Positions 1 through 64,000 of a DNA stretch of 64,000 bases are shown one piece after another. Below the pieces are notes generated by a model. The model worked only from the letters and a program-made list of their open reading frames with translations. It made no database searches and was not told the DNA's origin. The position numbers were made by a program, and so were the translations under genes. Source of the stretch: Pseudomonadota bacterium (GTDB lineage Bacteria > Pseudomonadota > Gammaproteobacteria > Burkholderiales > Rhodocyclaceae); contig JAFEFC010000016.1 in assembly GCA_018240785.1 (NCBI GenBank), forward strand, positions 62,001-126,000, written 5' to 3'. Each line of letters opens with the position of its first letter. The stretch's first letter is position 1.

Positions 1-51
1 CGGGAAACGCTCATCGATCCAGTTCAGCACAGCCTGAGATTTGGTCGTCAT
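1..51 (-). CDS. petB: Cytochrome b of the bc1 complex, N-terminal fragment
   Basis: Only the first 17 codons are inside the window; the gene runs off the left edge. The visible peptide starts MTTKSQAVLNWIDERFP, the usual N-terminus of proteobacterial cytochrome b. The ATG lies three bases beyond the petA stop, as expected for a petABC operon. Cytochrome b carries the quinol oxidation and reduction sites and two b hemes in the inner membrane. The identification rests on this short N-terminus plus its place directly after the Rieske gene. Confidence 0.8.
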   Translation of the reverse strand, partial: MTTKSQAVLNWIDERFP

Positions 52-54
52 CGC

Positions 55-648
55 TTATGCCTTTCCGTCGTCACCGACGAGGATGGTGGTGTCTGCGAGG
101 TACTTGTAAGGCGGTATCTCGAGATTGTCCGGCGCCGGCATGCTCTTGTAGACGCGGCCGGCGAGGTCGAACTGAGAGCCATGGCACGGGCACAGGAAAC
201 CACCAGGCCAGTCCGCCCCCATGCCGCTTTCGGCACCGACCTTGAACTTTTCCGAAGGCGAACAGCCGAGGTGGGTGCAGATGCCCACCGCCACCAGATA
301 CTCGGGCTTGATCGAGCGGTACTTGTTCTTCGCGTACTCGGGCTGCATCGGCTTGTTCGAAGCCGGATCGCTGACCTTGTCTTCGGTCTGGTCCAGCGAG
401 GCCAGCATCTCGGGCGTGCGACGCAGGATCCAGACCGGCTTGCCGCGCCATTCCACAGTCATCATCTCGCCCGGCGCGAGCTTCCCGATATCCGCCTCGA
501 CCGGCGCGCCGGCTGCCTTGGCACGCTCCGACGGCGTCAGGCTGGCGACGAACGGAACCGCCGTCGCCACGGCGGCAACGCCGCCCGCAGCCGACGTCGC
601 CAGCAACAGAGTGCGGCGGCCGCTGTCCACTTCTTGATCAACGCTCAT
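55..648 (-). CDS. petA: Ubiquinol-cytochrome c reductase iron-sulfur (Rieske) subunit
   Basis: A 197-residue Rieske subunit of the cytochrome bc1 complex, which passes electrons from ubiquinol to cytochrome c1. Arg11-Arg12 followed by a hydrophobic stretch (about 13-36) is a Tat-type signal anchor. The 2Fe-2S ligands are complete: CTHLGC at 124-129 and CPCHGS at 153-158. The ATG at 648 is chosen over an in-frame ATG further upstream because it puts the Tat motif at the proper distance from the N-terminus and follows a GAGGG ribosome site. petB follows directly. Confidence 0.95.
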   Translation of the reverse strand: MSVDQEVDSGRRTLLLATSAAGGVAAVATAVPFVASLTPSERAKAAGAPVEADIGKLAPGEMMTVEWRGKPVWILRRTPEMLASLDQTEDKVSDPASNKPMQPEYAKNKYRSIKPEYLVAVGICTHLGCSPSEKFKVGAESGMGADWPGGFLCPCHGSQFDLAGRVYKSMPAPDNLEIPPYKYLADTTILVGDDGKA

Positions 649-700
649 GACCCTCTTCCCAAAAAGGAAAACGAAAGACCCGGATACAAAAAACTGGAAG

Positions 701-706
701 AGTATA
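701..706 (-). promoter_or_regulatory. Possible -10 element for petABC
   Basis: TATACT on the minus strand, about 53 bases before the petA ATG, in the otherwise empty petA-recR gap. The matching -35 hexamer (TTTCTC, 17 bases upstream) is poor, so this is only a candidate. Confidence 0.3.
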
Positions 707-829
707 TCCGATTCGCTGCAGCAGAGAAAGCGCGCGAGCCGCAGTTCCATACGGGACAAGGCTTTGCGCGAATTATTCGCAGTTGCGGAAGCCTCGGGAT
801 GGATCAGGTATGCTGCAGCACAGCATCGA

Positions 830-1423
830 TCAGACGGACCGGCGCTCGACCAGCGCCTGGGCGATCGTGCCGGTGTCCGTGTGCTCCAGTTCGCCCCCTA
901 CCGGCACGCCGCGAGACAGCCGGCTGACCTTGACGCCTCGGGCCGACAGTAGCGTCGCGATGGTGTGCGCGGTGGCCTCGCCTTCGTTGGTGAAATTGGT
1001 GGCGAGGATGACCTCGGCCACAGCGGGATCGTTCGCCCGCGCGATGAGCTTGTCGAGCTTCAATTCGCGCGGGCCGACGCCGTCGAGCGGCGACAGTCGC
1101 CCCATCAGCACGTAGTAGAGTCCGTTGTAGGACTGGGTCTGCTCGATCATCGCAAGATCGGCCGGCATCTCGACGATGCACAGCAGCGAGGCGTCGCGCC
1201 GGGGATTGGCGCAGCGCTCGCAGATCTCGCTTTCGGTGAAGGTGTTGCAGCGCTCGCAGTGACGCAGCACCTCGAGCGCATGCGACAGGGCGCGGGCGAG
1301 GCGGCCCGCGCCGCGCTGGTCACGCTGCAGCAGATGATAAGCCATGCGCTGCGCCGACTTCGGCCCCACGCCCGGCAGGCAGCGCAGCGCCTCGATGAGT
1401 TCGTCGAGGCTCGATGGCGTCAT
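830..1423 (-). CDS. recR: Recombination mediator RecR
   Basis: A 197-residue RecR, normal length. It acts with RecO and RecF to load RecA on SSB-coated gapped DNA. In order: a helix-hairpin-helix near residues 8-30 ([13 protein letters not shown]), a four-cysteine zinc finger (Cys56, Cys59, Cys68, Cys71), a Toprim domain from about 80 to 175, and a C-terminal Walker-B-like segment. It is the last gene of the dnaX-ybaB-recR unit, a widely conserved order, 13 bases after ybaB. Confidence 0.96.
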
Positions 1424-1436
1424 GCTGGCGACAGGC

Positions 1437-1760
1437 TCAGAACGGCAGCTTCATGCCGGGTGGCAGGTTCAGGCCCGCAGTGAAGCCGGACATCTTCTCC
1501 TGGGTCGTCGACTCGACCTTGCGGACTGCGTCGTTGACCGCGGCAGCGACCAGATCCTCGAGCATTTCCTTGTCGTCCATGACCGACTCGTCGATGGACA
1601 CCCGGCGCACGTCGTACTTGCAGGTCATCAGCACCTTGACCATGCCCGCGCCGGACTGGCCCTCGACCTCGACGGTCGCGAGCTGGTCCTGCATCTTCTT
1701 CATGTTTTCCTGCATCTGCTGGGCCTGCTTCATCAGCCCGGCAAGGCCGCCTTTCATCAT
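1437..1760 (-). CDS. ybaB: YbaB/EbfC family nucleoid-associated protein
   Basis: A 107-residue YbaB/EbfC protein, a small dimeric DNA-binding protein found with dnaX and recR in most bacteria. It starts [14 protein letters not shown] and has the Gln/Met-rich N-terminal helix ([14 protein letters not shown]) typical of the family, then the conserved core ending in [12 protein letters not shown]. The start is the first of two adjacent ATGs; the open frame further upstream has no family similarity. Its exact cellular role is unsettled in the family at large. Confidence 0.93.
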
Positions 1761-1830
1761 GGTGACGCTCCTCGGAGTTTGGATGGATTGGTGGATGGGT
1801 AGGGGTTGGGGCCGCGGACCGGTGCGGCGA

Positions 1831-3864
1831 TCAGATGGGTCGTACCGAGGCTTCGACCAGCGTGGCGTCGAAACGCTCGATGAGTTCGCGCACGAAGGGA
1901 TCGCTCTCGAGCGCGGCGACGGCCTCGGCGTGCCGCCCCCGGCGCTCCGCCTCGTCGCGCTGCGCCGGCGTCTCGCCGGCGATTTCGCCGAGCGCAACGG
2001 AGATCTTCAGCGGGCGACCGAGCGCGGCGCCGAGCTGTTCCTGCATGCGCTCGACCGCGTTGCGATTCATGTCCAAGAGGTGGCGATGAGTGTGCGACAG
2101 GCGCAGCCTCACGCCGCCTTCGTCGACACCCAGCCATTCGCAATGCTGCGCCAGTTCGCGGATCATGCCGCCCAGCCCGAGCGCGCGGATCACGCCGCGC
2201 CAGTCGGCCGCCGCCATCAGCGCAGCGACGTCGCCGTACGCCGACGCATCCCCGCCCCCTTCGGCGCCTGCAGTCGAGACGGCCGCATCTTCGCGCGTGG
2301 GGACGGGGGTTCCGGTCTCGGCGGTGATTGCCGCGGCTGACGCTGGGGCGACAGTCGCAACCGCCGCCGCAGGGCGCAAGGGCATGTCGTCCTCGTGCCA
2401 CGGCGGCGGGCCCTGCGTGCCGATGTCTTGCGCACTGGCGGCGAAGGCTTCGGGCGGCAGATCCTCCCACGGAGGAATGTCGCGCGCCGGCGCCGCTGTG
2501 GGACCCGCCGCAGGCAGAGCGGCAGCAACGGCTGGCACGACGGGTTCCGGGACTTTCACGGCGGCCGCCACCGCGGACGGCGGTGCCGCCCGGACGGGCT
2601 GCGGAGCCACTGGCGCTGGCCGCACCGGCGCTGGCTCGCGTTGCGCCGCCGGCGCGGCAGGATCGCGGCGCGACGGTGCGCTTTCAGCCGCGCCAGCCGG
2701 TGACGCGGCGCCGGCGGGCAGGCTCGTCGCACGGCCGCCGCCGCCGTGATCCGCCAGGCCTGCACTGCCCAGGGCCGGCGGCTGCTCCGGCCGGAACGCA
2801 TGCAGGCGCAGCAGGGTCATGGTGAAGCCGGTGTAGTCGTCCGGCGCAAGCGCCAGTTCGTCACGGCCATGGATGGCGATCTGATACGCCAGTTGCAGGT
2901 ATTCAGCGTCGAACTGGCCGGCGTGTTGCTGGAGGCGTGCCCGCTCGCCCTCATCGCCGATCGCGGCAGGTGCAAACTGCACCAGCGCGATGCGATGCAG
3001 CAGTGTCGCCAGGGTCTGCAGCGCTGCGTCGAAGGACAGGCTGCGCGCCTCCATGCCGTCCGCCGCTGCCAGCATCGCCGGCAGGTCGCCGGTCGCAAGC
3101 GCGTCGAGCACGGCATGGAGATGATCGTCGCCCACCGTGCCCAGCATGTGGGTGACCTGCTCCTCCTCGACCTTGCCCGCGCCGTGCGCGATCGCCTGGT
3201 CGAGCAGCGACAGCGCATCGCGCATGGAGCCGGCCGCGGCCTTGGCCAGATGGCGCAGCGCGCCCGGCTCGAAGGGCACCTCCTCCGCCTGCAGGATGCG
3301 GGTCAGGTGGTCGACGATATGCCCCTGCGGCATCTGCTTGAGGTTGAACTGCAGGCAGCGCGACAGGACCGTGACGGGAATCTTCTGCGGATCGGTGGTG
3401 GCGAGGATGAACTTGACATGCTCGGGCGGCTCCTCGAGCGTCTTCAGCATGGCGTTGAACGCATGCCCGGTGAGCATGTGCACTTCGTCGATCATGTACA
3501 CCTTGTAGCGCCCCTGCACCGGCGCATACACGGCCTTGTCGAGCAGCGCCGCCATGTCCTCCACGCCGCGGTTGGAGGCAGCGTCCATCTCGACATAATC
3601 GGGGAAGCGGTCGGCATCGATGGCGCGACACGCTTCGCACTGGCCACACGGCTCCGGTGTGATGCCCGTCTCGCAGTTGAGCGCCTTGGCCAGGATGCGG
3701 CTGATGGTGGTCTTGCCGACGCCGCGCGTCCCGGTGAACAGCCAGGCATGGTGCAGGCGCCCGGTGGCGAGGGCGTGCGTGAGCGCGCGCACGACGTGCT
3801 CCTGACCGACCAGCGTGCCGAAGGACTTCGGACGCCATTTGCGCGCAAGGACCTGATAGCTCAT
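1831..3864 (-). CDS. dnaX: DNA polymerase III subunit gamma/tau
   Basis: A 677-residue clamp-loader ATPase. Walker A is GTRGVGKT (45-52); the zinc cysteines are 64, 73, 76 and 79; the DEVH Walker B is at 126-129. After the conserved domains I-III, roughly residues 370-540 form an Ala/Pro-rich linker, followed by a tau-type C-terminal domain that binds the polymerase. The ATG at 3864 gives the canonical [12 protein letters not shown] start. I saw no A-rich slippery heptamer of the E. coli type, so a separate gamma form cannot be argued. First gene of dnaX-ybaB-recR. Confidence 0.96.
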
Positions 3865-4037
3865 GGCGGCCGATTCTAGCAGAGGGCCCCGCACATGCCC
3901 GCGGTGATCGCAGCGCGCCCATGCCTCCGATACAGGCGCGCAATGCGCCCCATGCCCTCAACCGATTGGGCACCCCGGAGTTCGCTGACTATCCTACAAG
4001 AGCCGGAACGCCGGCCACCGTTGAAGGAGGACTTGAC

Positions 4038-4124
4038 ATGAACGGCATCGCTTTCGACCAATTCCTCGCGCAAGTCGTGGATTTGCTCTGCGCTGTGTGC
4101 GCCGACTACGCCCAGAGCCTTTGA
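4038..4124 (+). CDS. Possible 28-residue small protein of unknown function
   Basis: ATG at 4038 with a near-perfect Shine-Dalgarno AAGGAGG (4024-4030) seven bases upstream; TGA at 4122-4124. The peptide, MNGIAFDQFLAQ then VVDLLCAVCADYAQSL, has a short hydrophobic C-terminal half with two cysteines. It lies between the divergent dnaX and cfa genes, 53 bases before cfa. A small GCCGG/CCGGC hairpin (4002-4015) sits just before the ribosome site. I do not recognise a family. The strong ribosome site is the main argument; it could also be a leader peptide for cfa. Confidence 0.45.
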   Translation: MNGIAFDQFLAQVVDLLCAVCADYAQSL

Positions 4125-4177
4125 GGCGGGGCACCCGGTTCATTGCTTGAGGCGCCCCGAGTCGCAAGGAATTCGGT

Positions 4178-5401
4178 ATGGAAAGTGCGCGCAACACCCT
4201 CCACCACCACACCGATGATCGCGCGCCGCAGCCTCATCGCGCTGCCCGCAGCCGGTTGCGGCGGCGCCTGAGCCTTCGAGACGCGGCCGTCGACGCGATC
4301 ACCGCCCTGCTGGCCGAGGCCGGCATCGAGGTCGGCGGCGACCGCCCGTGGGACATGCGCATGCATCACCCGCAGGCGGCCGAGCGCATCCTCGCACGGG
4401 GCAGTCTGGGCCTGGGCGAGAGCTACATGGAAGGCGGGTGGGATTGCGACCGGGTCGACGAATTCATCGCCCGCGTGCTGACGGCCAGGCTCGATGAGGA
4501 AGTCGGCACCGCCGCGCTGATGGTGCACGGACTGCGTGCGCGCCTGTTCAACCTGCAGAACCTGCGCCGCACCTGGCAGGTCGGCGAGGTGCATTACAAC
4601 CTCGGCAACGATTTCTTCGAGGCCATGCTCGACCCCTCCATGGCCTACACCTGCGGCTACTGGGCCCGGGCTGACAACCTGGCAGACGCCCAGCGCGCCA
4701 AACTTGACCTGATCTGCCGCAAACTGGGCCTGGCGCCCGGCATGCGCCTGCTCGACATCGGCTGCGGCTGGGGCAGCCTGATGCGATACGCCGCGGAACA
4801 TTACGGCGTCGAATGCGTCGGCCTCACCATCTCGCGCGAGCAGGCCGAGTTCGGCCAGGCGCGCTGCAGCGGCCTGCCGGTGAGCTTCCGGCTGCAGGAT
4901 TACCGCCAGTTCAATCGCGGCGGCAGCGAACGCTTCGACCGCATCGCCTCGGTCGGCATGTTCGAGCATGTCGGCGCCAAGAACCACGTCGCCCTGTTCG
5001 AGATGGCCAGGCGCAGCCTGGCGGACGATGGCCTGTTCCTGCTGCACACCATCGGCAAGAACGTGCGCCGCACGCCCACCGACCCGTGGATAGACCGCTA
5101 CATCTTCCCCAATGGCGACCTGCCCGCGCTCGGCCAGATCGCCGACGCCGCGGAAGACTGCTTCATCGTCGAGGACGTGCACAACTTCGGCGCCGACTAC
5201 GACCGCACGCTGATGGCCTGGCATGCGCGCTTCGAGGCGGCCTGGCCGCAATTCGCCGAGCGCTATGGACAGCGCTTCTACCGCATGTGGCGTTATTACC
5301 TTCTCGCCTGCGCCGGCACTTTCCGCGCGCGCAGCAACCAGTTGTGGCAGTTGGTGCTGTCACCGACAGGCGTGTCGGGCGGCTACAGGCGGCCGGAATA
5401 G
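4178..5401 (+). CDS. cfa: Cyclopropane-fatty-acyl-phospholipid synthase
   Basis: A 407-residue S-adenosylmethionine-dependent enzyme that methylenates cis double bonds of membrane phospholipid acyl chains. Typical family segments are visible: HYNLGNDFF (139-147), MAYTCGYW (155-162), the SAM-binding motif LLDIGCGWG (191-199), and SVGMFEHVG followed by LHTIGKN. The N-terminal 30 residues are basic and His-rich and look less conserved. It is a single gene, followed by a hairpin at 5427-5451. Confidence 0.93.
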   Translation: MESARNTLHHHTDDRAPQPHRAARSRLRRRLSLRDAAVDAITALLAEAGIEVGGDRPWDMRMHHPQAAERILARGSLGLGESYMEGGWDCDRVDEFIARVLTARLDEEVGTAALMVHGLRARLFNLQNLRRTWQVGEVHYNLGNDFFEAMLDPSMAYTCGYWARADNLADAQRAKLDLICRKLGLAPGMRLLDIGCGWGSLMRYAAEHYGVECVGLTISREQAEFGQARCSGLPVSFRLQDYRQFNRGGSERFDRIASVGMFEHVGAKNHVALFEMARRSLADDGLFLLHTIGKNVRRTPTDPWIDRYIFPNGDLPALGQIADAAEDCFIVEDVHNFGADYDRTLMAWHARFEAAWPQFAERYGQRFYRMWRYYLLACAGTFRARSNQLWQLVLSPTGVSGGYRRPE

Positions 5402-5426
5402 CGAACGCGCAGGAACGACAAAGACG

Positions 5427-5451
5427 AAGGGCGCCCACCAGGAGCGCCCTT
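5427..5451. terminator. Inverted repeat between cfa and ffs
   Basis: Eight-base perfect arms AAGGGCGC and GCGCCCTT separated by nine bases. On the minus strand the stem is followed by CGTCTTTGTC, so it best fits a terminator for the SRP RNA; it may also end cfa, which converges on it. Confidence 0.5.
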
Positions 5452-5467
5452 AGACATGCATTCGGAG

Positions 5468-5570
<103 letters not shown>

Positions 5571-5705
5571 CCGGCATTGTAGCCGCGATGCCAACCCAAT
5601 GCACCAGTAATTCGACGGCGGGGATTCCCTGCCCTCGCGTGCGTCGCGGAGGCCGGGACGGTTATCCTTCACCCCCTGCAAATCCTGCATGTCGATGGAG
5701 CTTCC

Positions 5706-6530
5706 ATGTCCCACGCCCAGCAACTCCTCCGCGAACGTTATGGCGACGACAGCCTGCCTGCGCCGGGCGCCTGGTCGCCGATCATCGAGCACCTGCTCGC
5801 GCACAGCTCGGACCGCACCTTCCTGTCCGACCCGGTCACCGACGATCAGCTCACCGCCATCATTGCCGCCGCGCAGTCGGCCTCCAGTTCCTCCAACCTG
5901 CAGGCCTGGAGCGTGATCGCAGTGCGCGACGCCGCCATCCGCACCAGGCTGGCCGAACTCGCCGGTAACCAGGCCCATGTGCGCGACGCCCCACTGCAGC
6001 TCGTCTGGCTCGCCGACCTCGCGCGCCTGGAACACATCGCACACCAGGCCGAGCGCCCCTCGGCCGCGCTCGACTACCTCGAGATGTTCATCGTCGGTGT
6101 GATCGATGCGGCGCTCGCGGCGCAGAACGCGGTGGCCGCGGCCGAATCGCTCGGCCTCGGCACGGTGTACATCGGCGGCATGCGCAACCGGCCGGAAGAC
6201 GTCGCCGCCCTGCTCGACCTGCCGCCGAAGGTGGTGGCAGTGTTCGGCATGTGCGTCGGCACGCCCGACCCGGCACGCCCTTCCTCGATCAAGCCGCGAC
6301 CGCCGCAGTCCGTGGTGCTGCACCACGAGCGTTACACGTCGCTGGAGCGACAGGATGTGGGCATCGAGGCCTACAACCGCGCCATGGCACAGTTCTACGA
6401 GGCGCAGAAGATGAACGTGCATGGCACCTGGGCGGTGCATTCGGCCAAGCGCATCGCCGGGCCGGAAACGCTCTCCGGCCGCGACCGCCTGGTGGAAGCA
6501 CTGCACAACCGCGGCTTCATCCTCAAGTGA
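5706..6530 (+). CDS. NfsA/Frp-type NAD(P)H-dependent nitroreductase (FMN)
   Basis: A 274-residue nitroreductase-family flavoprotein. An N-terminal FMN-phosphate segment is visible (ASSSSNLQAWSVIAV, about 60-74). A central region carries the cofactor-binding GLGTVYIGGMRN, and CVGTPD with a following basic stretch matches NADPH-dependent oxygen-insensitive enzymes of the NfsA group. Such enzymes reduce nitro groups, quinones or flavins in the cytoplasm; the physiological substrate cannot be told from sequence. It stands alone between ffs and the rhodanese gene. Confidence 0.85.
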   Translation: MSHAQQLLRERYGDDSLPAPGAWSPIIEHLLAHSSDRTFLSDPVTDDQLTAIIAAAQSASSSSNLQAWSVIAVRDAAIRTRLAELAGNQAHVRDAPLQLVWLADLARLEHIAHQAERPSAALDYLEMFIVGVIDAALAAQNAVAAAESLGLGTVYIGGMRNRPEDVAALLDLPPKVVAVFGMCVGTPDPARPSSIKPRPPQSVVLHHERYTSLERQDVGIEAYNRAMAQFYEAQKMNVHGTWAVHSAKRIAGPETLSGRDRLVEALHNRGFILK

Positions 6531-6561
6531 GGGCTCGCTCCAGGGCTCGATGATCGGTTCA

Positions 6562-6586
6562 TGCTGGCGGCATGCGGCCGCCAGCA
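6562..6586. terminator. Stem-loop downstream of the nitroreductase gene
   Basis: Perfect ten-base arms TGCTGGCGGC and GCCGCCAGCA around a five-base loop, 32 bases after the nitroreductase stop. No T-run follows, so it is either a weak or factor-assisted terminator or an RNA end protector. Confidence 0.4.
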
Positions 6587-6704
6587 CACCATAAATGACT
6601 GCAATTCATAAGCAAATCATTGCATACCACTTCTTGAATCTAAGGCGGCCGATTAAAGTGGCAACCCTGCCCGACAGTCCGGGTCCCCGCTTGCAGAGAA
6701 GACC

Positions 6705-7682
6705 ATGCTGAAAAAAGTCGCCATCGCCGCTGCCATCGTTGCCGGCACGCTCGTCGCCGCCGTTCCGTCGGCCGCCCTCGCCAACACGCCTGCCGCCTCG
6801 GTCACCGCTGCGGCCACGCCCCTGATCAAGGCGCAGGACCTGAAGAACCTGGTCGGCCAGCCCGACGTCCGCATCCTCGACATCCGCGCCGAGAAGGACT
6901 ACGCCGCCGGCCACATCCCCGGTGCCATCAGCACACCCTATGCGCAGTACCGCGGCCCGCAGGACAACCCGGGCGCGCTGCAGTCCGAGGCGAAACTCAC
7001 CGACGTCCTGCGCAAGGCCGGCATCGACGCTGGCAGCCGCGTCGTCGTCGTGCATGGCGGCAGTGACCATACCGATTTCGGCGCCGCCGCCCGCGTCTAC
7101 TGGACGCTCAAGGCCGGCGGCGTCACCCGCCTGTCGATCGCCGACGGCGGCACCGCGGCGTGGAAGGCGGCGGGCGGCGCCCTCGAGACGGCCGCGCCGA
7201 ACGTGACGCCGAGCCAGTTCAGCTTCCGCTACGACAAGTCGATGATCGCCACCAAGGACGAGATCGCCGCCGCGCTGCAGGCGGGCAAGGCACCGGTGCT
7301 GCTCGACGCGCGTCCGGCCAGCTTCTTCAAGGGCGAACAACGCGCCGACGCATCCGCCCGCTATGGCACCCTGCCCGGCGCCCGCGCGCTGGACAATGCC
7401 GGCTTCTTCAACAGGGGCGACGTGACGCTCAAGCCCGAATCCGAGCTGCGCACCCTGGTGCAGCAGGCCGGCGTCGACAGCACGCCGACGGTGTCCTTCT
7501 GCAACACCGGCCACTGGGCCGCGACCAACTGGTTCGTGCTGTCCGAAATCGCCGGCAACAAGAACGTGAAGCTGTATCCGGAATCGGTGGTGGAGTGGAG
7601 CAAGACCGACCTGCCGATGGACAACCAGCCGTCGCGCATCACCGCCCTGCTGCAGGACGCCAAGCGTTCGCTGGCGAAGTAA
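6705..7682 (+). CDS. Periplasmic two-domain rhodanese (sulfurtransferase)
   Basis: A 325-residue exported sulfurtransferase with a signal peptide ending near SAALA-N (26/27). Two rhodanese domains follow (about 36-160 and 180-310). The C-terminal one has the catalytic loop SFCNTGHWAA with Cys266. The N-terminal one has HGGSDH (117-122) where the loop would be and no cysteine, as is usual for tandem rhodaneses. The next gene is a YeeE/YedE-type transporter 16 bases on, suggesting joint work on thiosulfate or persulfide sulfur. An alternative view is a thiosulfate-cyanide sulfurtransferase for detoxification. Confidence 0.88.
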   Translation: MLKKVAIAAAIVAGTLVAAVPSAALANTPAASVTAAATPLIKAQDLKNLVGQPDVRILDIRAEKDYAAGHIPGAISTPYAQYRGPQDNPGALQSEAKLTDVLRKAGIDAGSRVVVVHGGSDHTDFGAAARVYWTLKAGGVTRLSIADGGTAAWKAAGGALETAAPNVTPSQFSFRYDKSMIATKDEIAAALQAGKAPVLLDARPASFFKGEQRADASARYGTLPGARALDNAGFFNRGDVTLKPESELRTLVQQAGVDSTPTVSFCNTGHWAATNWFVLSEIAGNKNVKLYPESVVEWSKTDLPMDNQPSRITALLQDAKRSLAK

Positions 7683-7698
7683 GCAAGCGGAGTTTGAA

Positions 7699-8817
7699 AT
7701 GCGTTTCCTGATGCGCCTCCTGCTGGTCGCAGGCGGCCTGGGCGGCATTTTCGCCGTCACTCTGGCGGCAGGCCTGCGCCAGGGCCTGCTCGCCCTGCTG
7801 GGCATCGGCTTCGGCGCGGTGCTGCAGGGCGCCCGCTTCGGCTTCACCACCGGCTGGCGCGACTACATCGAGCGCCGCGATCCGCAGGGCCTGTGGGCGC
7901 AGATGCTGCTTCTGGTGCTCGCCGCCGCGTTCACCCTGCCTCTGCTCGCCAGCCATCCGGGCGAGCTCGTCGGCGCAGTCGCACCGCTGACGATCAGCCT
8001 GGTGCTGGGCGCCTTCCTGTTCGGCGCGGCAATGCAGCTCGCCGACGGCTGCGGCTCCGGCACGCTGTACAAGGCCGGCGGCGGTGCGCCGATTTCGTTC
8101 GCCGTGCTGCCCACCTTCGCCTTCGGCAGCTTCCTCGGCGCCTCGCACCAGCCGGCCTGGATCGCGCTCGGCGGCCTGCCGCCGGTGGATCTGCTGCGCT
8201 ACGGCTGGCCGGTGGCGCTGGCCATCACCGTGGTCGGCTGCGGCCTGGTGTCGTGGCTGGCAGCGCGCGGCGCGCAACGTCATCGCGCGGCCGGCGGGCA
8301 GACGTCGATCGTGACAGGCGGCACCGGCTGGTCGCGGCGCTGGTGGATCGGCGCCCTGCTGCTGGCAGCCTTGTACACCGCCCACTTGGTGGTAGCCGGC
8401 CAGCCGTGGGGCATCGTCTATGGCATCGGCCTGTGGGGGGCGAAGCTCGTTTCCGCGCTGGGCTGGAGTCCGGCCGGCGATCCGTTCTGGGGTGCCGACC
8501 CGCATGCGCTGCGGCTGGCCGAGCCGGTGCTGTTCGACGTTACCTCGGTGACCAACTTCGGCCTGATCTACGGCGCACTGGCCGCCTCGCGCTGGAGCGG
8601 CCCGGCGGATTTCCGCGCGCCGACGGCGAAGCGCCTGCTCGCCGGCGCGGTGGCCGGTCTGGTGATGGGTTACAGCGCGCGCATGGCCTTCGGCTGCAAC
8701 GTGGGCGCCTTCCTTGGCGGCATCGCGTCGGCCAGCATGCACGGCTGGGTGTGGTTCGCGCTGGCTTTCGCCGGCTCGATGGTAGGCGTGCGCCTGCGCC
8801 AGCGCGTGAGCGCCTGA
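7699..8817 (+). CDS. YeeE/YedE family membrane transporter (TsuA-like, thiosulfate/sulfur)
   Basis: A 372-residue polytopic inner-membrane protein with about nine to ten hydrophobic segments. Two signature cysteine loops are present: ADGCGSGTLYKAGGG (Cys118) and MAFGCNVGAFLGGIAS (Cys333). In the characterised TsuA relatives, such cysteines lining the pore pass thiosulfate. It lies 16 bases after the periplasmic rhodanese and 13 before a small membrane protein, so the three are probably one unit. The substrate is inferred from the family and neighbour. Confidence 0.85.
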   Translation: MRFLMRLLLVAGGLGGIFAVTLAAGLRQGLLALLGIGFGAVLQGARFGFTTGWRDYIERRDPQGLWAQMLLLVLAAAFTLPLLASHPGELVGAVAPLTISLVLGAFLFGAAMQLADGCGSGTLYKAGGGAPISFAVLPTFAFGSFLGASHQPAWIALGGLPPVDLLRYGWPVALAITVVGCGLVSWLAARGAQRHRAAGGQTSIVTGGTGWSRRWWIGALLLAALYTAHLVVAGQPWGIVYGIGLWGAKLVSALGWSPAGDPFWGADPHALRLAEPVLFDVTSVTNFGLIYGALAASRWSGPADFRAPTAKRLLAGAVAGLVMGYSARMAFGCNVGAFLGGIASASMHGWVWFALAFAGSMVGVRLRQRVSA

Positions 8818-8830
8818 TGGAGACCCGGAC

Positions 8831-8998
8831 ATGAATGGAAGACGAATCTTCAGCCTGATCTCCAACCTGTTCTGGGTGCTGGTGGTGGCGCTGATCGCGC
8901 TGGACACCGCCAGCAGCAAGGGCAGCCGCGTCGAACCCCCGCCGATCGCGCTCGGCAGCGGACAGGCGGCGAGCGGCGGGCATTGCTCGGGGCGGTGA
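8831..8998 (+). CDS. 55-residue single-pass membrane protein, unknown function
   Basis: A small ORF starting 13 bases after the transporter stop, with a GGAGA ribosome site in front (within 8818-8823). The N-terminus MNGRRIFSLISN is basic. It is followed by a strongly hydrophobic stretch (about residues 9-25, LISNLFWVLVVALIALD), then a polar tail with one Cys near the end (HCSGR). The codon pattern matches its neighbours. Position and topology suggest an accessory subunit of the preceding sulfur transporter or a membrane anchor. No family was recognised. Confidence 0.6.
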   Translation: MNGRRIFSLISNLFWVLVVALIALDTASSKGSRVEPPPIALGSGQAASGGHCSGR

Positions 8999-9072
8999 TG
9001 TGGTCTTGGCGTTCTTGGGCGATGGCTCAGCGCCTTGCCTTTTCCTGTCGGGGAGTTCATCGCGAGGTCCCC

Positions 9073-9181
9073 GGCAGGAGCCGCACCGGGCATTCCTTCC
9101 GCAGCCTGCGGAACTCGCCGTCGCTGCGCTCGGCTCAGACAGTCCTCGGCTGCTCCAGGAACGCCCGGCACGGCTCCTGCC
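9073..9181. repeat. Long imperfect palindrome, intergenic repeat element copy A
   Basis: Outer arms 9073-9097 and 9157-9181 are complementary over 25 bases with three mismatches. Inside (9106-9149) lies a core, TGCGGAACTCGCC...GCTCAGACAGTCCTC, whose reverse complement reappears in copy B. The element does not code and lies between two gene ends. It resembles the dispersed palindromic elements common in GC-rich betaproteobacteria. Confidence 0.65.
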
Positions 9182-9280
9182 TGCCCTATTGCCCTAACCG
9201 AAGATGTGAAGAACCTCGTTTCAGGCGAGTTCTCCCACACCGCGCAGGCGGTCACCCTCTCGGAGCATGCACGACGCGAG

Positions 9281-9380
9281 GTCCTGTCCGTGCTGGGTGT
9301 TCGTGGAGAGGGCGAGGACTGTCTGAGCCCGAAGGGCGAGTTCCGCAGCCCTCGGAACGAACACCCGGCGCGGACAGGAC
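9281..9380. repeat. Long imperfect palindrome, intergenic repeat element copy B
   Basis: Arms 9281-9303 and 9358-9380 pair over 23 bases with two G-U type differences. The interior (9313-9349) carries GAGGACTGTCTGAGC and GCGAGTTCCGCAG, the inverse of the core of copy A. Together with copy A this fills most of the 426-base gap 8999-9424. I see no gene there; weak frames across it show no protein-like features. It may also act as a strong bidirectional transcription barrier between the converging 8831-8998 gene and nasA. Confidence 0.65.
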
Positions 9381-9424
9381 CGGATTACCAGCACACGCTC
9401 AACAGCCACGATTCCGTACCCGAA

Positions 9425-12166
9425 TTAGGCCGAGCTCATCCCCGCCGCCACCAGCCGCCTGATCTCCGGCACGCACGACCCGCACGACGTGCCGCACTTC
9501 AGTTTCTCCTGCAGCGCATCGAAATCGTCGCCGCCGGCGATCGCCGCCGCGATGTCGGTCTCGGACACGTTCAGGCAATTGCAGATCACGCGCCCCCTGC
9601 CCGTCGCCGCCGCCGGTGGGGCGGACAGCGGCGCCAGCAGCCAGCGACGCAGCTCCGCCGTCGATTGTTGCTCCACCATCACATCGCGCAGCCAGGTGCC
9701 CGCCACCGTCTCCCCCGCCAGTCGCAAGCCGACCAGGCGGTCGTCGGCGATCAGCGCGCGCTTGCTGATGCCGCGCCGGGTATCGCTGTAGGACAAGGCA
9801 TCGTCGGTATCGAGGCCGATCAGCGCATCGAGTTCGGCCAGCCACGCCGCAGGAATCGGCTGGTCGTGTGCGATGCGCATCACCACCGCAGCATTGTCGC
9901 GCCCGGCCAACGCCAGCGACGCGTAGGCGAAGCGCTCCAGCCAAGGCACCAGTGCCTCGGCCTGCTCGGCCGCGGCACGCTCGCTGCCTTCCGCGCGCAT
10001 CAGCAGCATCTGCTGCGGCAGCTCGACCTTGTCGATGCGGATGGCCGCGTGCTTGAGCTCCGGCTGCTTCGAATACGGATCGAAATCACCCGCCATCAGC
10101 AGGTTGATGCCGCCCGAGTTGAGCACGTTGCGCCCCCAGTGCATCGCCACGAAGGCCTGGCCCTTGCGCACCTCGCTCGACGCGAAGGCGCGCAGCACGA
10201 TCTCGCCGCGGCGGCTCTTCACTTTCACCAGCTCGCCTGCGTTCACGCCACGCACCGCCATGTCGTCGGCGTTGAGATCGATGCGTGCCTCATCCACATG
10301 GCTGTACAGCCGCGCCACCTTGCCGGTGCGGCTCATGCCGTGCCACTGGTCGCGCAACCGGCCGGTGTTGAGGTGGAGGGGATAGCGTGCATCGACCTTC
10401 TCCACGGTGGTCGACTGCACCGGCACGACGAAGCGCGCGCGGCCATCAGCGGTGGGGAAGCGGCCGTCGGCGTAAAGGCGCGCGCGACGGGCCGCGTCGG
10501 CGACGTCCGCGCCGGCGGGAAACGGCCACTGCTGCGGCCCGGCGGCATCGAGCAGCGCATAGTCGAGGCCGGTGATGTCAAGGTCGCGGCCGGCGGTGCT
10601 CGCCACATGCTCGGCGAAGATCGCCTCCACATCCTCGTAGCCGAACATCGCGGCGGCTTGCGGCTTGCCGATCAGCGGCCCGAGCGCGCGCGCGAAGTCG
10701 CACACGATGCGCCAGTCCGGCCGCGCCTCGCCCGGCGGCGGCAGCGCGCGGTGCACATGGGTGATGCGGCGCTCGGAGTTGGTGACGGTGCCCTCCTTCT
10801 CGCCCCAGTTGGCGGCCGGCAGCATCAGATCGGCGAAAGGCGCCGTCTCGGTGCTGCGATAGGCCTCCTGCAGCACGACGAATTCGCAGCGCTGCAGCGC
10901 CTCGCGCACCACCTCCAGCTCGGGAAGCGACTGCGCCGGGTTGGTGCAGGCGATCCAGACGGCCTTCACCCGCCCCTCGCTCGCCGCGCGGAATAGCTCG
11001 ACCGCGGTCAGGCCGGGCTGGTCGGGCACGCTATCCACGCCCCACAGCCGGGCGACTTCGGCGCGGTGCTCGGGGTTGGCCATGTCGCGATGCGCCGAGA
11101 TCAGGTTGGACAGGCCGCCGACCTCGCGCCCGCCCATCGCATTGGGCTGGCCGGTGAGCGAGAACGGCCCGCAACCCGGCCTGCCGATCTTGCCGGTGGC
11201 GAGCGACAGCGCGATCAGCGCGGCGCCGTTGTGCGTGCCGTGCGCCGACTGGTTCAGGCCCTGGCACCACAGCGACATCGCCGCCGGCGACCCGCCCCAC
11301 CAGCGCGCGGCGGTGACGATGTCCTCGGCCTTCACGCCGCACACCTGGGCGGCGACCGCCGGCGTCACGTCGCGCACATGGTCGCGCAGCGCGTCGAAGC
11401 CTTCGGTGTGCGCTGCGATGAAGGCGTGATCGACCATACCTTCCCACAGCAGCACGTGCAGCATCGCGTTGTAAAGCCAGATGTCGGTGCCGGGCAGGAT
11501 CGCCAGGTGCAGGTCGGCAGCCGATGCGGTGTCGGTGCGGCGCGGGTCGACGACGATGATCTTCAGCTCGGGCCTCACCTTCTTCGCATCCTCGATGCGG
11601 CGGAAGGCCACCGGATGGGCGTAGGCCGGATTGGCGCCGGCGATCAGGATGCAATCGGCGTAGGCGAAATCCTCGTACGCGCAGGGCGGCGCGTCAGCAC
11701 CCAGCGTCTGCTTGTAGGCGGCGACCGCGCTCGACATGCACAGGCGCGAGTTGGTGTCGACGTTGTTGCTGCCGATCAGGCCCTTCATCGCCTTGTTGAA
11801 GACGTAATAGTCCTCGGTCAGCAACTGGCCGGAGATGTAGAACGCCACCGCGTCGGGGCCGTGCTCGTTGATGACGCCGGCGAAGCGCCGCGCAGCCACG
11901 CCGATCGCCTCATCCCAGCTCACCCGCCGGCGCGCCTCGCCCCGCGTGTCGCGCAGCTCGGGGTGAAGCAGGCGGGTCTCGGGACGGGCGGTGAGGTGCA
12001 GCGTCGCGCCCTTGGTGCACAGGCGGCCGAAGTTAGCTGGATGCGCGGGGTCGCCACGCACGCCGCTGATGCGCTGGCCGTCGTGCTCGATCAACACGCC
12101 GCAGCCGACGCCGCAGTAGGGGCAGGTCGCCCTGGTTTCCATCTTGACTTGCGCGATCGGGATCAT
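9425..12166 (-). CDS. nasA: Assimilatory nitrate reductase, catalytic subunit with C-terminal BFD-like Fe-S domain
   Basis: A 913-residue cytoplasmic molybdopterin oxidoreductase reducing nitrate to nitrite. The N-terminal 4Fe-4S cysteines are 15, 18, 22 and 50, followed by the molybdopterin-guanine-dinucleotide domains and a dinucleotide-binding C-terminal domain. The last 55 residues add a BFD-like 2Fe-2S module (Cys862, Cys864, Cys895, Cys898), as in NasA/NasC proteins that take electrons from a separate reductase. Last gene of the nirB-nirD-transporter-kinase-nasA unit, 14 bases after the kinase. The frame stays open far upstream of 12166, but that extension overlaps the kinase and is not used; the ATG gives a family-like start. 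An ATG seven codons further in is also possible. Confidence 0.95.
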   Translation of the reverse strand: MIPIAQVKMETRATCPYCGVGCGVLIEHDGQRISGVRGDPAHPANFGRLCTKGATLHLTARPETRLLHPELRDTRGEARRRVSWDEAIGVAARRFAGVINEHGPDAVAFYISGQLLTEDYYVFNKAMKGLIGSNNVDTNSRLCMSSAVAAYKQTLGADAPPCAYEDFAYADCILIAGANPAYAHPVAFRRIEDAKKVRPELKIIVVDPRRTDTASAADLHLAILPGTDIWLYNAMLHVLLWEGMVDHAFIAAHTEGFDALRDHVRDVTPAVAAQVCGVKAEDIVTAARWWGGSPAAMSLWCQGLNQSAHGTHNGAALIALSLATGKIGRPGCGPFSLTGQPNAMGGREVGGLSNLISAHRDMANPEHRAEVARLWGVDSVPDQPGLTAVELFRAASEGRVKAVWIACTNPAQSLPELEVVREALQRCEFVVLQEAYRSTETAPFADLMLPAANWGEKEGTVTNSERRITHVHRALPPPGEARPDWRIVCDFARALGPLIGKPQAAAMFGYEDVEAIFAEHVASTAGRDLDITGLDYALLDAAGPQQWPFPAGADVADAARRARLYADGRFPTADGRARFVVPVQSTTVEKVDARYPLHLNTGRLRDQWHGMSRTGKVARLYSHVDEARIDLNADDMAVRGVNAGELVKVKSRRGEIVLRAFASSEVRKGQAFVAMHWGRNVLNSGGINLLMAGDFDPYSKQPELKHAAIRIDKVELPQQMLLMRAEGSERAAAEQAEALVPWLERFAYASLALAGRDNAAVVMRIAHDQPIPAAWLAELDALIGLDTDDALSYSDTRRGISKRALIADDRLVGLRLAGETVAGTWLRDVMVEQQSTAELRRWLLAPLSAPPAAATGRGRVICNCLNVSETDIAAAIAGGDDFDALQEKLKCGTSCGSCVPEIRRLVAAGMSSA

Positions 12167-12180
12167 GGCTTGGGCTCTTT

Positions 12181-13935
12181 CTAGTGGCGGCTCAGCAGGT
12201 AGATCAGCACGACATTGAGCAGCAGCGACGCGCCGGCGACGATCTTCAACGCCAGGCGCGGATTGCGCTCCACCAGCGGCATGCGGCGGCGGGTGGCGAG
12301 CGGGCGGTCGGCGCCGCGCTCGAGCGCGAGCAGGAACTCCTGCGCGGTCTCGAAACGGTCCTTCGAATCGCGTGCGCAGGCCTTCAACAGCACGCTCTCG
12401 AGCCACTCCGGGGTGTCCGGGCGGTAGCGCGTGGGCGGAACCGGCGCGCCGAAGTTCGGACGCTGGAACGGTTCGACTTCGCCATAGGGGTACTTGCGCG
12501 TCAGCAGCTCGTACAGCGTGACGCCGCAGGCGTAGAGGTCGGACGACTCGCTGGCGGCGCCCCCGGCGAACAGCTCTGGCGCCATGTAGGACGGCGTGCC
12601 CGGGTTGTTGATCTCGGCCAGATCCTCGGCGTCGGCAGCGGCCACGCCGAGGTCGAGCAGGCGCAACTGGCCGCTGCGGTCGATATGCACGTTGTCGGGC
12701 TTCACGTCGCGATGAACGATGCCCAGGCGGTGCAGCGTGGCAACGCGGCGCAACAGCGCGCGGCCGATCACCACCAGCTCGTGCGGCGGGTAACGATGGC
12801 CGCGCGCGAGGCTCGCCTTCAGCGTCTCGCCCTCGTGCCAGCTCATCAGGTAGTAGAGGTGCGCACGCTGCGGGTGGTCGAACACTTGCGGGAAGCCCTG
12901 CCCGGGCACGCGGCGCGCGAGCCATTCCTCGCGCAACAAGGCGCTCACCGCCTCGTCGTCGCCCGCGTCCGGCAGCAGGGTCTTCAGCACCAGCGCCTCA
13001 CGGGTGGCCAGACGGGTGACGCGGTACAGCAGCGTCATGCGCGACTCATGCAGCAGTTCCTCCACGCGCAGGCCGTCGATGACCTCGCCGACTTTCAGCC
13101 GCGGCGGCAGCGGCAGCCGCCGGCCGTCGGCGAGGCGGTCGCGCAGGTTGTCGGCGGGCAGCGCCTCGACATTGGCCACCAGTGCGGTGCTGTTGTCGCT
13201 GGCGCCGCGGCGCAAGGCTTGCAGCGTCAGCGCCTCGGCGGCCGCCTGGGCGTCGGGCTGCGCATGCAGCACTTCGGCGATGCCTCCGTCGCCGAGCGCG
13301 TTCCACACGCCGTCGGTGACCAGCACGAAGCGGTCGCCAGCCTGCAACTCCCCATCGTCATGGTCGACCAGCAGCCGCGCCTCGAGACCGATGGCACGGC
13401 GCAGCACATTGTTCAGCTCCGGGTGCTCCCAGGTGTGATCCTCGGTCAGGCGCAGCAGCTCGCCGTCGCGCCAGCGGTAGGCGCGCGAATCACCGACGTG
13501 GGCGACGTAATAGCGCCGCCCGCGCAGCACCAGCGCGGTGAGCGTGGTGGCCATCCCGGCGTACTCGCGCGCCTTCGCCGACTGGCCGAGCAGCCAGCGG
13601 TTGACGGCGCCGAGCACGGTATCGATGGATTTCTCGACGCCCCAGGTGTGCGGCGTCGAGAAATAGTCGGCGAGCAGGCTGCGTACCGTCTGCTCGGCGG
13701 CCTCGCGGCCGTGGGCATGCCCGCCGACGCCGTCGGCCACCGCCAGCAGCATGCCTTTGGCCGCGAGTTCCGCCCCCTCGGGGGTGGCCGCACCGACGAA
13801 GTCCTCGTTGCGCGGCCGCGGCCCCTGCTGGCTGGCGTGGCCGAGGCTGACCTGCAGCGACGCGGCCGTGCGCGGCGAGCCGCCCGCAGGCGCCGCCAGC
13901 GGTGTCGAAGCGGGGATCTCGATCATCGTGCCCAC
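12181..13935 (-). CDS. Fused PP2C phosphatase / Ser-Thr protein kinase with C-terminal membrane anchor
   Basis: A 584-residue two-domain signalling protein. Residues about 25-260 form a PP2C phosphatase with the metal-binding acids in place (NED 43-45, DGVGG 68-72, GDS 148-150, DG 208-209, SDN 246-248). Residues about 285-540 form a Hanks-type kinase with Lys318, VHRDVKPDN (407-415) and DLG (428-430) instead of DFG. A final hydrophobic helix (about 563-581) anchors it in the membrane. It sits inside the nitrate assimilation operon; similar fused proteins accompany nas genes in pseudomonads. The target is unknown. The start is a GTG with AGAGGA six bases upstream; an ATG nine bases later is possible. 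Confidence 0.88.
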   Translation of the reverse strand: MGTMIEIPASTPLAAPAGGSPRTAASLQVSLGHASQQGPRPRNEDFVGAATPEGAELAAKGMLLAVADGVGGHAHGREAAEQTVRSLLADYFSTPHTWGVEKSIDTVLGAVNRWLLGQSAKAREYAGMATTLTALVLRGRRYYVAHVGDSRAYRWRDGELLRLTEDHTWEHPELNNVLRRAIGLEARLLVDHDDGELQAGDRFVLVTDGVWNALGDGGIAEVLHAQPDAQAAAEALTLQALRRGASDNSTALVANVEALPADNLRDRLADGRRLPLPPRLKVGEVIDGLRVEELLHESRMTLLYRVTRLATREALVLKTLLPDAGDDEAVSALLREEWLARRVPGQGFPQVFDHPQRAHLYYLMSWHEGETLKASLARGHRYPPHELVVIGRALLRRVATLHRLGIVHRDVKPDNVHIDRSGQLRLLDLGVAAADAEDLAEINNPGTPSYMAPELFAGGAASESSDLYACGVTLYELLTRKYPYGEVEPFQRPNFGAPVPPTRYRPDTPEWLESVLLKACARDSKDRFETAQEFLLALERGADRPLATRRRMPLVERNPRLALKIVAGASLLLNVVLIYLLSRH

Positions 13936-13969
13936 GGCCTTTCCTCTCGCGCCTGCCGTCGCCGACGCG

Positions 13970-15184
13970 TCAGATCTTCGCCGCGGTCAGGTGCGCGGCG
14001 CCCCAGGTGGTACGCCAGCGCGTCTTCACCGCGGTCAGGCCGATCAGCGCGGTCAGTGCCAGTGCGGCGAAGATCAGGAAGCCCGCCTGGTAGCTGCCGG
14101 TCAGTTGCCTGGAGTAGCCGAGAGAGGACGCGAGATAGAAGCCGCCCACGCCGCCGGCCATGCCGACCAGCCCCGTCATGACGCCGATTTCCTTCCTGAA
14201 GCGCTGCGGCACGAGCTGGAACACCGCGCCGTTGCCCATACCGAGCGCCAGCATGGCGCCGACGAAGACGACCAGCGCCATCCATGCCTCGGGCAGCCCG
14301 AAGCTGACGATCGCCAGGAACACCGCGGCGAGAACGTACATCAGGGTCAGCGACTTCACGCCACCGACGCGGTCGGCCACATTGCCGCCGATCGGCCGCA
14401 CCAGCGAACCGGCGAACACGCAGCCGGCAGTGAAGAAACCCGCCGTCTTCGGATCCAGCCCGTACTGGGTATTGAAGTAGATCACCAGCGAGGACGCCAG
14501 GCCGACGAAGCCGCCGAAGGTCACCGCATAGAAGAACATGAACCACCAGGCGTCCTTGTCCTTCAGCACCTTCAGGTACTCGGCGACGGTCTTCGCCGGC
14601 GGCGCATCCGGCGCATCCTTGGCCATGAAGCAGAAGGCGATGAAGACGATCACCAGCGGGATCAGGGCGAGGCCGAACACGTTCGTCCAGCCGAAGCTCA
14701 TGGCGAGGCCGGGCGCGAACAGGGCGGCGAAGGCGGTGCCCGAGTTGCCCGCGCCGGCGATGCCCATCGCCGTGCCCTGGTGCTCGGGCGGATACCAGCG
14801 CGACGCCAGCGGCAGCGCGGCGGCGAAGGACGCGCCGGCGACACCGAGGAAACCGCCCAGCACCAGCACCTCGGCGTAGGAATGCACGCCGGCCAGCCAG
14901 GCGTAGGCGAGCGCGGCGATGACGATGACCTGGCCGATGATGGCCGCCTTCTTCGGCGACAGGCGATCGACCAGCACGCCCATCACCAGGCGCAGCAGCG
15001 CACCGGCCAGCACCGGGGTGGCGACCATGAGGCCCTTCTGCGCATGCGACAGGCCGAGATCGGAGGCGATGCCCACCGCAAGCGGGCCGAGCAGCACCCA
15101 CACCATGAAGGCGAGGTCGAAATACAGGAAGGCGGCGAGCAGCGTGGGCGTATGGCCGGCCTGCAGGAAGGATTTCTTGTCCAT
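13970..15184 (-). CDS. Nitrate/nitrite transporter, NNP family of MFS
   Basis: A 404-residue major facilitator protein with twelve predicted membrane helices. The NNP-type glycine-rich signatures are visible (GIAGAGNSGTAFAALFAP in helix 5 and GLVGMAGGVGGFYLASS in helix 11), with the cytoplasmic-loop motif VDRLSPKKA. It imports nitrate, or exchanges nitrate and nitrite, across the inner membrane. It lies between nirD (44 bases) and the kinase (34 bases) in the assimilation operon, which makes nitrate uptake for assimilation the likely task. The symbols narK, nasA and nrtP are all used for this family, so none is assigned. Confidence 0.92.
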   Translation of the reverse strand: MDKKSFLQAGHTPTLLAAFLYFDLAFMVWVLLGPLAVGIASDLGLSHAQKGLMVATPVLAGALLRLVMGVLVDRLSPKKAAIIGQVIVIAALAYAWLAGVHSYAEVLVLGGFLGVAGASFAAALPLASRWYPPEHQGTAMGIAGAGNSGTAFAALFAPGLAMSFGWTNVFGLALIPLVIVFIAFCFMAKDAPDAPPAKTVAEYLKVLKDKDAWWFMFFYAVTFGGFVGLASSLVIYFNTQYGLDPKTAGFFTAGCVFAGSLVRPIGGNVADRVGGVKSLTLMYVLAAVFLAIVSFGLPEAWMALVVFVGAMLALGMGNGAVFQLVPQRFRKEIGVMTGLVGMAGGVGGFYLASSLGYSRQLTGSYQAGFLIFAALALTALIGLTAVKTRWRTTWGAAHLTAAKI

Positions 15185-15228
15185 GGGGAGAGCTCCGGTT
15201 GGGGAAGGGGAAACCGTCTTGGTCGCGC

Positions 15229-15582
15229 TCAGACCTTCAGCCGTACCTGGCCATCGGCCACGGTGACGTCTAAGGCGCGCGTGCAGCCGACATCGGGCGC
15301 CACCGCCTCGCCGCTGGCGAGTTCGAACTTCCAGCCGTGCAGCGGGCAGGTGACCTGACGGCCATGGACGATGCCCTGCGACAGCGGCCCGGCCTTGTGC
15401 GCGCAGCGGTCCTGCAGCGCGAACACCTCGTCCTCGGCATTGCGGAACACGGCGATGTCGCCCTGCGCCGAATGCACCACGCGCGCGCCCAGCACCGGAA
15501 TGTCCTGCAGCGCGCAGATCGTCTTCCAGTCGCCGGCAGCCTCCGTGGCCACCGGCAGCTTCTCGAGTTCGGTTGTCATCAT
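15229..15582 (-). CDS. nirD: Nitrite reductase small subunit (Rieske-type)
   Basis: A 117-residue NirD, partner of the NADH-dependent nitrite reductase NirB. It keeps all four Rieske ligands: Cys60, His62, Cys79 and His82 (CAHKAG and CPLHGW). Several enterobacterial NirD proteins have lost these, so here a functional 2Fe-2S centre is expected. The start is the first of two adjacent ATGs at 15582, five bases after the nirB stop, implying translational coupling. Confidence 0.94.
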   Translation of the reverse strand: MMTTELEKLPVATEAAGDWKTICALQDIPVLGARVVHSAQGDIAVFRNAEDEVFALQDRCAHKAGPLSQGIVHGRQVTCPLHGWKFELASGEAVAPDVGCTRALDVTVADGQVRLKV

Positions 15583-15587
15583 CTTGC

Positions 15588-18065
15588 TCAGGCTTCCAGG
15601 GTTTCGAACTGGCGGCGCAGGGGCGCGGCGGCATCGTCGGCGCAACGTTCCGCCCACGGGTCCTTGTAGTCCTGCACCGCGAACAGCAGGCGGCCATACA
15701 GGGCCTTACGGTTATCCGCGTCTTCGACGACGAGCTTCTTCACATGCTCGAGGCCGACGCGATGCACGTAGTGCACGGTGCGCTCGAGGTAGAAGCCCTC
15801 CTCGCGGTAGAGCTGCAGGAAGGCGGCGGAGTATTCCCTGACCTCCTCGCTGGTCGAGACCTTGCACAGGAACTGTGCGACCTCGGTCTTGATGCCGCCG
15901 TTGCCGGCGACGTAAAGCTCCCAGCCCGAATCGACGCCGATCACGCCCACGTCCTTGATGCCCGATTCCGCGCAGTTGCGCGGGCAGCCGGACACGGCGA
16001 GCTTGACCTTGTGCGGGCTCCACATGCCGAACAGCATCTTCTCGAGATCGACGCCCATCGCCATCGAGCGCTGCGTGCCGAAGCGGCAGTGCTCCGAGCC
16101 GACGCAGGTCTTCACTGTGCGGATGCTCTTGCCGTAGGCGTGGCCCGAGGCCATGCCGAGGTCCTTCCACACCTTGGGCAGGTCCTCGCGCTTGATGCCG
16201 AGGAGATCGATGCGCTGGCCGCCGGTCACCTTCACCGTCGGGATCGCGTATTTGTCCGCGACGTCGGCGATGCGGCGCAGCTCGTCCGGCGTGGTGATGC
16301 CGCCGAGCATGCGCGGCACCACCGAATAGGTGCCGTCCTTCTGGATGTTGGCGTGCGAGCGCTCGTTGATGAAGCGGCTCTGCGGGTCGTCCTGCGCCTC
16401 GTGCGGCCAGGTCGAGATCAGGTAGTAGTTCAGCGCCGGCCGGCAGGTGGCGCAGCCATTGGGCGTCTTCCACTCCATGAAGGCCATGGCGTCGGGAATC
16501 GTCAGCAGCTTGTGCTGGCGGACCGCCTTGCGCACGTCGCCGTGCGACAGGTCGGTGCAGGCGCACACCGGCTTGTCGTATGCGCTGACCGCCTGGTAGG
16601 CACCACCCACGGTGGAGGCAAGGATCTGCTCCACCAGGCCGGTACAGGAGCCGCAGGAAGACGCCGCCTTGGTGTGCTTTTTCACCTCGTCGAGCGAGAA
16701 CAGGCCCTTTTCCTTGATCGCCTTGACGATGGTGCCCTTGCACACGCCGTTGCAGCCGCAGACTTCGGCGGTGTCGGCCATCGCCACCGCCTTGTTCTCG
16801 CCCTTGTGGCCGGCATCGCCCAAATGGTTCTGGCCGAACATAAGGTGATCGCGGATCTCGTGGATGTCCTGGCCATCCTTCATCAGCTGGAAGTACCAGG
16901 CGCCGTCCGCGGTGTCGCCGTACAGCACCGAACCGACGATGCGGTTGTGCTTGATCACGATGCGTTTGTAGACGCCGCCCTGCCGGTCGTGCAGCACGAT
17001 GTCCTCGGTGTCCGGCCCGCCCGAGAAGTCGCCGGCAGAGAACACATCGATGCCGGTCACCTTGAGCTTGGTGGACGTCACCGACCCCTGGTAGCGGCCG
17101 ATGCCGAAGTTGGCGAGGTGGTTGGCGCACACCTTGCCCTGCTCGAACAGCGGCGCCACCAGGCCATATACCGTGCCGCGATGCGCGACACACTCGCCCA
17201 CCGCGTAGATGCGCGGGTCGGTCACCGTCTGCAGCGTGTCCGAGACGTGGATGCCGCGCACCCGGCCGCTGCCGCAGTAGATGCCGGCCGCCTCGGCCAG
17301 CGCGTAGTTGGGGCGGATGCCGGCGGCGACGACGACGAGGTCGGCGGGAATCTCTGTGCCGTCCCTGAAGCGCACCGCGCACACGCGAGCGCCCTCCTCC
17401 CCTTCGCCCGCCACCAGCGCCTCGGTCTGGCGCGCGAGCAGGAACTTCATGCCCCTGGCCTCGAGCGAGGCCTGCAGCATGTCGGCGGCAGCCTTGTCGA
17501 GCTGGCGCTCCATGATCCAGTCGGCCAGGTGCACCACGGTGACGTCCATGCCGCGCAACATCAGGCCATTGGCGGCCTCCAGCCCGAGCAGGCCGGCGCC
17601 GATCACCACCGCGTGCCTGTGGCGGCCCGCCGCTGCGATCATCGCCTCGGTGTCGGCGATGTCGCGGTAGCCCAGCACACCGGACAACTCCTTGCCGGGA
17701 ATCGGCGGAATGAAGGGAACAGAGCCCGTGGCGAGCAGCAGGCGGTCGTACTCGGCCTCGATGACGCTGCCGTCCTCGGCCTCGGCGATAACCTTGCGCC
17801 TGACGCGATCGATCTTCGTGACCTTCCTGCCGGCGTGCAGCGTGATGCCGTTGTCGCGGTACCAGTCGAGATCGTTGAGCATGATCTCGGGCAGGCTCAT
17901 TTCGCCGGCGAGCACCGGCGACAGCAGGATGCGGTTGTAGTTGCCGTGCGGCTCGGCGCCGAACACGGTGACGTCGTACAGGTCGGGCGCGAGCTTCAGC
18001 AGCTCTTCGATCGTGCGCACTCCGGCCATGCCGTTGCCGACGAGGACGAGTTTCTGTTTCTTCAT
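15588..18065 (-). CDS. nirB: NADH-dependent nitrite reductase large subunit
   Basis: An 825-residue cytoplasmic siroheme enzyme reducing nitrite to ammonium. The N-terminal half is a FAD/NAD oxidoreductase (VGNGMAGVRTIEEL near residue 9). BFD-like Fe-S motifs follow (CGCNGVCKGT and SSCGSCTGL), and the C-terminal half holds the 4Fe-4S/siroheme ligands Cys654, Cys660, Cys694 and Cys698 (CVGSEHC and GCPRNC). The ATG at 18065 is the family start; the open frame upstream lies in the attenuator. First gene of the nirB-nirD-transporter-kinase-nasA operon, controlled by the leader at 18066-18204. Confidence 0.96.
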   Translation of the reverse strand: MKKQKLVLVGNGMAGVRTIEELLKLAPDLYDVTVFGAEPHGNYNRILLSPVLAGEMSLPEIMLNDLDWYRDNGITLHAGRKVTKIDRVRRKVIAEAEDGSVIEAEYDRLLLATGSVPFIPPIPGKELSGVLGYRDIADTEAMIAAAGRHRHAVVIGAGLLGLEAANGLMLRGMDVTVVHLADWIMERQLDKAAADMLQASLEARGMKFLLARQTEALVAGEGEEGARVCAVRFRDGTEIPADLVVVAAGIRPNYALAEAAGIYCGSGRVRGIHVSDTLQTVTDPRIYAVGECVAHRGTVYGLVAPLFEQGKVCANHLANFGIGRYQGSVTSTKLKVTGIDVFSAGDFSGGPDTEDIVLHDRQGGVYKRIVIKHNRIVGSVLYGDTADGAWYFQLMKDGQDIHEIRDHLMFGQNHLGDAGHKGENKAVAMADTAEVCGCNGVCKGTIVKAIKEKGLFSLDEVKKHTKAASSCGSCTGLVEQILASTVGGAYQAVSAYDKPVCACTDLSHGDVRKAVRQHKLLTIPDAMAFMEWKTPNGCATCRPALNYYLISTWPHEAQDDPQSRFINERSHANIQKDGTYSVVPRMLGGITTPDELRRIADVADKYAIPTVKVTGGQRIDLLGIKREDLPKVWKDLGMASGHAYGKSIRTVKTCVGSEHCRFGTQRSMAMGVDLEKMLFGMWSPHKVKLAVSGCPRNCAESGIKDVGVIGVDSGWELYVAGNGGIKTEVAQFLCKVSTSEEVREYSAAFLQLYREEGFYLERTVHYVHRVGLEHVKKLVVEDADNRKALYGRLLFAVQDYKDPWAERCADDAAAPLRRQFETLEA

Positions 18066-18091
18066 GGCGGCTCCACTACTCAAGAGGCAAT

Positions 18092-18156
18092 AAAAAACGG
18101 CGTTCGCCATTCCGGGGCTTCGCGGAAACCCCTCGATGGCGGACGCCGTTGTCCGC
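18092..18156 (-). promoter_or_regulatory. Leader attenuator of nirB: ANTAR-type target hairpin overlapping an intrinsic terminator
   Basis: On the minus strand, GCGGAC-AACGGC-GTCCGC (18156 to 18139) forms a six-base-pair hairpin with a hexaloop that has A at position 1 and G at position 4, the known signature of ANTAR-bound RNA. Its loop and 3' arm are also the 5' arm of a long terminator hairpin (18150 to 18096) that ends in six Ts (18097-18092), 26 bases before the nirB ATG. The two folds exclude each other. A NasR-type ANTAR gene lies upstream at 19638-20951. The partner first hairpin is unclear (a weak candidate is TGCTT-GATGCA-GAGCA). Confidence 0.85.
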
Positions 18157-18212
18157 ATGCTCTGCATCAAGCACTGCACCGAAGCGTCGTTGCCCCGGCT
18201 GATGAATAATCT

Positions 18213-18230
18213 AAAGCAGGATCCATGCCA
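18213..18230 (-). promoter_or_regulatory. Sigma-54 promoter for nirB operon
   Basis: Minus strand TGGCATGGATCCTGCTTT: GG (-24) and GC (-12) are separated by exactly ten bases, matching the RpoN consensus. Transcription should begin near 18204, giving a leader of about 139 nt that contains the attenuator. The region just upstream is AT-rich (18231-18290), unlike its surroundings. Confidence 0.82.
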
Positions 18231-18317
18231 GAATTCGTAAATAACTGCAAGCCATTGTTATCAATAAATAAAAATCCGCCTATCCGGGATCTGGCAGCAA
18301 CATCGGGCATCGGCCGG

Positions 18318-18364
18318 GGCACCCCTCTGGTGCATCCCTCCGCATGCTGCACCACAACATTGCA
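18318..18364. promoter_or_regulatory. Tandem NtrC-like enhancer sites upstream of nirB
   Basis: GGCACC-CCTCT-GGTGCA at 18318-18334 has perfect GCAC-N7-GTGC dyad symmetry, the NtrC operator pattern. A second, weaker copy, TGCACC-ACAAC-ATTGCA, lies at 18348-18364. The centres are 30 bases (about three helical turns) apart and about 95-130 bases upstream of the -24 element, a normal enhancer distance. The gap 18066-18457 is fully explained by these elements plus the promoter and attenuator. Confidence 0.75.
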
Positions 18365-18457
18365 GGCACGGGCGGCTCCGTCGCGACGCAGCGGAAAAGC
18401 AATCCGGGCAGCGGGCCGCCACTGCGGCCGGCTGCCCGGCGGCGGCACGAACGACGT

Positions 18458-19249
18458 TCAAGCGGCGTGACGCAATGCATCCCCCTCGAGGAAGGCCGCG
18501 ATCCGCGCGCGTAGCTCGGCGCACTGGATGTCCTGCGCAAGAAGGTGGCGATCGCGCGGATGCGCGCGGTTCAGCTCGAGCACGGCATGCACGCTCACTC
18601 CCGGGCCGCGGCTCAGCATCACCACGCGGTCGCTCAGCAGCACTGCCTCGTCGGCGTCATGCGTCGCGATCACCATCGTGGTGCCGGTCGTGGCGCGAAT
18701 CCGCATCAGCTCTTCCTGCAGGTTGGCGCGCGTGAGACCGTCGAGGGCGGCGAAGGGATCGTCCAGCAACAGCATGCGCGGCTGCATCGACAAGGCGCGT
18801 GCCAGACCGACGCGCTGCTTCATGCCCGCCGAGATCTCGTGCGGAAAGCGGATCTCGGCGTGGGTGAGGCCGACCTGGGCCAGCGCGTCGTGCGTGCGCT
18901 GCTTGAGCCTGGGCTTGCCCTCGCGGCTGCCGAACACCCGCTCGACCGCCATATAGACGTTGTCGAAGCAGGTCAGCCAGGGCAGCAGGGCATGGTTCTG
19001 GAACACCAGCGCGCGATCGGGGCCAGGGCCGGCAACCGCGCGGTCATTGCACAGGATCACGCCGCTGGTGGGCCGGGCCAGGCCGGCGATCAAGGCGAGC
19101 AGCGCCGACTTGCCGCTGCCCGCCGGGCCGACCAGGCCGATGCATTCGCCCTCCTCGATGTCGAGCGTGATGTCGCGCAGCGCCGCCAGGGTGCCGTTCT
19201 TCGTGTCGAACGTCTGGCCGACGTTGTCGATGCGCACGATCTTCTTCAT
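18458..19249 (-). CDS. Orphan ABC transporter ATPase, nitrate/taurine type (NrtD/TauB-like)
   Basis: A 263-residue ABC ATPase most like the ATPases of nitrate/sulfonate/cyanate importers. Walker A GPAGSGKS (41-48) and the H-loop His197 (IATHD) are intact. Two features depart from the norm: the signature is ISAGM (139-143) instead of LSGGM/Q, and Walker B ends LLLDDP (Asp164 in place of the catalytic Glu). No permease or binding protein gene accompanies it, though nrtA and nrtB usually precede such a gene in nas clusters. It has its own sigma-54 promoter and ANTAR-type leader. It may serve a transporter encoded elsewhere or be a remnant. Confidence 0.8.
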   Translation of the reverse strand: MKKIVRIDNVGQTFDTKNGTLAALRDITLDIEEGECIGLVGPAGSGKSALLALIAGLARPTSGVILCNDRAVAGPGPDRALVFQNHALLPWLTCFDNVYMAVERVFGSREGKPRLKQRTHDALAQVGLTHAEIRFPHEISAGMKQRVGLARALSMQPRMLLLDDPFAALDGLTRANLQEELMRIRATTGTTMVIATHDADEAVLLSDRVVMLSRGPGVSVHAVLELNRAHPRDRHLLAQDIQCAELRARIAAFLEGDALRHAA

Positions 19250-19334
19250 GTTGCCGTCTCCTCTCTCAACGCGCTCGCCGCGGCAGGCGGCGGTGCGGAT
19301 GTCGCCATTCGGATGTCACCATTCGCAGGAAGCG

Positions 19335-19397
19335 AAAACGGCGTCCATCCCTGCCCGCAGGCCAGGCCCGCCGGGGTGGGATGGACGCCGTTGTCCA
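19335..19397 (-). promoter_or_regulatory. Leader attenuator of the orphan ATPase gene: ANTAR-type hairpin overlapping a terminator
   Basis: Minus strand TGGAC-AACGGC-GTCCA (19397 to 19382) has the same AACGGC hexaloop as the nirB leader. The terminator stem pairs 19392-19378 with 19351-19337 (15-base perfect arms, AACGGCGTCCATCCC) and ends in TTTT (19338-19335). It lies 85 bases before the ATPase start. It shares loop sequence and geometry with the nirB leader while the rest of the stem differs, which argues for selection on the loop. Confidence 0.82.
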
Positions 19398-19470
19398 CTG
19401 CAGCGATGTGTGGCCGGGCCTGCGCCCGCCTGCAGGCGGGCCGTCCTTGGCCCGTCTCGACGCGGATCAA

Positions 19471-19486
19471 CGCACCATCCGTGCCA
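19471..19486 (-). promoter_or_regulatory. Sigma-54 promoter for the orphan ATPase gene
   Basis: Minus strand TGGCACGGATGGTGCG, a close match to the RpoN consensus with GG-N10-GC spacing. The predicted start near 19460 gives a leader of about 210 nt containing the attenuator at 19335-19397. Confidence 0.8.
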
Positions 19487-19549
19487 GCTCGCCGGAAGCC
19501 CCCGATCCGCAACGAGGAGGCCGATACCGCGTGACCGGGGGCTGCGCAT

Positions 19550-19597
19550 CGCACCGCTGCAGTGCGGCCAGGGTGTGGCCTCGCACAGGACTGGGGC
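19550..19597. promoter_or_regulatory. NtrC-like enhancer sites upstream of the orphan ATPase gene
   Basis: GCAC-CGCTGCA-GTGC at 19551-19565 is a perfect GCAC-N7-GTGC dyad. A weaker GCAC-N7-GGGC lies at 19583-19597. The centres are about 32 bases apart and roughly 75-110 bases above the -24 element, the same layout as at nirB. The gap 19250-19637 is accounted for by these elements. Confidence 0.6.
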
Positions 19598-19637
19598 GCG
19601 GCAAGCCGTGCCGCCACGCCGCTGACGCCTGCCCTGC

Positions 19638-20951
19638 TCAGGCCCTGGGCGGCAGCAGATCGGACATGTCCAGCAGCGCACGCGCGACGTCGACGAGGCG
19701 GCGTCCCTGGTTCATCGCCGTCTGCCGCAGCAGGCGGTAGGCCTCGTCCTCGCCGACACCGTGATGCGCCATCAGCAGCCCCTTGGCACGCTCGACGAAC
19801 TTGCGCTCGTCCAGCGCGGCACGCACGGCGGTCAGCTCGTCGCTCACCTGCTGCAGCCGACGCGACTGCATCTGCAGGGTGTCGACGATCGATCGGGTCA
19901 GGCGCGGCCCCAGGGCTTGCGTCGCCAATGCCCCGGCCGCCCCGCCACCGCCCGCCTCGCTGCCAGGCTCACCGCCGACCTGGCCATCGGCCTCGCTTGC
20001 CGCGCGCGGCAATCCCGGCAGTTCCGCGGCGACCGCCGACAGCGTGACGAGCAGCCCCTGCTGATCGTCCAGTTCCGCGCGCACGGCGGCCATGCGGCGC
20101 GCGCATTCGTCCTTGAGATCCTGGGCCAGGTAGCCTTCGGCGCGGTGGATCAGGTCGAGCCGCTGCGAACAGCAGGCGAACCAGTCGTCAGCCATCTCGC
20201 GGTCCAGCCCGGCACCCGACAGGGAAGACATCAGCCTGCGCCGGAAACGCTCGAGCTCGGTCAGCGGCATCACCGCCTCAAGCGCGCGCCACTGGCGCAG
20301 GCAGGTGGCGGTGCTGAACTCCTCGAAGCGGCGCAGGCACTGGTCCTGCGCCTCGATCAAGCCCGCCACGGCCTGCGCTGCCCCGGCATCCATGTGCCCC
20401 GTCGCGAAGGCCACCGCACCGGCGGCCCGTTCCTGCCCGGCGAACTCCTTGCCCTGCATCAGGTTGAACATCGACACCAGCAGCCGCGATACGGCAGGAT
20501 CGACGGCGATGTCGGCCGCCTCGAAGACCAGCGCCAGCAAGGCAGAGACGACGCGCGTATAGCGCTGGGTCGCCTCCGCGGCACCGCAGCGCCGCGCGCC
20601 GACCTGCCCCCGCAGCTCGGCCAGGCCGCCCAGCGCATGCAGCGCCATGGCGATGCGGGTGAACAGCCGCGCACCGCCACCCGAAGCCGGACCGGCATCC
20701 GGCGCGAGCCCGTCGAGGAGACGGCACACCGCCTCCTCGGCCACCTGCGTCGCCGCCACGTGACGAGCACACAGCGCCTCGAAGCGACCGTCCGGCGAGG
20801 CAAGATGCAAGCTGGCGGTCCCGCGCTCGCCCTGCAACTGATGGACGAGCTCGCCCAGTGCCTGGACCAGGTCGCAACTCAGCGCGAGTTGCTCGAGGTC
20901 GCGAATTTCGCAGTGCCTGGCTGCAACCAGGAAGGTGATCGCCGATTTCAT
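19638..20951 (-). CDS. nasR: Nitrate/nitrite-sensing antiterminator, NIT domain plus ANTAR domain
   Basis: A 437-residue NasR-type regulator. Residues about 30-290 form an all-helical NIT sensor starting with the typical QLQGERGTASLHL. A low-complexity Gly/Ala linker (about 325-345) follows, and the last 75 residues form an ANTAR RNA-binding domain (RKFVERAKGLLMAHHGVGEDEAYRLL and similar). NasR binds hexaloop hairpins in leader RNA when nitrate or nitrite is present and prevents termination. Two such leaders lie downstream, before the ATPase gene and before nirB. A near-match to a sigma-54 promoter, TTGCATGGCTCTTGCT on the minus strand (21007-21022), precedes the gene. Confidence 0.92.
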   Translation of the reverse strand: MKSAITFLVAARHCEIRDLEQLALSCDLVQALGELVHQLQGERGTASLHLASPDGRFEALCARHVAATQVAEEAVCRLLDGLAPDAGPASGGGARLFTRIAMALHALGGLAELRGQVGARRCGAAEATQRYTRVVSALLALVFEAADIAVDPAVSRLLVSMFNLMQGKEFAGQERAAGAVAFATGHMDAGAAQAVAGLIEAQDQCLRRFEEFSTATCLRQWRALEAVMPLTELERFRRRLMSSLSGAGLDREMADDWFACCSQRLDLIHRAEGYLAQDLKDECARRMAAVRAELDDQQGLLVTLSAVAAELPGLPRAASEADGQVGGEPGSEAGGGGAAGALATQALGPRLTRSIVDTLQMQSRRLQQVSDELTAVRAALDERKFVERAKGLLMAHHGVGEDEAYRLLRQTAMNQGRRLVDVARALLDMSDLLPPRA

Positions 20952-21090
20952 TCAGTCCTGCCTGCTGTTGCGAGAATGCGCGGCGGAAGACACCGCGCTG
21001 ATCGTGCAAGCAAGAGCCATGCAAGCCCGCCGGCGGGACATCTCGGGCAGCCGCTCCCGGGGCGCAGCGCCCGCCAGAGGCAACGTACGT

Positions 21091-21999
21091 TCAGCCTTGG
21101 CTGCGGAGGGCGGCGATACGCGCCAGCAAGTCGGTGGCACACGGTCCGCTGCGCAGTGCGGCGCGGTGCACCTGAACCAGGTTTGCGCCGGCCCGCAGGC
21201 GCGCACGCGCCTCAGGGACAGAATCGATGCCGCCGACGCTGACGAGACCGATTGCGGGTCCCACCGCTTCGCGCAGTTCGGCCAGCCGACGGCAGACGCC
21301 CGCAGCCGCGCCTTCCGCCGACACGAGCAGCCCGTCCGCGCCGGCGGCCACGAAGCGGCACGCCAGCGCGGCCCGTCCAGCGGGCTCGATCCACGTCGCC
21401 GGCAGCTTCACCACCAGCGCCAGCCTTCGCGCACGGACGAGGCGTGCGCAACGGGCAGACAGCGCCGCGACGAGATCGGCGAATTCCGCCGCGGCGGGAC
21501 CTCCCCGCCCGGGATTGAGCACCACATAGTCCGCGCTGCGGTGCCATGCGCGGACTGCTCGCCAGTACGCCGTCCCCGCCTCGGCCCAGTCGAGCCCGGG
21601 CGGCTTCGCCAGGCTGAGGCCATGGAGCGCGGCCGGTCCGCTTCCTGCGGCGAGAAGCGGTCGACCGGCGTCCACATGCGTGCCCGCATGCGCCAGCGGA
21701 TGCAGCGGCAGCGGCTGGGCGGACGTCGTCCAGTGGCTGCCCGTCTCGACCGCGCCCAGGCCGAGCGCCGCGCCGCTGCGCAGCAGGTAGCCATGACGGT
21801 CGAGTCCGGCGGCAAGGATCAGCGGCGAGGCGAACACGAGCCGCATCACCCGCACCGGCACATCCCGACCTGCCGCAGCTCCATCGCCATGCCGGCGGCA
21901 GGCCCCAACTTCAGCCGCCTGCAGCTCATCGGCAGCCCTCGCAAGCCGCTGCACCGTCCACCGGCTGCGCAATGCCGTGCGGCTCAAGGGACTGATCAT
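21091..21999 (-). CDS. Dihydroorotate dehydrogenase-like FMN protein, divergent, in the pqq-type cluster
   Basis: A 302-residue TIM-barrel flavoprotein related to class 2 PyrD. The C-terminal half has family marks: VVKLPATW, GLVSVGGI and a phosphate-binding end GANLVQVHRAAL. The segment where real dihydroorotate dehydrogenases have NxSSPNTPG with the catalytic serine reads LNPGRGGPAAA, so the catalytic base and substrate asparagines are gone. It is the last gene of the unit beginning at pqqA and overlaps the SerC-like gene by four bases. It probably does a flavin-dependent redox step on a different substrate. Its N-terminal 50 residues are poorly conserved and the start could be internal. Confidence 0.7.
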   Translation of the reverse strand: MISPLSRTALRSRWTVQRLARAADELQAAEVGACRRHGDGAAAGRDVPVRVMRLVFASPLILAAGLDRHGYLLRSGAALGLGAVETGSHWTTSAQPLPLHPLAHAGTHVDAGRPLLAAGSGPAALHGLSLAKPPGLDWAEAGTAYWRAVRAWHRSADYVVLNPGRGGPAAAEFADLVAALSARCARLVRARRLALVVKLPATWIEPAGRAALACRFVAAGADGLLVSAEGAAAGVCRRLAELREAVGPAIGLVSVGGIDSVPEARARLRAGANLVQVHRAALRSGPCATDLLARIAALRSQG

Positions 22000-23228
22000 G
22001 CCCCCGCCCGCGCGACGCTCCGCGCCCGGGGCGCAGCCTGCCGGCGAGCGTGAGCGACGATGAAGTCGGCCAGCGCCTCCACCGCCGAATCCGCCATGCC
22101 GTGATAAAGGCTGACGCGCACGCCGCCGACGTCGGGATGGCCGCGCAGGTCACGCAGGCCCGCCGCCTCGGCCGCCGTGATGAAGGCCGCCGTGCTCGCG
22201 GCGTCGGCCAGCTGGAAGCAGGGATTGACCGCCGAACGCCAGGCGGGCGCGATGGGCTGTCGATACTCGCCGCCATGGGCATTGCCGTCATCGAGCGCTG
22301 CCTGCAGCAGCGTGTGGCGCCGGGCGAGGCGCGCCGCCATCGCCGGCACGCCGCCTTCGTCCTCGATCCAGTGCAGCATGCGGTGCGCGACGAAGACCGG
22401 CAGCACCGGCGGCGTGCACAGGCGCGAATCGGCCGCCGCCAGCGCCGCGTAGTCATGCACCCGCGGCGTGCAGCCCTGCGCGCGGCCCAGCAAGGCGCGC
22501 CGCACGATGACCAGCACGAGGCCGGGCGTGCCGGTGGTCTTCTGCAGGCCGGCGTAGACCAGGCCCAGGCGCGTCCAGTCGAGCGGCCGCGTCAGCAGGT
22601 CGGAGGTCATGTCCGCCGCCAGCGGCAACGCGACCTCGGGCCAGGCCGCGAAGCGCAGGCCGTCGGCCGTCTCGTTGCTGGTGAAGTGTGCGTAGGCGTG
22701 GCGTCCGGCCGGCACCTCGATGCGCAGGCGCGGGGAGCCGTCGGCGGCCGGCACCGGGCAAGCCTGCCCCGGCAGCGCATCCGCGTCGACCTCGCCTTGC
22801 TCCTCGCCGCGCGCGTCGGTGCCGACAACCGTCACCTCGCCGTAGCGCCGCGCTTCGGCGATGGCGCGCCGCGACCAGTGGCCGCTGTCGAGGTACAGGG
22901 CGCGCGGCGCGGCGGCTTCGCCGTCCTCGCCCAGCAGGTTCATCGGCAGCAGCGCGAACTGCGCGCTCGCGCCGCCGGCCATGAACAGCACCGCGAAATC
23001 GTCGGAAATGGCGAGCAGGCGACGCAGGCATGCCTCGGTCTCCGCCTGCAGGCTGCGGTAGGCGGCGGAGGTGAAAGGCAGGCTCAGGATGGTCCCCGGC
23101 CCGGGCCGGCAGGCCGCGGCCACCTCGCCTGCCACACGCGCCGGCAGCGGGCCTGCCGCGGCCGAGAAGCTGTAGCCCGGCAGCGCCCGCCAGGCAGCGA
23201 AGGCTTCAGGAAAACAGTGCGAGGCCAT
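21996..23228 (-). CDS. Phosphoserine aminotransferase-like PLP enzyme in the pqq-type cluster
   Basis: A 410-residue fold-type I PLP enzyme clearly related to SerC. It has SFSAAAGPLPARV (20-32), LFMAGGASAQFALLPMNL (81-98), SNETADG (184-190), the PLP lysine Lys230 in YAGLQKTTGTPG, and VGGVRVSLYHGM near the end. It departs from true SerC in several substrate-contact positions (QKTTGTPG for QKNIGPAG, VRVSLY for MRASIY), so it may be a paralog with a new substrate. It overlaps the preceding PuuD-like gene by 23 bases and the PyrD-like gene by four, a tight co-translated unit. True serine synthesis remains the alternative. Confidence 0.75.
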   Translation of the reverse strand: MASHCFPEAFAAWRALPGYSFSAAAGPLPARVAGEVAAACRPGPGTILSLPFTSAAYRSLQAETEACLRRLLAISDDFAVLFMAGGASAQFALLPMNLLGEDGEAAAPRALYLDSGHWSRRAIAEARRYGEVTVVGTDARGEEQGEVDADALPGQACPVPAADGSPRLRIEVPAGRHAYAHFTSNETADGLRFAAWPEVALPLAADMTSDLLTRPLDWTRLGLVYAGLQKTTGTPGLVLVIVRRALLGRAQGCTPRVHDYAALAAADSRLCTPPVLPVFVAHRMLHWIEDEGGVPAMAARLARRHTLLQAALDDGNAHGGEYRQPIAPAWRSAVNPCFQLADAASTAAFITAAEAAGLRDLRGHPDVGGVRVSLYHGMADSAVEALADFIVAHARRQAAPRARSVARAGA

Positions 23229-23709
23229 GCGCGCCGGCGCCCATGAAGAACAGCACCGGGATCGACAGCATGGTGTTTACCCGCGCCGCCAGGAAGGTGA
23301 TGCGCGAGCAGCGCAGGCGCTCCTCCAGCGGCGCCGGCACGAAGCCGAGCACCCGCTTCTGGTGCGGCCACAGCACGAACCACAGGTTGCAGACCATGAC
23401 CACCGCCAGCCAGATACCGACGCCGAGCGGCGCCAGGCTGCCCTGCAGGGTCAGCGCGCTGCCCAACCAGCCGCGCGCCCACAGGATCGCCAGGCCGCTG
23501 CCGAGCACGACCAGCGAGGCGTAGCGGAAAGTGCCGTGCTCGCGCTGCATCAGGGCGCGCTGCCGCGGGCTGTCGGGGTCGGACAGGTCGTCCGCGGTCA
23601 GCGCCACATAGCGCGAGCGGGTGACGGCGGTGGCGTAATTGTGGCCCACCCAGACCAGCGCGCCGAGGAAGTGCAGCCAGCGCGCCGCCACTTCGAGCAG
23701 GACATCCAT
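23206..23709 (-). CDS. PuuD-like membrane protein (urate hydroxylase N-terminal domain family)
   Basis: A 167-residue integral membrane protein with four hydrophobic helices (about 5-25, 62-80, 92-112 and 143-162). The segments RWLHFLGALVWVGHNY, NLWFVLWPHQKRVLG and ARVNTMLSIPVLFFMGAG match the membrane domain of PuuD-type urate hydroxylases and related stand-alone proteins. The periplasmic cytochrome c domain of full PuuD is missing. The conserved His in helix 1 could bind heme, but this is inference. It sits between the 34-codon peptide and the SerC-like gene in the pqqA-led unit, so it may be a membrane redox partner. Confidence 0.72.
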   Translation of the reverse strand: MDVLLEVAARWLHFLGALVWVGHNYATAVTRSRYVALTADDLSDPDSPRQRALMQREHGTFRYASLVVLGSGLAILWARGWLGSALTLQGSLAPLGVGIWLAVVMVCNLWFVLWPHQKRVLGFVPAPLEERLRCSRITFLAARVNTMLSIPVLFFMGAGAHGLALFS

Positions 23710-23720
23710 GGCGGCGCTCC

Positions 23721-23825
23721 TCAGGACAGCAGGCGCAGCATCAGCGCCAGCACCGCGGTCAGCGCCAGGCCGAGGGCGACGGTGAAGGCCGAGGAGTCGA
23801 ACAGGCGCAGCAGGGCGTCAGACAT
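23721..23825 (-). CDS. 34-residue single-helix membrane peptide in the pqq-type cluster
   Basis: A short ORF whose ATG (23825-23823) starts just ahead of the pqqE stop codon, inside the last codons of pqqE, so translation is coupled. It ends 11 bases before the PuuD-like start. The peptide begins MSDALLRLFDSSAFTV and is almost wholly hydrophobic from residue 13 on (LGLALTAVLALMLRLLS), a single membrane helix. It fills the only gap between the cluster genes. It is probably a small subunit for the PuuD-like protein; no family was recognised. Confidence 0.55.
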   Translation of the reverse strand: MSDALLRLFDSSAFTVALGLALTAVLALMLRLLS

Positions 23826-25029
23826 GATCGACCTCCACGCGCGCGGCGCCGCTGCCGCAACCCGTCCCGGCGCCGCCGCCACCCTGGCCGCCCTGGGCCA
23901 GCCGGCGCGAGTTGCCGTCGTTGCGCATCACCAGCGGCTGCACCTTGCGCCCGGGAGCGTGTGCCCGCGCGATCGCCTCGCCGATCAGGTGGTGGTGCGG
24001 CGAGCGCGAGCAGGCGGGATCGGTGTTCGCCGCGTCGCCGGTCATCAGGAAGGCCTGGCAGCGGCAGCCGCCGAAGTCCTTCTCCTTCTCGTCGCAACTG
24101 CGGCAGGTCGGGCTCATCCACGCATCGCCGCGAAACTTCTCGAAAGTGGGCGATTCGTTCCACAGCCAGGCCAGGCTGTTGTCGCGCACGGTGGGGAATT
24201 CCAGCCCCTGGATGATGCGCGCCTCCTGGCAGGGCATGGCAGCGCCGTCGGGCGCGATGGTCAGGTGGATCGACCCCCAGCCGTTCATGCACGCCTTGGG
24301 CCGGCCTTCGTAGTAGTCGGGAATGACGAAGTAGATCGTCATGCGATCGCCCAGGCGCTCGCGTGCGGCCTGCACCTCGCGCTCGGCGGCGGCGATCTGC
24401 TCGCGCGTCGGCAGCAGCTCGTCGCGATTGACCATCGCCCAGTTGTAGTACTGGATGTTGGCGAACTCGAGATAATCCACGCCGATCTGCTCGGCCAGCG
24501 CCAGGATGTCGGCGACCTGGCCGATGTTGTGGCGGAACACCGGCACGTTGAGCACCATCGGGAAGCCCTGGGCCTTGATCTGATGCGCGACCTTCAGCTT
24601 GAGGTCGAAGGCGCGCGCGCCGACCAGGGTGTCGGTGAGTTCGCGATCGCTCGACTGCAGCGAAAGCTGGATCTGGTTCAGCCCGGCGGCCTTCAGTGCG
24701 GCGAGACGCTCTTCGGTGAGCCCCACGCCCGAAGTGATCAGGTTGGTGTAGTAGCCCAGCGCGCTGGCGTCGGCGACGAGCTCTTCCAGGTCGTCGCGCA
24801 GCAAGGGTTCGCCGCCGGTGAAGCCGAGCTGCAGCGCGCCCAGCTCGCGGCCTTCGCGCATCACGCGCTTCCATTCCGCGGTGGAGAGCTCAGCCTCGCC
24901 GTCACGCGCGTAATCGACCGGGTTGCTGCACCACGGGCACTTCAGCGGGCAGCGGTAGGTCAGCTCGAGCACCAGCCACAGCGGCTTGCCCTGCCCGTCA
25001 AGCCTGACGACGGATCCATCCTTTGGCAC
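23818..25029 (-). CDS. pqqE: PqqA peptide cyclase (radical SAM, SPASM)
   Basis: A 403-residue PqqE, which joins Glu and Tyr of the PqqA peptide by a C-C bond. The radical SAM motif is Cys27, Cys31, Cys34. The auxiliary cluster ligands are all present: Cys247, Cys267, Cys309, Cys312, Cys322, Cys324 and Cys340, spaced as in characterised PqqE, and FTGGEP (70-75) binds SAM. The start is a GTG (25029) 32 bases inside the end of pqqD; the open frame further upstream is the pqqD region out of frame. The C-terminus carries a Gly-rich tail of about 35 residues that looks longer than usual. Confidence 0.95.
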   Translation of the reverse strand: MPKDGSVVRLDGQGKPLWLVLELTYRCPLKCPWCSNPVDYARDGEAELSTAEWKRVMREGRELGALQLGFTGGEPLLRDDLEELVADASALGYYTNLITSGVGLTEERLAALKAAGLNQIQLSLQSSDRELTDTLVGARAFDLKLKVAHQIKAQGFPMVLNVPVFRHNIGQVADILALAEQIGVDYLEFANIQYYNWAMVNRDELLPTREQIAAAEREVQAARERLGDRMTIYFVIPDYYEGRPKACMNGWGSIHLTIAPDGAAMPCQEARIIQGLEFPTVRDNSLAWLWNESPTFEKFRGDAWMSPTCRSCDEKEKDFGGCRCQAFLMTGDAANTDPACSRSPHHHLIGEAIARAHAPGRKVQPLVMRNDGNSRRLAQGGQGGGGAGTGCGSGAARVEVDHV

Positions 25030-25300
25030 GGAACACCTCCAGGAATTTATAGACGCCTTCCGTGACGCGTTCGTCGTCGCCGGGATAGCGCTGCTGCAGT
25101 TCGCCGACCAGGTCGGCGACGGTGCGGTGACCGTCGCAGCGCGCGATGATGTCGCCGGCGGTCTGGTTGAGCTTGACGATGCCTTCCGGGTAGAGCAGGA
25201 CATGCGCGTCCTGCGTCGGCTCCCAGCGGAACAGGTACATCGGGTTGAGCACGTAGCGATCGCCGGCGGCGGGCGGGCTCGGGGCGGTGATGTCGGTCAT
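24998..25300 (-). CDS. pqqD: PQQ biosynthesis peptide chaperone PqqD
   Basis: A 100-residue PqqD, the small winged-helix protein that binds the PqqA precursor and presents it to PqqE. Family marks are YLFRWEPTQDAHVLLYPEG, then IVKLNQTAGDIIARCDG and VADLVGELQQRYPG. It stands alone rather than fused to PqqC, as it is in some methylotrophs. It overlaps pqqE by 32 bases. pqqB and pqqC, which normally lie between pqqA and pqqD, are missing; only 96 bases separate this gene from pqqA. Confidence 0.94.
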   Translation of the reverse strand: MTDITAPSPPAAGDRYVLNPMYLFRWEPTQDAHVLLYPEGIVKLNQTAGDIIARCDGHRTVADLVGELQQRYPGDDERVTEGVYKFLEVFRAKGWIRRQA

Positions 25301-25364
25301 GCGGGCATCCGTTCCGTTTGCACGGGGAGGTGCCGAGGCGGGCGGTGCGGCGCGCACCGCGGAC

Positions 25365-25389
25365 AGGCCCGGTGCGGTGCGCCGGGCCT
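25365..25389 (-). terminator. Stem-loop directly after pqqA
   Basis: Perfect eight-base arms AGGCCCGG and CCGGGCCT around a nine-base loop, starting eight bases after the pqqA stop and lacking a T-run. This suits a partial terminator or RNA stabiliser that gives pqqA more expression than the downstream genes, as known in other pqq operons. Confidence 0.5.
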
Positions 25390-25396
25390 GCGCGCC

Positions 25397-25471
25397 TCAA
25401 CGTACGTACACGTAGGCGGTCACCTCGAAGCCGAGGCGGATGTCGCAATAGGCGGGGTCGATCCACTGCAT
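25397..25471 (-). CDS. pqqA: PQQ precursor peptide PqqA
   Basis: A 24-codon ORF encoding MQWIDPAYCDIRLGFEVTAY plus VYVR. It has the defining RLGFEVTAY core with Glu16 and Tyr20, the two residues PqqE cross-links. An extra Tyr22, Tyr8 and Cys9 are present; many PqqA peptides lack these. The ribosome site AGGAGA (CAGGAGACTCACC before the ATG) is good. It is the first gene of the unit and too short for most gene callers. Confidence 0.95.
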   Translation of the reverse strand: MQWIDPAYCDIRLGFEVTAYVYVR

Positions 25472-25597
25472 GGTGAGTCTCCTGGTTGCGGTTGAAGATG
25501 AACCGCCCGGGTGGCCGGTTCGGACTCATCTTCCGCTCGGGGAGACATGGCAGGATCAGCGCAATCGGGGTTTGCGCATCGAGGAAGGAAGGAACGC

Positions 25598-25654
25598 GAG
25601 CTGGCGAAAATCATGATTCTCGCCAGCTCGAGCGCGCCCGTTGACGTGAGTCAA
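25598..25654 (-). promoter_or_regulatory. FNR/DNR-type site and promoter for the pqqA unit
   Basis: TTGAC-GTGA-GTCAA (25641-25654) is a perfect palindrome matching the FNR/ANR/DNR box TTGAY-N4-RTCAA. On the minus strand a CATGAT/ATGATT -10-like element lies near 25611-25617, about 31 bases from the box centre, exactly the spacing of a class II (-41.5) FNR promoter. The start would be near 25606, 135 bases before pqqA. The -10 lies in the loop of a ten-base-pair inverted repeat (25598-25607 with 25620-25629). Confidence 0.65.
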
Positions 25655-25688
25655 CACGGCACATCGCCGCTTCTGGCTGCCGGCGGAA

Positions 25689-25711
25689 GTGCGCAGCATC
25701 GCGCTGCGCAC
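25689..25711 (-). terminator. Stem-loop after rlmB
   Basis: Perfect nine-base arms GTGCGCAGC and GCTGCGCAC, 13 bases after the rlmB stop, followed on the minus strand by TTCC. It probably separates rlmB from the pqqA unit. Confidence 0.5.
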
Positions 25712-25723
25712 CGGCGGAGGATC

Positions 25724-26497
25724 TCAGCGGCGCTGGCGGCGCGCCTCGAACAGGCAGATGCCGCTCGCCACCGACACGTTGAGGCTCTCGACCGTGCCGT
25801 GCATCGGGATCTGCGCCAGCTCGTCGCAGGTTTCTCGGGTGAGCCGGCGCAGGCCGTCGCCTTCGGCGCCGAGCACCCAGGCGATGGGCACTTTCTGGTC
25901 GATGTCGTAGAGGGATTTTTCCGCTTCGCCGGCCGCGCCCACCACCCAGATGCCGGCGTCCTGCATCTCGCGCAGCGCGCGCGCCAGGTTGGTGACCGTG
26001 ACGTAAGGCACGGTGTCCGCCGCACCGCTGGCGACCTTCACCGCGGTGGCATTGAGCCCCACTGCACGGTCCTTGGGCGCGACCACCGCATGCGCGCCAG
26101 CAGCGTCGGCGACGCGCAGGCAGGCGCCGAGGTTGTGCGGATCCTGCACGCCGTCGAGCACGAGGATCAGCGCGTTCTCGTCCAGGCTGTCGAGCACGTC
26201 GGCAAGCTTGAGTTCGCGCCGCGTCGCATCCACCCGGGCGACGACGCCCTGGTGGCGGCGGGTGCCGACCATGGCGTCGAGCCGCTCGCCCTCGCTGGCC
26301 GTCAGGCGTACGCCGGCCGCCTCGGCCAGCGCGACGAACTTCCTCACCCGCACGTCCTTGCGGTCGCCGGACAGGTAGACCTCGAACACCGATTCGGGCG
26401 CCTGGCGCAGTTTGGCCGACACCGCGTGGAAGCCGTAGATCAGGCGCGAGCCGCCGGTGTGACCTGAGGACGGAGCGTGTTCGGGAGTCTTAGCCAC
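25724..26497 (-). CDS. rlmB: 23S rRNA (guanosine-2'-O-)-methyltransferase RlmB
   Basis: A 257-residue SPOUT-family methyltransferase that methylates G2251 of 23S rRNA. It has an N-terminal substrate-binding domain ([12 protein letters not shown]), then the knotted SPOUT domain with [31 protein letters not shown]-like ([13 protein letters not shown]) and [14 protein letters not shown]. The start is a GTG (26497) that overlaps the rnr stop by eight bases, so rnr and rlmB are co-translated. This rnr-rlmB order is conserved in proteobacteria. Confidence 0.95.
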
Positions 26498-28979
26498 GTC
26501 GGGAATCCTTTGCCGGTTTCTTGCCGGCGGAACGCGCCGCCGGCGTGGAGGTGCGCGATTCTACCGGCTCGGCGCGCGCCGCGGGCTTGCGCCGCGAAGC
26601 GGCAGGTTTTTCGACCGGCTGAACGGCGGCCTCGGGCGCCGGCGCGACGGCCTTCTTGCGTCCGCGCGTGCTCGCCCTGGTCGCCGGCTCTGCCGGCGTT
26701 GCAGGTTCGATCTGCGCGGGCTGCGCCGGCCGCGCGGCCGGCAAGGGGCCCTCGACCAGGCGGAAGTCGATCTTGTTGGTCTCCATGTCCACTCGCACCA
26801 GTTGCACCTTCAGCCGGTCCGACAGGCGGAACTGCTTGCCGGTGCGCTCGCCCAGCATGGCATGGCGGGTCTCGTCGTAATGGAAGTAGTCGCTGCCGAG
26901 ATCGGAGATGTGCAGCAGGCCTTCGATGAAGATGTCATCGAGCGCGACGAACAGGCCGAACGGCACCACCGCCGACACGCTGCCGGTGAATTCCTCGCCG
27001 ACACGGTCCTGCATGAAATAGCACTTGAGGAAAGCGACCACGTCGCGCGTGGCATCGTCGGCGCGGCGCTCGGTCATCGAGCAGTGCAGGCCGATGTCGT
27101 CCCAGTTGCCCGGACGATACTGCTCGCCCGCCAGCGCCGCCTTGATGCCGCGATGCACCAGCAGGTCGGGGTAGCGGCGGATCGGCGAGGTGAAATGCGT
27201 GTAGGCCTCGTAGGCCAGCCCGAAGTGGCCGACGTTGTCCGGGCTGTACATCGCCTGCTTGAGCGAGCGCAGCATCACCGTCTGCAGCAGTTGCGCGTCG
27301 GGGCGGTCCTTCACCTTCTCGAGCAGCTTGGCGTAGTCCGATGCGCGCGGCTCGTCGCCGCCACCCAGGCCGAGGCCGAACTCGGCGAGGAATTCGCGCA
27401 GCTTGGCGAGCTTGTCCTCTGAGGGCGCGTCATGGATACGGTACAGCGCCGGATGTTCGCGCTTGGCGAGGAAGTCGGAGGCGCACACGTTGGCGGCGAG
27501 CATGCACTCCTCGATCAGCCGGTGCGCGTCGTTGCGCACTTCCGGCACGATCTGCGCGATCTTGCCGTTGTCATCGAAGATCATGCGCGTCTCGGTCGTC
27601 TCGAAGTCAATCGCGCCACGCTTGGCGCGCGCCTTGAGCAGCACGCGGAACAGCTTGTCGAGGTTCTCCAGGTGGGGCAGCAGCGCGGCCAATTCCTCGC
27701 GCGCGGCGGCGTCCTGCTGGTACAGCGCCGCCGCCACCTTGGTGTAGGTCAGCCGCGCATGCGACCAGATCACTGCCGGATAGAAGCGATAGGCCTTGAT
27801 GTCGCCCGTCATGGAGATGCTCATGTCGGCCACCATGGCCAGACGCTCGACCTGCGGGTTCAGCGAGCACAAGCCGTTGGAAAGCTTCTCGGGCAGCATC
27901 GGGATCACCCGGCGCGGGAAGTACACCGAGTTGCCGCGGTCGTAGGCGTCCTGGTCGAGCGGCCCGCCGGCCGCCACATAGTGCGACACGTCGGCAATCG
28001 CCACCACCAGCCGGTAACCGCGGCCCTGGCGCTCGCAATACACCGCATCGTCGAAGTCCTTCGCCGTCTCGCCGTCGATCGTGACCAGCGGCAATGCGGT
28101 CAGGTCCTCGCGGCCGCCCCAGTCCTTCTTGCGCACCTTCAGCGGCAGCTTGCGCGTCTCGGCCTTCGCCTCGGAGGAGAACTCGAACGGCAGATCGTGC
28201 TTGCGCAGCGCGATCTCGATCTCCATGCCGGGGTCGGCATAGTTGCCGAGCACCTCGACGATGCGACCGATCGGCTGGGCGTACTTGGTCGGCTGCTCGA
28301 CCAGCTCGACGGTGACCACCTGCCCGGCCTGCGGCTTCTTGCCTCCCGGCGCGATCAGGATGTCCTGCGCCAGGCGCCGGTTCTCCGGCACCACGATCAT
28401 CACGCCATGCTCGTTCAGCACGCGGCCGACGACGCGCTTGTTGGCACGCTCGAGCACCTCGACGATGCGGCCTTCCGGCCGGCCGCGGCGATCGACGCCC
28501 GAGATGCGCACGATGGCACGGTCGCCGTGCAGCACTTCGCGCATGTCGCGGGCTCCGATGAAGATGTCGGGCCCGCCGTCGTCGCGGCGCAGGAAGCCGA
28601 AGCCGTCGGGGTGGCCCTCGACCCGTCCCTTGATCAGGTCGGCCTTGTCGGGCAGCAGGTAGGCGTCGCGGCGGTTGCGGATGAGCTGCCCATCGCGCTC
28701 CATCGCACGCAGCCTGCGGTCGAAGTGCTCCAGTTCGTGAGGCTGGATGTCCAGCGCCTCGGCCAGTGCGGGGAATGGCATCGGCACGCCGCGGTCGGCC
28801 AGGATGTCCAGGACGTATTCCCGGCTGGGCAGCGGCTGCTCGTATTTCTGCGACTCGCGCTCGAAATGCGGATCGGCAAGCCGCGTGCCGCTCAGCCGCG
28901 GCCTCGGGGCCTTCGCTGCGCCGTGGCCGGCGGATTTGCCTGTTGCGGACGTTTCTTTGGTTCTTTTCTTGTGATTCAT
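26490..28979 (-). CDS. rnr: Ribonuclease R
   Basis: An 829-residue processive 3'-5' exoribonuclease of the RNB family. Cold-shock domains occupy about 60-230. The RNB catalytic domain (about 240-600) has the DFDDAVYCE metal site, then an S1 domain (about 620-710) and a basic, Ala/Lys/Arg-rich tail typical of RNase R. Of two in-frame ATGs (28985 and 28979) the second has the better ribosome-site spacing (AGAAG seven bases ahead). The start overlaps the -35 box of the tRNA-Leu promoter on the other strand. Confidence 0.94.
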
Positions 28980-29006
28980 TGACATTCTTCTAGTTGTGCT
29001 TATAAT
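28979..29006 (+). promoter_or_regulatory. Consensus sigma-70 promoter of tRNA-Leu (first copy)
   Basis: TTGACA (28979-28984), a 16-base spacer and TATAAT (29001-29006): both hexamers are perfect. The tRNA begins 12 bases after the -10. The -35 hexamer shares bases with the rnr start region on the minus strand. Confidence 0.88.
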
Positions 29007-29017
29007 GCGCGGCTCTT

Positions 29018-29102
<85 letters not shown>

Positions 29103-29113
29103 GTTTCACAGGA

Positions 29114-29139
29114 AAGCCGCTCTTCGGAGCGGCTTTTTT
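29114..29139 (+). terminator. Intrinsic terminator of tRNA-Leu copy 1
   Basis: Arms AAGCCGCTC and GAGCGGCTT around a TTCG tetraloop, followed by a run of Ts up to 29139. A textbook rho-independent terminator. Confidence 0.93.
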
Positions 29140-29261
29140 GTTTCCATTGCCCGATGGAGCTCGATCCGGATTCGTCCGCCCACGCGGCGGCGCGGTGTCG
29201 CAAATCTGCGCTGAAAAACCCCTTTCCTCCCGCAAGCGCCTTTGCTATTATGCGCGTCCCT

Positions 29262-29346
<85 letters not shown>

Positions 29347-29355
29347 GTTTCAGGG

Positions 29356-29382
29356 AAAAGCCGGCGATCAGCCGGCTTTTTT
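29356..29382 (+). terminator. Intrinsic terminator of tRNA-Leu copy 2
   Basis: Arms AAAAGCCGGC and GCCGGCTTTT around GATCA, running into TTTTTT. It differs in sequence from the terminator of copy 1. From here to the purA stop at 29560 I see no gene. Confidence 0.92.
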
Positions 29383-29559
29383 CGTTTACCGACCCGACGG
29401 GCACTCCGTTGGAGTCGATGATTGCGACCGTGCGCATCCTGTCGCCGCAGCGACTCGATCTCCGGCCTGGAGCAGACCGGCGCAGCCTGCAGCGCGATGC
29501 AACTGCCACCGCGCAGCGCCCTGCTGCCTGCCCGTGATGCGCTCGATCGATGATGCCGT

Positions 29560-30870
<1,311 letters not shown>

Positions 30871-30874
30871 TGCC

Positions 30875-32029
30875 TCAATCTCCGTTTAGCGGCTCGACCG
30901 TCCATCGGCCGTCGCGCAACACAAGCTTCCGGTCGCAGCCGGCTTCGTTCCATGTTCCATCATGGCCGGGCAGCGCGATCACGACGACTTCGCCGTCCGC
31001 GCGAAGCTCCGCAACCCGGGACCGCAGCACCGCATCATCGGCCAGCGGCGCCAGGATTCCGCCCGTGGATTGGCTCCGCGGCAGGCGCCAGACCAGCTCG
31101 CGCAAATCGAGGCTGAAACCGGTCGCCGGGCGCGCTCGCCCGAAAGCCGCACCGACGCGGTCGTAGCGGCCACCCAGCGCGAGTGCCGCCGGCGAGCCGC
31201 CGCCGTACGCCGCGAACACGACGCCGCTGTGATAGTGATAGCCACGCAGATCCGCCAGATCGAAACTGATCGGCAGATCACCCAGCGCCCGCGCGAGCAC
31301 GCGCAGTTCCTCCAGCGCGACGACGATCTCCGGATCGCGCGGCAGCCGCGCCGCGGCGCGCTCCAGCACGTCGGGCCCGCCGTAGAGTTCGGGCAGCGCC
31401 AGCAGCGCGCTGCGCACCGGCTCGGCGACGTCGGCAAGGCGCAGGCGCAGTTCGGGCAGATCCTTCGCTTGCAGCAGATCGAAGATCTCCTCCTCGCGAT
31501 GCGGCAGCAGCCCTGCCTTGCCGGCCAGCGCATGGAAGATCCCGACGTGGCCGATGTCGATGCGCGTTGCCGGCACTTCGGCCAGCCGCATCACATCGGC
31601 GAGCAGGCGCAGGATCTCGATGTCGGCTTCGATGCCGGCATGACCGTACAGCTCGGCGCCAAGCTGCAACGGCTCGCGCGTCGCGGTCAGCGTGGCCGGC
31701 AGGGTCTGCAGCACGCTGCCGCAGTAGCACAGCCTCGACACGCCGCGGCGATTGAGCAGATGCGCGTCGATGCGTGTGACCTGCGGCGTCATGTCGGCGC
31801 GTACGCCCATGGTGCGCCCCGATAGCTGGTCGACGAGCTTGAAGGTGCGCAGCGACAGGTCTTGGCCGGCGCCGGTGGTGAGCGAGTCGAGGTACTCGAG
31901 CAGCGGCGGCATGACGAGCTGATAGCCGCGGACGCGGAATGCGTCCAGCAACCGGCGGCGCAGCCCTTCGAGTTGCTCGGCTTCGGACGGCAGCGCGTCC
32001 TGAATGTGGTCGGGCAATACCCAGCGCAT
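30875..32029 (-). CDS. hisZ: ATP phosphoribosyltransferase regulatory subunit
   Basis: A 384-residue HisZ, a catalytically inactive paralog of histidyl-tRNA synthetase that activates the short form of HisG in histidine synthesis. It keeps class II synthetase motifs ([26 protein letters not shown]) and a GRYD segment, but lacks an anticodon-binding domain. The true HisRS is encoded at 39119-40447. Its presence implies a short HisG elsewhere in the genome. Confidence 0.94.
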
Positions 32030-32037
32030 GAGTGGCG

Positions 32038-32223
32038 TCAGTGAAAGATGAACAGGAGCACGACGCCGGCGAGCATCGAGGTCAGTCCGACAAAGCGGAT
32101 CTGGCCGTCACCCATGGTGGCGAGGCGCAAGAAGGTTTCTCGCCAGGCGGCTGGCGCGACGAAGGGAAGGATGCCTTCGATGATCAGCATCAGCGCGAAG
32201 GCGGTCAGGAGCGAGGCGCCCAT
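32038..32223 (-). CDS. DUF2065 (YjeT-type) small inner-membrane protein
   Basis: A 61-residue protein with two hydrophobic helices (about 6-24 and 42-60) separated by [20 protein letters not shown]. Family members occur next to hflC in many proteobacteria, as here (20 bases after hflC, eight before hisZ). Function is unknown; association with the HflKC membrane complex is inferred only from position. Confidence 0.88.
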
Positions 32224-32243
32224 GCGGGCTCAGTTCCGGCGGG

Positions 32244-33125
32244 TCAATTCTTCTTCGCGCCCTGCGGGCCCTTCATGTAGCGGAAGAAATCCGAACCCGG
32301 GTCGACCACCAGCACGTCATCCTTGCCGGCGAAGCTGGCGCGATAGGCCTCGAGACTGCGATAGAAGGAGTAGAAATCGGGACTCTGGCCAAAGGCGTCG
32401 GCATAGATCGCCGTCGCCTTCGCATCGCCCTCGCCCTTGACCTTCTGCGCCGAGCGGTATGCCTCGGCGATGATGATCTCGCGCTGGCGATCGGCGTCGG
32501 CACGAATGCGCTCGGCCTCGGCGGCACCCTGGGAGCGCAACTCGTTGGCCACGCGCTTGCGCTCGGCTTCCATGCGACGATAGACGGATTCGGACACTTC
32601 GGTCGGCAGATCGACCCGCTTCAGCCGCACGTCGATGATCTGCACACCGATCTTGCGCGCGTCCAGGTCTGCCTTGACGCGCATGTCTTCCATGATCTGG
32701 TCGCGAGCACCGGAGACGACGTCGTGCACCGTGCGCTTGCCGAACTCCTCGCGCAGGCCGGCGTTGACCGTCTGCGTGAGGCGGGTTCGCGAGCGCGCCT
32801 CGTCGCCGGCCACCGACTCGTAATACAGGCGCGGGTCGACGATGCGCCACTTCACGAAGTGGTCGACCAGCACGTTCTTCTTCTCCGAGGTGATGAAGCG
32901 CTCCGGCTCCGGCGTATCCATCGTCAGGATGCGCTTGTCGAAGTAGCGGACGTTCTGGATCATCGGCAGCTTGACGTTCAGGCCGGGCTTGTCGATGACT
33001 TCCTTCACCTGGCCAAGCTGGAAGACGATGGCGTACTGGCGCTGATCCACGGTGAACAGCGACATGGATGCGAGGGCAATCAACAGCAGCAGGCCGCCAC
33101 CGATAAGGGACATGCGGTCACGCAT
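32244..33125 (-). CDS. hflC: Protease modulator HflC
   Basis: A 293-residue SPFH/band-7 protein. One N-terminal membrane helix (about 7-25), the SPFH domain (about 25-190) and an Ala/Glu/Arg-rich coiled coil follow. With HflK it forms a large periplasmic-side cage around FtsH and modulates membrane protein turnover. The start ATG shares a base with the hflK stop (TGATG), so the pair is co-translated. Confidence 0.95.
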   Translation of the reverse strand: MRDRMSLIGGGLLLLIALASMSLFTVDQRQYAIVFQLGQVKEVIDKPGLNVKLPMIQNVRYFDKRILTMDTPEPERFITSEKKNVLVDHFVKWRIVDPRLYYESVAGDEARSRTRLTQTVNAGLREEFGKRTVHDVVSGARDQIMEDMRVKADLDARKIGVQIIDVRLKRVDLPTEVSESVYRRMEAERKRVANELRSQGAAEAERIRADADRQREIIIAEAYRSAQKVKGEGDAKATAIYADAFGQSPDFYSFYRSLEAYRASFAGKDDVLVVDPGSDFFRYMKGPQGAKKN

Positions 33126-34420
33126 CAGCGCTCTCCCCGGTCACGATTGCGCAGCAACTCGCGGCCACGCGGATCACTTGCCGCCGACGGCGGATTCGTC
33201 TTCGCGGCCTGCGGCGCGTTTTCCTGCACCGACTGGGGACCGGCGGAAGCCGACGCCACCGAGGACTGTGCAGAGGTCGATTTGATCAACTTGTCGAGCG
33301 GCAGGAACAACAGGTTGCCGTTGCTCTTGGCATCGATCATGACCTTGGACGTGTTCGTCAGTACCTGCTGCATGGTCTCGATGTACATGCGCTCGCGGGT
33401 GACGTCCGGTGCGCGGCGATACTCGGTCAGCACCTGGTTGAAGCGGCTCGCATCACCTTCCGCGTTGGCGACGACACGTGCGCTGTAGGCGTTGGCTTCC
33501 TCGATCAGGCGCGAGGCGGTGCCGCGCGCGCGCGGGATCACGTCGTTGGCGTAGGCCTCGCCTTCGTTCTTCTGCCGTTCGCGGTCCTGCCCTGCCTTCA
33601 CCGCATCGTCGAACGACGCCTGGACCTGTTCCGGCGGTTGCGCATTCTGCATGGTGACGCGGCTGATCTGGATGCCGGTCTGGTAGCGGTCGAGGATGCG
33701 CTGCATCAGCTCGAGCGCGGTGGTGGCGATTTCCTCGCGGCCTTCGTACAGGACGAAGTCCATCTTGCTCTTGCCCACGATCTCGCGCATGGCGGTCTCG
33801 GCAGCCTGAGCCACTGACTCGTCGGGGAAACGGTTGTTGAAGACGTAGCTCTCCGGGCTGTTCAAGACGTACTGCACGGCGAACTGGATGTTGATGATGT
33901 TCTCGTCATCGGTCAGCATCAGCGATTCGCGCAGCACCTTGTTACGCTCGGAACCGCGGTAGCCCACCTCGACGGTGCGCACGCCCGTCAGGTCGACGAT
34001 CTCATGCGACTCGAACGGATAAGGCAGGCGCCAGCGCAGACCGGGCTCGGTGGTCTCGACGAACTTGCCCAGCCGCAGCACGACGCCGCGCTGATTCGCA
34101 TCGACGGTGTAGAAGCCGCTGGCGAGCCAGATCGCAGCAACCAACGCCGCCAGCGCGCCGACACCGCCCCCGAACTGCTTGAATGAGAAATTCGGCAATT
34201 GCGGATCGTTGCCGCCATTGCCGCCGTTCCCACCATCCCCGGAGCCGCGCCCCTGGCGCCTGCCGAACATGCCGGACAGGCGCTGGTTGAAATCGCGCCA
34301 GATTTCCTCGAGATCGGGCGGCCCCTGATTGCTACCACGATTGCCGTCGCGGCGATCGCCGTCGCCACGGCCGCCATTGCCTTCGCCCTGGCCGCCCCAG
34401 CGTGGATCGTTAAGAGACAT
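33125..34420 (-). CDS. hflK: FtsH protease activity modulator HflK
   Basis: A 431-residue HflK. A cytoplasmic Gly/Arg/Asn/Asp-rich N-terminus (about 1-75) has the usual WGG and PPDLEEIWRDFNQRL segments. A membrane helix (about 83-103), the SPFH domain and a coiled coil follow, with a Pro/Ala-rich C-terminal tail. The ATG at 34420 gives the canonical MSLNDPRWGG; a longer frame runs into hflX. Partner of HflC. Confidence 0.95.
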   Translation of the reverse strand: MSLNDPRWGGQGEGNGGRGDGDRRDGNRGSNQGPPDLEEIWRDFNQRLSGMFGRRQGRGSGDGGNGGNGGNDPQLPNFSFKQFGGGVGALAALVAAIWLASGFYTVDANQRGVVLRLGKFVETTEPGLRWRLPYPFESHEIVDLTGVRTVEVGYRGSERNKVLRESLMLTDDENIINIQFAVQYVLNSPESYVFNNRFPDESVAQAAETAMREIVGKSKMDFVLYEGREEIATTALELMQRILDRYQTGIQISRVTMQNAQPPEQVQASFDDAVKAGQDRERQKNEGEAYANDVIPRARGTASRLIEEANAYSARVVANAEGDASRFNQVLTEYRRAPDVTRERMYIETMQQVLTNTSKVMIDAKSNGNLLFLPLDKLIKSTSAQSSVASASAGPQSVQENAPQAAKTNPPSAASDPRGRELLRNRDRGER

Positions 34421-34434
34421 GAGAACGCCTGTCA

Positions 34435-35583
34435 TCACGTTTGAACTGAAATTCCGTCGTCGCTCGGTGCGGACATTCGTCCGGCATCTTCACTCTTTGC
34501 GGCCCGGGCTACTTCGGCAAGCACCGACCGCAGCAAATCAAGGCCTTCGCCCGTTCTGGCGCTCAAAAAAACGCGCCTGAGTTTATCACAGTCACCCCTC
34601 TCGACCGCCGGCCGGGCATGGGTGAGGTCTATCTTGTTCCACACCAGGATCTGCGGCACGTCGGCCGCGCCGATCTCCGCCAGCACCTCATTCACTGCCT
34701 GAATCTGCGCGTCGCGATCCTCGCTCGCCGAATCGACGACGTGCAGCAGCAGGTCGGCTTCGGCGGTTTCCTCCAGGGTTGCCTGGAAGGCCGCCACCAG
34801 CGCGTGCGGCAGGTCGCGGATGAAGCCGACGGTGTCCGACAGCACGACGTTCTCGCCATCGACGAACAGCCGACGCGACGTCGTGTCCAGTGTCGCGAAA
34901 AGCTGGTCGGCCGCGTAGGCTCCCGCCTTCGTCAACGCGTTGAACAGCGTCGACTTGCCTGCGTTGGTGTAGCCGACGAGAGAGACAGACAATACGTCGC
35001 GGCGTTCCCGCGCACGGCGCCTGACCTTGCGCTGCTTCTCGATCTGGGCGAGCCGGGACTTCAGCAGCTTGACGCGGTTCCCGAGCAGGCGGCGGTCGGT
35101 CTCGAGCTGCTTTTCGCCCGGGCCACGCAGGCCAATGCCGCCCTTCTGGCGCTCAAGGTGGGTCCAGCCGCGCACGAGCCGGGTCGCAAGGTGCTGCAAC
35201 TGGGCCAGCTCGACCTGCAGCTTGCCCTCGTGGCTGCGCGCGCGCTGCGCGAAGATGTCCAGGATGAGCGCGGTGCGGTCGATGACCATGCACTGCAGTT
35301 CGCGCTCGAGGTTGCGCTGCTGCGCGGGCGACAGCGCATGATTGAAGATGACGATGTCGGCGCCATGAGCCCGCAGGGCCTCGCCGATCTCCTGCACCTT
35401 GCCGCTGCCGGCGAACAGTTTCGGATCGGGCGCCGCCCGCCGCCCCTGCACCACCGCCTCGATACTCGCGCCCGCGCTGGTGGCGAGGAGCTTCAGTTCG
35501 GAAAGACGCTCCTCGATCGCGTCCTGACCAAGGTCGAGTTGCACGAGGACGGCGCGCTCGCCATTGGCCGGACGCTCAAACAT
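34435..35583 (-). CDS. hflX: Ribosome-splitting GTPase HflX
   Basis: A 382-residue HflX. The N-terminal nucleotide-binding domain ends in a helical linker (GIGLRGPGEKQLETDRR). The G domain has GYTNAGKSTLFN (G1), DTTSRR, DTVGFIRDLPH (G3) and NKIDL (G4). HflX rescues stalled ribosomes after heat or antibiotic stress. The ATG at 35583 follows GGAGG with six-base spacing; a GTG one codon earlier is less likely. The hfq-hflX-hflK-hflC order is classic. Confidence 0.95.
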   Translation of the reverse strand: MFERPANGERAVLVQLDLGQDAIEERLSELKLLATSAGASIEAVVQGRRAAPDPKLFAGSGKVQEIGEALRAHGADIVIFNHALSPAQQRNLERELQCMVIDRTALILDIFAQRARSHEGKLQVELAQLQHLATRLVRGWTHLERQKGGIGLRGPGEKQLETDRRLLGNRVKLLKSRLAQIEKQRKVRRRARERRDVLSVSLVGYTNAGKSTLFNALTKAGAYAADQLFATLDTTSRRLFVDGENVVLSDTVGFIRDLPHALVAAFQATLEETAEADLLLHVVDSASEDRDAQIQAVNEVLAEIGAADVPQILVWNKIDLTHARPAVERGDCDKLRRVFLSARTGEGLDLLRSVLAEVARAAKSEDAGRMSAPSDDGISVQT

Positions 35584-35634
35584 CACCGCCCTCCGCGCGC
35601 AAGCGTGCGCGGCCGGTCACCGCCACCGGCGCGA

Positions 35635-35877
35635 TCAGTTGGCGCCCTCGCCGCTGTCCTGCTGGATCACCACCGGACGGGCCGGCACGACGGTCGAGAT
35701 GGCGTGCTTGTACACCATCTGCGTCACGGTGTTCTTCAACAGCACGACGTACTGATCGAAAGACTCGACCTGGCCCTGCAGCTTGATGCCATTCACCAGA
35801 TAGATGGATACCGGGATGTGCTCCCGGCGCAGCGTGTTCAGAAACGGGTCTTGTAGTAGTTGCCCTTTGTTGCTCAT
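35635..35877 (-). CDS. hfq: RNA chaperone Hfq
   Basis: An 80-residue Hfq, the hexameric Sm-like chaperone pairing small RNAs with mRNAs. Sm1 and Sm2 are intact ([21 protein letters not shown]-like core; [11 protein letters not shown]). [10 protein letters not shown] forms the proximal face and the C-tail is short, as usual in betaproteobacteria. An AT-rich stretch at 35888-35915 with CATATAAAC/CATAAT elements and the AGAGG ribosome site suggests a promoter just upstream, separating it from der. Confidence 0.97.
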
Positions 35878-35991
35878 CGTGGAACCTCTTTAATTATGTT
35901 TATATGAATCTAGCGGAGTATTTGCTGCGCCGCAACATGTGCAGTATGCAACGAATCCCGGTGTGGATGTTGCCTTTTTTCCCTGCCGCCA

Positions 35992-37320
35992 TCAGGGTCT
36001 GGCCGCGAACGGATTTTGCGTGGTCCGGAACTGAATCCGCAAGGGCGTGCCCTGCAGCTTGAACACCTCAATGAAGCTGCGCTCGAGATAGCGCACGTAC
36101 GAGGCGGGGATGTCGTCGAGCGCGTTGCCGTGGATCACGATGACCGGCGGATTCATGCCGCCCTGGTGCGCATAGCGCAGCTTGGGCCGCGCCAGCCCGC
36201 TGCGCGGCGGCGCCTGGCGTGCGACGGCGGCCTGCAGCGCGCGCGTCAGGCGCGGCGTCGCCAGGTTGGCGGTCGCCGCCGCATAGGCCGCATCGACCGA
36301 CTTCAGCAAAGAGCCGATGCCCGAAGACTTGAGGGCAGAGATCTCGTGGAAGCGGGCAAAAGACAGGAACGCGAGCTTGCGCGAAACGTCGAGCTTGAGC
36401 CGTTCGCGCCGGTAATCGTCCACCGCGTCCCATTTGTTGATCGCCACCACCAGCGCGCGACCGGCCTCCAGCACGAAGCCGGCGATGTGTGCGTCCTGCT
36501 CCGAGATGTCCTGCGCGGCATCGAGCACCAGCACGACCACGTTGGCCTCCTGGATGGCCTGCAGGGTCTTGATCACGGAGAATTTCTCGACGGCCTCGAA
36601 GACCTTGCCGCGCCGCCGCAGGCCGGCGGTGTCGATCAGCGTGTAGCGCTTGCCGCCACGCTCGAAGGGGATGGAGATCGCGTCACGCGTCGTGCCGGGC
36701 ATGTCGAAGGCGATCACGCGCTCCTCGCCGAGCAGCGTGTTGACCAGCGTGGACTTGCCGACGTTGGGACGGCCGACGATGGCGACCCGGGGGCCTTCGT
36801 CCTCCGCGCCCTCGGCTTCCTCGTCGTGCGCGAAAGGCGCCAGCACCAGCTCGACGAGCTGCTTCACGCCGTCGCCATGCGCTGCCGAAACCGCCAGCGG
36901 GTCACCGAACCCGAGCGCGTGAAAATCGGCCGCGACGGTGGCGCGATCCAGGCCCTCGGCCTTATTGACGACGACATGCACCGGACGCCCGGCGCGACGC
37001 AGCCGCGCGGCGATCTGCTCGTCGTGCGGGGTGCGTCCTGCACGGCCATCGACGAGGAACATCAGCACGTCGGCCTCGGCAATTGCCTGCTCGGCCTGGC
37101 GCGCCATCTCGTGCATGATGCCGTCCTTGGCGACGGGATCGAAGCCGGCCGTGTCGACCACCAGGTAGTCACGGTCGCCGACGCGGCCGATGCCGTAGTG
37201 GCGGTCGCGGGTCAGGCCCGGCTGATCGGCGACGAGCGCATCCCGAGTCCGGGTGAGCCGGTTGAACAGGGTCGACTTGCCGACATTGGGCCTGCCGACG
37301 AGGACGATGGTGGGTTTCAC
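35992..37320 (-). CDS. der: Ribosome biogenesis GTPase Der (EngA)
   Basis: A 442-residue protein with two tandem G domains ([12 protein letters not shown] at about 8-19 and [12 protein letters not shown] near 185) and a C-terminal KH-like domain. It is needed for 50S subunit maturation. The start is a GTG at 37320. It follows bamB by 15 bases in the conserved hisS-yfgM-bamB-der order. Confidence 0.96.
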
Positions 37321-37335
37321 GACGGGATCTTCGCC

Positions 37336-38484
37336 TCAGCGCAGTTCATAAGCGGTGATGCGGCCGTCCAGGCTCTGCACCACGAAACCGGTGCCCTGCG
37401 CACGCGGGGCAGCGACGATGGCGCTGCTGTCGGCACGGTCACGTGCCGCGAACGCGCCCGAGTCGCGCGCCAGCACATGGACGAAGCCCTGTGCATCCCC
37501 CACGACGACGTTGTCGCCGACCAGCAGCGGGCGCGTCACGCCGCGCCGCGCAAGGCCATCCTGCTTCCATGCGCTGGCACCGCTGTACACGTCGAGCGCA
37601 TTCACCGCGTCGCGATCGTCGGTGATCACCGCAAAGCGGGTGTCGCGATCCATCCCCACGCTGCTCGAGATCTCGCGCGACCACAGGGCGTTGCCATTGC
37701 CAGCGTCGAAGCAGGCCGCGCGCCCCTGGTAGGCCACTGCGCACACTTCACGCCGCGTCGTGACCGGCGTGCCGACCACATCCGCCACACGCTCGAGCTC
37801 GGTCGCACCACGCGGCGCGGCGACCGTGAGCTCGGTGATCGCGCCACCGTTGGCGAGGCTGATCACGCCCAGCTTGCCACCGGGAAAACCGGCCAGCACC
37901 ACGCCGCCCTCGATCACGACGCCGGCATGGCTGCGCAGGGCGAGCGACGGGTTGCTGCGCGTGTACACCCAGCGCCGCCCGCCATCGCCGGCATTGAGGG
38001 CGAACAGGCGATGATCGGAAGTGCGCACGACGACGACGTCGCCGCTCACCGCCGGCGGGGCCAGCACCTCGGCGCCAATGGCGCTGCGCCAGCGCTCCTT
38101 GCCGGTCTGCGCGTCAAACGCGACGACCTTGCCGTCCACCGTCACCACCACGGCCAGCGTGGCATCCGCACCCACGCCGGCGGAGAGTTCGGGCGCGCGC
38201 GCGCGCCACACCGCCCGCCCGTTCTCGAAGCGGGCGACGTCACCATTGCGCGCCGCCGCATAGACCGTGTCACCCACCACGGCGGGCTGGAAGACATAAT
38301 TGCCCGCCTTGCCGATGTTCGCTTCCCACACCGGCACGATCTTCGCCGTGGGCTTGAAATCGACCAGAGGTGCAGGCTTGGGGGCGCTGCTGGCAAAGGG
38401 ATTGAGGGATGACAGGGACGAGCATCCGGTGGCCAGCACGATCGCGGCCACCACAGGAACGGCACGCAGCATGAAGGGTTTCAT
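37336..38484 (-). CDS. bamB: Outer membrane assembly lipoprotein BamB
   Basis: A 382-residue lipoprotein of the BAM complex. The signal peptide ends in the lipobox LATGC (Cys21). An eight-bladed beta-propeller of PQQ-like/WD repeats follows (for example WRARAPELSAGVGAD, GKERWRSAIGAEVLAPPAV, WSREISSSVGMDRD). Despite the repeat name it does not bind PQQ. It comes three bases after yfgM. Confidence 0.95.
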   Translation of the reverse strand: MKPFMLRAVPVVAAIVLATGCSSLSSLNPFASSAPKPAPLVDFKPTAKIVPVWEANIGKAGNYVFQPAVVGDTVYAAARNGDVARFENGRAVWRARAPELSAGVGADATLAVVVTVDGKVVAFDAQTGKERWRSAIGAEVLAPPAVSGDVVVVRTSDHRLFALNAGDGGRRWVYTRSNPSLALRSHAGVVIEGGVVLAGFPGGKLGVISLANGGAITELTVAAPRGATELERVADVVGTPVTTRREVCAVAYQGRAACFDAGNGNALWSREISSSVGMDRDTRFAVITDDRDAVNALDVYSGASAWKQDGLARRGVTRPLLVGDNVVVGDAQGFVHVLARDSGAFAARDRADSSAIVAAPRAQGTGFVVQSLDGRITAYELR

Positions 38485-38487
38485 CGA

Positions 38488-39132
38488 TCAGCCCTCGAGG
38501 GATTCAAGTTTCAGGCGCACCACTTCGCGCAGGGTCGTCCCCTGCCCGTCGCCCGCCGACAAGGCATCGATCGCGGCCTGGTAGGCCGCGCGCGCTTCTG
38601 CCGGCTTGCCTTGCGCGGCAAGCACATCGCCGCGCAGGTCGGCAAAGCGCGCCTTGTAAGCAGCGACGGGGGCGGGCTCCAGCTTCGCCAGCGCGCCGTC
38701 GAGCTCGCCCTTCTGCAGCAGCACTGCCCCAAGGCGCAGGCGCGCGAGATCGCGCAGCGCCGGATCCTTGCCCTTGTCGGCCGCCCACTCGAGCTGCAGG
38801 CGGGCGTTGTCGAGTTCACCCTTGTCGAACTGCAGGCCCGCCGCCAGCAGGGCGCCGAGCTGCGCGTAGGTGGTGCCGCCCTGCTTGTCGATGAGCTGGC
38901 CCGCGGCGTCGCGCGCGCGCTGCGCGTCCTGCCGCTGCACCGCCTGCTCGACGGCGAAATACATGGCGCTGGCCTCGGCCGCATTGCGGTTCTGGTACCA
39001 CTGCCAGCCCTGCCAGCCCACCGCCGCCAGGGCTGCGATCGTGGCCAGCGTCGTCACCAGGTTGCCGTACTGGGTCCACCACGCCTTGAGTTCGGAAATC
39101 TGTTCCTGTTCCTCCAGGTCATACACCGCCAT
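38488..39132 (-). CDS. yfgM: YfgM-type tetratricopeptide membrane protein
   Basis: A 214-residue protein with a cytoplasmic N-terminus ([19 protein letters not shown]), one membrane helix (about 23-42) and periplasmic TPR-like repeats. E. coli YfgM binds the Sec translocon and PpiD and also affects the Rcs response. The ATG at 39132 is chosen because it gives the family's acidic start; it overlaps the end of hisS by 14 bases. Confidence 0.92.
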
Positions 39133-40447
39133 CGCGCGCCCCCTCGTCAAAATCGTCTTCGTCTTCGTCTTGTTCGCTGAACATCAGCATCGCCAGCGTC
39201 TCGGGCAGGGCCTCGAGCGCCACGCGCTGCTGCGCCCCAGGCCCGCGCAACGGCTTGATGCCGACCTCGCCCGCAGCCGCCTCGTCCTCGCCGATCACCA
39301 GCGCCACCGCGGCACCACTGCCGTCGGCCTTCTTCATTTGCGACTTGAAGCTGCCGCCACCGCAATGCAGCACCGCGTCGAAACCGTGCTCGCGCAAGGT
39401 CTCGGCCGCGCGGAAGGCGAGGCGTTGCGCCGCGCCCCCCATGTGCACGACATACACGTCGGGAATGGCGCGCTCGGGCTCTGCGCCGCTCTCACGCCAC
39501 AGCGCGAGCAGGCGCTCCACGCCCATCGCGAAACCTGCCGCCGGCTGCGGCTTGCCACCGAGCTGCGCGACCAGCCCGTCGTAGCGGCCACCCGCGCACA
39601 CCGTGCCCTGGGCGCCCAGCCGCGTGGTGACCCACTCGAACACAGTGCGGTTGTAGTAATCCAGACCGCGCACCAGGCGATGGTTGATGCGGTAGGGAAT
39701 GCCGGCATCCTTGAGGAAGAGCTGCACGGCATCGAAGTGCGCACGAGACTCTTCGCCGAGGTAATCGGCCAGGCGCGGCGCCGCTTCGACGATGGCCTGC
39801 AGTTCGGGATTCTTGGTGTCCAGGATGCGCAGCGGGTTGGTGTAGAGACGGCGCTTGCCGTCCTCGTCCAGGCGCTCGCGGTGCTGCTCCAGGTAGGCGA
39901 TGAGCGCCGCGCGGTGGGCGGCGCGCTCCTCCGCAGAGCCGAGCGAATTCAGCTCGAGCGACACGTCCTCGAGGCCGAGCACCTCCCACAGCCGCGCGCA
40001 CATCAGGATGTGCTCGGCATCGATGTCGGGGCCGTCGAAGCCCAGCGCCTCCACGCCGATCTGGTGGAACTGGCGATAGCGTCCCTTCTGCGGACGCTCG
40101 TGGCGGAACATCGGCCCCTGGTAGTAGAGGCGCTGCGGCCCATGGCCGGCCACCAGGTTGTGCTGGATGGCAGCGCGCACGCAGGATGCGGTGCCTTCGG
40201 GGCGCAGCGTCAGGTGCTCGCCGTTCAGCGCGTCCTCGAAGGAATACATCTCCTTCTCGACGATATCGGTGACTTCGCCGATCGCGCGCTTGAAGAGCGG
40301 CGTCGGCTCGACGATGGGCATGCGGATCGGGCGGTAGCCGTAGCTGCGCAGCCAGTCGCGCACGATGTCCTCGAAGTGTTCCCAGATCTCGGCCTCGTCG
40401 GGCAGGATGTCGTTCATCCCGCGCACGGCCTGCAATGTCAGACTCAT
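39119..40447 (-). CDS. hisS: Histidyl-tRNA synthetase
   Basis: A 442-residue class II aminoacyl-tRNA synthetase. Motif 2 ([20 protein letters not shown]), the histidine-specific [14 protein letters not shown] and motif 3 ([12 protein letters not shown]) are present, then the anticodon-binding domain. Normal length. It overlaps yfgM by 14 bases and lies 44 bases after ispG. Confidence 0.97.
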
Positions 40448-40491
40448 CGGTGATACGTCTTGTGTGATCGCGTTGTCGTTCCGGGCGGTGC

Positions 40492-41754
40492 TCAGCCCGC
40501 CTTCTTCACATACTTGGTGGCCACGTAGTCGTCGACGATGGCGCGGAACTCGGCGGCGATGTTGTCGCCGCGCAGCGTGACCGTCTTGACGCCATCCACG
40601 AACACCGGCGCCGCCGGTGTCTCGCCGGTGCCCGGCAGCGAGATGCCGATGTTGGCATGCTTGCTCTCACCCGGGCCATTGACGATGCAGCCCATCACCG
40701 CCAGCGTCATGTTCTCGACGCCGTCGTACTGCTCGCGCCAGACCGGCATCTGCGCGCGGACATAGTCCTGGATGCCGGACGCCAGCTCCTGGAAGTAGGT
40801 GCTGGTGGTGCGCCCGCAGCCCGGGCAGGCGGTGACCATGGGCGTGAACGCGCGCAGGCCCATCGTCTGCAGGATCTCCTGCGCAACCACCACTTCCTGC
40901 GTGCGGCTGCCGCCGGGTTCGGGCGTGAGCGAAATGCGGATCGTGTCGCCGATGCCTTCCTGCAGCAGCACCGCCAGCGCCGCAGTGGATGCGACGATGC
41001 CCTTGCTGCCCATGCCGGCCTCGGTGAGGCCGAGGTGCAGCGGATAGTCGCAGCGCCGGGCGAGATCGCGATACACCGCAATCAGGTCCTGCACGCTCGA
41101 CACCTTGGCCGACAGGATGATGCTGTCGCCCGGCAGGCCGTACTCCTCGGCCTTGGCCGCGGACTCCAGCGCCGACACGACCAGCGCTTCGCGCATCACT
41201 GCACCGGCGTCGCGCGGCTCGGCCAGCGTCGCATTCTCGTCCATGATGCGGGCGAGCACCGATTGGTCCAGGCTGCCCCAGTTCACGCCGATGCGCACCG
41301 GCTTGTCGTACTTGCAGGCGATGTCGACGATGGCGGCGAACTGCGGATCGCGCTTGCTGCCGGCGCCGACGTTGCCGGGGTTGATGCGCAGCTTGGCGAG
41401 CGCCTCGGCGCAGGCCGGATACTTCGCCAGCAGCGTGTGGCCGTTGTAGTGGAAGTCACCCACCAGCGGCACATCCAAGTTGAGCGCCAGCAGGCGGTCG
41501 CGGATGTGCGGCACCGCGCGCGCCGCTTCCTCGTTGTTCACCGTGATGCGCACGATCTCCGAGCCGGCTCGCGCGAGTTCGGCCACCTGCATCGCAGTGC
41601 CGAGCACGTCGGCAGTGTCGGTGTTGGTCATCGACTGCACCACCACCGGCGCGCCCCCGCCGACGCGCACGCAGCCAATCCTTACCTGTCGCGTGAGCCG
41701 CCGCGGCGACGGGCCCGCCAGAAAACCATCGTTCGTCATTGAGCTGTCCATCAT
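40492..41754 (-). CDS. ispG: 4-hydroxy-3-methylbut-2-en-1-yl diphosphate synthase
   Basis: A 420-residue IspG (GcpE), a 4Fe-4S enzyme of the non-mevalonate isoprenoid pathway. It has the N-terminal TIM-barrel segment ([14 protein letters not shown]) and the C-terminal cluster motif CPGCGRTTS with a further Cys in [17 protein letters not shown]. The start ATGATG overlaps the rodZ stop (ATGA); ATG at 41751 or 41739 are alternatives. Confidence 0.96.
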
Positions 41755-42683
41755 TGCAGTTTCAGGCGCGCGACCGTGCCCTTGATGTGCGGCGCCAGAT
41801 CCACCGGCTGGCCGTCGCGCTCCAGGCTCACCTGCGCAGCATTGCCGATGACCAGGGCGAAGGGCGGACGACCCTGCACGTTGCGCGTGCTGCCGGGCGT
41901 GCTGGTGCCCGAATAGACGATGGCACCGGCAGCATCGCGCACCTCCATCCACGACTGGCCTGCAAAGCGGAATGCGAGCTGACTGCCACCGGGCGCGAGC
42001 GCTTCTGCCGCCGGCTCGACCGGAGCGGCCAGAGCCCCTCCTGCGGCCGGTGCGGGCGGCACCGCTGCGCCAGCTGGCGCCGCCGCGGCAGGGGTCGGGG
42101 GCGCTGGCGGCACGGATACGGGGGCCGCCGCAACAGGCATGGCGGATGACGCGGGCGCGTCGGCCACCGTCGGCGCAGCACCTGCCTCCGGCGTCGGCGC
42201 TGGCGCGACCGGCGGCACGCTCACCTCGGCCATCTGCTGCGGCGGCGCGGTATCGAACCAGTCGAAATACCAGCCGCCGAGCACGGCAACGAGCAGTACC
42301 GCGGCGATGATGCCCGCCGGCACGGCGCTGGCGCGTCGGCGCCCGCCCACGGGCAGATCCCCTGCCGCATTGCTGACCGGCGAGAGGTCGACCTGCGTGT
42401 TGCCCAGCGCCGCTTCCACGTCGGCGAGCAGTGGCGCGGGATCGAGGTTCAGGTAGCGCGCGTAATTGCGCATGAAGCCGCGCACGAAGGCCAACCCCGG
42501 CAGGGCCTCGTAACGCCCGCCTTCGAGCGCCTCGACCTGGCGCGGGGCCAGCTTCAGCGCCAGCGACACTTCGTTGATGGACTCGCCCCGCATCTCGCGC
42601 ACCTGGCGCAAACGCGCGCCGGCAGACAGGGCGCCCCCTTCGACGGTCGGCGGGGACGCGGAATCGACCTGCATGCTGCTCAC
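41751..42683 (-). CDS. rodZ: Cytoskeleton protein RodZ
   Basis: A 310-residue bitopic protein. A cytoplasmic HTH of the Xre type (about 25-95) binds MreB. A basic stretch GGRRRAS and one membrane helix (about 120-140) follow, then a long Ala/Pro-rich periplasmic linker (about 150-235) and a C-terminal beta domain (about 235-310). It links MreB filaments to the elongation machinery. The GTG start overlaps the pilW stop (GTGA) and has AAGGAAG ahead. Confidence 0.92.
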
Positions 42684-43486
42684 TCGTACTTCCCTTGCAT
42701 CAAGGATTGGAACTCGGGCGAATCACCGAAACGCCCGCGCAACTGCGACTCGTAGCTCGCCGCCGCCTCGCGGTTGCCCAGCCGGCGCTCGGTGCGCAGC
42801 CCCAGCCATACCGACTCGGCCGTCGGCGACATCTGCTGATGCAGCCGCACCAGGCGGTTGCGCGCCAGCTCATAGTCGCCGCGGCGATAGGCGATCTCGG
42901 CAAGCTGCAGCATCGCCTGGCCGTTCTGCGGATCGAGCTCGAGAGCGCGCAGGAACTGCTGTTCGGCCGCCGCCACCTCGTTCAGCCGCAGGTGGCACAG
43001 CCCGGCATTGGTCAGCGGACGCGCCGCAAAGCGGTTGTAGGGATTGCGCGCGGCGGCAGACAGCCGTGCCAGCCCGTCGCGCTCCTGCCCCTGCGTGCAC
43101 AGGAACCAGCCGTAGCTGTTGTTGAAGTCGGGGTCGCCCGGCGCGGCGCGCAGGGCTTGCTCGAAGTTGGCGCGCGCCGCCGCGGTCTCGCCCAGCATCA
43201 TGTAGACGAGACCCATCGCGTGATACGCCGGGGCATAACCGGCGACGTTGCTCATCGCGATCTGCGCCTCGTCGAGCGCGACGTCGAAACGCCCCAGCTC
43301 GAAGTAGGCCATGGCAAGGTCGACGTGGTTGCGGGCGCGCGTCTCCGCCTCGCCCACCGGCGACTGATCGGCGAGCGGCCGACCGATGCTGGCCACCTCG
43401 GTACCTCCCGAGCCCGGCACGGTGGCGCACCCCGCGAGCAGCGCGGCCACGAGCGTCGCGCACAGCAGCGCCGCCTTGCGCATCAT
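42680..43486 (-). CDS. pilW: Type IV pilus biogenesis lipoprotein PilW (PilF), TPR
   Basis: A 268-residue lipoprotein with lipobox LLAGC (Cys20) and about six TPR repeats. It is the pilotin needed for outer-membrane insertion of the PilQ secretin. The position between rlmN and rodZ is conserved in beta- and gammaproteobacteria. It overlaps rlmN and rodZ by four bases each, so the three genes are co-translated. Confidence 0.93.
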
Positions 43487-44619
43487 CGACGAATCTCCAT
43501 GTCCTGTTTCAGACGCAACACGCGCCGGGTCTTGTCCTGGACCTGGCCGGCGAGCTGGCCGCAGGCCGCATCGACGTCATCGCCGCGCGTCTTGCGCGTG
43601 GTGGTGACGATGCCGGCGTCAATCAGGATACCGGCAAAGCGGCGGATGCGTTCCGCCGGCGAGCGCAGGAAACCCGAATTCGGGAACGGATTGAAAGGTA
43701 TAAGGTTGAACTTGCAGGGCACGTCGCGGACAAGCGCGACCAGCTCGCGCGCGTGCGCGTCGCTGTCATTGACGCCGTCGAGCATGACGTACTCGAATGT
43801 CACGAAGTCGCGCGGCGCACGCTCGAGGTAGCGCTGACAGGCGGCCATCAGTTCGCGCAAGGGGTACTTCTGGTTGATCGGCACCAGGCGGTCGCGCAGT
43901 GCATCGTTGGACGCATGCAGCGATACCGCGAGGGCCACCGGACATTCGTCGCGCAGGCGGTCCATCGCCGGCACGATGCCGGAGGTCGACACCGTGACGC
44001 GACGCCGCGACAGGCCGTATGCGTGGTCGTCGAGCATCAGGCGCAGCGCGGTGACGACGTTGTCGAAGTTGGCCAGCGGTTCGCCCATGCCCATCATCAC
44101 CACGTTGCTGATGATGCGGCCGTTGTCCTTCTCGCCGGCCTCGAGGTCCGTGGCTTGATCGCGAGCTGCACCGAGCAGTTTGTTGGCCAGCCACAACTGG
44201 CCGATGATCTCGGCCGCCGACAGATTGCGGTTGAAGCCCTGCTTGCCGGTGGAGCAGAACGCGCAATCCAGCGCGCAGCCCGCCTGCGACGACACGCACA
44301 GCGTGCCGCGGTTGGTTTCGGGGATGAACACGGTCTCGACCGCATTGGCGTTGCCCACGTCGAGCAGCCACTTGCGCGTGCCGTCGGCGGAGATCGAATC
44401 GCGCACCGGCACCGGCGGGCGGATCACGGCGATCTCCTTCAACTTCGCACGCAGCGACTTGGCGACGTCGGTCATCGCATCGAAATCGTCACAGCCTTCG
44501 TGGTGCATCCAGCGCATCACCTGGCGCGCGCGGAACGGCTTCTCGCCCAGCCCGGCGAACCAGGCGACGAGACCGTCGACGTCGAAATCGAGCAGATTGA
44601 CCGGATTGGATGTGCTCAT
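43483..44619 (-). CDS. rlmN: Dual-specificity 23S rRNA/tRNA A2 methyltransferase RlmN
   Basis: A 378-residue radical SAM enzyme methylating C2 of A2503 in 23S rRNA and A37 in tRNAs. The cluster motif is [14 protein letters not shown], and [12 protein letters not shown] binds SAM. The C-terminal catalytic Cys lies in DVDAACGQL. The ATG at 44619 gives the family start ([13 protein letters not shown]); an open upstream extension is ignored. Confidence 0.96.
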
Positions 44620-44671
44620 GCCTGAAACTTCACCTGCTGCAGCGTCTGAACCGTAATGCAAACGGCCCGCA

Positions 44672-44709
44672 CGCGTGTCCCGCGGCGCCAGGGCACCGCG
44701 GGACACGCG
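44672..44709 (-). terminator. Long GC-rich stem-loop between ndk and rlmN
   Basis: Fourteen-base perfect arms CGCGTGTCCCGCGG and CCGCGGGACACGCG with a ten-base loop, 24 bases after the ndk stop. No T-run; it is likely an attenuating terminator or RNA-processing signal between ndk and the rlmN operon. Confidence 0.5.
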
Positions 44710-44733
44710 CGACGGGCCGCCCGAATTGACCGT

Positions 44734-45159
44734 TCAGCGCGAGTAAACGTTCATGCCCGGGAAGAAGAAGGCCACTTCCACCGCGGCCGTCTCGGGGGCG
44801 TCGGAGCCATGCACCGCGTTGGCGTCAATGCTGTCGGCGAAGTCGGCGCGGATCGTGCCCTTGTCGGCCTTCTTCGGGTCGGTGGCGCCCATCAGCTCGC
44901 GGTTCTTGGCGATGGCGTTCTCGCCTTCGAGGCACTGGATCATCACCGGGCCGGAGGTCATGAAGGACACCAGATCCTTGTAGAACGGGCGCTCCTTGTG
45001 CACCGCATAGAACTGGCCGGCTTCCTGCTCGGACAGGTGCACCATCCTGGCGGCGATGATCTTCAGGCCAGCGTCTTCGAAGCGCTGGTAGATCTTGCCG
45101 ATCACGTTCTTGGCGACAGCGTCGGGCTTGATGATGGACAGGGTGCGTTCGATGGCCAT
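44734..45159 (-). CDS. ndk: Nucleoside diphosphate kinase
   Basis: A 141-residue NDK that exchanges terminal phosphates between nucleoside triphosphates and diphosphates. The catalytic His is in [12 protein letters not shown], and the start [15 protein letters not shown] is canonical. A possible -10 (TTAAAAT, minus strand, 45193-45199) lies about 35 bases ahead of the ATG. It heads the ndk-rlmN-pilW-rodZ-ispG-hisS series. Confidence 0.97.
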
Positions 45160-45241
45160 GGAGAACTCCGGGCAGTGTTTGGGAAAACGTTGGATTTTAA
45201 CAGGTTTTCGCGTCCGCCCGTTGACCGGGCGGACGACGGCC

Positions 45242-45895
45242 TTAGGCGCCGGCGCGCGACGCCTCGCTTCGGTGACGCAGCCAGCCGATGAAGAGCGGCA
45301 TCAGCGACACCGCGATGATGCCCAGGATCACCAGGCTTAGATTGTTCTTGACGATGGGAAGGTTGCCGAACCAGTAGCCGGCCATGACCAGCGGCCCCAC
45401 CCACAGCGCGGCGCCGACCACGTTGAAGGCGAGGAAGCGGCGGTAGTCCATCGTGCCCATGCCCGCGACGAAGGGCGCGAAGGTGCGGATGATGGGCATG
45501 AAGCGGGCGATGATGATCGTCTTGCCGCCGTGCCGCTCGTAGAACTCGTGGGTCTTGTCCAGCGCGCGGCGGTTGAAGAAGCGGCTGTCGGGCCACTGCG
45601 AGATGCGCCCGCCGAAACGCCGGCCGATGCTGTAGTTGAGCGAATCGCCGAGCACCGCGGCAGCGAACAGGACACCGATCAGGATCGCCGGATCCATGCC
45701 GCCGCCCGCCGCCAGCGCGCCCGCGACGAACAGCAGCGAGTCGCCCGGCAGGAAGGGCGTGACCACCAGGCCGGTTTCGCAGAACACGATCAGGAAGAGG
45801 ATGGCGTAGATCCAGTTGCCGTAGCTCGCCAGCAATTCGGCGAGATGGCGATCCACGTGCAGCACGAGATCGATGAAGAAAGCGAGGAATTCCAT
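45242..45895 (-). CDS. DedA family membrane protein
   Basis: A 217-residue polytopic protein of the DedA/SNARE-associated family, members of which have been linked to lipid (undecaprenyl phosphate) flipping and membrane potential. Family marks include [19 protein letters not shown], then a conserved [13 protein letters not shown] and [18 protein letters not shown] with the key Arg residues. It stands between ndk and the TRAP genes with intergenic hairpins on both sides (45211-45235 and 45973-46023). Confidence 0.9.
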
Positions 45896-45972
45896 GAAGC
45901 ATCCGCGGGAAGAAGTCGCGCGATTCTACCCGAGCACCTAAGCGCCTGCCGGCCGCGATACACGACGAAACA

Positions 45973-46023
45973 CCGGAGCCTGAGCGAAACCCGGCGGCCC
46001 CCGGGGTTTCGCTCAGGCTCCGG
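45973..46023 (-). terminator. Long palindromic terminator after dctM
   Basis: Arms of about 22 bases (CCGGAGCCTGAGCGAAACC... and its complement) with one bulge, 14 bases after the dctM stop. On the minus strand it is followed by TGTTTCGTC. The size and symmetry resemble a dispersed palindromic element used as a terminator. Confidence 0.6.
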
Positions 46024-46036
46024 CAGCGCAGCGGAG

Positions 46037-47320
46037 CTACATCATGCCCAGCGTGCGAGGCAGCCACAGCGAGATCACCGGCACATAGGTGACCAGCACC
46101 AGGAACACCAGCATCGACAGCAGCCAGGGCCACACCGCCACCGTGAGTTCGGTGATGCCCATCTTGGTGATGCCGCTGGCCACGTAGAGATTGAGGCCCA
46201 CCGGCGGGTGGCACATGCCCACTTCCATGTTCACCACCATGATGATGCCGAAATGCACCGGATCGATGCCCAGCTTGACCGCGATCGGGAACAGTATCGG
46301 CGCCAGGATCAGCACGATCGAAGACGGCTCCATGAAGTTGCCCGCGATCAGCATCAGGATGTTGGCCATGATCAGGAAGCCGATCATGCCCACGCCGGTG
46401 CCGATCATGAAGTCCGCCATCTGCTGCGGGATGTTCTCGTGCGTCAGCAGGAAGGAGAACAGCACCGCGTTGGTGATGATGTAGAGCAGCATCGCGCTCA
46501 TGTTGGCCGAGTTCAGCAGCACCTTGGGCACGTCCTTCATGCTCAGGTCCCGGTACACGAACACCGCGACGAAGAAGGCATACACCGCGCTCATGGCCGC
46601 CGCCTCGGTGGGCGTGAAGATGCCGGTGTAGATGCCGCCCATCACCACCACGATCAGGAACAGGCCCCAGGCCGAGTCCTTGAACGCCTTCGCGCGTTGC
46701 ACCCAGCTCGCCCTGGGCTGGCGCGGGTAGCCGAACTTGCGCGCGCGGTTCCAGGTCGTGAAGCCGAGGAATGCCGCAAGCAGGATGCCGGGCACGACAC
46801 CCGCCATGAACAGGGCTCCCACCGAGGTGTTGGTCGACACCGAGTACATCACCATCACGATCGAGGGCGGGATCAGGATGCCGAGCGCACCCGAGGTGGC
46901 GATGACGCCGGCGCCGAACTTGTTCGGGAACCCCTGCTTCACCATTGCCGGCAGCAGGATGGCGCCGATCGCCACCACCGTTGCCGGGCTCGACCCAGAC
47001 ACCGCGGCGAACAGCGCGCACGCCATCACGCCGCCCAGGCCCAACCCGCCATGCCAGTGCCCGACCATCGAGGTGGCGAAATTGATCATGCGCCGCGCCA
47101 CCCCGCCATGGGTGAGGAAGTTGCCCGCGAGGATGAAGAACGGGATCGCCATGATTTCGAACTTCTCGATGCCGGTGAACAGCTTCAGCGCGACCGACTC
47201 GATCGGCACCTGCGTCATCGTGAACAGGAAGGTCAGCACGGTGAGGCCGAGCGAGATCGAGATCGGCATGCCGGTGAGCATCAGCACCAGCAGCAGGACG
47301 AAGATGATGGCGGCGCTCAT
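46037..47320 (-). CDS. dctM: TRAP dicarboxylate transporter, large permease subunit
   Basis: A 427-residue TRAP-T large subunit with about 12 membrane helices. It carries the family's signatures (MAIPFFILAGNFLTHGGVARRM, VSGSSPATVVAIG, ILIPPSIVMVMYSV and MEVGMCHPPVGLNLYVASG). Driven by a sodium or proton gradient, it imports the C4-dicarboxylate delivered by DctP. It overlaps dctQ by four bases (ATGA). Confidence 0.95.
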   Translation of the reverse strand: MSAAIIFVLLLVLMLTGMPISISLGLTVLTFLFTMTQVPIESVALKLFTGIEKFEIMAIPFFILAGNFLTHGGVARRMINFATSMVGHWHGGLGLGGVMACALFAAVSGSSPATVVAIGAILLPAMVKQGFPNKFGAGVIATSGALGILIPPSIVMVMYSVSTNTSVGALFMAGVVPGILLAAFLGFTTWNRARKFGYPRQPRASWVQRAKAFKDSAWGLFLIVVVMGGIYTGIFTPTEAAAMSAVYAFFVAVFVYRDLSMKDVPKVLLNSANMSAMLLYIITNAVLFSFLLTHENIPQQMADFMIGTGVGMIGFLIMANILMLIAGNFMEPSSIVLILAPILFPIAVKLGIDPVHFGIIMVVNMEVGMCHPPVGLNLYVASGITKMGITELTVAVWPWLLSMLVFLVLVTYVPVISLWLPRTLGMM

Positions 47321-48021
47321 TTCCGGTCTCCTTCGCGGTCGCCGCCGCCCTCACCCATCTGCTGGTGCCTGAGGTCGTGCGGGTGCAGGTTGTCGCCCAT
47401 GTCGTAGGGGTTAGCGTCGACCGGCAGATGTTCTTCATCGATTCCGTCGACGTGGCCATGGTCGTGATGCGGCAGCTCGCCGCTGCGGATGAAGCCGACC
47501 ATCACCTGCAGGAAGCGGAAGCACATCAGGTAGGAGCCGAAGGGAATCGCCGCATACACCATCCAGGTCGGCCACTCGAGGTCGGGCGTGGTCGGCCCCT
47601 CGTACAGGTCGCCGGTGTCGAGGCCCAGCCAGGTGAAGATCTGGTAGTGCGCGCCGTTCTCATACACGAAGGTCGCGCCCAGCGTGCCGACGATGCCGGT
47701 GAACAGCGCGCCCGCCGCCAGGCCGATGACGATGAACTTGGCCCGATTGCGTTCCGAGAGCCGGTTGATGAGCACGTCGACCCCGACGTGGATGCCGGTG
47801 CGCACGCCATAGGCGGCGCCGAACTTGGCCATCCACACGAACATGATGATGGTCAGTTCCTGCGCCCAGCCCAGGTTGATGCCCAGCAGCCAGTCCTGCA
47901 GCAGCGGGATATCCAGACCGGATCCGTAGCGATGCACCACCGACACGAAGATGATCAGCGTTGCCGCGCCCATGAGGAAGGTGATCAGCCATTCCTCCAG
48001 GTGATCGAGAAATCTCAGCAT
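47317..48021 (-). CDS. dctQ: TRAP dicarboxylate transporter, small permease subunit
   Basis: A 234-residue four-helix membrane protein (helices near 12-32, 52-72, 98-118 and 160-185) of the DctQ family, with WAQELTIIMFVWMAKFGAAYGVRTGIHV-type central segment. The C-terminal 45 residues are His/Asp-rich (HHDHGHVDG, NLHPHDLRH), an unusual tail that could bind metal. It is 73 bases after dctP. Confidence 0.92.
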   Translation of the reverse strand: MLRFLDHLEEWLITFLMGAATLIIFVSVVHRYGSGLDIPLLQDWLLGINLGWAQELTIIMFVWMAKFGAAYGVRTGIHVGVDVLINRLSERNRAKFIVIGLAAGALFTGIVGTLGATFVYENGAHYQIFTWLGLDTGDLYEGPTTPDLEWPTWMVYAAIPFGSYLMCFRFLQVMVGFIRSGELPHHDHGHVDGIDEEHLPVDANPYDMGDNLHPHDLRHQQMGEGGGDREGDRK

Positions 48022-48094
48022 GAAAGCCTCCTGCGAAGAAACGCCCGCACGTGCACAGGCAATCGGCGGGCGTCGAGCGGAGTGGCGCGAAGAA

Positions 48095-49102
48095 TCAGAG
48101 CCGCGATGGATCGAAGCCGGTTTCCTTGTAGATGGACTGGATCAGCTCGGCGCCGATGCGCGACTCCATCTTCTTGTGCACCGGCACCAGTGCCTTCTTG
48201 AACGCCAGGCGCTCGGCGTCGGTGAGCTTGGTGACCTGGGTCTTGCCCGAGGCACGAACGGCTTCCAGCGCCTTGTCGTTCTCGTCCTTGGCGATCTTGT
48301 TGGCGTACTCGGTGGATTCCTGCATTGCCTTCTCGAGCTGGGTGCGCACATTGGCCGGAAGGCCGTCCCAGAACTTCTTGTTGGTGATCACCGCATAACC
48401 CAGATAACCGTGATCGGTCAGGGTCAGATACTTCTGCACCTCGTGCATCTTCTGCGTGTAGAGGTTGGAGATCGGGTTCTCGGTACCGTCGACCACGCCC
48501 GTCTGCAGCGCCTGGTAAACCTCGGAGAAGGCCATCACCTGCGGCAGTGCCTTCAGCTCGCGCATCTGCTCCTCGAGCACCTTGGACGACTGGATGCGCA
48601 TCTTCTTGCCCTTCAGATCCTCCGGCGTCCTGATCGGCGTGTTGGCGGAGAAGGACTTGAAGCCGTTGTCCCAGTAGGCCAGTCCCTTGATGCCCTTGCC
48701 TTCGAGCTTGGTGAAGAGCTGCCTGCCCACCGCGCCGTAGGTCACCTTGTGCAGATCGTCGTAGCCGTCGAAGATGTAGGGCAGGTCGAACACCTCGAAC
48801 TCCTTCACGCCCAGCGGGCCGAACTTGGCGAGCGACGGCGCGAGCAACTGCACGGCACCCAGTTGCAACGCCTCCAGCTCTTCCTTGTCCTTGTACAGCG
48901 TGCTGTTCGGATAAACCTCGACCTTGACTGCGCCAGCGGTGTATTTTTCCGCGAGCTCCTTGAACTTCTCGGCGCCCTTGCCCTTGGGCGTGTCGTTGGC
49001 CACCACGTGGCTGAACTTGATCACGATGGGCTCGGCCGCCACGGCTGCCGCCGACAACCCCACCGCGATCAGGCCAACCAAAAGTGCGCGAATCTTCATC
49101 AT
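48095..49102 (-). CDS. dctP: TRAP dicarboxylate transporter, substrate-binding protein
   Basis: A 335-residue periplasmic binding protein. The signal peptide ends at about residue 22 (SAAAVAA-EP). The DctP core follows, with IKFSHVVANDTPKG near the mature start, RIQSSKVLEEQM with the substrate-carboxylate Arg, and EVYQALQTGVVDGTENP. Succinate, fumarate and malate are the usual ligands. The ATG at 49102 follows GGAGGAGG; it is the first gene of dctPQM, divergent from the two-component genes. Confidence 0.95.
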   Translation of the reverse strand: MMKIRALLVGLIAVGLSAAAVAAEPIVIKFSHVVANDTPKGKGAEKFKELAEKYTAGAVKVEVYPNSTLYKDKEELEALQLGAVQLLAPSLAKFGPLGVKEFEVFDLPYIFDGYDDLHKVTYGAVGRQLFTKLEGKGIKGLAYWDNGFKSFSANTPIRTPEDLKGKKMRIQSSKVLEEQMRELKALPQVMAFSEVYQALQTGVVDGTENPISNLYTQKMHEVQKYLTLTDHGYLGYAVITNKKFWDGLPANVRTQLEKAMQESTEYANKIAKDENDKALEAVRASGKTQVTKLTDAERLAFKKALVPVHKKMESRIGAELIQSIYKETGFDPSRL

Positions 49103-49263
49103 GATGCCTCCTCCGTCATTGCAGGCGTTTGCCTCATTGGTATTCCGCGCCCGCACCGGGAAAGGGATCACCGGGCAGCCGGGGAGCCGCACAGGGAGGG
49201 CGTTTGCGGGCGCTCCCGGCACGGCACGCGTCGAGTATCGGCCGCGCGCTTTGCGGCTGACTA

Positions 49264-49279
49264 TTGTGGACATCCACAA
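49264..49279. promoter_or_regulatory. Perfect palindrome, likely DctR operator
   Basis: TTGTGGA-CA-TCCACAA, seven-base perfect arms, in the 222-base divergent gap between dctP and the sensor kinase gene. It is 45 bases from the kinase ATG and 162 from dctP. Symmetry and place fit a binding site for the FixJ/NarL-type regulator encoded downstream; this assignment is inference. Confidence 0.55.
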
Positions 49280-49324
49280 CGCCAGCCGCGGCCCGCACGG
49301 CGCCCGCCACTGAGCCAGGCCGCG

Positions 49325-51295
49325 ATGGCGAACATTCCTGTCGAACCGCCCGCCCGCGCGCGCTGGCTCAGCCGTCTGCCCTACATCGCCCTCGCCCTGT
49401 TCCTCGGCGCGATCGCGGCGCTGGTTTGGCTGACGCGCCAGCACGATGCGGACGAACAGCAGGCGACGCTGATCAGCGACGTGCTGTGGATGGAACAGAA
49501 CCTGCGCTTCCAGCTCGAGCGCAACGAGACCAGCCTGCAGCAGCTCGGGCCCGAGCTTCTCGGCGGTGGCCCGCTCACACCGCCGATCGAGGCGCAACTG
49601 CGCAACCTGCTGAGCGCCGAGCGCGGGCTCGTCCGCGTCACCTGGCTGTCACCCGACCAACGCGTCGTCGGCGCCCTACCGCCACATGCCGGCGACGCCG
49701 GGACCTATGCCTCGCCGGCAGGTTCGACGGGGGCCCTGACCTTTGCCCTCGCACGCGGCGGCGAACAGCCGGTCTATGGCCCCGCCTACCGCGCGACCGA
49801 CGGCGACTACCGCTTCGAGGTGCATGTCCCGGTGTGGACCGATCACGGTCTGCGGGGGGTGGTCGTCGGCGTGTATTCGCTGCCCAAGCTGATCGTGCGC
49901 GAGCTGCCATGGTGGTTCGCGGAGCGCTACCGGGTCGCCGTGCTCGATGCCGATGGCCACGAAATCGCTGCCCGGTCGAAGATCTCGCCGGTGGCCGCGC
50001 AGGTCAGCTACACGACGCCGCTGGAACCGCCCGGCCAGGGCCTCACCCTGCAGGTGACCGCCTACAGGACCGAAGCGCGCTGGGTGACGATGCTGCTCGC
50101 CGGCGCGATCGTGCTCTTTGGCGTGATCATCGTGTGGAGCGTGTGGCAGTTGCGCCGCCAGCTTGCACGCCGCCAGGCGGCCGAAGCCGCGCTGCGCGAG
50201 GAATCCGCCTACCGCAAGGCGATGGAGGACTCGATGATCACCGGCATGCGCGCGCGTGACCGCGAGGGCCGGCTCACCTACGTGAATCCCGCGTTCTGCC
50301 AGATGACCGGCTACAGCGCGGATGAACTGCTCGGCCACAAGGCGCCGATGCCCTACTGGGACCCGGCGCACATCGAGCAGACCTACGAATTGCACCGGCA
50401 GATCCTCACCAGCGGGTCCGCGCCCGGGGGCACCGAAGTCCAGTTGCGGCGCAAGAACGGCGAAGTCCTCGACGTGCTCATCTTCGAGGCGCCGCTGATC
50501 GACGCACAGGGCCGCCACACCGGCTGGATGGGCTCGGTACTGGACATCACCGAGCGCAAGCGCGCGCGCGAGCTCGCCCGCCAGCAGCAGGAGCGCCTGC
50601 AGGCAACCTCGCGCCTGGTGACGATGGGCGAGATGGCCTCCACGCTGGCGCACGAGCTGAATCAGCCGCTCGCCGCGATTGCCAGCTACAACAGCGGCTG
50701 CATCAACCGCCTGAGGACGGCCGAACCCGACCGCGACGAACTGATCGAGATCCACGAGAAGATCGGTCGCCAGGCGCGGCGCGCGGGCGAGATCATCCGC
50801 CGCGTGCACGATTTCGTGCGCCGCGCCGAACCCAAGCGCGAACCGCTGGACCTCAATGCGGTGATCCGCGACGCGGTGGGGCTGCTGGAAGCCGACACGC
50901 GCAAGCGCGGCATGCAGGTCGTCACCGAACTCGCGCCTGACCTACCGGCCGTCGAGGCCGACGCGGTGATGATCGAACAGGTCGTGGTGAACCTGGTGCG
51001 AAACGGCATGGATGCGATGCAGGCCGCCGCCGCCGAGCGCCCGATCATCCGCATCGGCACCCGCTCGGACGGCAAGCATGTCACCATCCGCGTTGCCGAC
51101 CGCGGGCCCGGCATCGCGCCCGAGACCGCCGAACGGCTGTTCCAGCCCTTCTACACGACCAAGGCCGAGGGCATGGGCATGGGCCTCAACATCTGCCGCT
51201 CGATTGCCGAATTGCACCATGGCCGCCTGAGCTTCGAGCCGAATCCCGAGGGCGGCACCATCTTCATCCTCACGCTTCCCGTGGAGCCCGCATGA
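49325..51295 (+). CDS. dctS: Membrane sensor histidine kinase, DctS-like
   Basis: A 656-residue sensor. The first membrane helix is at about 18-38, a periplasmic sensing domain at about 40-255 and the second helix at about 257-280. A PAS domain (about 295-410, FCQMTGYSADELLGHKAP) follows, then a HisKA box with His443 (LAHELNQPLAAIASYN), and the HATPase has VNLVRNGMDAM, DRGPGIAPE and GMGMGL. It should sense external C4-dicarboxylates and phosphorylate the regulator encoded next. The frame is open far upstream over dctP; the ATG at 49325 is the first that gives a normal N-terminus. Confidence 0.92.
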   Translation: MANIPVEPPARARWLSRLPYIALALFLGAIAALVWLTRQHDADEQQATLISDVLWMEQNLRFQLERNETSLQQLGPELLGGGPLTPPIEAQLRNLLSAERGLVRVTWLSPDQRVVGALPPHAGDAGTYASPAGSTGALTFALARGGEQPVYGPAYRATDGDYRFEVHVPVWTDHGLRGVVVGVYSLPKLIVRELPWWFAERYRVAVLDADGHEIAARSKISPVAAQVSYTTPLEPPGQGLTLQVTAYRTEARWVTMLLAGAIVLFGVIIVWSVWQLRRQLARRQAAEAALREESAYRKAMEDSMITGMRARDREGRLTYVNPAFCQMTGYSADELLGHKAPMPYWDPAHIEQTYELHRQILTSGSAPGGTEVQLRRKNGEVLDVLIFEAPLIDAQGRHTGWMGSVLDITERKRARELARQQQERLQATSRLVTMGEMASTLAHELNQPLAAIASYNSGCINRLRTAEPDRDELIEIHEKIGRQARRAGEIIRRVHDFVRRAEPKREPLDLNAVIRDAVGLLEADTRKRGMQVVTELAPDLPAVEADAVMIEQVVVNLVRNGMDAMQAAAAERPIIRIGTRSDGKHVTIRVADRGPGIAPETAERLFQPFYTTKAEGMGMGLNICRSIAELHHGRLSFEPNPEGGTIFILTLPVEPA

Positions 51296-51897
51296 GCACC
51301 GCCATCGCCCACATCGTCGACGACGACGAGGCCATCCGCGACGCGCTCGCCTGGCTGTTCAAGACGCGCGACGTGCCCTGCCGGCCCTGGCCGGGCGGCG
51401 AGGAGTTCCTTGCCGAATGGCAACCCGACTGGCGCGGCTGCATCGTGCTCGACATCCGCATGGCGGGCATGAGCGGCCTGGAATGCTTCGACGCCCTGAA
51501 CGCGCGCGGCAACGCGATGCCGGTGATCTTCATCACCGGCCACGGCGACGTGCCGATGGCCGTGTCGGCACTGAAGAAAGGCGCGTTCGATTTCATCGAG
51601 AAGCCTTTCAACGACCTCGACCTCGCCGCACTCGTGGAGAAGGCCATCGCCCACGACAACGCGCGCCAACGCGCCACCGCCGACCGCGATACGATCGAGG
51701 CCCGCCTCGCGACGCTGAGCGCGCGCGAGCGCGAGGTCATGGAGCTGATCCTCGAGGGGCTCTACAACAAGGTCATCGCCGACCGCCTGTCCATCTCCAT
51801 GCGCACGGTGGAAGCACATCGCTCGCGGGTGTTCGAGAAGATGCAAGTGCGCTCGGCGGTGGAACTGGCGCAGATGCTCACCACGATGCGCGGTTGA
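51292..51897 (+). CDS. dctR: Response regulator, FixJ/NarL type, DctR-like
   Basis: A 201-residue regulator. The receiver domain (about 4-120) has acidic residues Asp10-Asp12, phospho-acceptor Asp54 (IVLDIRMAGMSGLE), Thr in FITGHGD and Lys in FIEKPF. A LuxR-type HTH (about 136-198, LSAREREVMELILEG) follows. It overlaps the kinase gene by four bases. It probably activates dctPQM through the palindrome at 49264-49279. Confidence 0.93.
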   Translation: MSTAIAHIVDDDEAIRDALAWLFKTRDVPCRPWPGGEEFLAEWQPDWRGCIVLDIRMAGMSGLECFDALNARGNAMPVIFITGHGDVPMAVSALKKGAFDFIEKPFNDLDLAALVEKAIAHDNARQRATADRDTIEARLATLSAREREVMELILEGLYNKVIADRLSISMRTVEAHRSRVFEKMQVRSAVELAQMLTTMRG

Positions 51898-51906
51898 GGC
51901 GGGCGC

Positions 51907-53250
51907 TCAGTTACGTTCGCGCCACACCGGCTGGATGCCGGACTCACCGGGCTTGCAGGCAAAATCGACCGCAACGCCGATGCCGCCGACCCACGCCGGG
52001 ACGCCGTCGATTTCCAGCACCGGCAAGCGTTCGCGCAGCCAGGCCGGAATGCCGGCCTCCTGGCACAGATTCTTGAGGCTGCGGCGCGGCCGGTCCCCCG
52101 CCAGGCGAAGATGCATGCCCGGCACGCGCGCGGCCACCCGCACGCTCGTCGCGCGCTCCAGCATCGCGCGCGAAAGCCCGCGGCCGACGCCAGGCTCGAA
52201 GTCGATCAGGCCGCCCGCCCACGGCAGGTGCGATTCGCCGCACCAGGACTGTGGCGCCGGGGCGCCGGCAGGCGCGGCGCGCTCAAGCCACACGCGTCCG
52301 CGATACACGCAGCAAGCGAACGCGCCGAAAGCAAGTCGCAGCGGCCGCTGCGCCTGCGTTGCGCGCAACTGGCGCAGCGCCTCGGCAAGCCGGCTGCGCG
52401 CCGGCGCTGCGACGCCGAGCTGCCGGATCTGCCAGCGCAGCAGGTTGGCAATGCGGGCATCGTCCAGGCGCAGCAGCGCCGCACAATCGAGCATCGCCCC
52501 CCCGCATGCCGCCTCGTCCTGTCGGGCGAGCTGATCGAGCAGACCCGCAGCCTCGTGGAAATGCTCCGCTGCGCGCGCCAGCGCCGGCACGGCGCCAGGG
52601 AAAGCCTGCTCGACAGCCGGGACGATGCGATGGCGGATGTCGTTACGGGCAAAACGGCGATCGACGTTGCTCTCGTCCTCGACCCAGGCAAGCGCGTGCG
52701 CTCGCGCCCAGGCTTCGATCTGCGCGCGTCGCAGACCGAGCAGCGGCCTCAGGCGCCCGGCACGTCCGGCCGACGGCAGCTCCACCGCCGCCATCGCCGC
52801 GGCGCCACGCACTCCCGCGCCGCGAAAGAGGCGGAACAGCAGGGTTTCGGCCTGATCGTCCTGATGATGGCCGAAGGCCAGCCAGTCGCAATCCATCTCC
52901 GCCAGCGCGGCATGGCGCGCTTCGCGCGCCGCCGCTTCGGTGCCCTGGGGGTGATCGCGCCGTACGTCGACGCGAAAGGAGACGAAGGGCACTTCCAGCC
53001 GTGCGCACAATTCACTGCAGAACGCGAGCCAGTCGTCGGCGTTCGCGCTTAGCCCGTGGTGGACGTGGGCCGCGCTGAGCACAAGACCCAGTTCGTGCCG
53101 CAACTCGCACAGGCGATGCAGCAGGACGACCGAATCGACACCGCCGGAAAGGCAGCAGCACACCCGGCAGCCGGCAGCCACGCCGGCCTGGGCCAGCACG
53201 CCGGCGACCGGATCGATCACGTCAGGCGGCCTGCTCCTTGAAGCGGCCAT
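51907..53250 (-). CDS. tilS: tRNA(Ile)-lysidine synthase
   Basis: A 447-residue (longest form) ATP-dependent enzyme that makes lysidine at C34 of tRNA-Ile(CAU). The PP-loop SGGVDS is at 35-40, [19 protein letters not shown] is the family core, and the C-terminal TilS domains are present. The start is uncertain: the ATG at 53250 overlaps accA by 29 bases, whereas a GTG at 53220 lies just after the accA stop and would fit the family as well. accA-tilS is a conserved pair in betaproteobacteria. Confidence 0.93.
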
Positions 53251-54187
53251 AGCCCATCAGCTTGTCGATGCGCTGCGCGACCAGCTCGGCTGGCGACAGC
53301 GCATCCACCTGGCGCAGCGCCTCGGACAGCGCACGCTTGAGCGAGGCGGCCATGGCGCGGTGGTCACGGTGCGCGCCGCCCACCGGCTCATTGACGATCT
53401 TGTCGATGAGGCCGAGCGACTTCAGGCGCGCCGCGGTGATGCCCATCGTCTCGGCGGCCTCGGAGGCCTTGTCCGCGCTCTTCCACAGGATGGAGGCGCA
53501 GCCTTCGGGCGAGATCACGGAATAGGTCGAGTACTGCAGCATCAGCACCTGGTCGCCCACCGCGATGGCCAACGCGCCACCGGAACCGCCTTCACCGATG
53601 ATGGTGCAGATCAGCGGCACCTTCAGCTCGGCCATCAGATAAAGGCTGTGGCCGATGGCCTCGGACTGTCCGCGCTCCTCGGCGCCGATGCCGGGATAGG
53701 CGCCGGGCGTGTCGACGAAGGTAAACACCGGCAGGCCGAACTTCTCGGCCAGCTTCATCAGCCGCATCGCCTTTCGATAGCCCTCGGGTCGCGGCATGCC
53801 GAAATTGCGCGAGATCTTTTCCTTGGTGTCGCGCCCCTTCTGGTGGCCGATCACGACGCAGCTCTGGCCATTGAAACGCGCCAGCCCGCCGACGATGGCC
53901 TTGTCGTCGGCGTAGCTGCGGTCACCGTGCAGTTCGTCGAAGTCGGTGAACATGTGCTGCACGTAATCCAGCGTATAGGGGCGCTGCGGATGGCGCGCCA
54001 CCTGCGCGATCTGCCAGGGCGTGAGCTTGGCGTAAAGATCCTTGGTCAGTGACTGGCTCTTGGCCTCGAGTCGGTTGATTTCCTCGGAGATGTCGACCGC
54101 GGAGTCGTCCTGCACGAAGCGCAATTGCTCGATCTTGGCGTCGAGCTCGGCGATTGCCTGTTCGAAATCCAGAAAGGTGGTTTTCAT
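53222..54187 (-). CDS. accA: Acetyl-CoA carboxylase, carboxyltransferase subunit alpha
   Basis: A 321-residue AccA, which with AccD moves the carboxyl group from biotin to acetyl-CoA at the start of fatty acid synthesis. It begins [10 protein letters not shown] and carries [12 protein letters not shown], then [14 protein letters not shown]-like ([19 protein letters not shown]), [18 protein letters not shown] and [15 protein letters not shown]. The ATG at 54187 is the family start. Confidence 0.97.
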
Positions 54188-54374
54188 CCAGCCGTTCTCA
54201 GCGAAAAATGGCCGACATTGTACCGCGTGCAGCAGAAAAGCCATCGTTCATGCGGTAGCGGCGTTCCATGACGAGGATTTGCGCAAAGACGGATGACAGC
54301 GAACCTCATGTCGGGCATGATTTCTGCTGTCGAAACAAAAAGAAGGAGCAGCGGGGCCGAGTGCGCTCCGCGCC

Positions 54375-55706
54375 ATGGAAATAGTCGTCCTGATCGCGCT
54401 GATCATCGTCAATGGCGTGTTCGCCATGTCAGAAATTGCTCTCGTCACCGCACGCAGGGCCCGGCTCGCACGCCTCGCCGAAGACGGCGACGTGGCGGCC
54501 GCAGTAGCCATCAAGCTGGGTGAAGAGCCCACCCGCTTCCTCTCCACCATCCAGATCGGCATCACCTCGATCGGCATCCTCAACGGCATCGTCGGCGAGG
54601 CCGCCCTTGCCGCGCCGTTCGCGCGCTGGATGCAGCACCTCGGCATGGCCGAGGATCTCAGCGGTGTCGTCTCCACCGTGCTGGTCGTGATGGTGATCAC
54701 CTACGTGTCCATCGTCGTCGGCGAGCTGGTGCCCAAGCGCATCGGCCAGATCAACCCGGAAGGCATTGCCCGCCTGGTGGCGCGGCCGATGAACGCGCTG
54801 TCCATCGCGTCGCGCCCCTTCGTGCGGCTGCTGAGCTGGTCGACCGGCATGCTCCTCAAGCTGATGGGCAAGCGCGACGAGAGCGGCCCCAGCGTCACCG
54901 AGGAGGAGATCCACGCCCTGCTCGAGGAGGGCTCGGAAGCCGGCATCATCGAGAAGAGCGAGCACGAGATGGTGCGCAACGTGTTCCGTCTCGACGACCG
55001 GCAGATCGGCTCGCTGATGGTGCCGCGCTCGGATATCGTATGGCTCGACATCACCCGTCCTCTCGACGAGAACCTCGCGCGCATGGCCGAATCGAACCAT
55101 TCCCGCTTTCCGGTGTGCCGCGGCGGCCTCGACGAGATCCTCGGCATCATCTCCTCCAAGCAGCTCTTCAACCAGACGCTGAAGGGCGGCAAGGCAGACC
55201 TCACGCATCAGTTGCAGATGCCGGTGTTCGTGCCGGAATCGCTCACCGGCATGGAGCTGTTGGAGCAGTTCCGCGCCTCGAGCACGCATACGGTGTTCGT
55301 CATCGACGAGTACGGCGAGGTCCAGGGCATGGTGACGCTGCAGGACGTGCTCGAGGCCGTGACCGGCGAGTTTCAGCCGCACAGCCTGGAAGAAGCCTGG
55401 GCAGTGCAGCGCGAAGATGGCTCCTGGCTGCTGGACGGGCTGATCCCCGTTCCCGAGCTCAAGGACCGCCTGGGCCTGAAGACCGTGCCCGAGGAAGAAC
55501 GTGGCCGCTATCACACGCTTTCCGGCATGGTCATGTGGCTGCTCGGCCGCCTGCCGCACACTGGCGACATCACCGTGTGGGACGACTGGCGCCTGGAAGT
55601 GGTCGACCTCGACGGCAAGCGCATCGACAAGGTCCTCGCCAGCCGGGTGCCGCCTCCGCTCGAGCCCGAAGCCGGCAACGTACCGACCGAACACCCCGAC
55701 AACTGA
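54375..55706 (+). CDS. CNNM/CorC-type membrane protein with CBS domains
   Basis: A 443-residue protein of the hemolysin-C/CNNM family. The N-terminal DUF21 domain has about four helices (1-180; MEIVVLIALIIVNGVFAMSE is helix 1), with two CBS domains at about 205-325 (TEEEIHALLEEGSEAGII precedes them) and a C-terminal CorC/HlyC domain at about 345-425. Such proteins are linked to magnesium or cobalt export and resistance; the older hemolysin label is not supported. The ATG has no good ribosome site close by: AAGGAG lies 24 bases upstream. Confidence 0.88.
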   Translation: MEIVVLIALIIVNGVFAMSEIALVTARRARLARLAEDGDVAAAVAIKLGEEPTRFLSTIQIGITSIGILNGIVGEAALAAPFARWMQHLGMAEDLSGVVSTVLVVMVITYVSIVVGELVPKRIGQINPEGIARLVARPMNALSIASRPFVRLLSWSTGMLLKLMGKRDESGPSVTEEEIHALLEEGSEAGIIEKSEHEMVRNVFRLDDRQIGSLMVPRSDIVWLDITRPLDENLARMAESNHSRFPVCRGGLDEILGIISSKQLFNQTLKGGKADLTHQLQMPVFVPESLTGMELLEQFRASSTHTVFVIDEYGEVQGMVTLQDVLEAVTGEFQPHSLEEAWAVQREDGSWLLDGLIPVPELKDRLGLKTVPEEERGRYHTLSGMVMWLLGRLPHTGDITVWDDWRLEVVDLDGKRIDKVLASRVPPPLEPEAGNVPTEHPDN

Positions 55707-55725
55707 GCCTGCACGGCCGCAAGGC

Positions 55726-55810
55726 GTGCGCGCGAGATTGCGCGCACCCATCCGGCCTTGACGTCAGCATCACCGGCATGAGATGAAACTTTTGCCGATG
55801 TGCTGACGTC
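55726..55810. other. Two stem-loops in the 55707-56059 intergenic region
   Basis: GTGCGCGC and GCGCGCAC (55726-55747) form a short GC stem 20 bases after the CNNM stop, probably its terminator. GACGTCAGCA (55760-55769) and TGCTGACGTC (55801-55810) are ten-base perfect arms around a partly pairing 31-base middle. From 55811 to 56059 I see nothing convincing beyond scattered GC-rich repeats and a T-run at 56043-56049. Confidence 0.45.
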
Positions 55811-56059
55811 TGTCATCGGGGCTGCGCAGTGCGGCTGAAGGCTCGATCCGGGTGCGGCCGGCCTTCGCCACGTGCGATGGGCTGTGACCGGCCGCCATCG
55901 CTCCTCCACGCCCCGCGCGAAGGAGGCTTCGCCGCCAGCACCGCAGACGCCCCGCGCCCACGCCAGGGCGGACTCAGCGGCGCAGGCCCCGTGCCCCGCT
56001 GCGCGGTTGCGCCGCGCTGCATCCTGCGAGGCAAAGTCACGACTTTTTTGGGAGACCTG

Positions 56060-56092
56060 ATGCTGGATGACTGCGGAGTGATCGAAGCGTGA
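56060..56092 (+). CDS. 10-codon upstream ORF overlapping mrpA start
   Basis: ATG at 56060 with GGGAG five bases upstream encodes MLDDCGVIEA, and its TGA (56090-56092) overlaps the GTG start of mrpA (GTGA). The mrpA GTG has no strong ribosome site of its own, so translation of this leader probably delivers ribosomes to mrpA. A chance arrangement is possible. Confidence 0.45.
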   Translation: MLDDCGVIEA

Positions 56093-59004
56093 AGCTGGTG
56101 CTGATCGTCCTGTTGCCCTTCGCGGGCAGCCTGATCGCGTCCTTCCTCCCCGCCCATGCGCGGCGCACCGGCGCTGCGCTGGCGGGCCTGGTCGCGCTCG
56201 CGTGCACCGGGCTGCTGGCCAGCCTGTATGGCGAGGTGGCGCAAGCAGGTGTCGTGCGGCACGCCGTGCCCTGGGTGATGGGCCTCGACTTCTCGCTGCG
56301 CCTCGACGGCCTGGCCTGGCTGTTCGCCGCGCTGGTGTCGGCGATGGGCGCGCTCGTCGTGCTCTACGCGCACTACTACATGTCGCCGGAAGACCCGGTA
56401 CCGCGCTTCTTCTCGTTCTTCCTGGGCTTCATGGGGGCCATGCTGGGCGTCGTGCTGTCGGGCAACCTCATCCAGCTCGTGTTCTTCTGGGAATTGACGA
56501 GCCTGATCTCGTTCATGCTGATCGCGTACTGGAACCACCGCATCGACGCCCGGCGCGGCGCGCGCATGGCACTCATCGTCACCGGCAGCGGCGGACTGGC
56601 CATGCTCGCCGGCATGATCCTGCTCGGGCAGATGGCGGGCAGCTATGAACTCGACCGCGTGTTCGCCGCCGGCGCGGCGATACGCGAGCACCCGTGGTAT
56701 CCCGCCACCCTCGGCCTGATCGCACTGGGCGCACTCACCAAGAGCGCGCAGTTTCCCTTCCACTTCTGGCTGCCGCATGCCATGGCCGCGCCGACGCCGG
56801 TATCGGCCTACCTGCACTCGGCCACCATGGTGAAGGCCGGCGTCTTCCTGCTGGCGCGGCTATGGCCGGTGCTCGCCGGGACCGAGGCGTGGTTCTGGAT
56901 CATCGGCGGTGCCGGCCTGGCCTCGCTGGTGCTGGGCGCCTACGCGGCGGTCTTCCAGCGCGACATGAAGGGCGTGCTCGCCTATTCCACGATCAGTCAC
57001 CTCGGCCTGATCACCCTGCTGCTCGGCCTGAACAGCTCGCTGGCGCTGGTCGCGGCCGTGTTCCATGTGGTCAATCACGCCACCTTCAAGGCCTCGCTGT
57101 TCATGGCGACGGGCATCGTCGACCATGAAACCGGAACGCGCGACATGGAGCGCCTCGGCGGGCTGCGTCACGCGATGCCGCTGACCGCTTCGCTCGCGCT
57201 GGTTGCGGCGGCGGCGATGGCCGGCGTACCTCTGCTAAACGGCTTCCTGTCCAAGGAGATGTTCTTTGCCGAAACCGTGTTCCTCGACCGCGCCGATCCC
57301 TCGCACTTCCTGCTGCCGCTGGTGGCGGTGGCGTCGAGCATGTTCAGCGTCGCCTATTCCCTGCGGTTCGTGTTGAAGGTCTTCTTCGGCGCGCGTGCCA
57401 CCGACCTGCCACGCCAGCCCCACGAACCTCCACGCTGGATGCTGCTGCCCAGCGCGCTGCTGGTGCTGGCCTGCCTGGTGGTGGGCATCCTGCCCGGCTG
57501 GGCGCTCGGCACGCCGCTGGCGATGGCGGCGTACTCGATGCTCGGCGCCGACACGCCGGCCTACAGTCTTGCCGTGTGGCACGGCGTCAACCTGCCCCTG
57601 CTGATGAGCGCTGTCGCGCTGCTCGGCGGCACCGCGCTCTATCTGGTACTGCAACGGCGGCGCGCCACCGGTGTGCTGTCGGTGTTTCGCCTCGACGGCA
57701 AGCGCGCCTTCGAGTGGAGCCTGGCGCGGCTCTCCGCCTACGCCGGCTGGCTGGTCGAGCATGCCGCCTCGCGCCGACTGCAGATGCAGTTGCTGGTGCT
57801 GGTGCTGTTCGCGGTGGGTGCGGTGATGCTGCCGCTGTGGCAGACCGGAGTCCCTTGGGGCAGCCTGGGCCGCCTCCCCGCGGATCCGGCGTTCGGCCTG
57901 CTGTGGCTCGTGGGCGGGTTGTGCGCGCTGGGCGCGGCCTATCAGGCCAAATACCACCGCCTGGTGGCCCTGATCTTCGCCGGCGGAGCAGGCCTTGCGA
58001 CGGTGCTGACTTTCGCCTGGTTCTCGGCACCGGACCTCGCATTGACTCAGGCCATGGTCGAGGTGGTGACGACCCTGCTGCTGCTGCTCGGGCTGCGCTG
58101 GCTGCCGCGCCGCATCCAGGCGCAGGAGGAGGGACGGCCGCCGGAGCGCGCGCCCCTTCGTGCCCGCCTGCGCCGCGTACGCGACTTCTCGGTGGCGATC
58201 TGCGTCGGCGCCGGGATGGCTCTGCTCTCCTACGTGATGCTCACCCGGCCGGTGGCCGAAGGACTGGCGCCCTTCTTCCTGACGCAATCGCTGCCGCAGG
58301 GCGCGGGCCTCAACGTGGTGAACGTCATCCTGGTGGATTTCCGCGGTTTCGACACGCTGGGCGAGATCACCGTGGTCGGCATCGTCGCGCTGACGGTGTA
58401 TGCGCTGCTGCGGCGCTTCCGACCAGCCCCTGAAAGCGTCGCTCCCCCGCTCCAGCAACGCGAGCAGGCAGTGCCCGAGCCACCCGATCCGCAGCGCGCG
58501 CTGCCCCACGGCTACCTGATGCTGCCAGCGGTGCTGATCCGGCTCGTGCTGCCGGTGGCCGTGCTGGTGTCGATCTTCTTCCTGCTGCGCGGGCACAATG
58601 CGCCGGGCGGCGGCTTCGTCGGCGGCCTCGTCCTCGCCACCGCACTGCTGGTGCAATACATGTTCAGCGGCGTCATCTGGACCGAGGCCACGCTGCGCGT
58701 GCTGCCGCAACAATGGATCGCCTTCGGCCTGCTCGTCGCCGGGCTCACCGGCGCGGGGGCATGGCTGGCAGCGCGCCCCTTCCTCTCCGCGCTGGACTGG
58801 CACGGCGAGCTTGCGCTGATCGGCGACATCCACCTTTCCACCGTGCTCGCGTTCGACCTGGGCGTGTACATGCTGGTGGTGGGTGCCACCTCGCTGATCC
58901 TCGTCGCCCTTGCCCACCAGTCGCTGCGCAGCCAGCACCTGCAGTGGCGACGGCCGGCGGACGGCAATGCGAAGCGTCGCGCCGAAGAGGAAGGGACGAG
59001 CTGA
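56089..59004 (+). CDS. mrpA: Mrp/Mnh cation-proton antiporter subunit A, with fused B domain
   Basis: A 971-residue membrane protein. The NuoL-like part (about 1-500) has the proton-path residues in FWELTSLISFMLIAYW and QFPFHFWLPHAMAAPTPVSAYLHSATMVKAG. An MbhD/DUF4040-type segment (about 600-700) follows, and an MnhB-like C-terminal domain (about 800-950, RGHNAPGGGFVGGLV) replaces a separate mrpB gene. The complex exchanges sodium for protons and supports pH and salt tolerance. GTG start, coupled to the small ORF ahead; its stop overlaps mrpC (TGATG). Confidence 0.93.
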   Translation: MKLVLIVLLPFAGSLIASFLPAHARRTGAALAGLVALACTGLLASLYGEVAQAGVVRHAVPWVMGLDFSLRLDGLAWLFAALVSAMGALVVLYAHYYMSPEDPVPRFFSFFLGFMGAMLGVVLSGNLIQLVFFWELTSLISFMLIAYWNHRIDARRGARMALIVTGSGGLAMLAGMILLGQMAGSYELDRVFAAGAAIREHPWYPATLGLIALGALTKSAQFPFHFWLPHAMAAPTPVSAYLHSATMVKAGVFLLARLWPVLAGTEAWFWIIGGAGLASLVLGAYAAVFQRDMKGVLAYSTISHLGLITLLLGLNSSLALVAAVFHVVNHATFKASLFMATGIVDHETGTRDMERLGGLRHAMPLTASLALVAAAAMAGVPLLNGFLSKEMFFAETVFLDRADPSHFLLPLVAVASSMFSVAYSLRFVLKVFFGARATDLPRQPHEPPRWMLLPSALLVLACLVVGILPGWALGTPLAMAAYSMLGADTPAYSLAVWHGVNLPLLMSAVALLGGTALYLVLQRRRATGVLSVFRLDGKRAFEWSLARLSAYAGWLVEHAASRRLQMQLLVLVLFAVGAVMLPLWQTGVPWGSLGRLPADPAFGLLWLVGGLCALGAAYQAKYHRLVALIFAGGAGLATVLTFAWFSAPDLALTQAMVEVVTTLLLLLGLRWLPRRIQAQEEGRPPERAPLRARLRRVRDFSVAICVGAGMALLSYVMLTRPVAEGLAPFFLTQSLPQGAGLNVVNVILVDFRGFDTLGEITVVGIVALTVYALLRRFRPAPESVAPPLQQREQAVPEPPDPQRALPHGYLMLPAVLIRLVLPVAVLVSIFFLLRGHNAPGGGFVGGLVLATALLVQYMFSGVIWTEATLRVLPQQWIAFGLLVAGLTGAGAWLAARPFLSALDWHGELALIGDIHLSTVLAFDLGVYMLVVGATSLILVALAHQSLRSQHLQWRRPADGNAKRRAEEEGTS

Positions 59005-59354
59005 TGGAGATCATCTATGCGATGGCGATCGGAATCCTGGCGGGCTCGGGCACCTGGCTGCTGCTGCGCCCGCGGACCTTCCAGGTCATCATCGGCCTCA
59101 CGCTGCTGTCCTACGCGGTGAATCTTTTCATCTTCAGCATGGGCAGCCTGAACCTGGACCGCGCGCCGATCATCGACCCCTTGCAGCCGGTCGATCCTGC
59201 CCGCTATGCCGACCCGGTGCCGCAGGCCCTGGTGCTCACCGCCATCGTCATCGGTTTTGCCACCACTGCGCTGCTGCTGGTGGTGCTCCTCGCCTCGCGC
59301 GGCCTGACGGGCACCGACCACGTAGACGGCGTGGAAGACGGAGCCGAATCGTGA
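59004..59354 (+). CDS. mrpC: Mrp antiporter subunit C
   Basis: A 116-residue NuoK-like membrane protein with three helices (about 3-22, 28-48 and 74-96). It has the family segments GIGLLSYAVNLFIFSMG-like (IGLTLLSYAVNLFIFSMG) and DPVPQALVLTAIVIGFATTA. It overlaps mrpA and mrpD at stop/start junctions. Confidence 0.94.
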   Translation: MEIIYAMAIGILAGSGTWLLLRPRTFQVIIGLTLLSYAVNLFIFSMGSLNLDRAPIIDPLQPVDPARYADPVPQALVLTAIVIGFATTALLLVVLLASRGLTGTDHVDGVEDGAES

Positions 59355-60961
59355 GCGGCTGGCTGCAGCACCTGCCCATCCTGCCGATCGTGATTCCGCT
59401 GCTTGCCGGCGCCGGGCTGCTGTTGCTCGACGATGCACATCGGCGCGCGCGCGCGGTCGTGGCGCTCGTCGCCACGGCGCTACAACTGGCCGTGGCCATC
59501 GCGCTGCTGTCGGCGGCAGCGGGCTGGAATGCAACGTCGACCGGCATCGAGGTCTATCGGCTCGGCGGATGGAGTGCGCCTTTCGGCATCGTGCTGGTCG
59601 TCGATCGCCTGTCGGCGCTGATGCTGACGCTGTGCGCGGTGCTCGCGCTGCCTGCGCTGACCTATGCGCTCGCGCGCTGGGATCGTGCGGGCGTGCATTT
59701 CCATCCGCTGTTCCAGTTCATGCTGATGGGGCTCAACGGCGCCTTCCTGACCGGCGACATCTTCAACCTGTTCGTGTTCTTCGAGGTGCTGCTGGCGGCG
59801 TCCTATGGCCTTGCGCTGCATGGCTCGGGCGCCGATCGGGTGCGATCGGGCCTGGCCTACATCGTCGTCAATCTGGCCGCTTCGCTGCTGTTCCTGATCG
59901 GTGCGGCGCTCATCTACGGCATCACCGGCACGCTCAACATGGCCGACCTCGCGCATCGCGTGCCGGCTCTCCCGGCCGACGACCAGGCCCTGTTCGCCGT
60001 CGGCATCGCCCTGCTGGCGCTGGTGTTCCTCGTCAAGGCGGCGGCCTGGCCGCTCAACTTCTGGCTGCCGTCGACTTACAGCGCGGCCAGCGCGCCGGTG
60101 GCCGCGATGTTCTCGATCATGACCAAGGTCGGCGTCTATGCCTTGCTGCGCATCGCCTCGGTGCTGGAGCCGGCGGGTGCGTTCGCGCCCCTCGGCGACG
60201 TCATCTTCATGCTGGGACTGCTCACGCTGGGCTACAGCGCCATCGGTGTGCTGGGTGTGCAGAAACTGGAGCGCGTCGCCGGCTACAGCGTGATCGCCTC
60301 GTCGGGCACGCTGCTGGCGGCGTTCGGCCTGGGCATGCGGGAGGTGACGGCGCCGCTGCTCTATTACCTGACCGGGTCGGTGCTGGTGATGGGCGCGTTC
60401 TACCTCGTCATCGAGATGACGGAGCGCTGCAAGCCCTACGGCGCGGACCTGCTCGCGGTGACGATCGAGGCCTTCGGCATGGACACGCCTGAGGAAGCTG
60501 CCATGAGCGAGGACGTGGTGGGCTTTGCCATTCCCGGCGCGATGGCCTTCATCGGCATGGCCTTCATCGCCTGCACCGTGATCATCGCCGGCCTGCCGCC
60601 GTTGTCGAGCTTCATCGCCAAGTTCGCACTGCTGATCGCCGCGTTCGGGGCGGCGGAAGGCGCTGCCGTGCCCACCGAGGTCTGGCTGCTGATGGCAGCG
60701 ATCCTCGGCTCGGGCCTGACAGCGATGATCACGCTGTCGCGGCTCGGCATGCGCATCTTCTGGAGCGGCGAGGCGCGGACGACGCCGCAATTGCTGGTGA
60801 CCGAGGCGGTGCCGGCGGCCGTGCTGATCGGCCTGTGCATCGCGCTGGCGCTGGCTGCCCAGCCGGTCATGGAGTTCATGCAGGCAACCGCGAAGTCGCT
60901 GCACGACCCGTCGCAATACGTCGAGGCCGTCATGAGCCTGTCGAGGGAAGCCGGCCGATGA
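59351..60961 (+). CDS. mrpD: Mrp antiporter subunit D
   Basis: A 536-residue NuoN/M-like subunit with about 14 helices. Key segments are FNLFVFFEVLLAASYGLALHG with the proton-path Glu and FLVKAAAWPLNFWLPSTYSAASAPVAA with the paired Lys. The GTG start overlaps the mrpC stop (GTGA); a longer open frame runs upstream but lies over mrpC. Confidence 0.94.
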   Translation: MSGWLQHLPILPIVIPLLAGAGLLLLDDAHRRARAVVALVATALQLAVAIALLSAAAGWNATSTGIEVYRLGGWSAPFGIVLVVDRLSALMLTLCAVLALPALTYALARWDRAGVHFHPLFQFMLMGLNGAFLTGDIFNLFVFFEVLLAASYGLALHGSGADRVRSGLAYIVVNLAASLLFLIGAALIYGITGTLNMADLAHRVPALPADDQALFAVGIALLALVFLVKAAAWPLNFWLPSTYSAASAPVAAMFSIMTKVGVYALLRIASVLEPAGAFAPLGDVIFMLGLLTLGYSAIGVLGVQKLERVAGYSVIASSGTLLAAFGLGMREVTAPLLYYLTGSVLVMGAFYLVIEMTERCKPYGADLLAVTIEAFGMDTPEEAAMSEDVVGFAIPGAMAFIGMAFIACTVIIAGLPPLSSFIAKFALLIAAFGAAEGAAVPTEVWLLMAAILGSGLTAMITLSRLGMRIFWSGEARTTPQLLVTEAVPAAVLIGLCIALALAAQPVMEFMQATAKSLHDPSQYVEAVMSLSREAGR

Positions 60962-61452
60962 AACGACCCACCTACCGTTCCCTGCTGCCTGCTGTCCTGG
61001 TGCTGCTGCTCGTCTGGCTCGTGCTGAACGACAGCTTCTCGGCCGGCCATCTCCTGCTCGGCCTGCTGCTGGCGCTGATGGTCGCTGCCATGCTGCCATC
61101 GGCGCGGCCGCTGCAGGCACGCGTGCGCCGCCCGCTGTTGGCGATCCGCCTGCTGCTGCGCGTGCTGGCGGACGTCATCCGCTCGAACATCACGGTGGTC
61201 GGCATCGTGCTGGGCCCCGAGCGACGGCGCCGGAGCCCGGGCTTCATACAGGTTCCGCTCGACCTCCGTGATCCGCATGGCCTGGCGGTGTTGTCGATGA
61301 TCGTGACGGCGACCCCCGGGACGGTGTGGGCCGAGACTTCGCCCGACCACCGTGTGCTGACGCTGCACATTCTCGAACTCGAGGACGAGTCGGCCTGGCA
61401 ACGCACGATCAAGGAGCGCTACGAGCGACCGCTGATGGAGATCTTCGAATGA
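60958..61452 (+). CDS. mrpE: Mrp antiporter subunit E
   Basis: A 164-residue protein with two or three N-terminal helices (about 9-55) and a soluble C-terminal part. The MnhE pattern ITATPGT appears as IVTATPGTVWAE, and LHILELEDE follows. Its ATG overlaps the mrpD stop (ATGA). In the complex it is peripheral but needed for assembly. Confidence 0.93.
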   Translation: MKRPTYRSLLPAVLVLLLVWLVLNDSFSAGHLLLGLLLALMVAAMLPSARPLQARVRRPLLAIRLLLRVLADVIRSNITVVGIVLGPERRRRSPGFIQVPLDLRDPHGLAVLSMIVTATPGTVWAETSPDHRVLTLHILELEDESAWQRTIKERYERPLMEIFE

Positions 61453-61733
61453 CCGCCACGATCATCGACTTCGCCACCCTGTTCGCCTTCGTCTGCCTCG
61501 GCCTCGCGATGGCCCTGGCGACAGTCCGCCTCGTCATCGGCCCGGGCGCGCGGGACCGCGTGCTGGCCTTCGACACCATGTACATCATCGGCGTCATGAT
61601 GGTGCTGGTGATGGCCCTGCGCTCGAGCACGTCGGTGTATTTCGACGTCGCCCTGCTGATGACCCTGTTCGGCTTCGTGGGAACGAGCGCCTTGGCCAAG
61701 TTCCTGCTGCGCGGCGAGGTGATCGAGCCGTGA
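61449..61733 (+). CDS. mrpF: Mrp antiporter subunit F
   Basis: A 94-residue three-helix membrane protein with the family's LVIGPGARDRVLAFDTMY and FDVALLMTLFGFVGTSALAK segments. It overlaps mrpE by four bases. Confidence 0.94.
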   Translation: MTATIIDFATLFAFVCLGLAMALATVRLVIGPGARDRVLAFDTMYIIGVMMVLVMALRSSTSVYFDVALLMTLFGFVGTSALAKFLLRGEVIEP

Positions 61734-62161
61734 TGAGCGACCTCTCCCCCTGGATTGCGATTCCGGTGGCGCTGCTGATGTGCATCGGCAGCGTGCTGGC
61801 GCTGATCGGCGCGCTGGGCCTGCTGCGGCTGAAGAACTTCTATTCGCGCGTCCATGCGCCCACGCTGGGCACCACGCTGGGACTGGGCTGCATCCTGCTC
61901 GCGTCGCTGGTTTCGTCTTCGGCGCTGGCAAGCAAGCTGGTGCTGCACGAGTTGCTCATCGCCGTGTTCATCGTCGTCACTGCGCCGGTGACCACGATGA
62001 TGCTGTTGCGCGCGGCGCTGGCCGAGGACAGGCGCAAGGACCATCGGCCCGCCCAACCGGCAGGGCCGTCGCCGGCCGATGCGGAGCTTGAGGAAGACGT
62101 CCAGCCGGGTGACGACACCCCGGCCTCCAGCGATCAGGCAAGGCCGGGCGGTGATGCATGA
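61733..62161 (+). CDS. mrpG: Mrp antiporter subunit G
   Basis: A 142-residue three-helix subunit with the MnhG/PhaG pattern GALGLLRLKNFYSRVHAPTL. A long polar Pro/Asp/Glu-rich tail (about 105-142) is not part of the family core. The ATG at 61733 overlaps the mrpF stop (TGATG); a GTG one codon earlier is equally placed. Last gene of the six-gene operon. Confidence 0.93.
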   Translation: MSDLSPWIAIPVALLMCIGSVLALIGALGLLRLKNFYSRVHAPTLGTTLGLGCILLASLVSSSALASKLVLHELLIAVFIVVTAPVTTMMLLRAALAEDRRKDHRPAQPAGPSPADAELEEDVQPGDDTPASSDQARPGGDA

Positions 62162-62198
62162 AAAAAGGAGCGGGGACCGTGTCACCGGTGCCCGCTCC
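62161..62198 (-). terminator. Intrinsic terminator of the Bax-inhibitor-1 family gene
   Basis: Arms GGAGCGGG (62167-62174) and CCCGCTCC (62191-62198) with an inner ACCGG/CCGGT-like extension, followed on the minus strand by TTTTTT (62166-62161). It also lies immediately after mrpG and may serve both directions. Confidence 0.85.
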
Positions 62199-62226
62199 TT
62201 CGCCTGGCCTGTGGCGCGGCGCTGCG

Positions 62227-62892
62227 TCAGTCGTCGTTCATCACCCCCAGCAGGTGCAGCAGGCTGGTGAAGAGATTGAAGATCGACACGAACAGCGACA
62301 CCGTCGCCATCACGTAGTTGGTCTCGCCGCCGTGGATGATGTTGCTCGTCTCATACAGGATCAGACCCGACATCAGCAGCACAAAGGCAGCCGACACGGT
62401 CAGCGACAGCGCGGGGATGGAAAAGAAGATCGCGCCCAGGCCCGCGAGGAAGGCCACCAGCACGCCCACGAACAGGAAGCCGCCCATGAAGGAGAAGTCC
62501 TTGCGGGTGGTCAGCGCATAGGCAGACAGGCCGAGGAAGATCGCCGCGGTACCCGCCATCGCCTGCATCACGATCTGCGAGCCGTTCGGCAGCGCCAGGT
62601 ACTTCGACACCACCGGGCCCAGGGTCAGGCCCATGAAGCCCGTCAGGGCGAACACGAACAGCACGCCCAGCCCGCTGTTGCGGAACTTCGTCGTCAGGAA
62701 CAGCAGGCCGAAGTAGCCGACCAGCGTGATGAGGATGCCCGGATGCGGCAGGCCAAGCGCCATCGACAACCCGGCGGTCACCGCCGAGAAAGCCAGCGTC
62801 AGCGAAAGCAGCATGTAGGTGTTGCGGATGACCTTGTTCGTCGAGAGGACGGAAGCCTCCGAGCGGGTCATCGTTGTCAGGCGGTTTTCCAT
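62227..62892 (-). CDS. Bax inhibitor-1/YccA family membrane protein
   Basis: A 221-residue protein with seven hydrophobic helices. It has the UPF0005 pattern around FALTGFMGLTLGP and ending in SLFVSIFNLFTSLLHLLG. E. coli YccA binds and modulates FtsH; others are pH-gated calcium channels. The role here is unknown. Single gene with its own terminator. Confidence 0.92.
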   Translation of the reverse strand: MENRLTTMTRSEASVLSTNKVIRNTYMLLSLTLAFSAVTAGLSMALGLPHPGILITLVGYFGLLFLTTKFRNSGLGVLFVFALTGFMGLTLGPVVSKYLALPNGSQIVMQAMAGTAAIFLGLSAYALTTRKDFSFMGGFLFVGVLVAFLAGLGAIFFSIPALSLTVSAAFVLLMSGLILYETSNIIHGGETNYVMATVSLFVSIFNLFTSLLHLLGVMNDD

Positions 62893-62962
62893 GTTGGGTC
62901 ACACTCCTTGGTGGATGGATGTTGTTTTGGTAATGGCAGGCACGAACATCGCTTCTTCGCGA

Positions 62963-63310
62963 TCAGGCGACCGACGGCGCCGCATGTTCGAGCGCGATGC
63001 GCTCGGGCTTCCGGTGACGACGCAGGCGCTGGGCGAGCACACGCGACACGCGGTCCGCGGCCTGGTCGACTGCGGCCCGGACGTCGAGCTGGGTGATGGC
63101 GAAGACGACGTCGGGCAGGTTGCGCAGCCGCAGTTGAACGACGCAGCGCTTGTCCGCGCCACCCCGTGGGCCATTGACGTCGGCCACCTTCACTCGCGCC
63201 CACTGGATGTGGTCCTGGAAACGGCCGATCGCGAAACTCATGCGCCGCGCCACGTAGTCACGCAGGCCGGGTGCCGCTTCGACGTTGTCACAATGCAGAT
63301 CGATTCGCAT
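62963..63310 (-). CDS. Short ribosome hibernation factor, HPF/RaiA family
   Basis: A 115-residue protein of the sigma-54 modulation/S30Ae family with the beta-alpha fold (MRIDLHCDNVEAAPGLRDYVARRM, then VVQLRLRNLPDVVFAIT). A basic tail ARRLRRHRK-like (AQRLRRHRKPERIA) would contact rRNA. It binds 30S subunits in stationary phase. It is not in the usual place next to rpoN, so a second paralog may exist elsewhere. Confidence 0.85.
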   Translation of the reverse strand: MRIDLHCDNVEAAPGLRDYVARRMSFAIGRFQDHIQWARVKVADVNGPRGGADKRCVVQLRLRNLPDVVFAITQLDVRAAVDQAADRVSRVLAQRLRRHRKPERIALEHAAPSVA

Positions 63311-63463
63311 GCAGGATCTCCTTTTGAATGGGTATGCACCGCACGAGCGGGAACCACTTGTGATGCTACCCCTCTGACTGTTCGAAAAAACCTCAGTTCG
63401 ACTGAATTTTTATCCGAATTTTTCGATACATTCAATTCTCGACACAATCAACGTACGTCGCCC

Positions 63464-64000
63464 ATGCTGAACTACAAGCAACTCCACCATTTCTGGTCGG
63501 TCGCCCGCGCGGGAGGCATCGTGCGCGCCAGCGAACGTTCCGGCCTCGCGCCGCAGACACTGTCGGGCCAGATCGCGACGCTGGAGGCGGACCTCGGCGT
63601 CACGCTCTTCCAGCGCCAGGGCCGACGCCTGGTACTGACCGAGACCGGACGCGTGGCTCTCGATTATGCCGAAGAAATTTTCCGCCTGGGCAGCGAGCTG
63701 GAGGAAGCGATCCAGAGCCGGGCCACCGGCCGCATGGTTCCGTTCCGCGTCGGCATCGCCGACGTCGTGCCGAAAGCGATTGCCTACGTCCTGCTGGCGC
63801 CATCGATGACGCTAGCCGAGCCAATGCGCATCATCTGCCGCGAAGGCAAGCTCGAGCGCCTGCTGGGCGAGCTGGCCATCCACAAGCTCGACGTGGTGCT
63901 GGCCGACAGCCCGCTGCCGCCCAACATGGACGTGCGCGGCTACAGCCACGCGCTGGGAGAATCCACGATCGGCTTCTACGCCTCGGAAGCCGTCGCAAGC
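63464..64000 (+). CDS. LysR-type regulator, NhaR-like, N-terminal part
   Basis: The first 179 codons of a LysR-family activator; the gene runs off the right edge. The HTH is at about 2-62 (MLNYKQLHHFWSVARAGGIV, TLSGQIATLEADLGVTLFQR). The start and length of the linker match NhaR, which responds to sodium and activates Na+/H+ antiporter genes and biofilm polysaccharide genes. Nearness to the Mrp operon is suggestive but they are 1.3 kb apart. The AT-rich stretch 63380-63440, with several TTCGA and AATTTTT repeats, is its likely promoter. Confidence 0.85.
   Translation, partial: MLNYKQLHHFWSVARAGGIVRASERSGLAPQTLSGQIATLEADLGVTLFQRQGRRLVLTETGRVALDYAEEIFRLGSELEEAIQSRATGRMVPFRVGIADVVPKAIAYVLLAPSMTLAEPMRIICREGKLERLLGELAIHKLDVVLADSPLPPNMDVRGYSHALGESTIGFYASEAVAS

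Follow-up and report, generated by a model that had tools for sequence, protein, structure and literature searches.

Biosynthesis of PQQ by the classical pathway needs oxygen, PqqB and PqqC being the oxygen-using enzymes; radical SAM chemistry requires none. PQQ dehydrogenases are used by denitrifying methylotrophs and alcohol oxidisers. Klebsiella pneumoniae and Pseudomonas aeruginosa have been cited as not producing PQQ during anaerobic growth (PMC12423496). In 2025, a second gene set, pqqAED-puuD-serC-pyrD, was described beside the classical pqqABCDE (PMC12423496, section 2.9), corresponding to Hden_0548-0553 in Hyphomicrobium denitrificans and occurring also in Azoarcus sp. DN11, Halomonas, Stutzerimonas and Methylophaga. 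Section 2.9 of that paper offers, as a speculation, that these genes allow PQQ to be made without oxygen; within the section there is no mention of a micropeptide, of FNR-type boxes, of genomes with a single pqqE or devoid of pqqC, or of active-site changes.

The window (the whole stretch of 64,000 nucleotides analysed here) derives from a relative of Thauera and contains the same gene set on its minus strand, in the order pqqA, pqqD, pqqE, a 34-codon membrane-peptide gene, and genes for PuuD-like, SerC-like and PyrD-like proteins. As in H. denitrificans the set coexists with a classical pqqABCDE, while the order of its first genes is A-D-E instead of A-E-D (compare section 2.9 of PMC12423496). 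Neighboring genes overlap or are separated by 11 nt, except for pqqA and pqqD, which are 96 nt apart; pqqA/D/E thus adjoin a short puuD, a serC-like and a pyrD-like gene, which is the gene content expected of the alternative cluster. A first-pass annotation, made from the sequence, had delineated these seven genes, and all of them proved to be real, as judged from profile matches and from recurrence in 82 loci. The same annotation had stressed the absence of pqqB and pqqC. This is correct for the cluster, whose open reading frames include no pqqB, pqqC or pqqF, but not for the organism: in the host genome (4.71 Mb, 99.99% complete) a second, classical pqqA-B-C-D-E set lies on a separate contig. 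A full pqqBCF set elsewhere had been indicated as an observation that would speak against the proposal, and the classical pqqABCDE found in the same genome goes part of the way. Because of this set, and because pqqC is found in 47 of 50 cluster-bearing genomes, genome content does not by itself force oxygen independence.

With the classical pqqABCDE(F) system the cluster shares a precursor peptide and two equivalogs, while lacking pqqB, pqqC and pqqF. The 24-residue PqqA, MQWIDPAYCDIRLGFEVTAYVYVR (25397..25471, minus strand), matches PF08042 (39.6 bits) and TIGR02107 (34.3 bits) and has the E-x3-Y arrangement of classical PqqA, in the form of E16 and Y20. The peptide chaperone PqqD (24998..25300, minus strand) scores 98 bits against TIGR03859 (cut-off 46), and PqqE, the radical SAM/SPASM enzyme of Glu-Tyr cross-linking (23818..25029, minus strand, GTG start), scores 502 bits against TIGR02109 (cut-off 381). 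The CRSCDxxEKD motif and the SPASM cysteines of PqqE align with those of the solved PqqE structure 6c8v. This PqqE is of a separate sequence type: one branch of the PqqE tree (support 99/96) parts the cluster-type proteins, including that of the window, from 21 classical PqqE. Likewise, the C-terminus of PqqA is RLGFEVTAYVYVR, with an additional Tyr at position 22, in 59 of the 68 loci listed, and the host's own classical PqqA ends in FGFEITMYIATR.

The recurrence of the gene set was assessed on the best 80 of 205 genome matches; removing two contigs (L022 = L040, L025 = L068), taken as duplicates from their length and position, from 89 loci left 87. When loci were chosen by the PuuD-like gene alone (82 loci), the serC-like gene was found in 82, pqqE in 80 and pyrD-like in 79, and all five missing genes fell at contig ends. 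This recurrence excludes a chance neighbourhood, and it bears out the expectation that the three downstream genes travel with pqqE. In 17 of the 87 loci, pqqB and/or pqqC occurred within the fetched stretch. The PyrD-like protein is too fast-evolving to serve as a query: it retrieved 8 of 398 in a phylum draw, the host genome alone exceeding 41 bits, and none among plasmids.

Upstream of pqqA, by 183 bp, lies the palindrome TTGACTCACGTCAA (25641..25654, minus strand), a strict match to TTGAY-N4-RTCAA, which we take to be the FNR/DNR-type consensus. Loci of Thauera, Aromatoleum and Methyloversatilis related to this one have a like box, between -182 and -184. Overall, a strict box precedes the cluster in 28 of 48 pqqA-first loci (it is missing in 20), against an expectation from dinucleotide shuffles of 0.045 loci on average and 2 of 48 at most. 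No such box was found upstream of classical pqqA (0/19), nor upstream of pqqE in those loci tested that start with pqqE or showed no pqqA (0/35). In Methylovirgula HY1, a gene with Crp-type domains adjoins pqqA.

The PuuD-like protein (23206..23709, minus strand) matches the Urate_ox_N/DUF989 profile (PF06181, 34.3 bits, cut-off 26.9), as does the urate oxidase PuuD, in which DUF989 is joined to a cytochrome c domain (PMC4562309). Its 167 residues, however, form four long helices in place of the eight of the DUF989-cytochrome c fusion and contain no CXXCH motif, so that an identity as ordinary puuD was rejected on size and helix count. Short four-helix DUF989 proteins in other gene contexts are mentioned in PMC4562309. 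Four histidines (H13, H23, H58 and H161) are invariant across 51 aligned sequences. Membrane cytochromes b, a possible point of comparison, are four-helix bundles with bis-His haem. The AlphaFold2 model has a pLDDT of 91.6; Foldseek returned no match to it at E values up to 0.001, and a profile of A2 found none among solved structures.

Unlike PuuD, the PuuD-like protein has a small membrane protein as its neighbor. The gene for this 34-residue, single-helix micropeptide (23721..23825, minus strand) keeps a constant position in 83 of the 85 distinct loci containing both flanking genes (78 found by a sequence pattern and five further ones read by eye), and is missing from two (L027 and L073). 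In frame its pN/pS is 0.55, whereas the other frames give 1.12 and 1.52. No match was obtained in Pfam or NCBIfam. The micropeptides have about 30-37 residues. Judging from these comparisons the micropeptide is a conserved family, newly added here to the published description of the cluster.

Ordinary serC and pyrD identities were rejected on comparison of the active sites. The SerC-like protein (21996..23228, minus strand; NF003764, 276.6 bits) is about 36% identical to the host's own SerC, which the genome retains alongside it. K198, presumably the PLP lysine, is kept in 87 of 87 sequences; D174, T153, W102, Q197 and R335, which we take to be the other PLP-contact positions, are kept too. 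Conversely, the SHR motif, in which H41 and R42 are assumed to bind phosphate, is replaced by PF[T/S] in most sequences: H41 is F in all 81 ungapped sequences, R42 is R in none of the 81, and R329 is retained in 9 of 86. R77 did not serve as a marker, since it is absent from the host's SerC as well. The PyrD-like protein (21091..21999, minus strand) resembles class-2 dihydroorotate dehydrogenase in having, in its predicted model, an FMN barrel with an N-terminal helix, and it retains the fold and the FMN site (K217, GG296-297). Most of the orotate site, on the other hand, is gone, with N172 persisting in 78 of 83 sequences. Ser175, presumably catalytic, is found in 4 of 83 sequences and, among the residues taken to bind orotate, Asn177 in 2 of 78 and Asn246 in 0 of 82, with a gap at the position of Asn111 in 83 of 83 (the loop is gone). 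The protein of the window has none of the four.

In 20 of the 50 cluster-bearing genomes searched for pqqC and pqqE, the cluster's pqqE is the sole pqqE; 18 of these 20 have pqqC, and 19 have a single pqqA. Since those 18 combine a single pqqE with pqqC, one precursor can feed both finishing routes. In a separate draw of 199 family genomes, the PuuD-like protein was found in 19, the neighbourhood itself having been read in 12 of them. Eight weak PuuD-like matches (105-147 bits) in further family genomes, removed ahead of this count, were rejected as a third variant; in the 5.4-10.5 kb fetched at each site, the cluster serC, pyrD and pqqE profiles matched nothing. No pqqC was found in four of the 19, namely G499, G502 and G517 (99-100% complete) and G473 (85%), G499 and G473 being fragmented (about 320 and 520 contigs) and G502 apparently a MAG; all four have a PQQ alcohol dehydrogenase and nosZ. 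Going by its draft genome, the cultured strain Thauera aminoaromatica S2 is devoid of pqqC. The PQQ alcohol dehydrogenase family was matched in all 19 genomes (weakly in G592), but also in 23 of the 140 family genomes that lack both pqqC and the PuuD-like gene, so a dehydrogenase gene is no proof of PQQ synthesis. In the same draw, nosZ was not commoner with the PuuD-like gene (16/19) than with pqqC alone (31/40, p = 0.73), and a denitrification link via nosZ is unsupported beyond that of pqqC alone.

The sequence comparisons indicate that the cluster is probably an operon offering a second way of finishing PQQ, used in anoxic growth by nitrate respiration. The first-pass annotation had suggested either oxygen-free finishing of PQQ or conversion of the Glu-Tyr adduct into a different redox molecule. 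The former is better supported, by the co-occurrence with pqqE, the FNR-type boxes, and the single-pqqE and pqqC-less genomes, even if the presence of the classical pqqABCDE weighs against it. As in the classical pathway, PqqD and PqqE would cross-link Glu and Tyr of PqqA, and the downstream module would then substitute for PqqB and PqqC. More tentatively, we propose a completion coupled to the respiratory chain. The PuuD-like protein, as a four-helix haem protein, and the micropeptide would replace PqqB, oxidising and hydroxylating the tyrosine ring of the cross-linked peptide with oxygen derived from water, and the electrons would pass to the respiratory chain. The SerC-like protein, a re-purposed PLP transaminase, may keep the free amino-acid end bound in a PLP aldimine, thereby promoting ring closure. 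The PyrD-like flavoprotein would take off further electrons, probably to quinone as in class-2 DHODH, so that the two together would close and aromatise the rings, replacing PqqC. Where a genome has a single pqqE, the finishing modules would act as a switch on one precursor.

Alternatively, the module might finish PQQ at low oxygen, with the PuuD-like protein acting as a high-affinity microaerobic oxidase. FNR-type control extends to low oxygen, and an O2-reactive haem could sit on the four invariant histidines; yet class-2 DHODH chemistry is quinone-linked and, among the matches listed, several hosts have names that point to the reduction of nitrate or perchlorate (Dechloromonas, Denitromonas, Denitrificimonas). 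Moreover PuuD itself was concluded by the authors of PMC4562309 to hand electrons to cytochrome c, and on balance we consider the oxidase explanation unlikely. Production of another redox cofactor or signal from the cross-linked peptide would agree with the distinct PqqA and PqqE types and with downstream enzymes devoid of a proven PQQ function, but seems improbable as well, given that the cluster-type PqqE is the sole candidate found to supply PqqC in 18 of the 20 single-pqqE genomes, and that a match to the PQQ alcohol dehydrogenase family accompanies the PuuD-like gene throughout the family draw. That the downstream genes are accessory (serving PQQ delivery, storage or repair, or the metabolism of serine, pyrimidines or purines), with pqqADE raising the gene dosage of the classical pathway, is very improbable: classical pqqBC in the host, the frequency of pqqC and the public annotation of two plasmid copies as serC and urate hydroxylase PuuD (in one also dihydroorotate oxidase) would fit, but not the lost phosphate clamp beside a retained ordinary SerC, the largely lost orotate site, the halved urate domain without cytochrome, or the four genomes devoid of pqqC.

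Oxygen-free completion of PQQ by this cluster is an already published speculation, which the sequence comparisons presented here strengthen, and which the pqqC-less cluster genomes and the shared-pqqE genomes now make directly testable. An oxygen-free route, if true, would account for the working of quinoprotein dehydrogenases under denitrification, and cofactor chemistry would gain a ring hydroxylation that draws on water, along with two re-purposed enzymes.

The seven genes that the first-pass annotation had placed in this cluster were all borne out, at 25471–21091 on the minus strand. PqqA, PqqD and PqqE exceed their curated profile cut-offs. The SerC-like protein passes NF003764 (276.6 bits, cut-off 253) and falls under the cut-off of TIGR01364 (248 bits, cut-off 443.6), as the PyrD-like protein does for TIGR01036 (62 bits, cut-off 200); the PuuD-like protein, a short membrane protein, passes PF06181 (34.3 bits, cut-off 26.9). 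Overlaps join pqqD to pqqE (32 nt), pqqE to the micropeptide ORF (8 nt), puuD to serC (23 nt) and serC to pyrD (4 nt), while gaps of 96 nt and 11 nt separate pqqA from pqqD and the micropeptide ORF from puuD. The cluster borders nitrate assimilation genes, since a NIT/ANTAR protein, a nitrate-type ABC ATPase and an 863-aa protein with NirB nitrite reductase domains are encoded downstream on the same strand (15588–20951, minus). A tandem pair of tRNA-Leu(CAG) genes lies at 29018–29346.

The absence of pqqB and pqqC, also noted in the first pass, holds for the cluster only: a classical pqqA-B-C-D-E locus was found on contig C33 of the genome. The same genome has nosZ and matches the PQQ alcohol dehydrogenase family three times. 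A pqqAED-puuD-serC-pyrD cluster additional to pqqABCDE is described, in the relevant passages of PMC12423496, for Hyphomicrobium denitrificans and other denitrifiers; those passages speculate that it completes PQQ without oxygen, and report no PQQ production in anaerobic growth for Klebsiella pneumoniae and Pseudomonas aeruginosa, which have just the canonical genes. No second paper proposing oxygen-free PQQ completion by such a cluster was found among the titles and abstract openings of the open-licence literature. The central idea is already a published speculation, and the window locus is a new addition to a known cluster type.

An alignment of PuuD-like proteins recovered 205 relatives in genome_contigs, the best 80 of which were retained, and the window protein as query added two plasmid records (Acidibrevibacterium fodinaquatile and Methylovirgula sp. 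HY1). In these 82 loci, picked by the PuuD-like gene alone, the co-occurrence that the first-pass annotation had proposed to check was evident: serC-like genes were present in 82, pqqE in 80 and pyrD-like genes in 79, and all five absences fall at contig ends. A PyrD-like query matched 7 of the 199 genomes drawn from the family, the other six all having the entire cluster. With the window and these six family loci the set came to 89, or 87 once two duplicate contigs were removed (serC-like 87, pqqE 85, pyrD-like 84). The cluster is a real, conserved system. In eight more genomes of the family a different short, DUF989-like membrane protein is encoded, with other genes around it.

Gene order varies among the 87 loci: pqqA-D-E leads in 48, pqqE leads with pqqA downstream in 20, pqqA is on the opposite strand in 3 and is unseen in the fetched DNA of 16. 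pqqB and/or pqqC lie within the fetched stretch of 17, as in Dechloromonas agitata (pqqE-peptide-puuD-serC-pyrD-pqqB-pqqC-pqqA-pqqD). Because the cluster is plasmid-borne in two loci, one a 45.8 kb Acidibrevibacterium plasmid typed as mobilizable, it may spread by horizontal transfer. In Methylovirgula HY1 (L027:1-4547) it sits near genes annotated as a modified-peptide system, CbpA/CbpB, and another radical SAM protein. The PqqE sequences of Dechloromonas agitata is5 and Acidovorax sp. 210-6, whose host families differ, are identical in the tree, reflecting either a recent transfer or a mislabelled assembly.

The micropeptide ORF stops shortly 5' of puuD and shows the pattern D-[ST]-x3-T-x3-G-x2-L-T, in most cases after P and Y or H. 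Of the 85 distinct loci where both flanking genes are present, 83 have it (78 recognised by pattern and 5 by eye); L027 and L073 lack it. Differences per site at its three codon positions were 0.41, 0.29 and 0.53 (3003 pairs), and pN/pS was 0.55 in frame, compared with 1.12 and 1.52 out of frame (357 pairs). Three sequences of the family gave no Pfam or NCBIfam match, and the A. fodinaquatile plasmid's gene table, known to be incomplete, has no entry for the micropeptide. By analogy with the small subunits of other membrane oxidoreductases, it probably adjoins the PuuD-like protein.

Upstream of pqqA, the window carries TTGACTCACGTCAA (25654–25641, minus), a strict match to the FNR/DNR-type palindrome consensus TTGAY-N4-RTCAA. 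Of the 48 pqqA-first loci, 28 have such a box in the 350 bp upstream of pqqA. The background density over all loci is 0.011 per 350 bp, and shuffled sequences yield on average 0.045 such loci of 48 and at most 2. Where the box occurs, its position varies with clade: Thauera, Aromatoleum and Methyloversatilis loci have it at −182 to −184, three Denitromonas-like loci at −172, Methylotenera loci at −238 or −241, and three loci of Marinobacter and Halomonas at −217 to −219. None was found upstream of the 19 pqqA genes recognised in 21 classical loci (20 fetched plus that of the window's own genome), nor upstream of pqqE in the 35 loci that begin with pqqE or in which no pqqA was seen. The box is thus a mark of the self-contained operon and not of merged loci.

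We searched for pqqC, pqqE (E up to 1e-60) and pqqA in 50 genomes, namely the window's own and those of 49 of the 80 retained loci. pqqC was present in 47. One pqqE was counted in 20 genomes, two or three in 29 and none in one, where the cluster lies at the end of a contig. Coordinates identify the single pqqE as the cluster's own in all 20 single-pqqE genomes; 18 of these possess pqqC, and 19 have a single pqqA (the twentieth has two). In a tree of 85 cluster-type and 21 classical PqqE sequences, one branch (support 99/96) separates the two types, and the single-copy PqqE group with the cluster type; the window PqqE has its nearest neighbour there in Thauera sp. 2A1 (98% identity). As far as seen, PqqC in the single-pqqE genomes can only act on the product of cluster-type PqqE, which argues that the module produces PQQ too, with the caveat that many of these assemblies are drafts or MAGs. 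In the Thauera MAG G609, the 14 kb fetched around pqqB-pqqC contain no pqqA, pqqD or pqqE; the same contig carries the cluster, whose pqqE and pqqA are the only copies found. Two Pseudogulbenkiania genomes have a highly divergent pqqB-C-E-like set (PqqE branch length 2.35), with no pqqA or pqqD recognised by the search.

Among the 199 family genomes, 19 encode a PuuD-like protein (at least 277 bits), 55 have pqqC, 82 match the PQQ alcohol dehydrogenase family TIGR03075 and 113 have the NosZ propeller. All 19 PuuD-like-bearing genomes match TIGR03075 at 1e-60 (G592 only at 1e-65); however, so do 23 of the 140 genomes with neither pqqC nor the PuuD-like gene. nosZ was not enriched with the PuuD-like gene relative to pqqC alone in this draw (16/19 versus 31/40, p = 0.73). 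Four of the 19 are without pqqC, namely G499, G502 and G517 (99–100% completeness) and G473 (85%); each of them carries both nosZ and the dehydrogenase. The cluster is complete in G517, reads from pqqE to pyrD in G502 and G473, and in G499, which contig number and position identify as Thauera aminoaromatica S2, runs from pqqE to serC before the contig ends. In G502, G517, G449 and G538 the coordinates put a dehydrogenase gene no more than about 10 kb from the cluster.

PMC12423496 summarises PqqB as a probable hydroxylase and PqqC as an oxidase that removes eight electrons using O2; these are the functions that would need replacing. The PuuD-like protein and the micropeptide might hydroxylate using water, the PyrD-like and SerC-like proteins might carry out dehydrogenation and ring closure, and electrons would exit to nitrate respiration through quinone or cytochrome. 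We put forward this division of labour tentatively, as the best fit and one possible assignment. That the cluster's output is PQQ made without oxygen seems to us rather likely; the present comparisons extend the published argument, and clean tests of it become possible.
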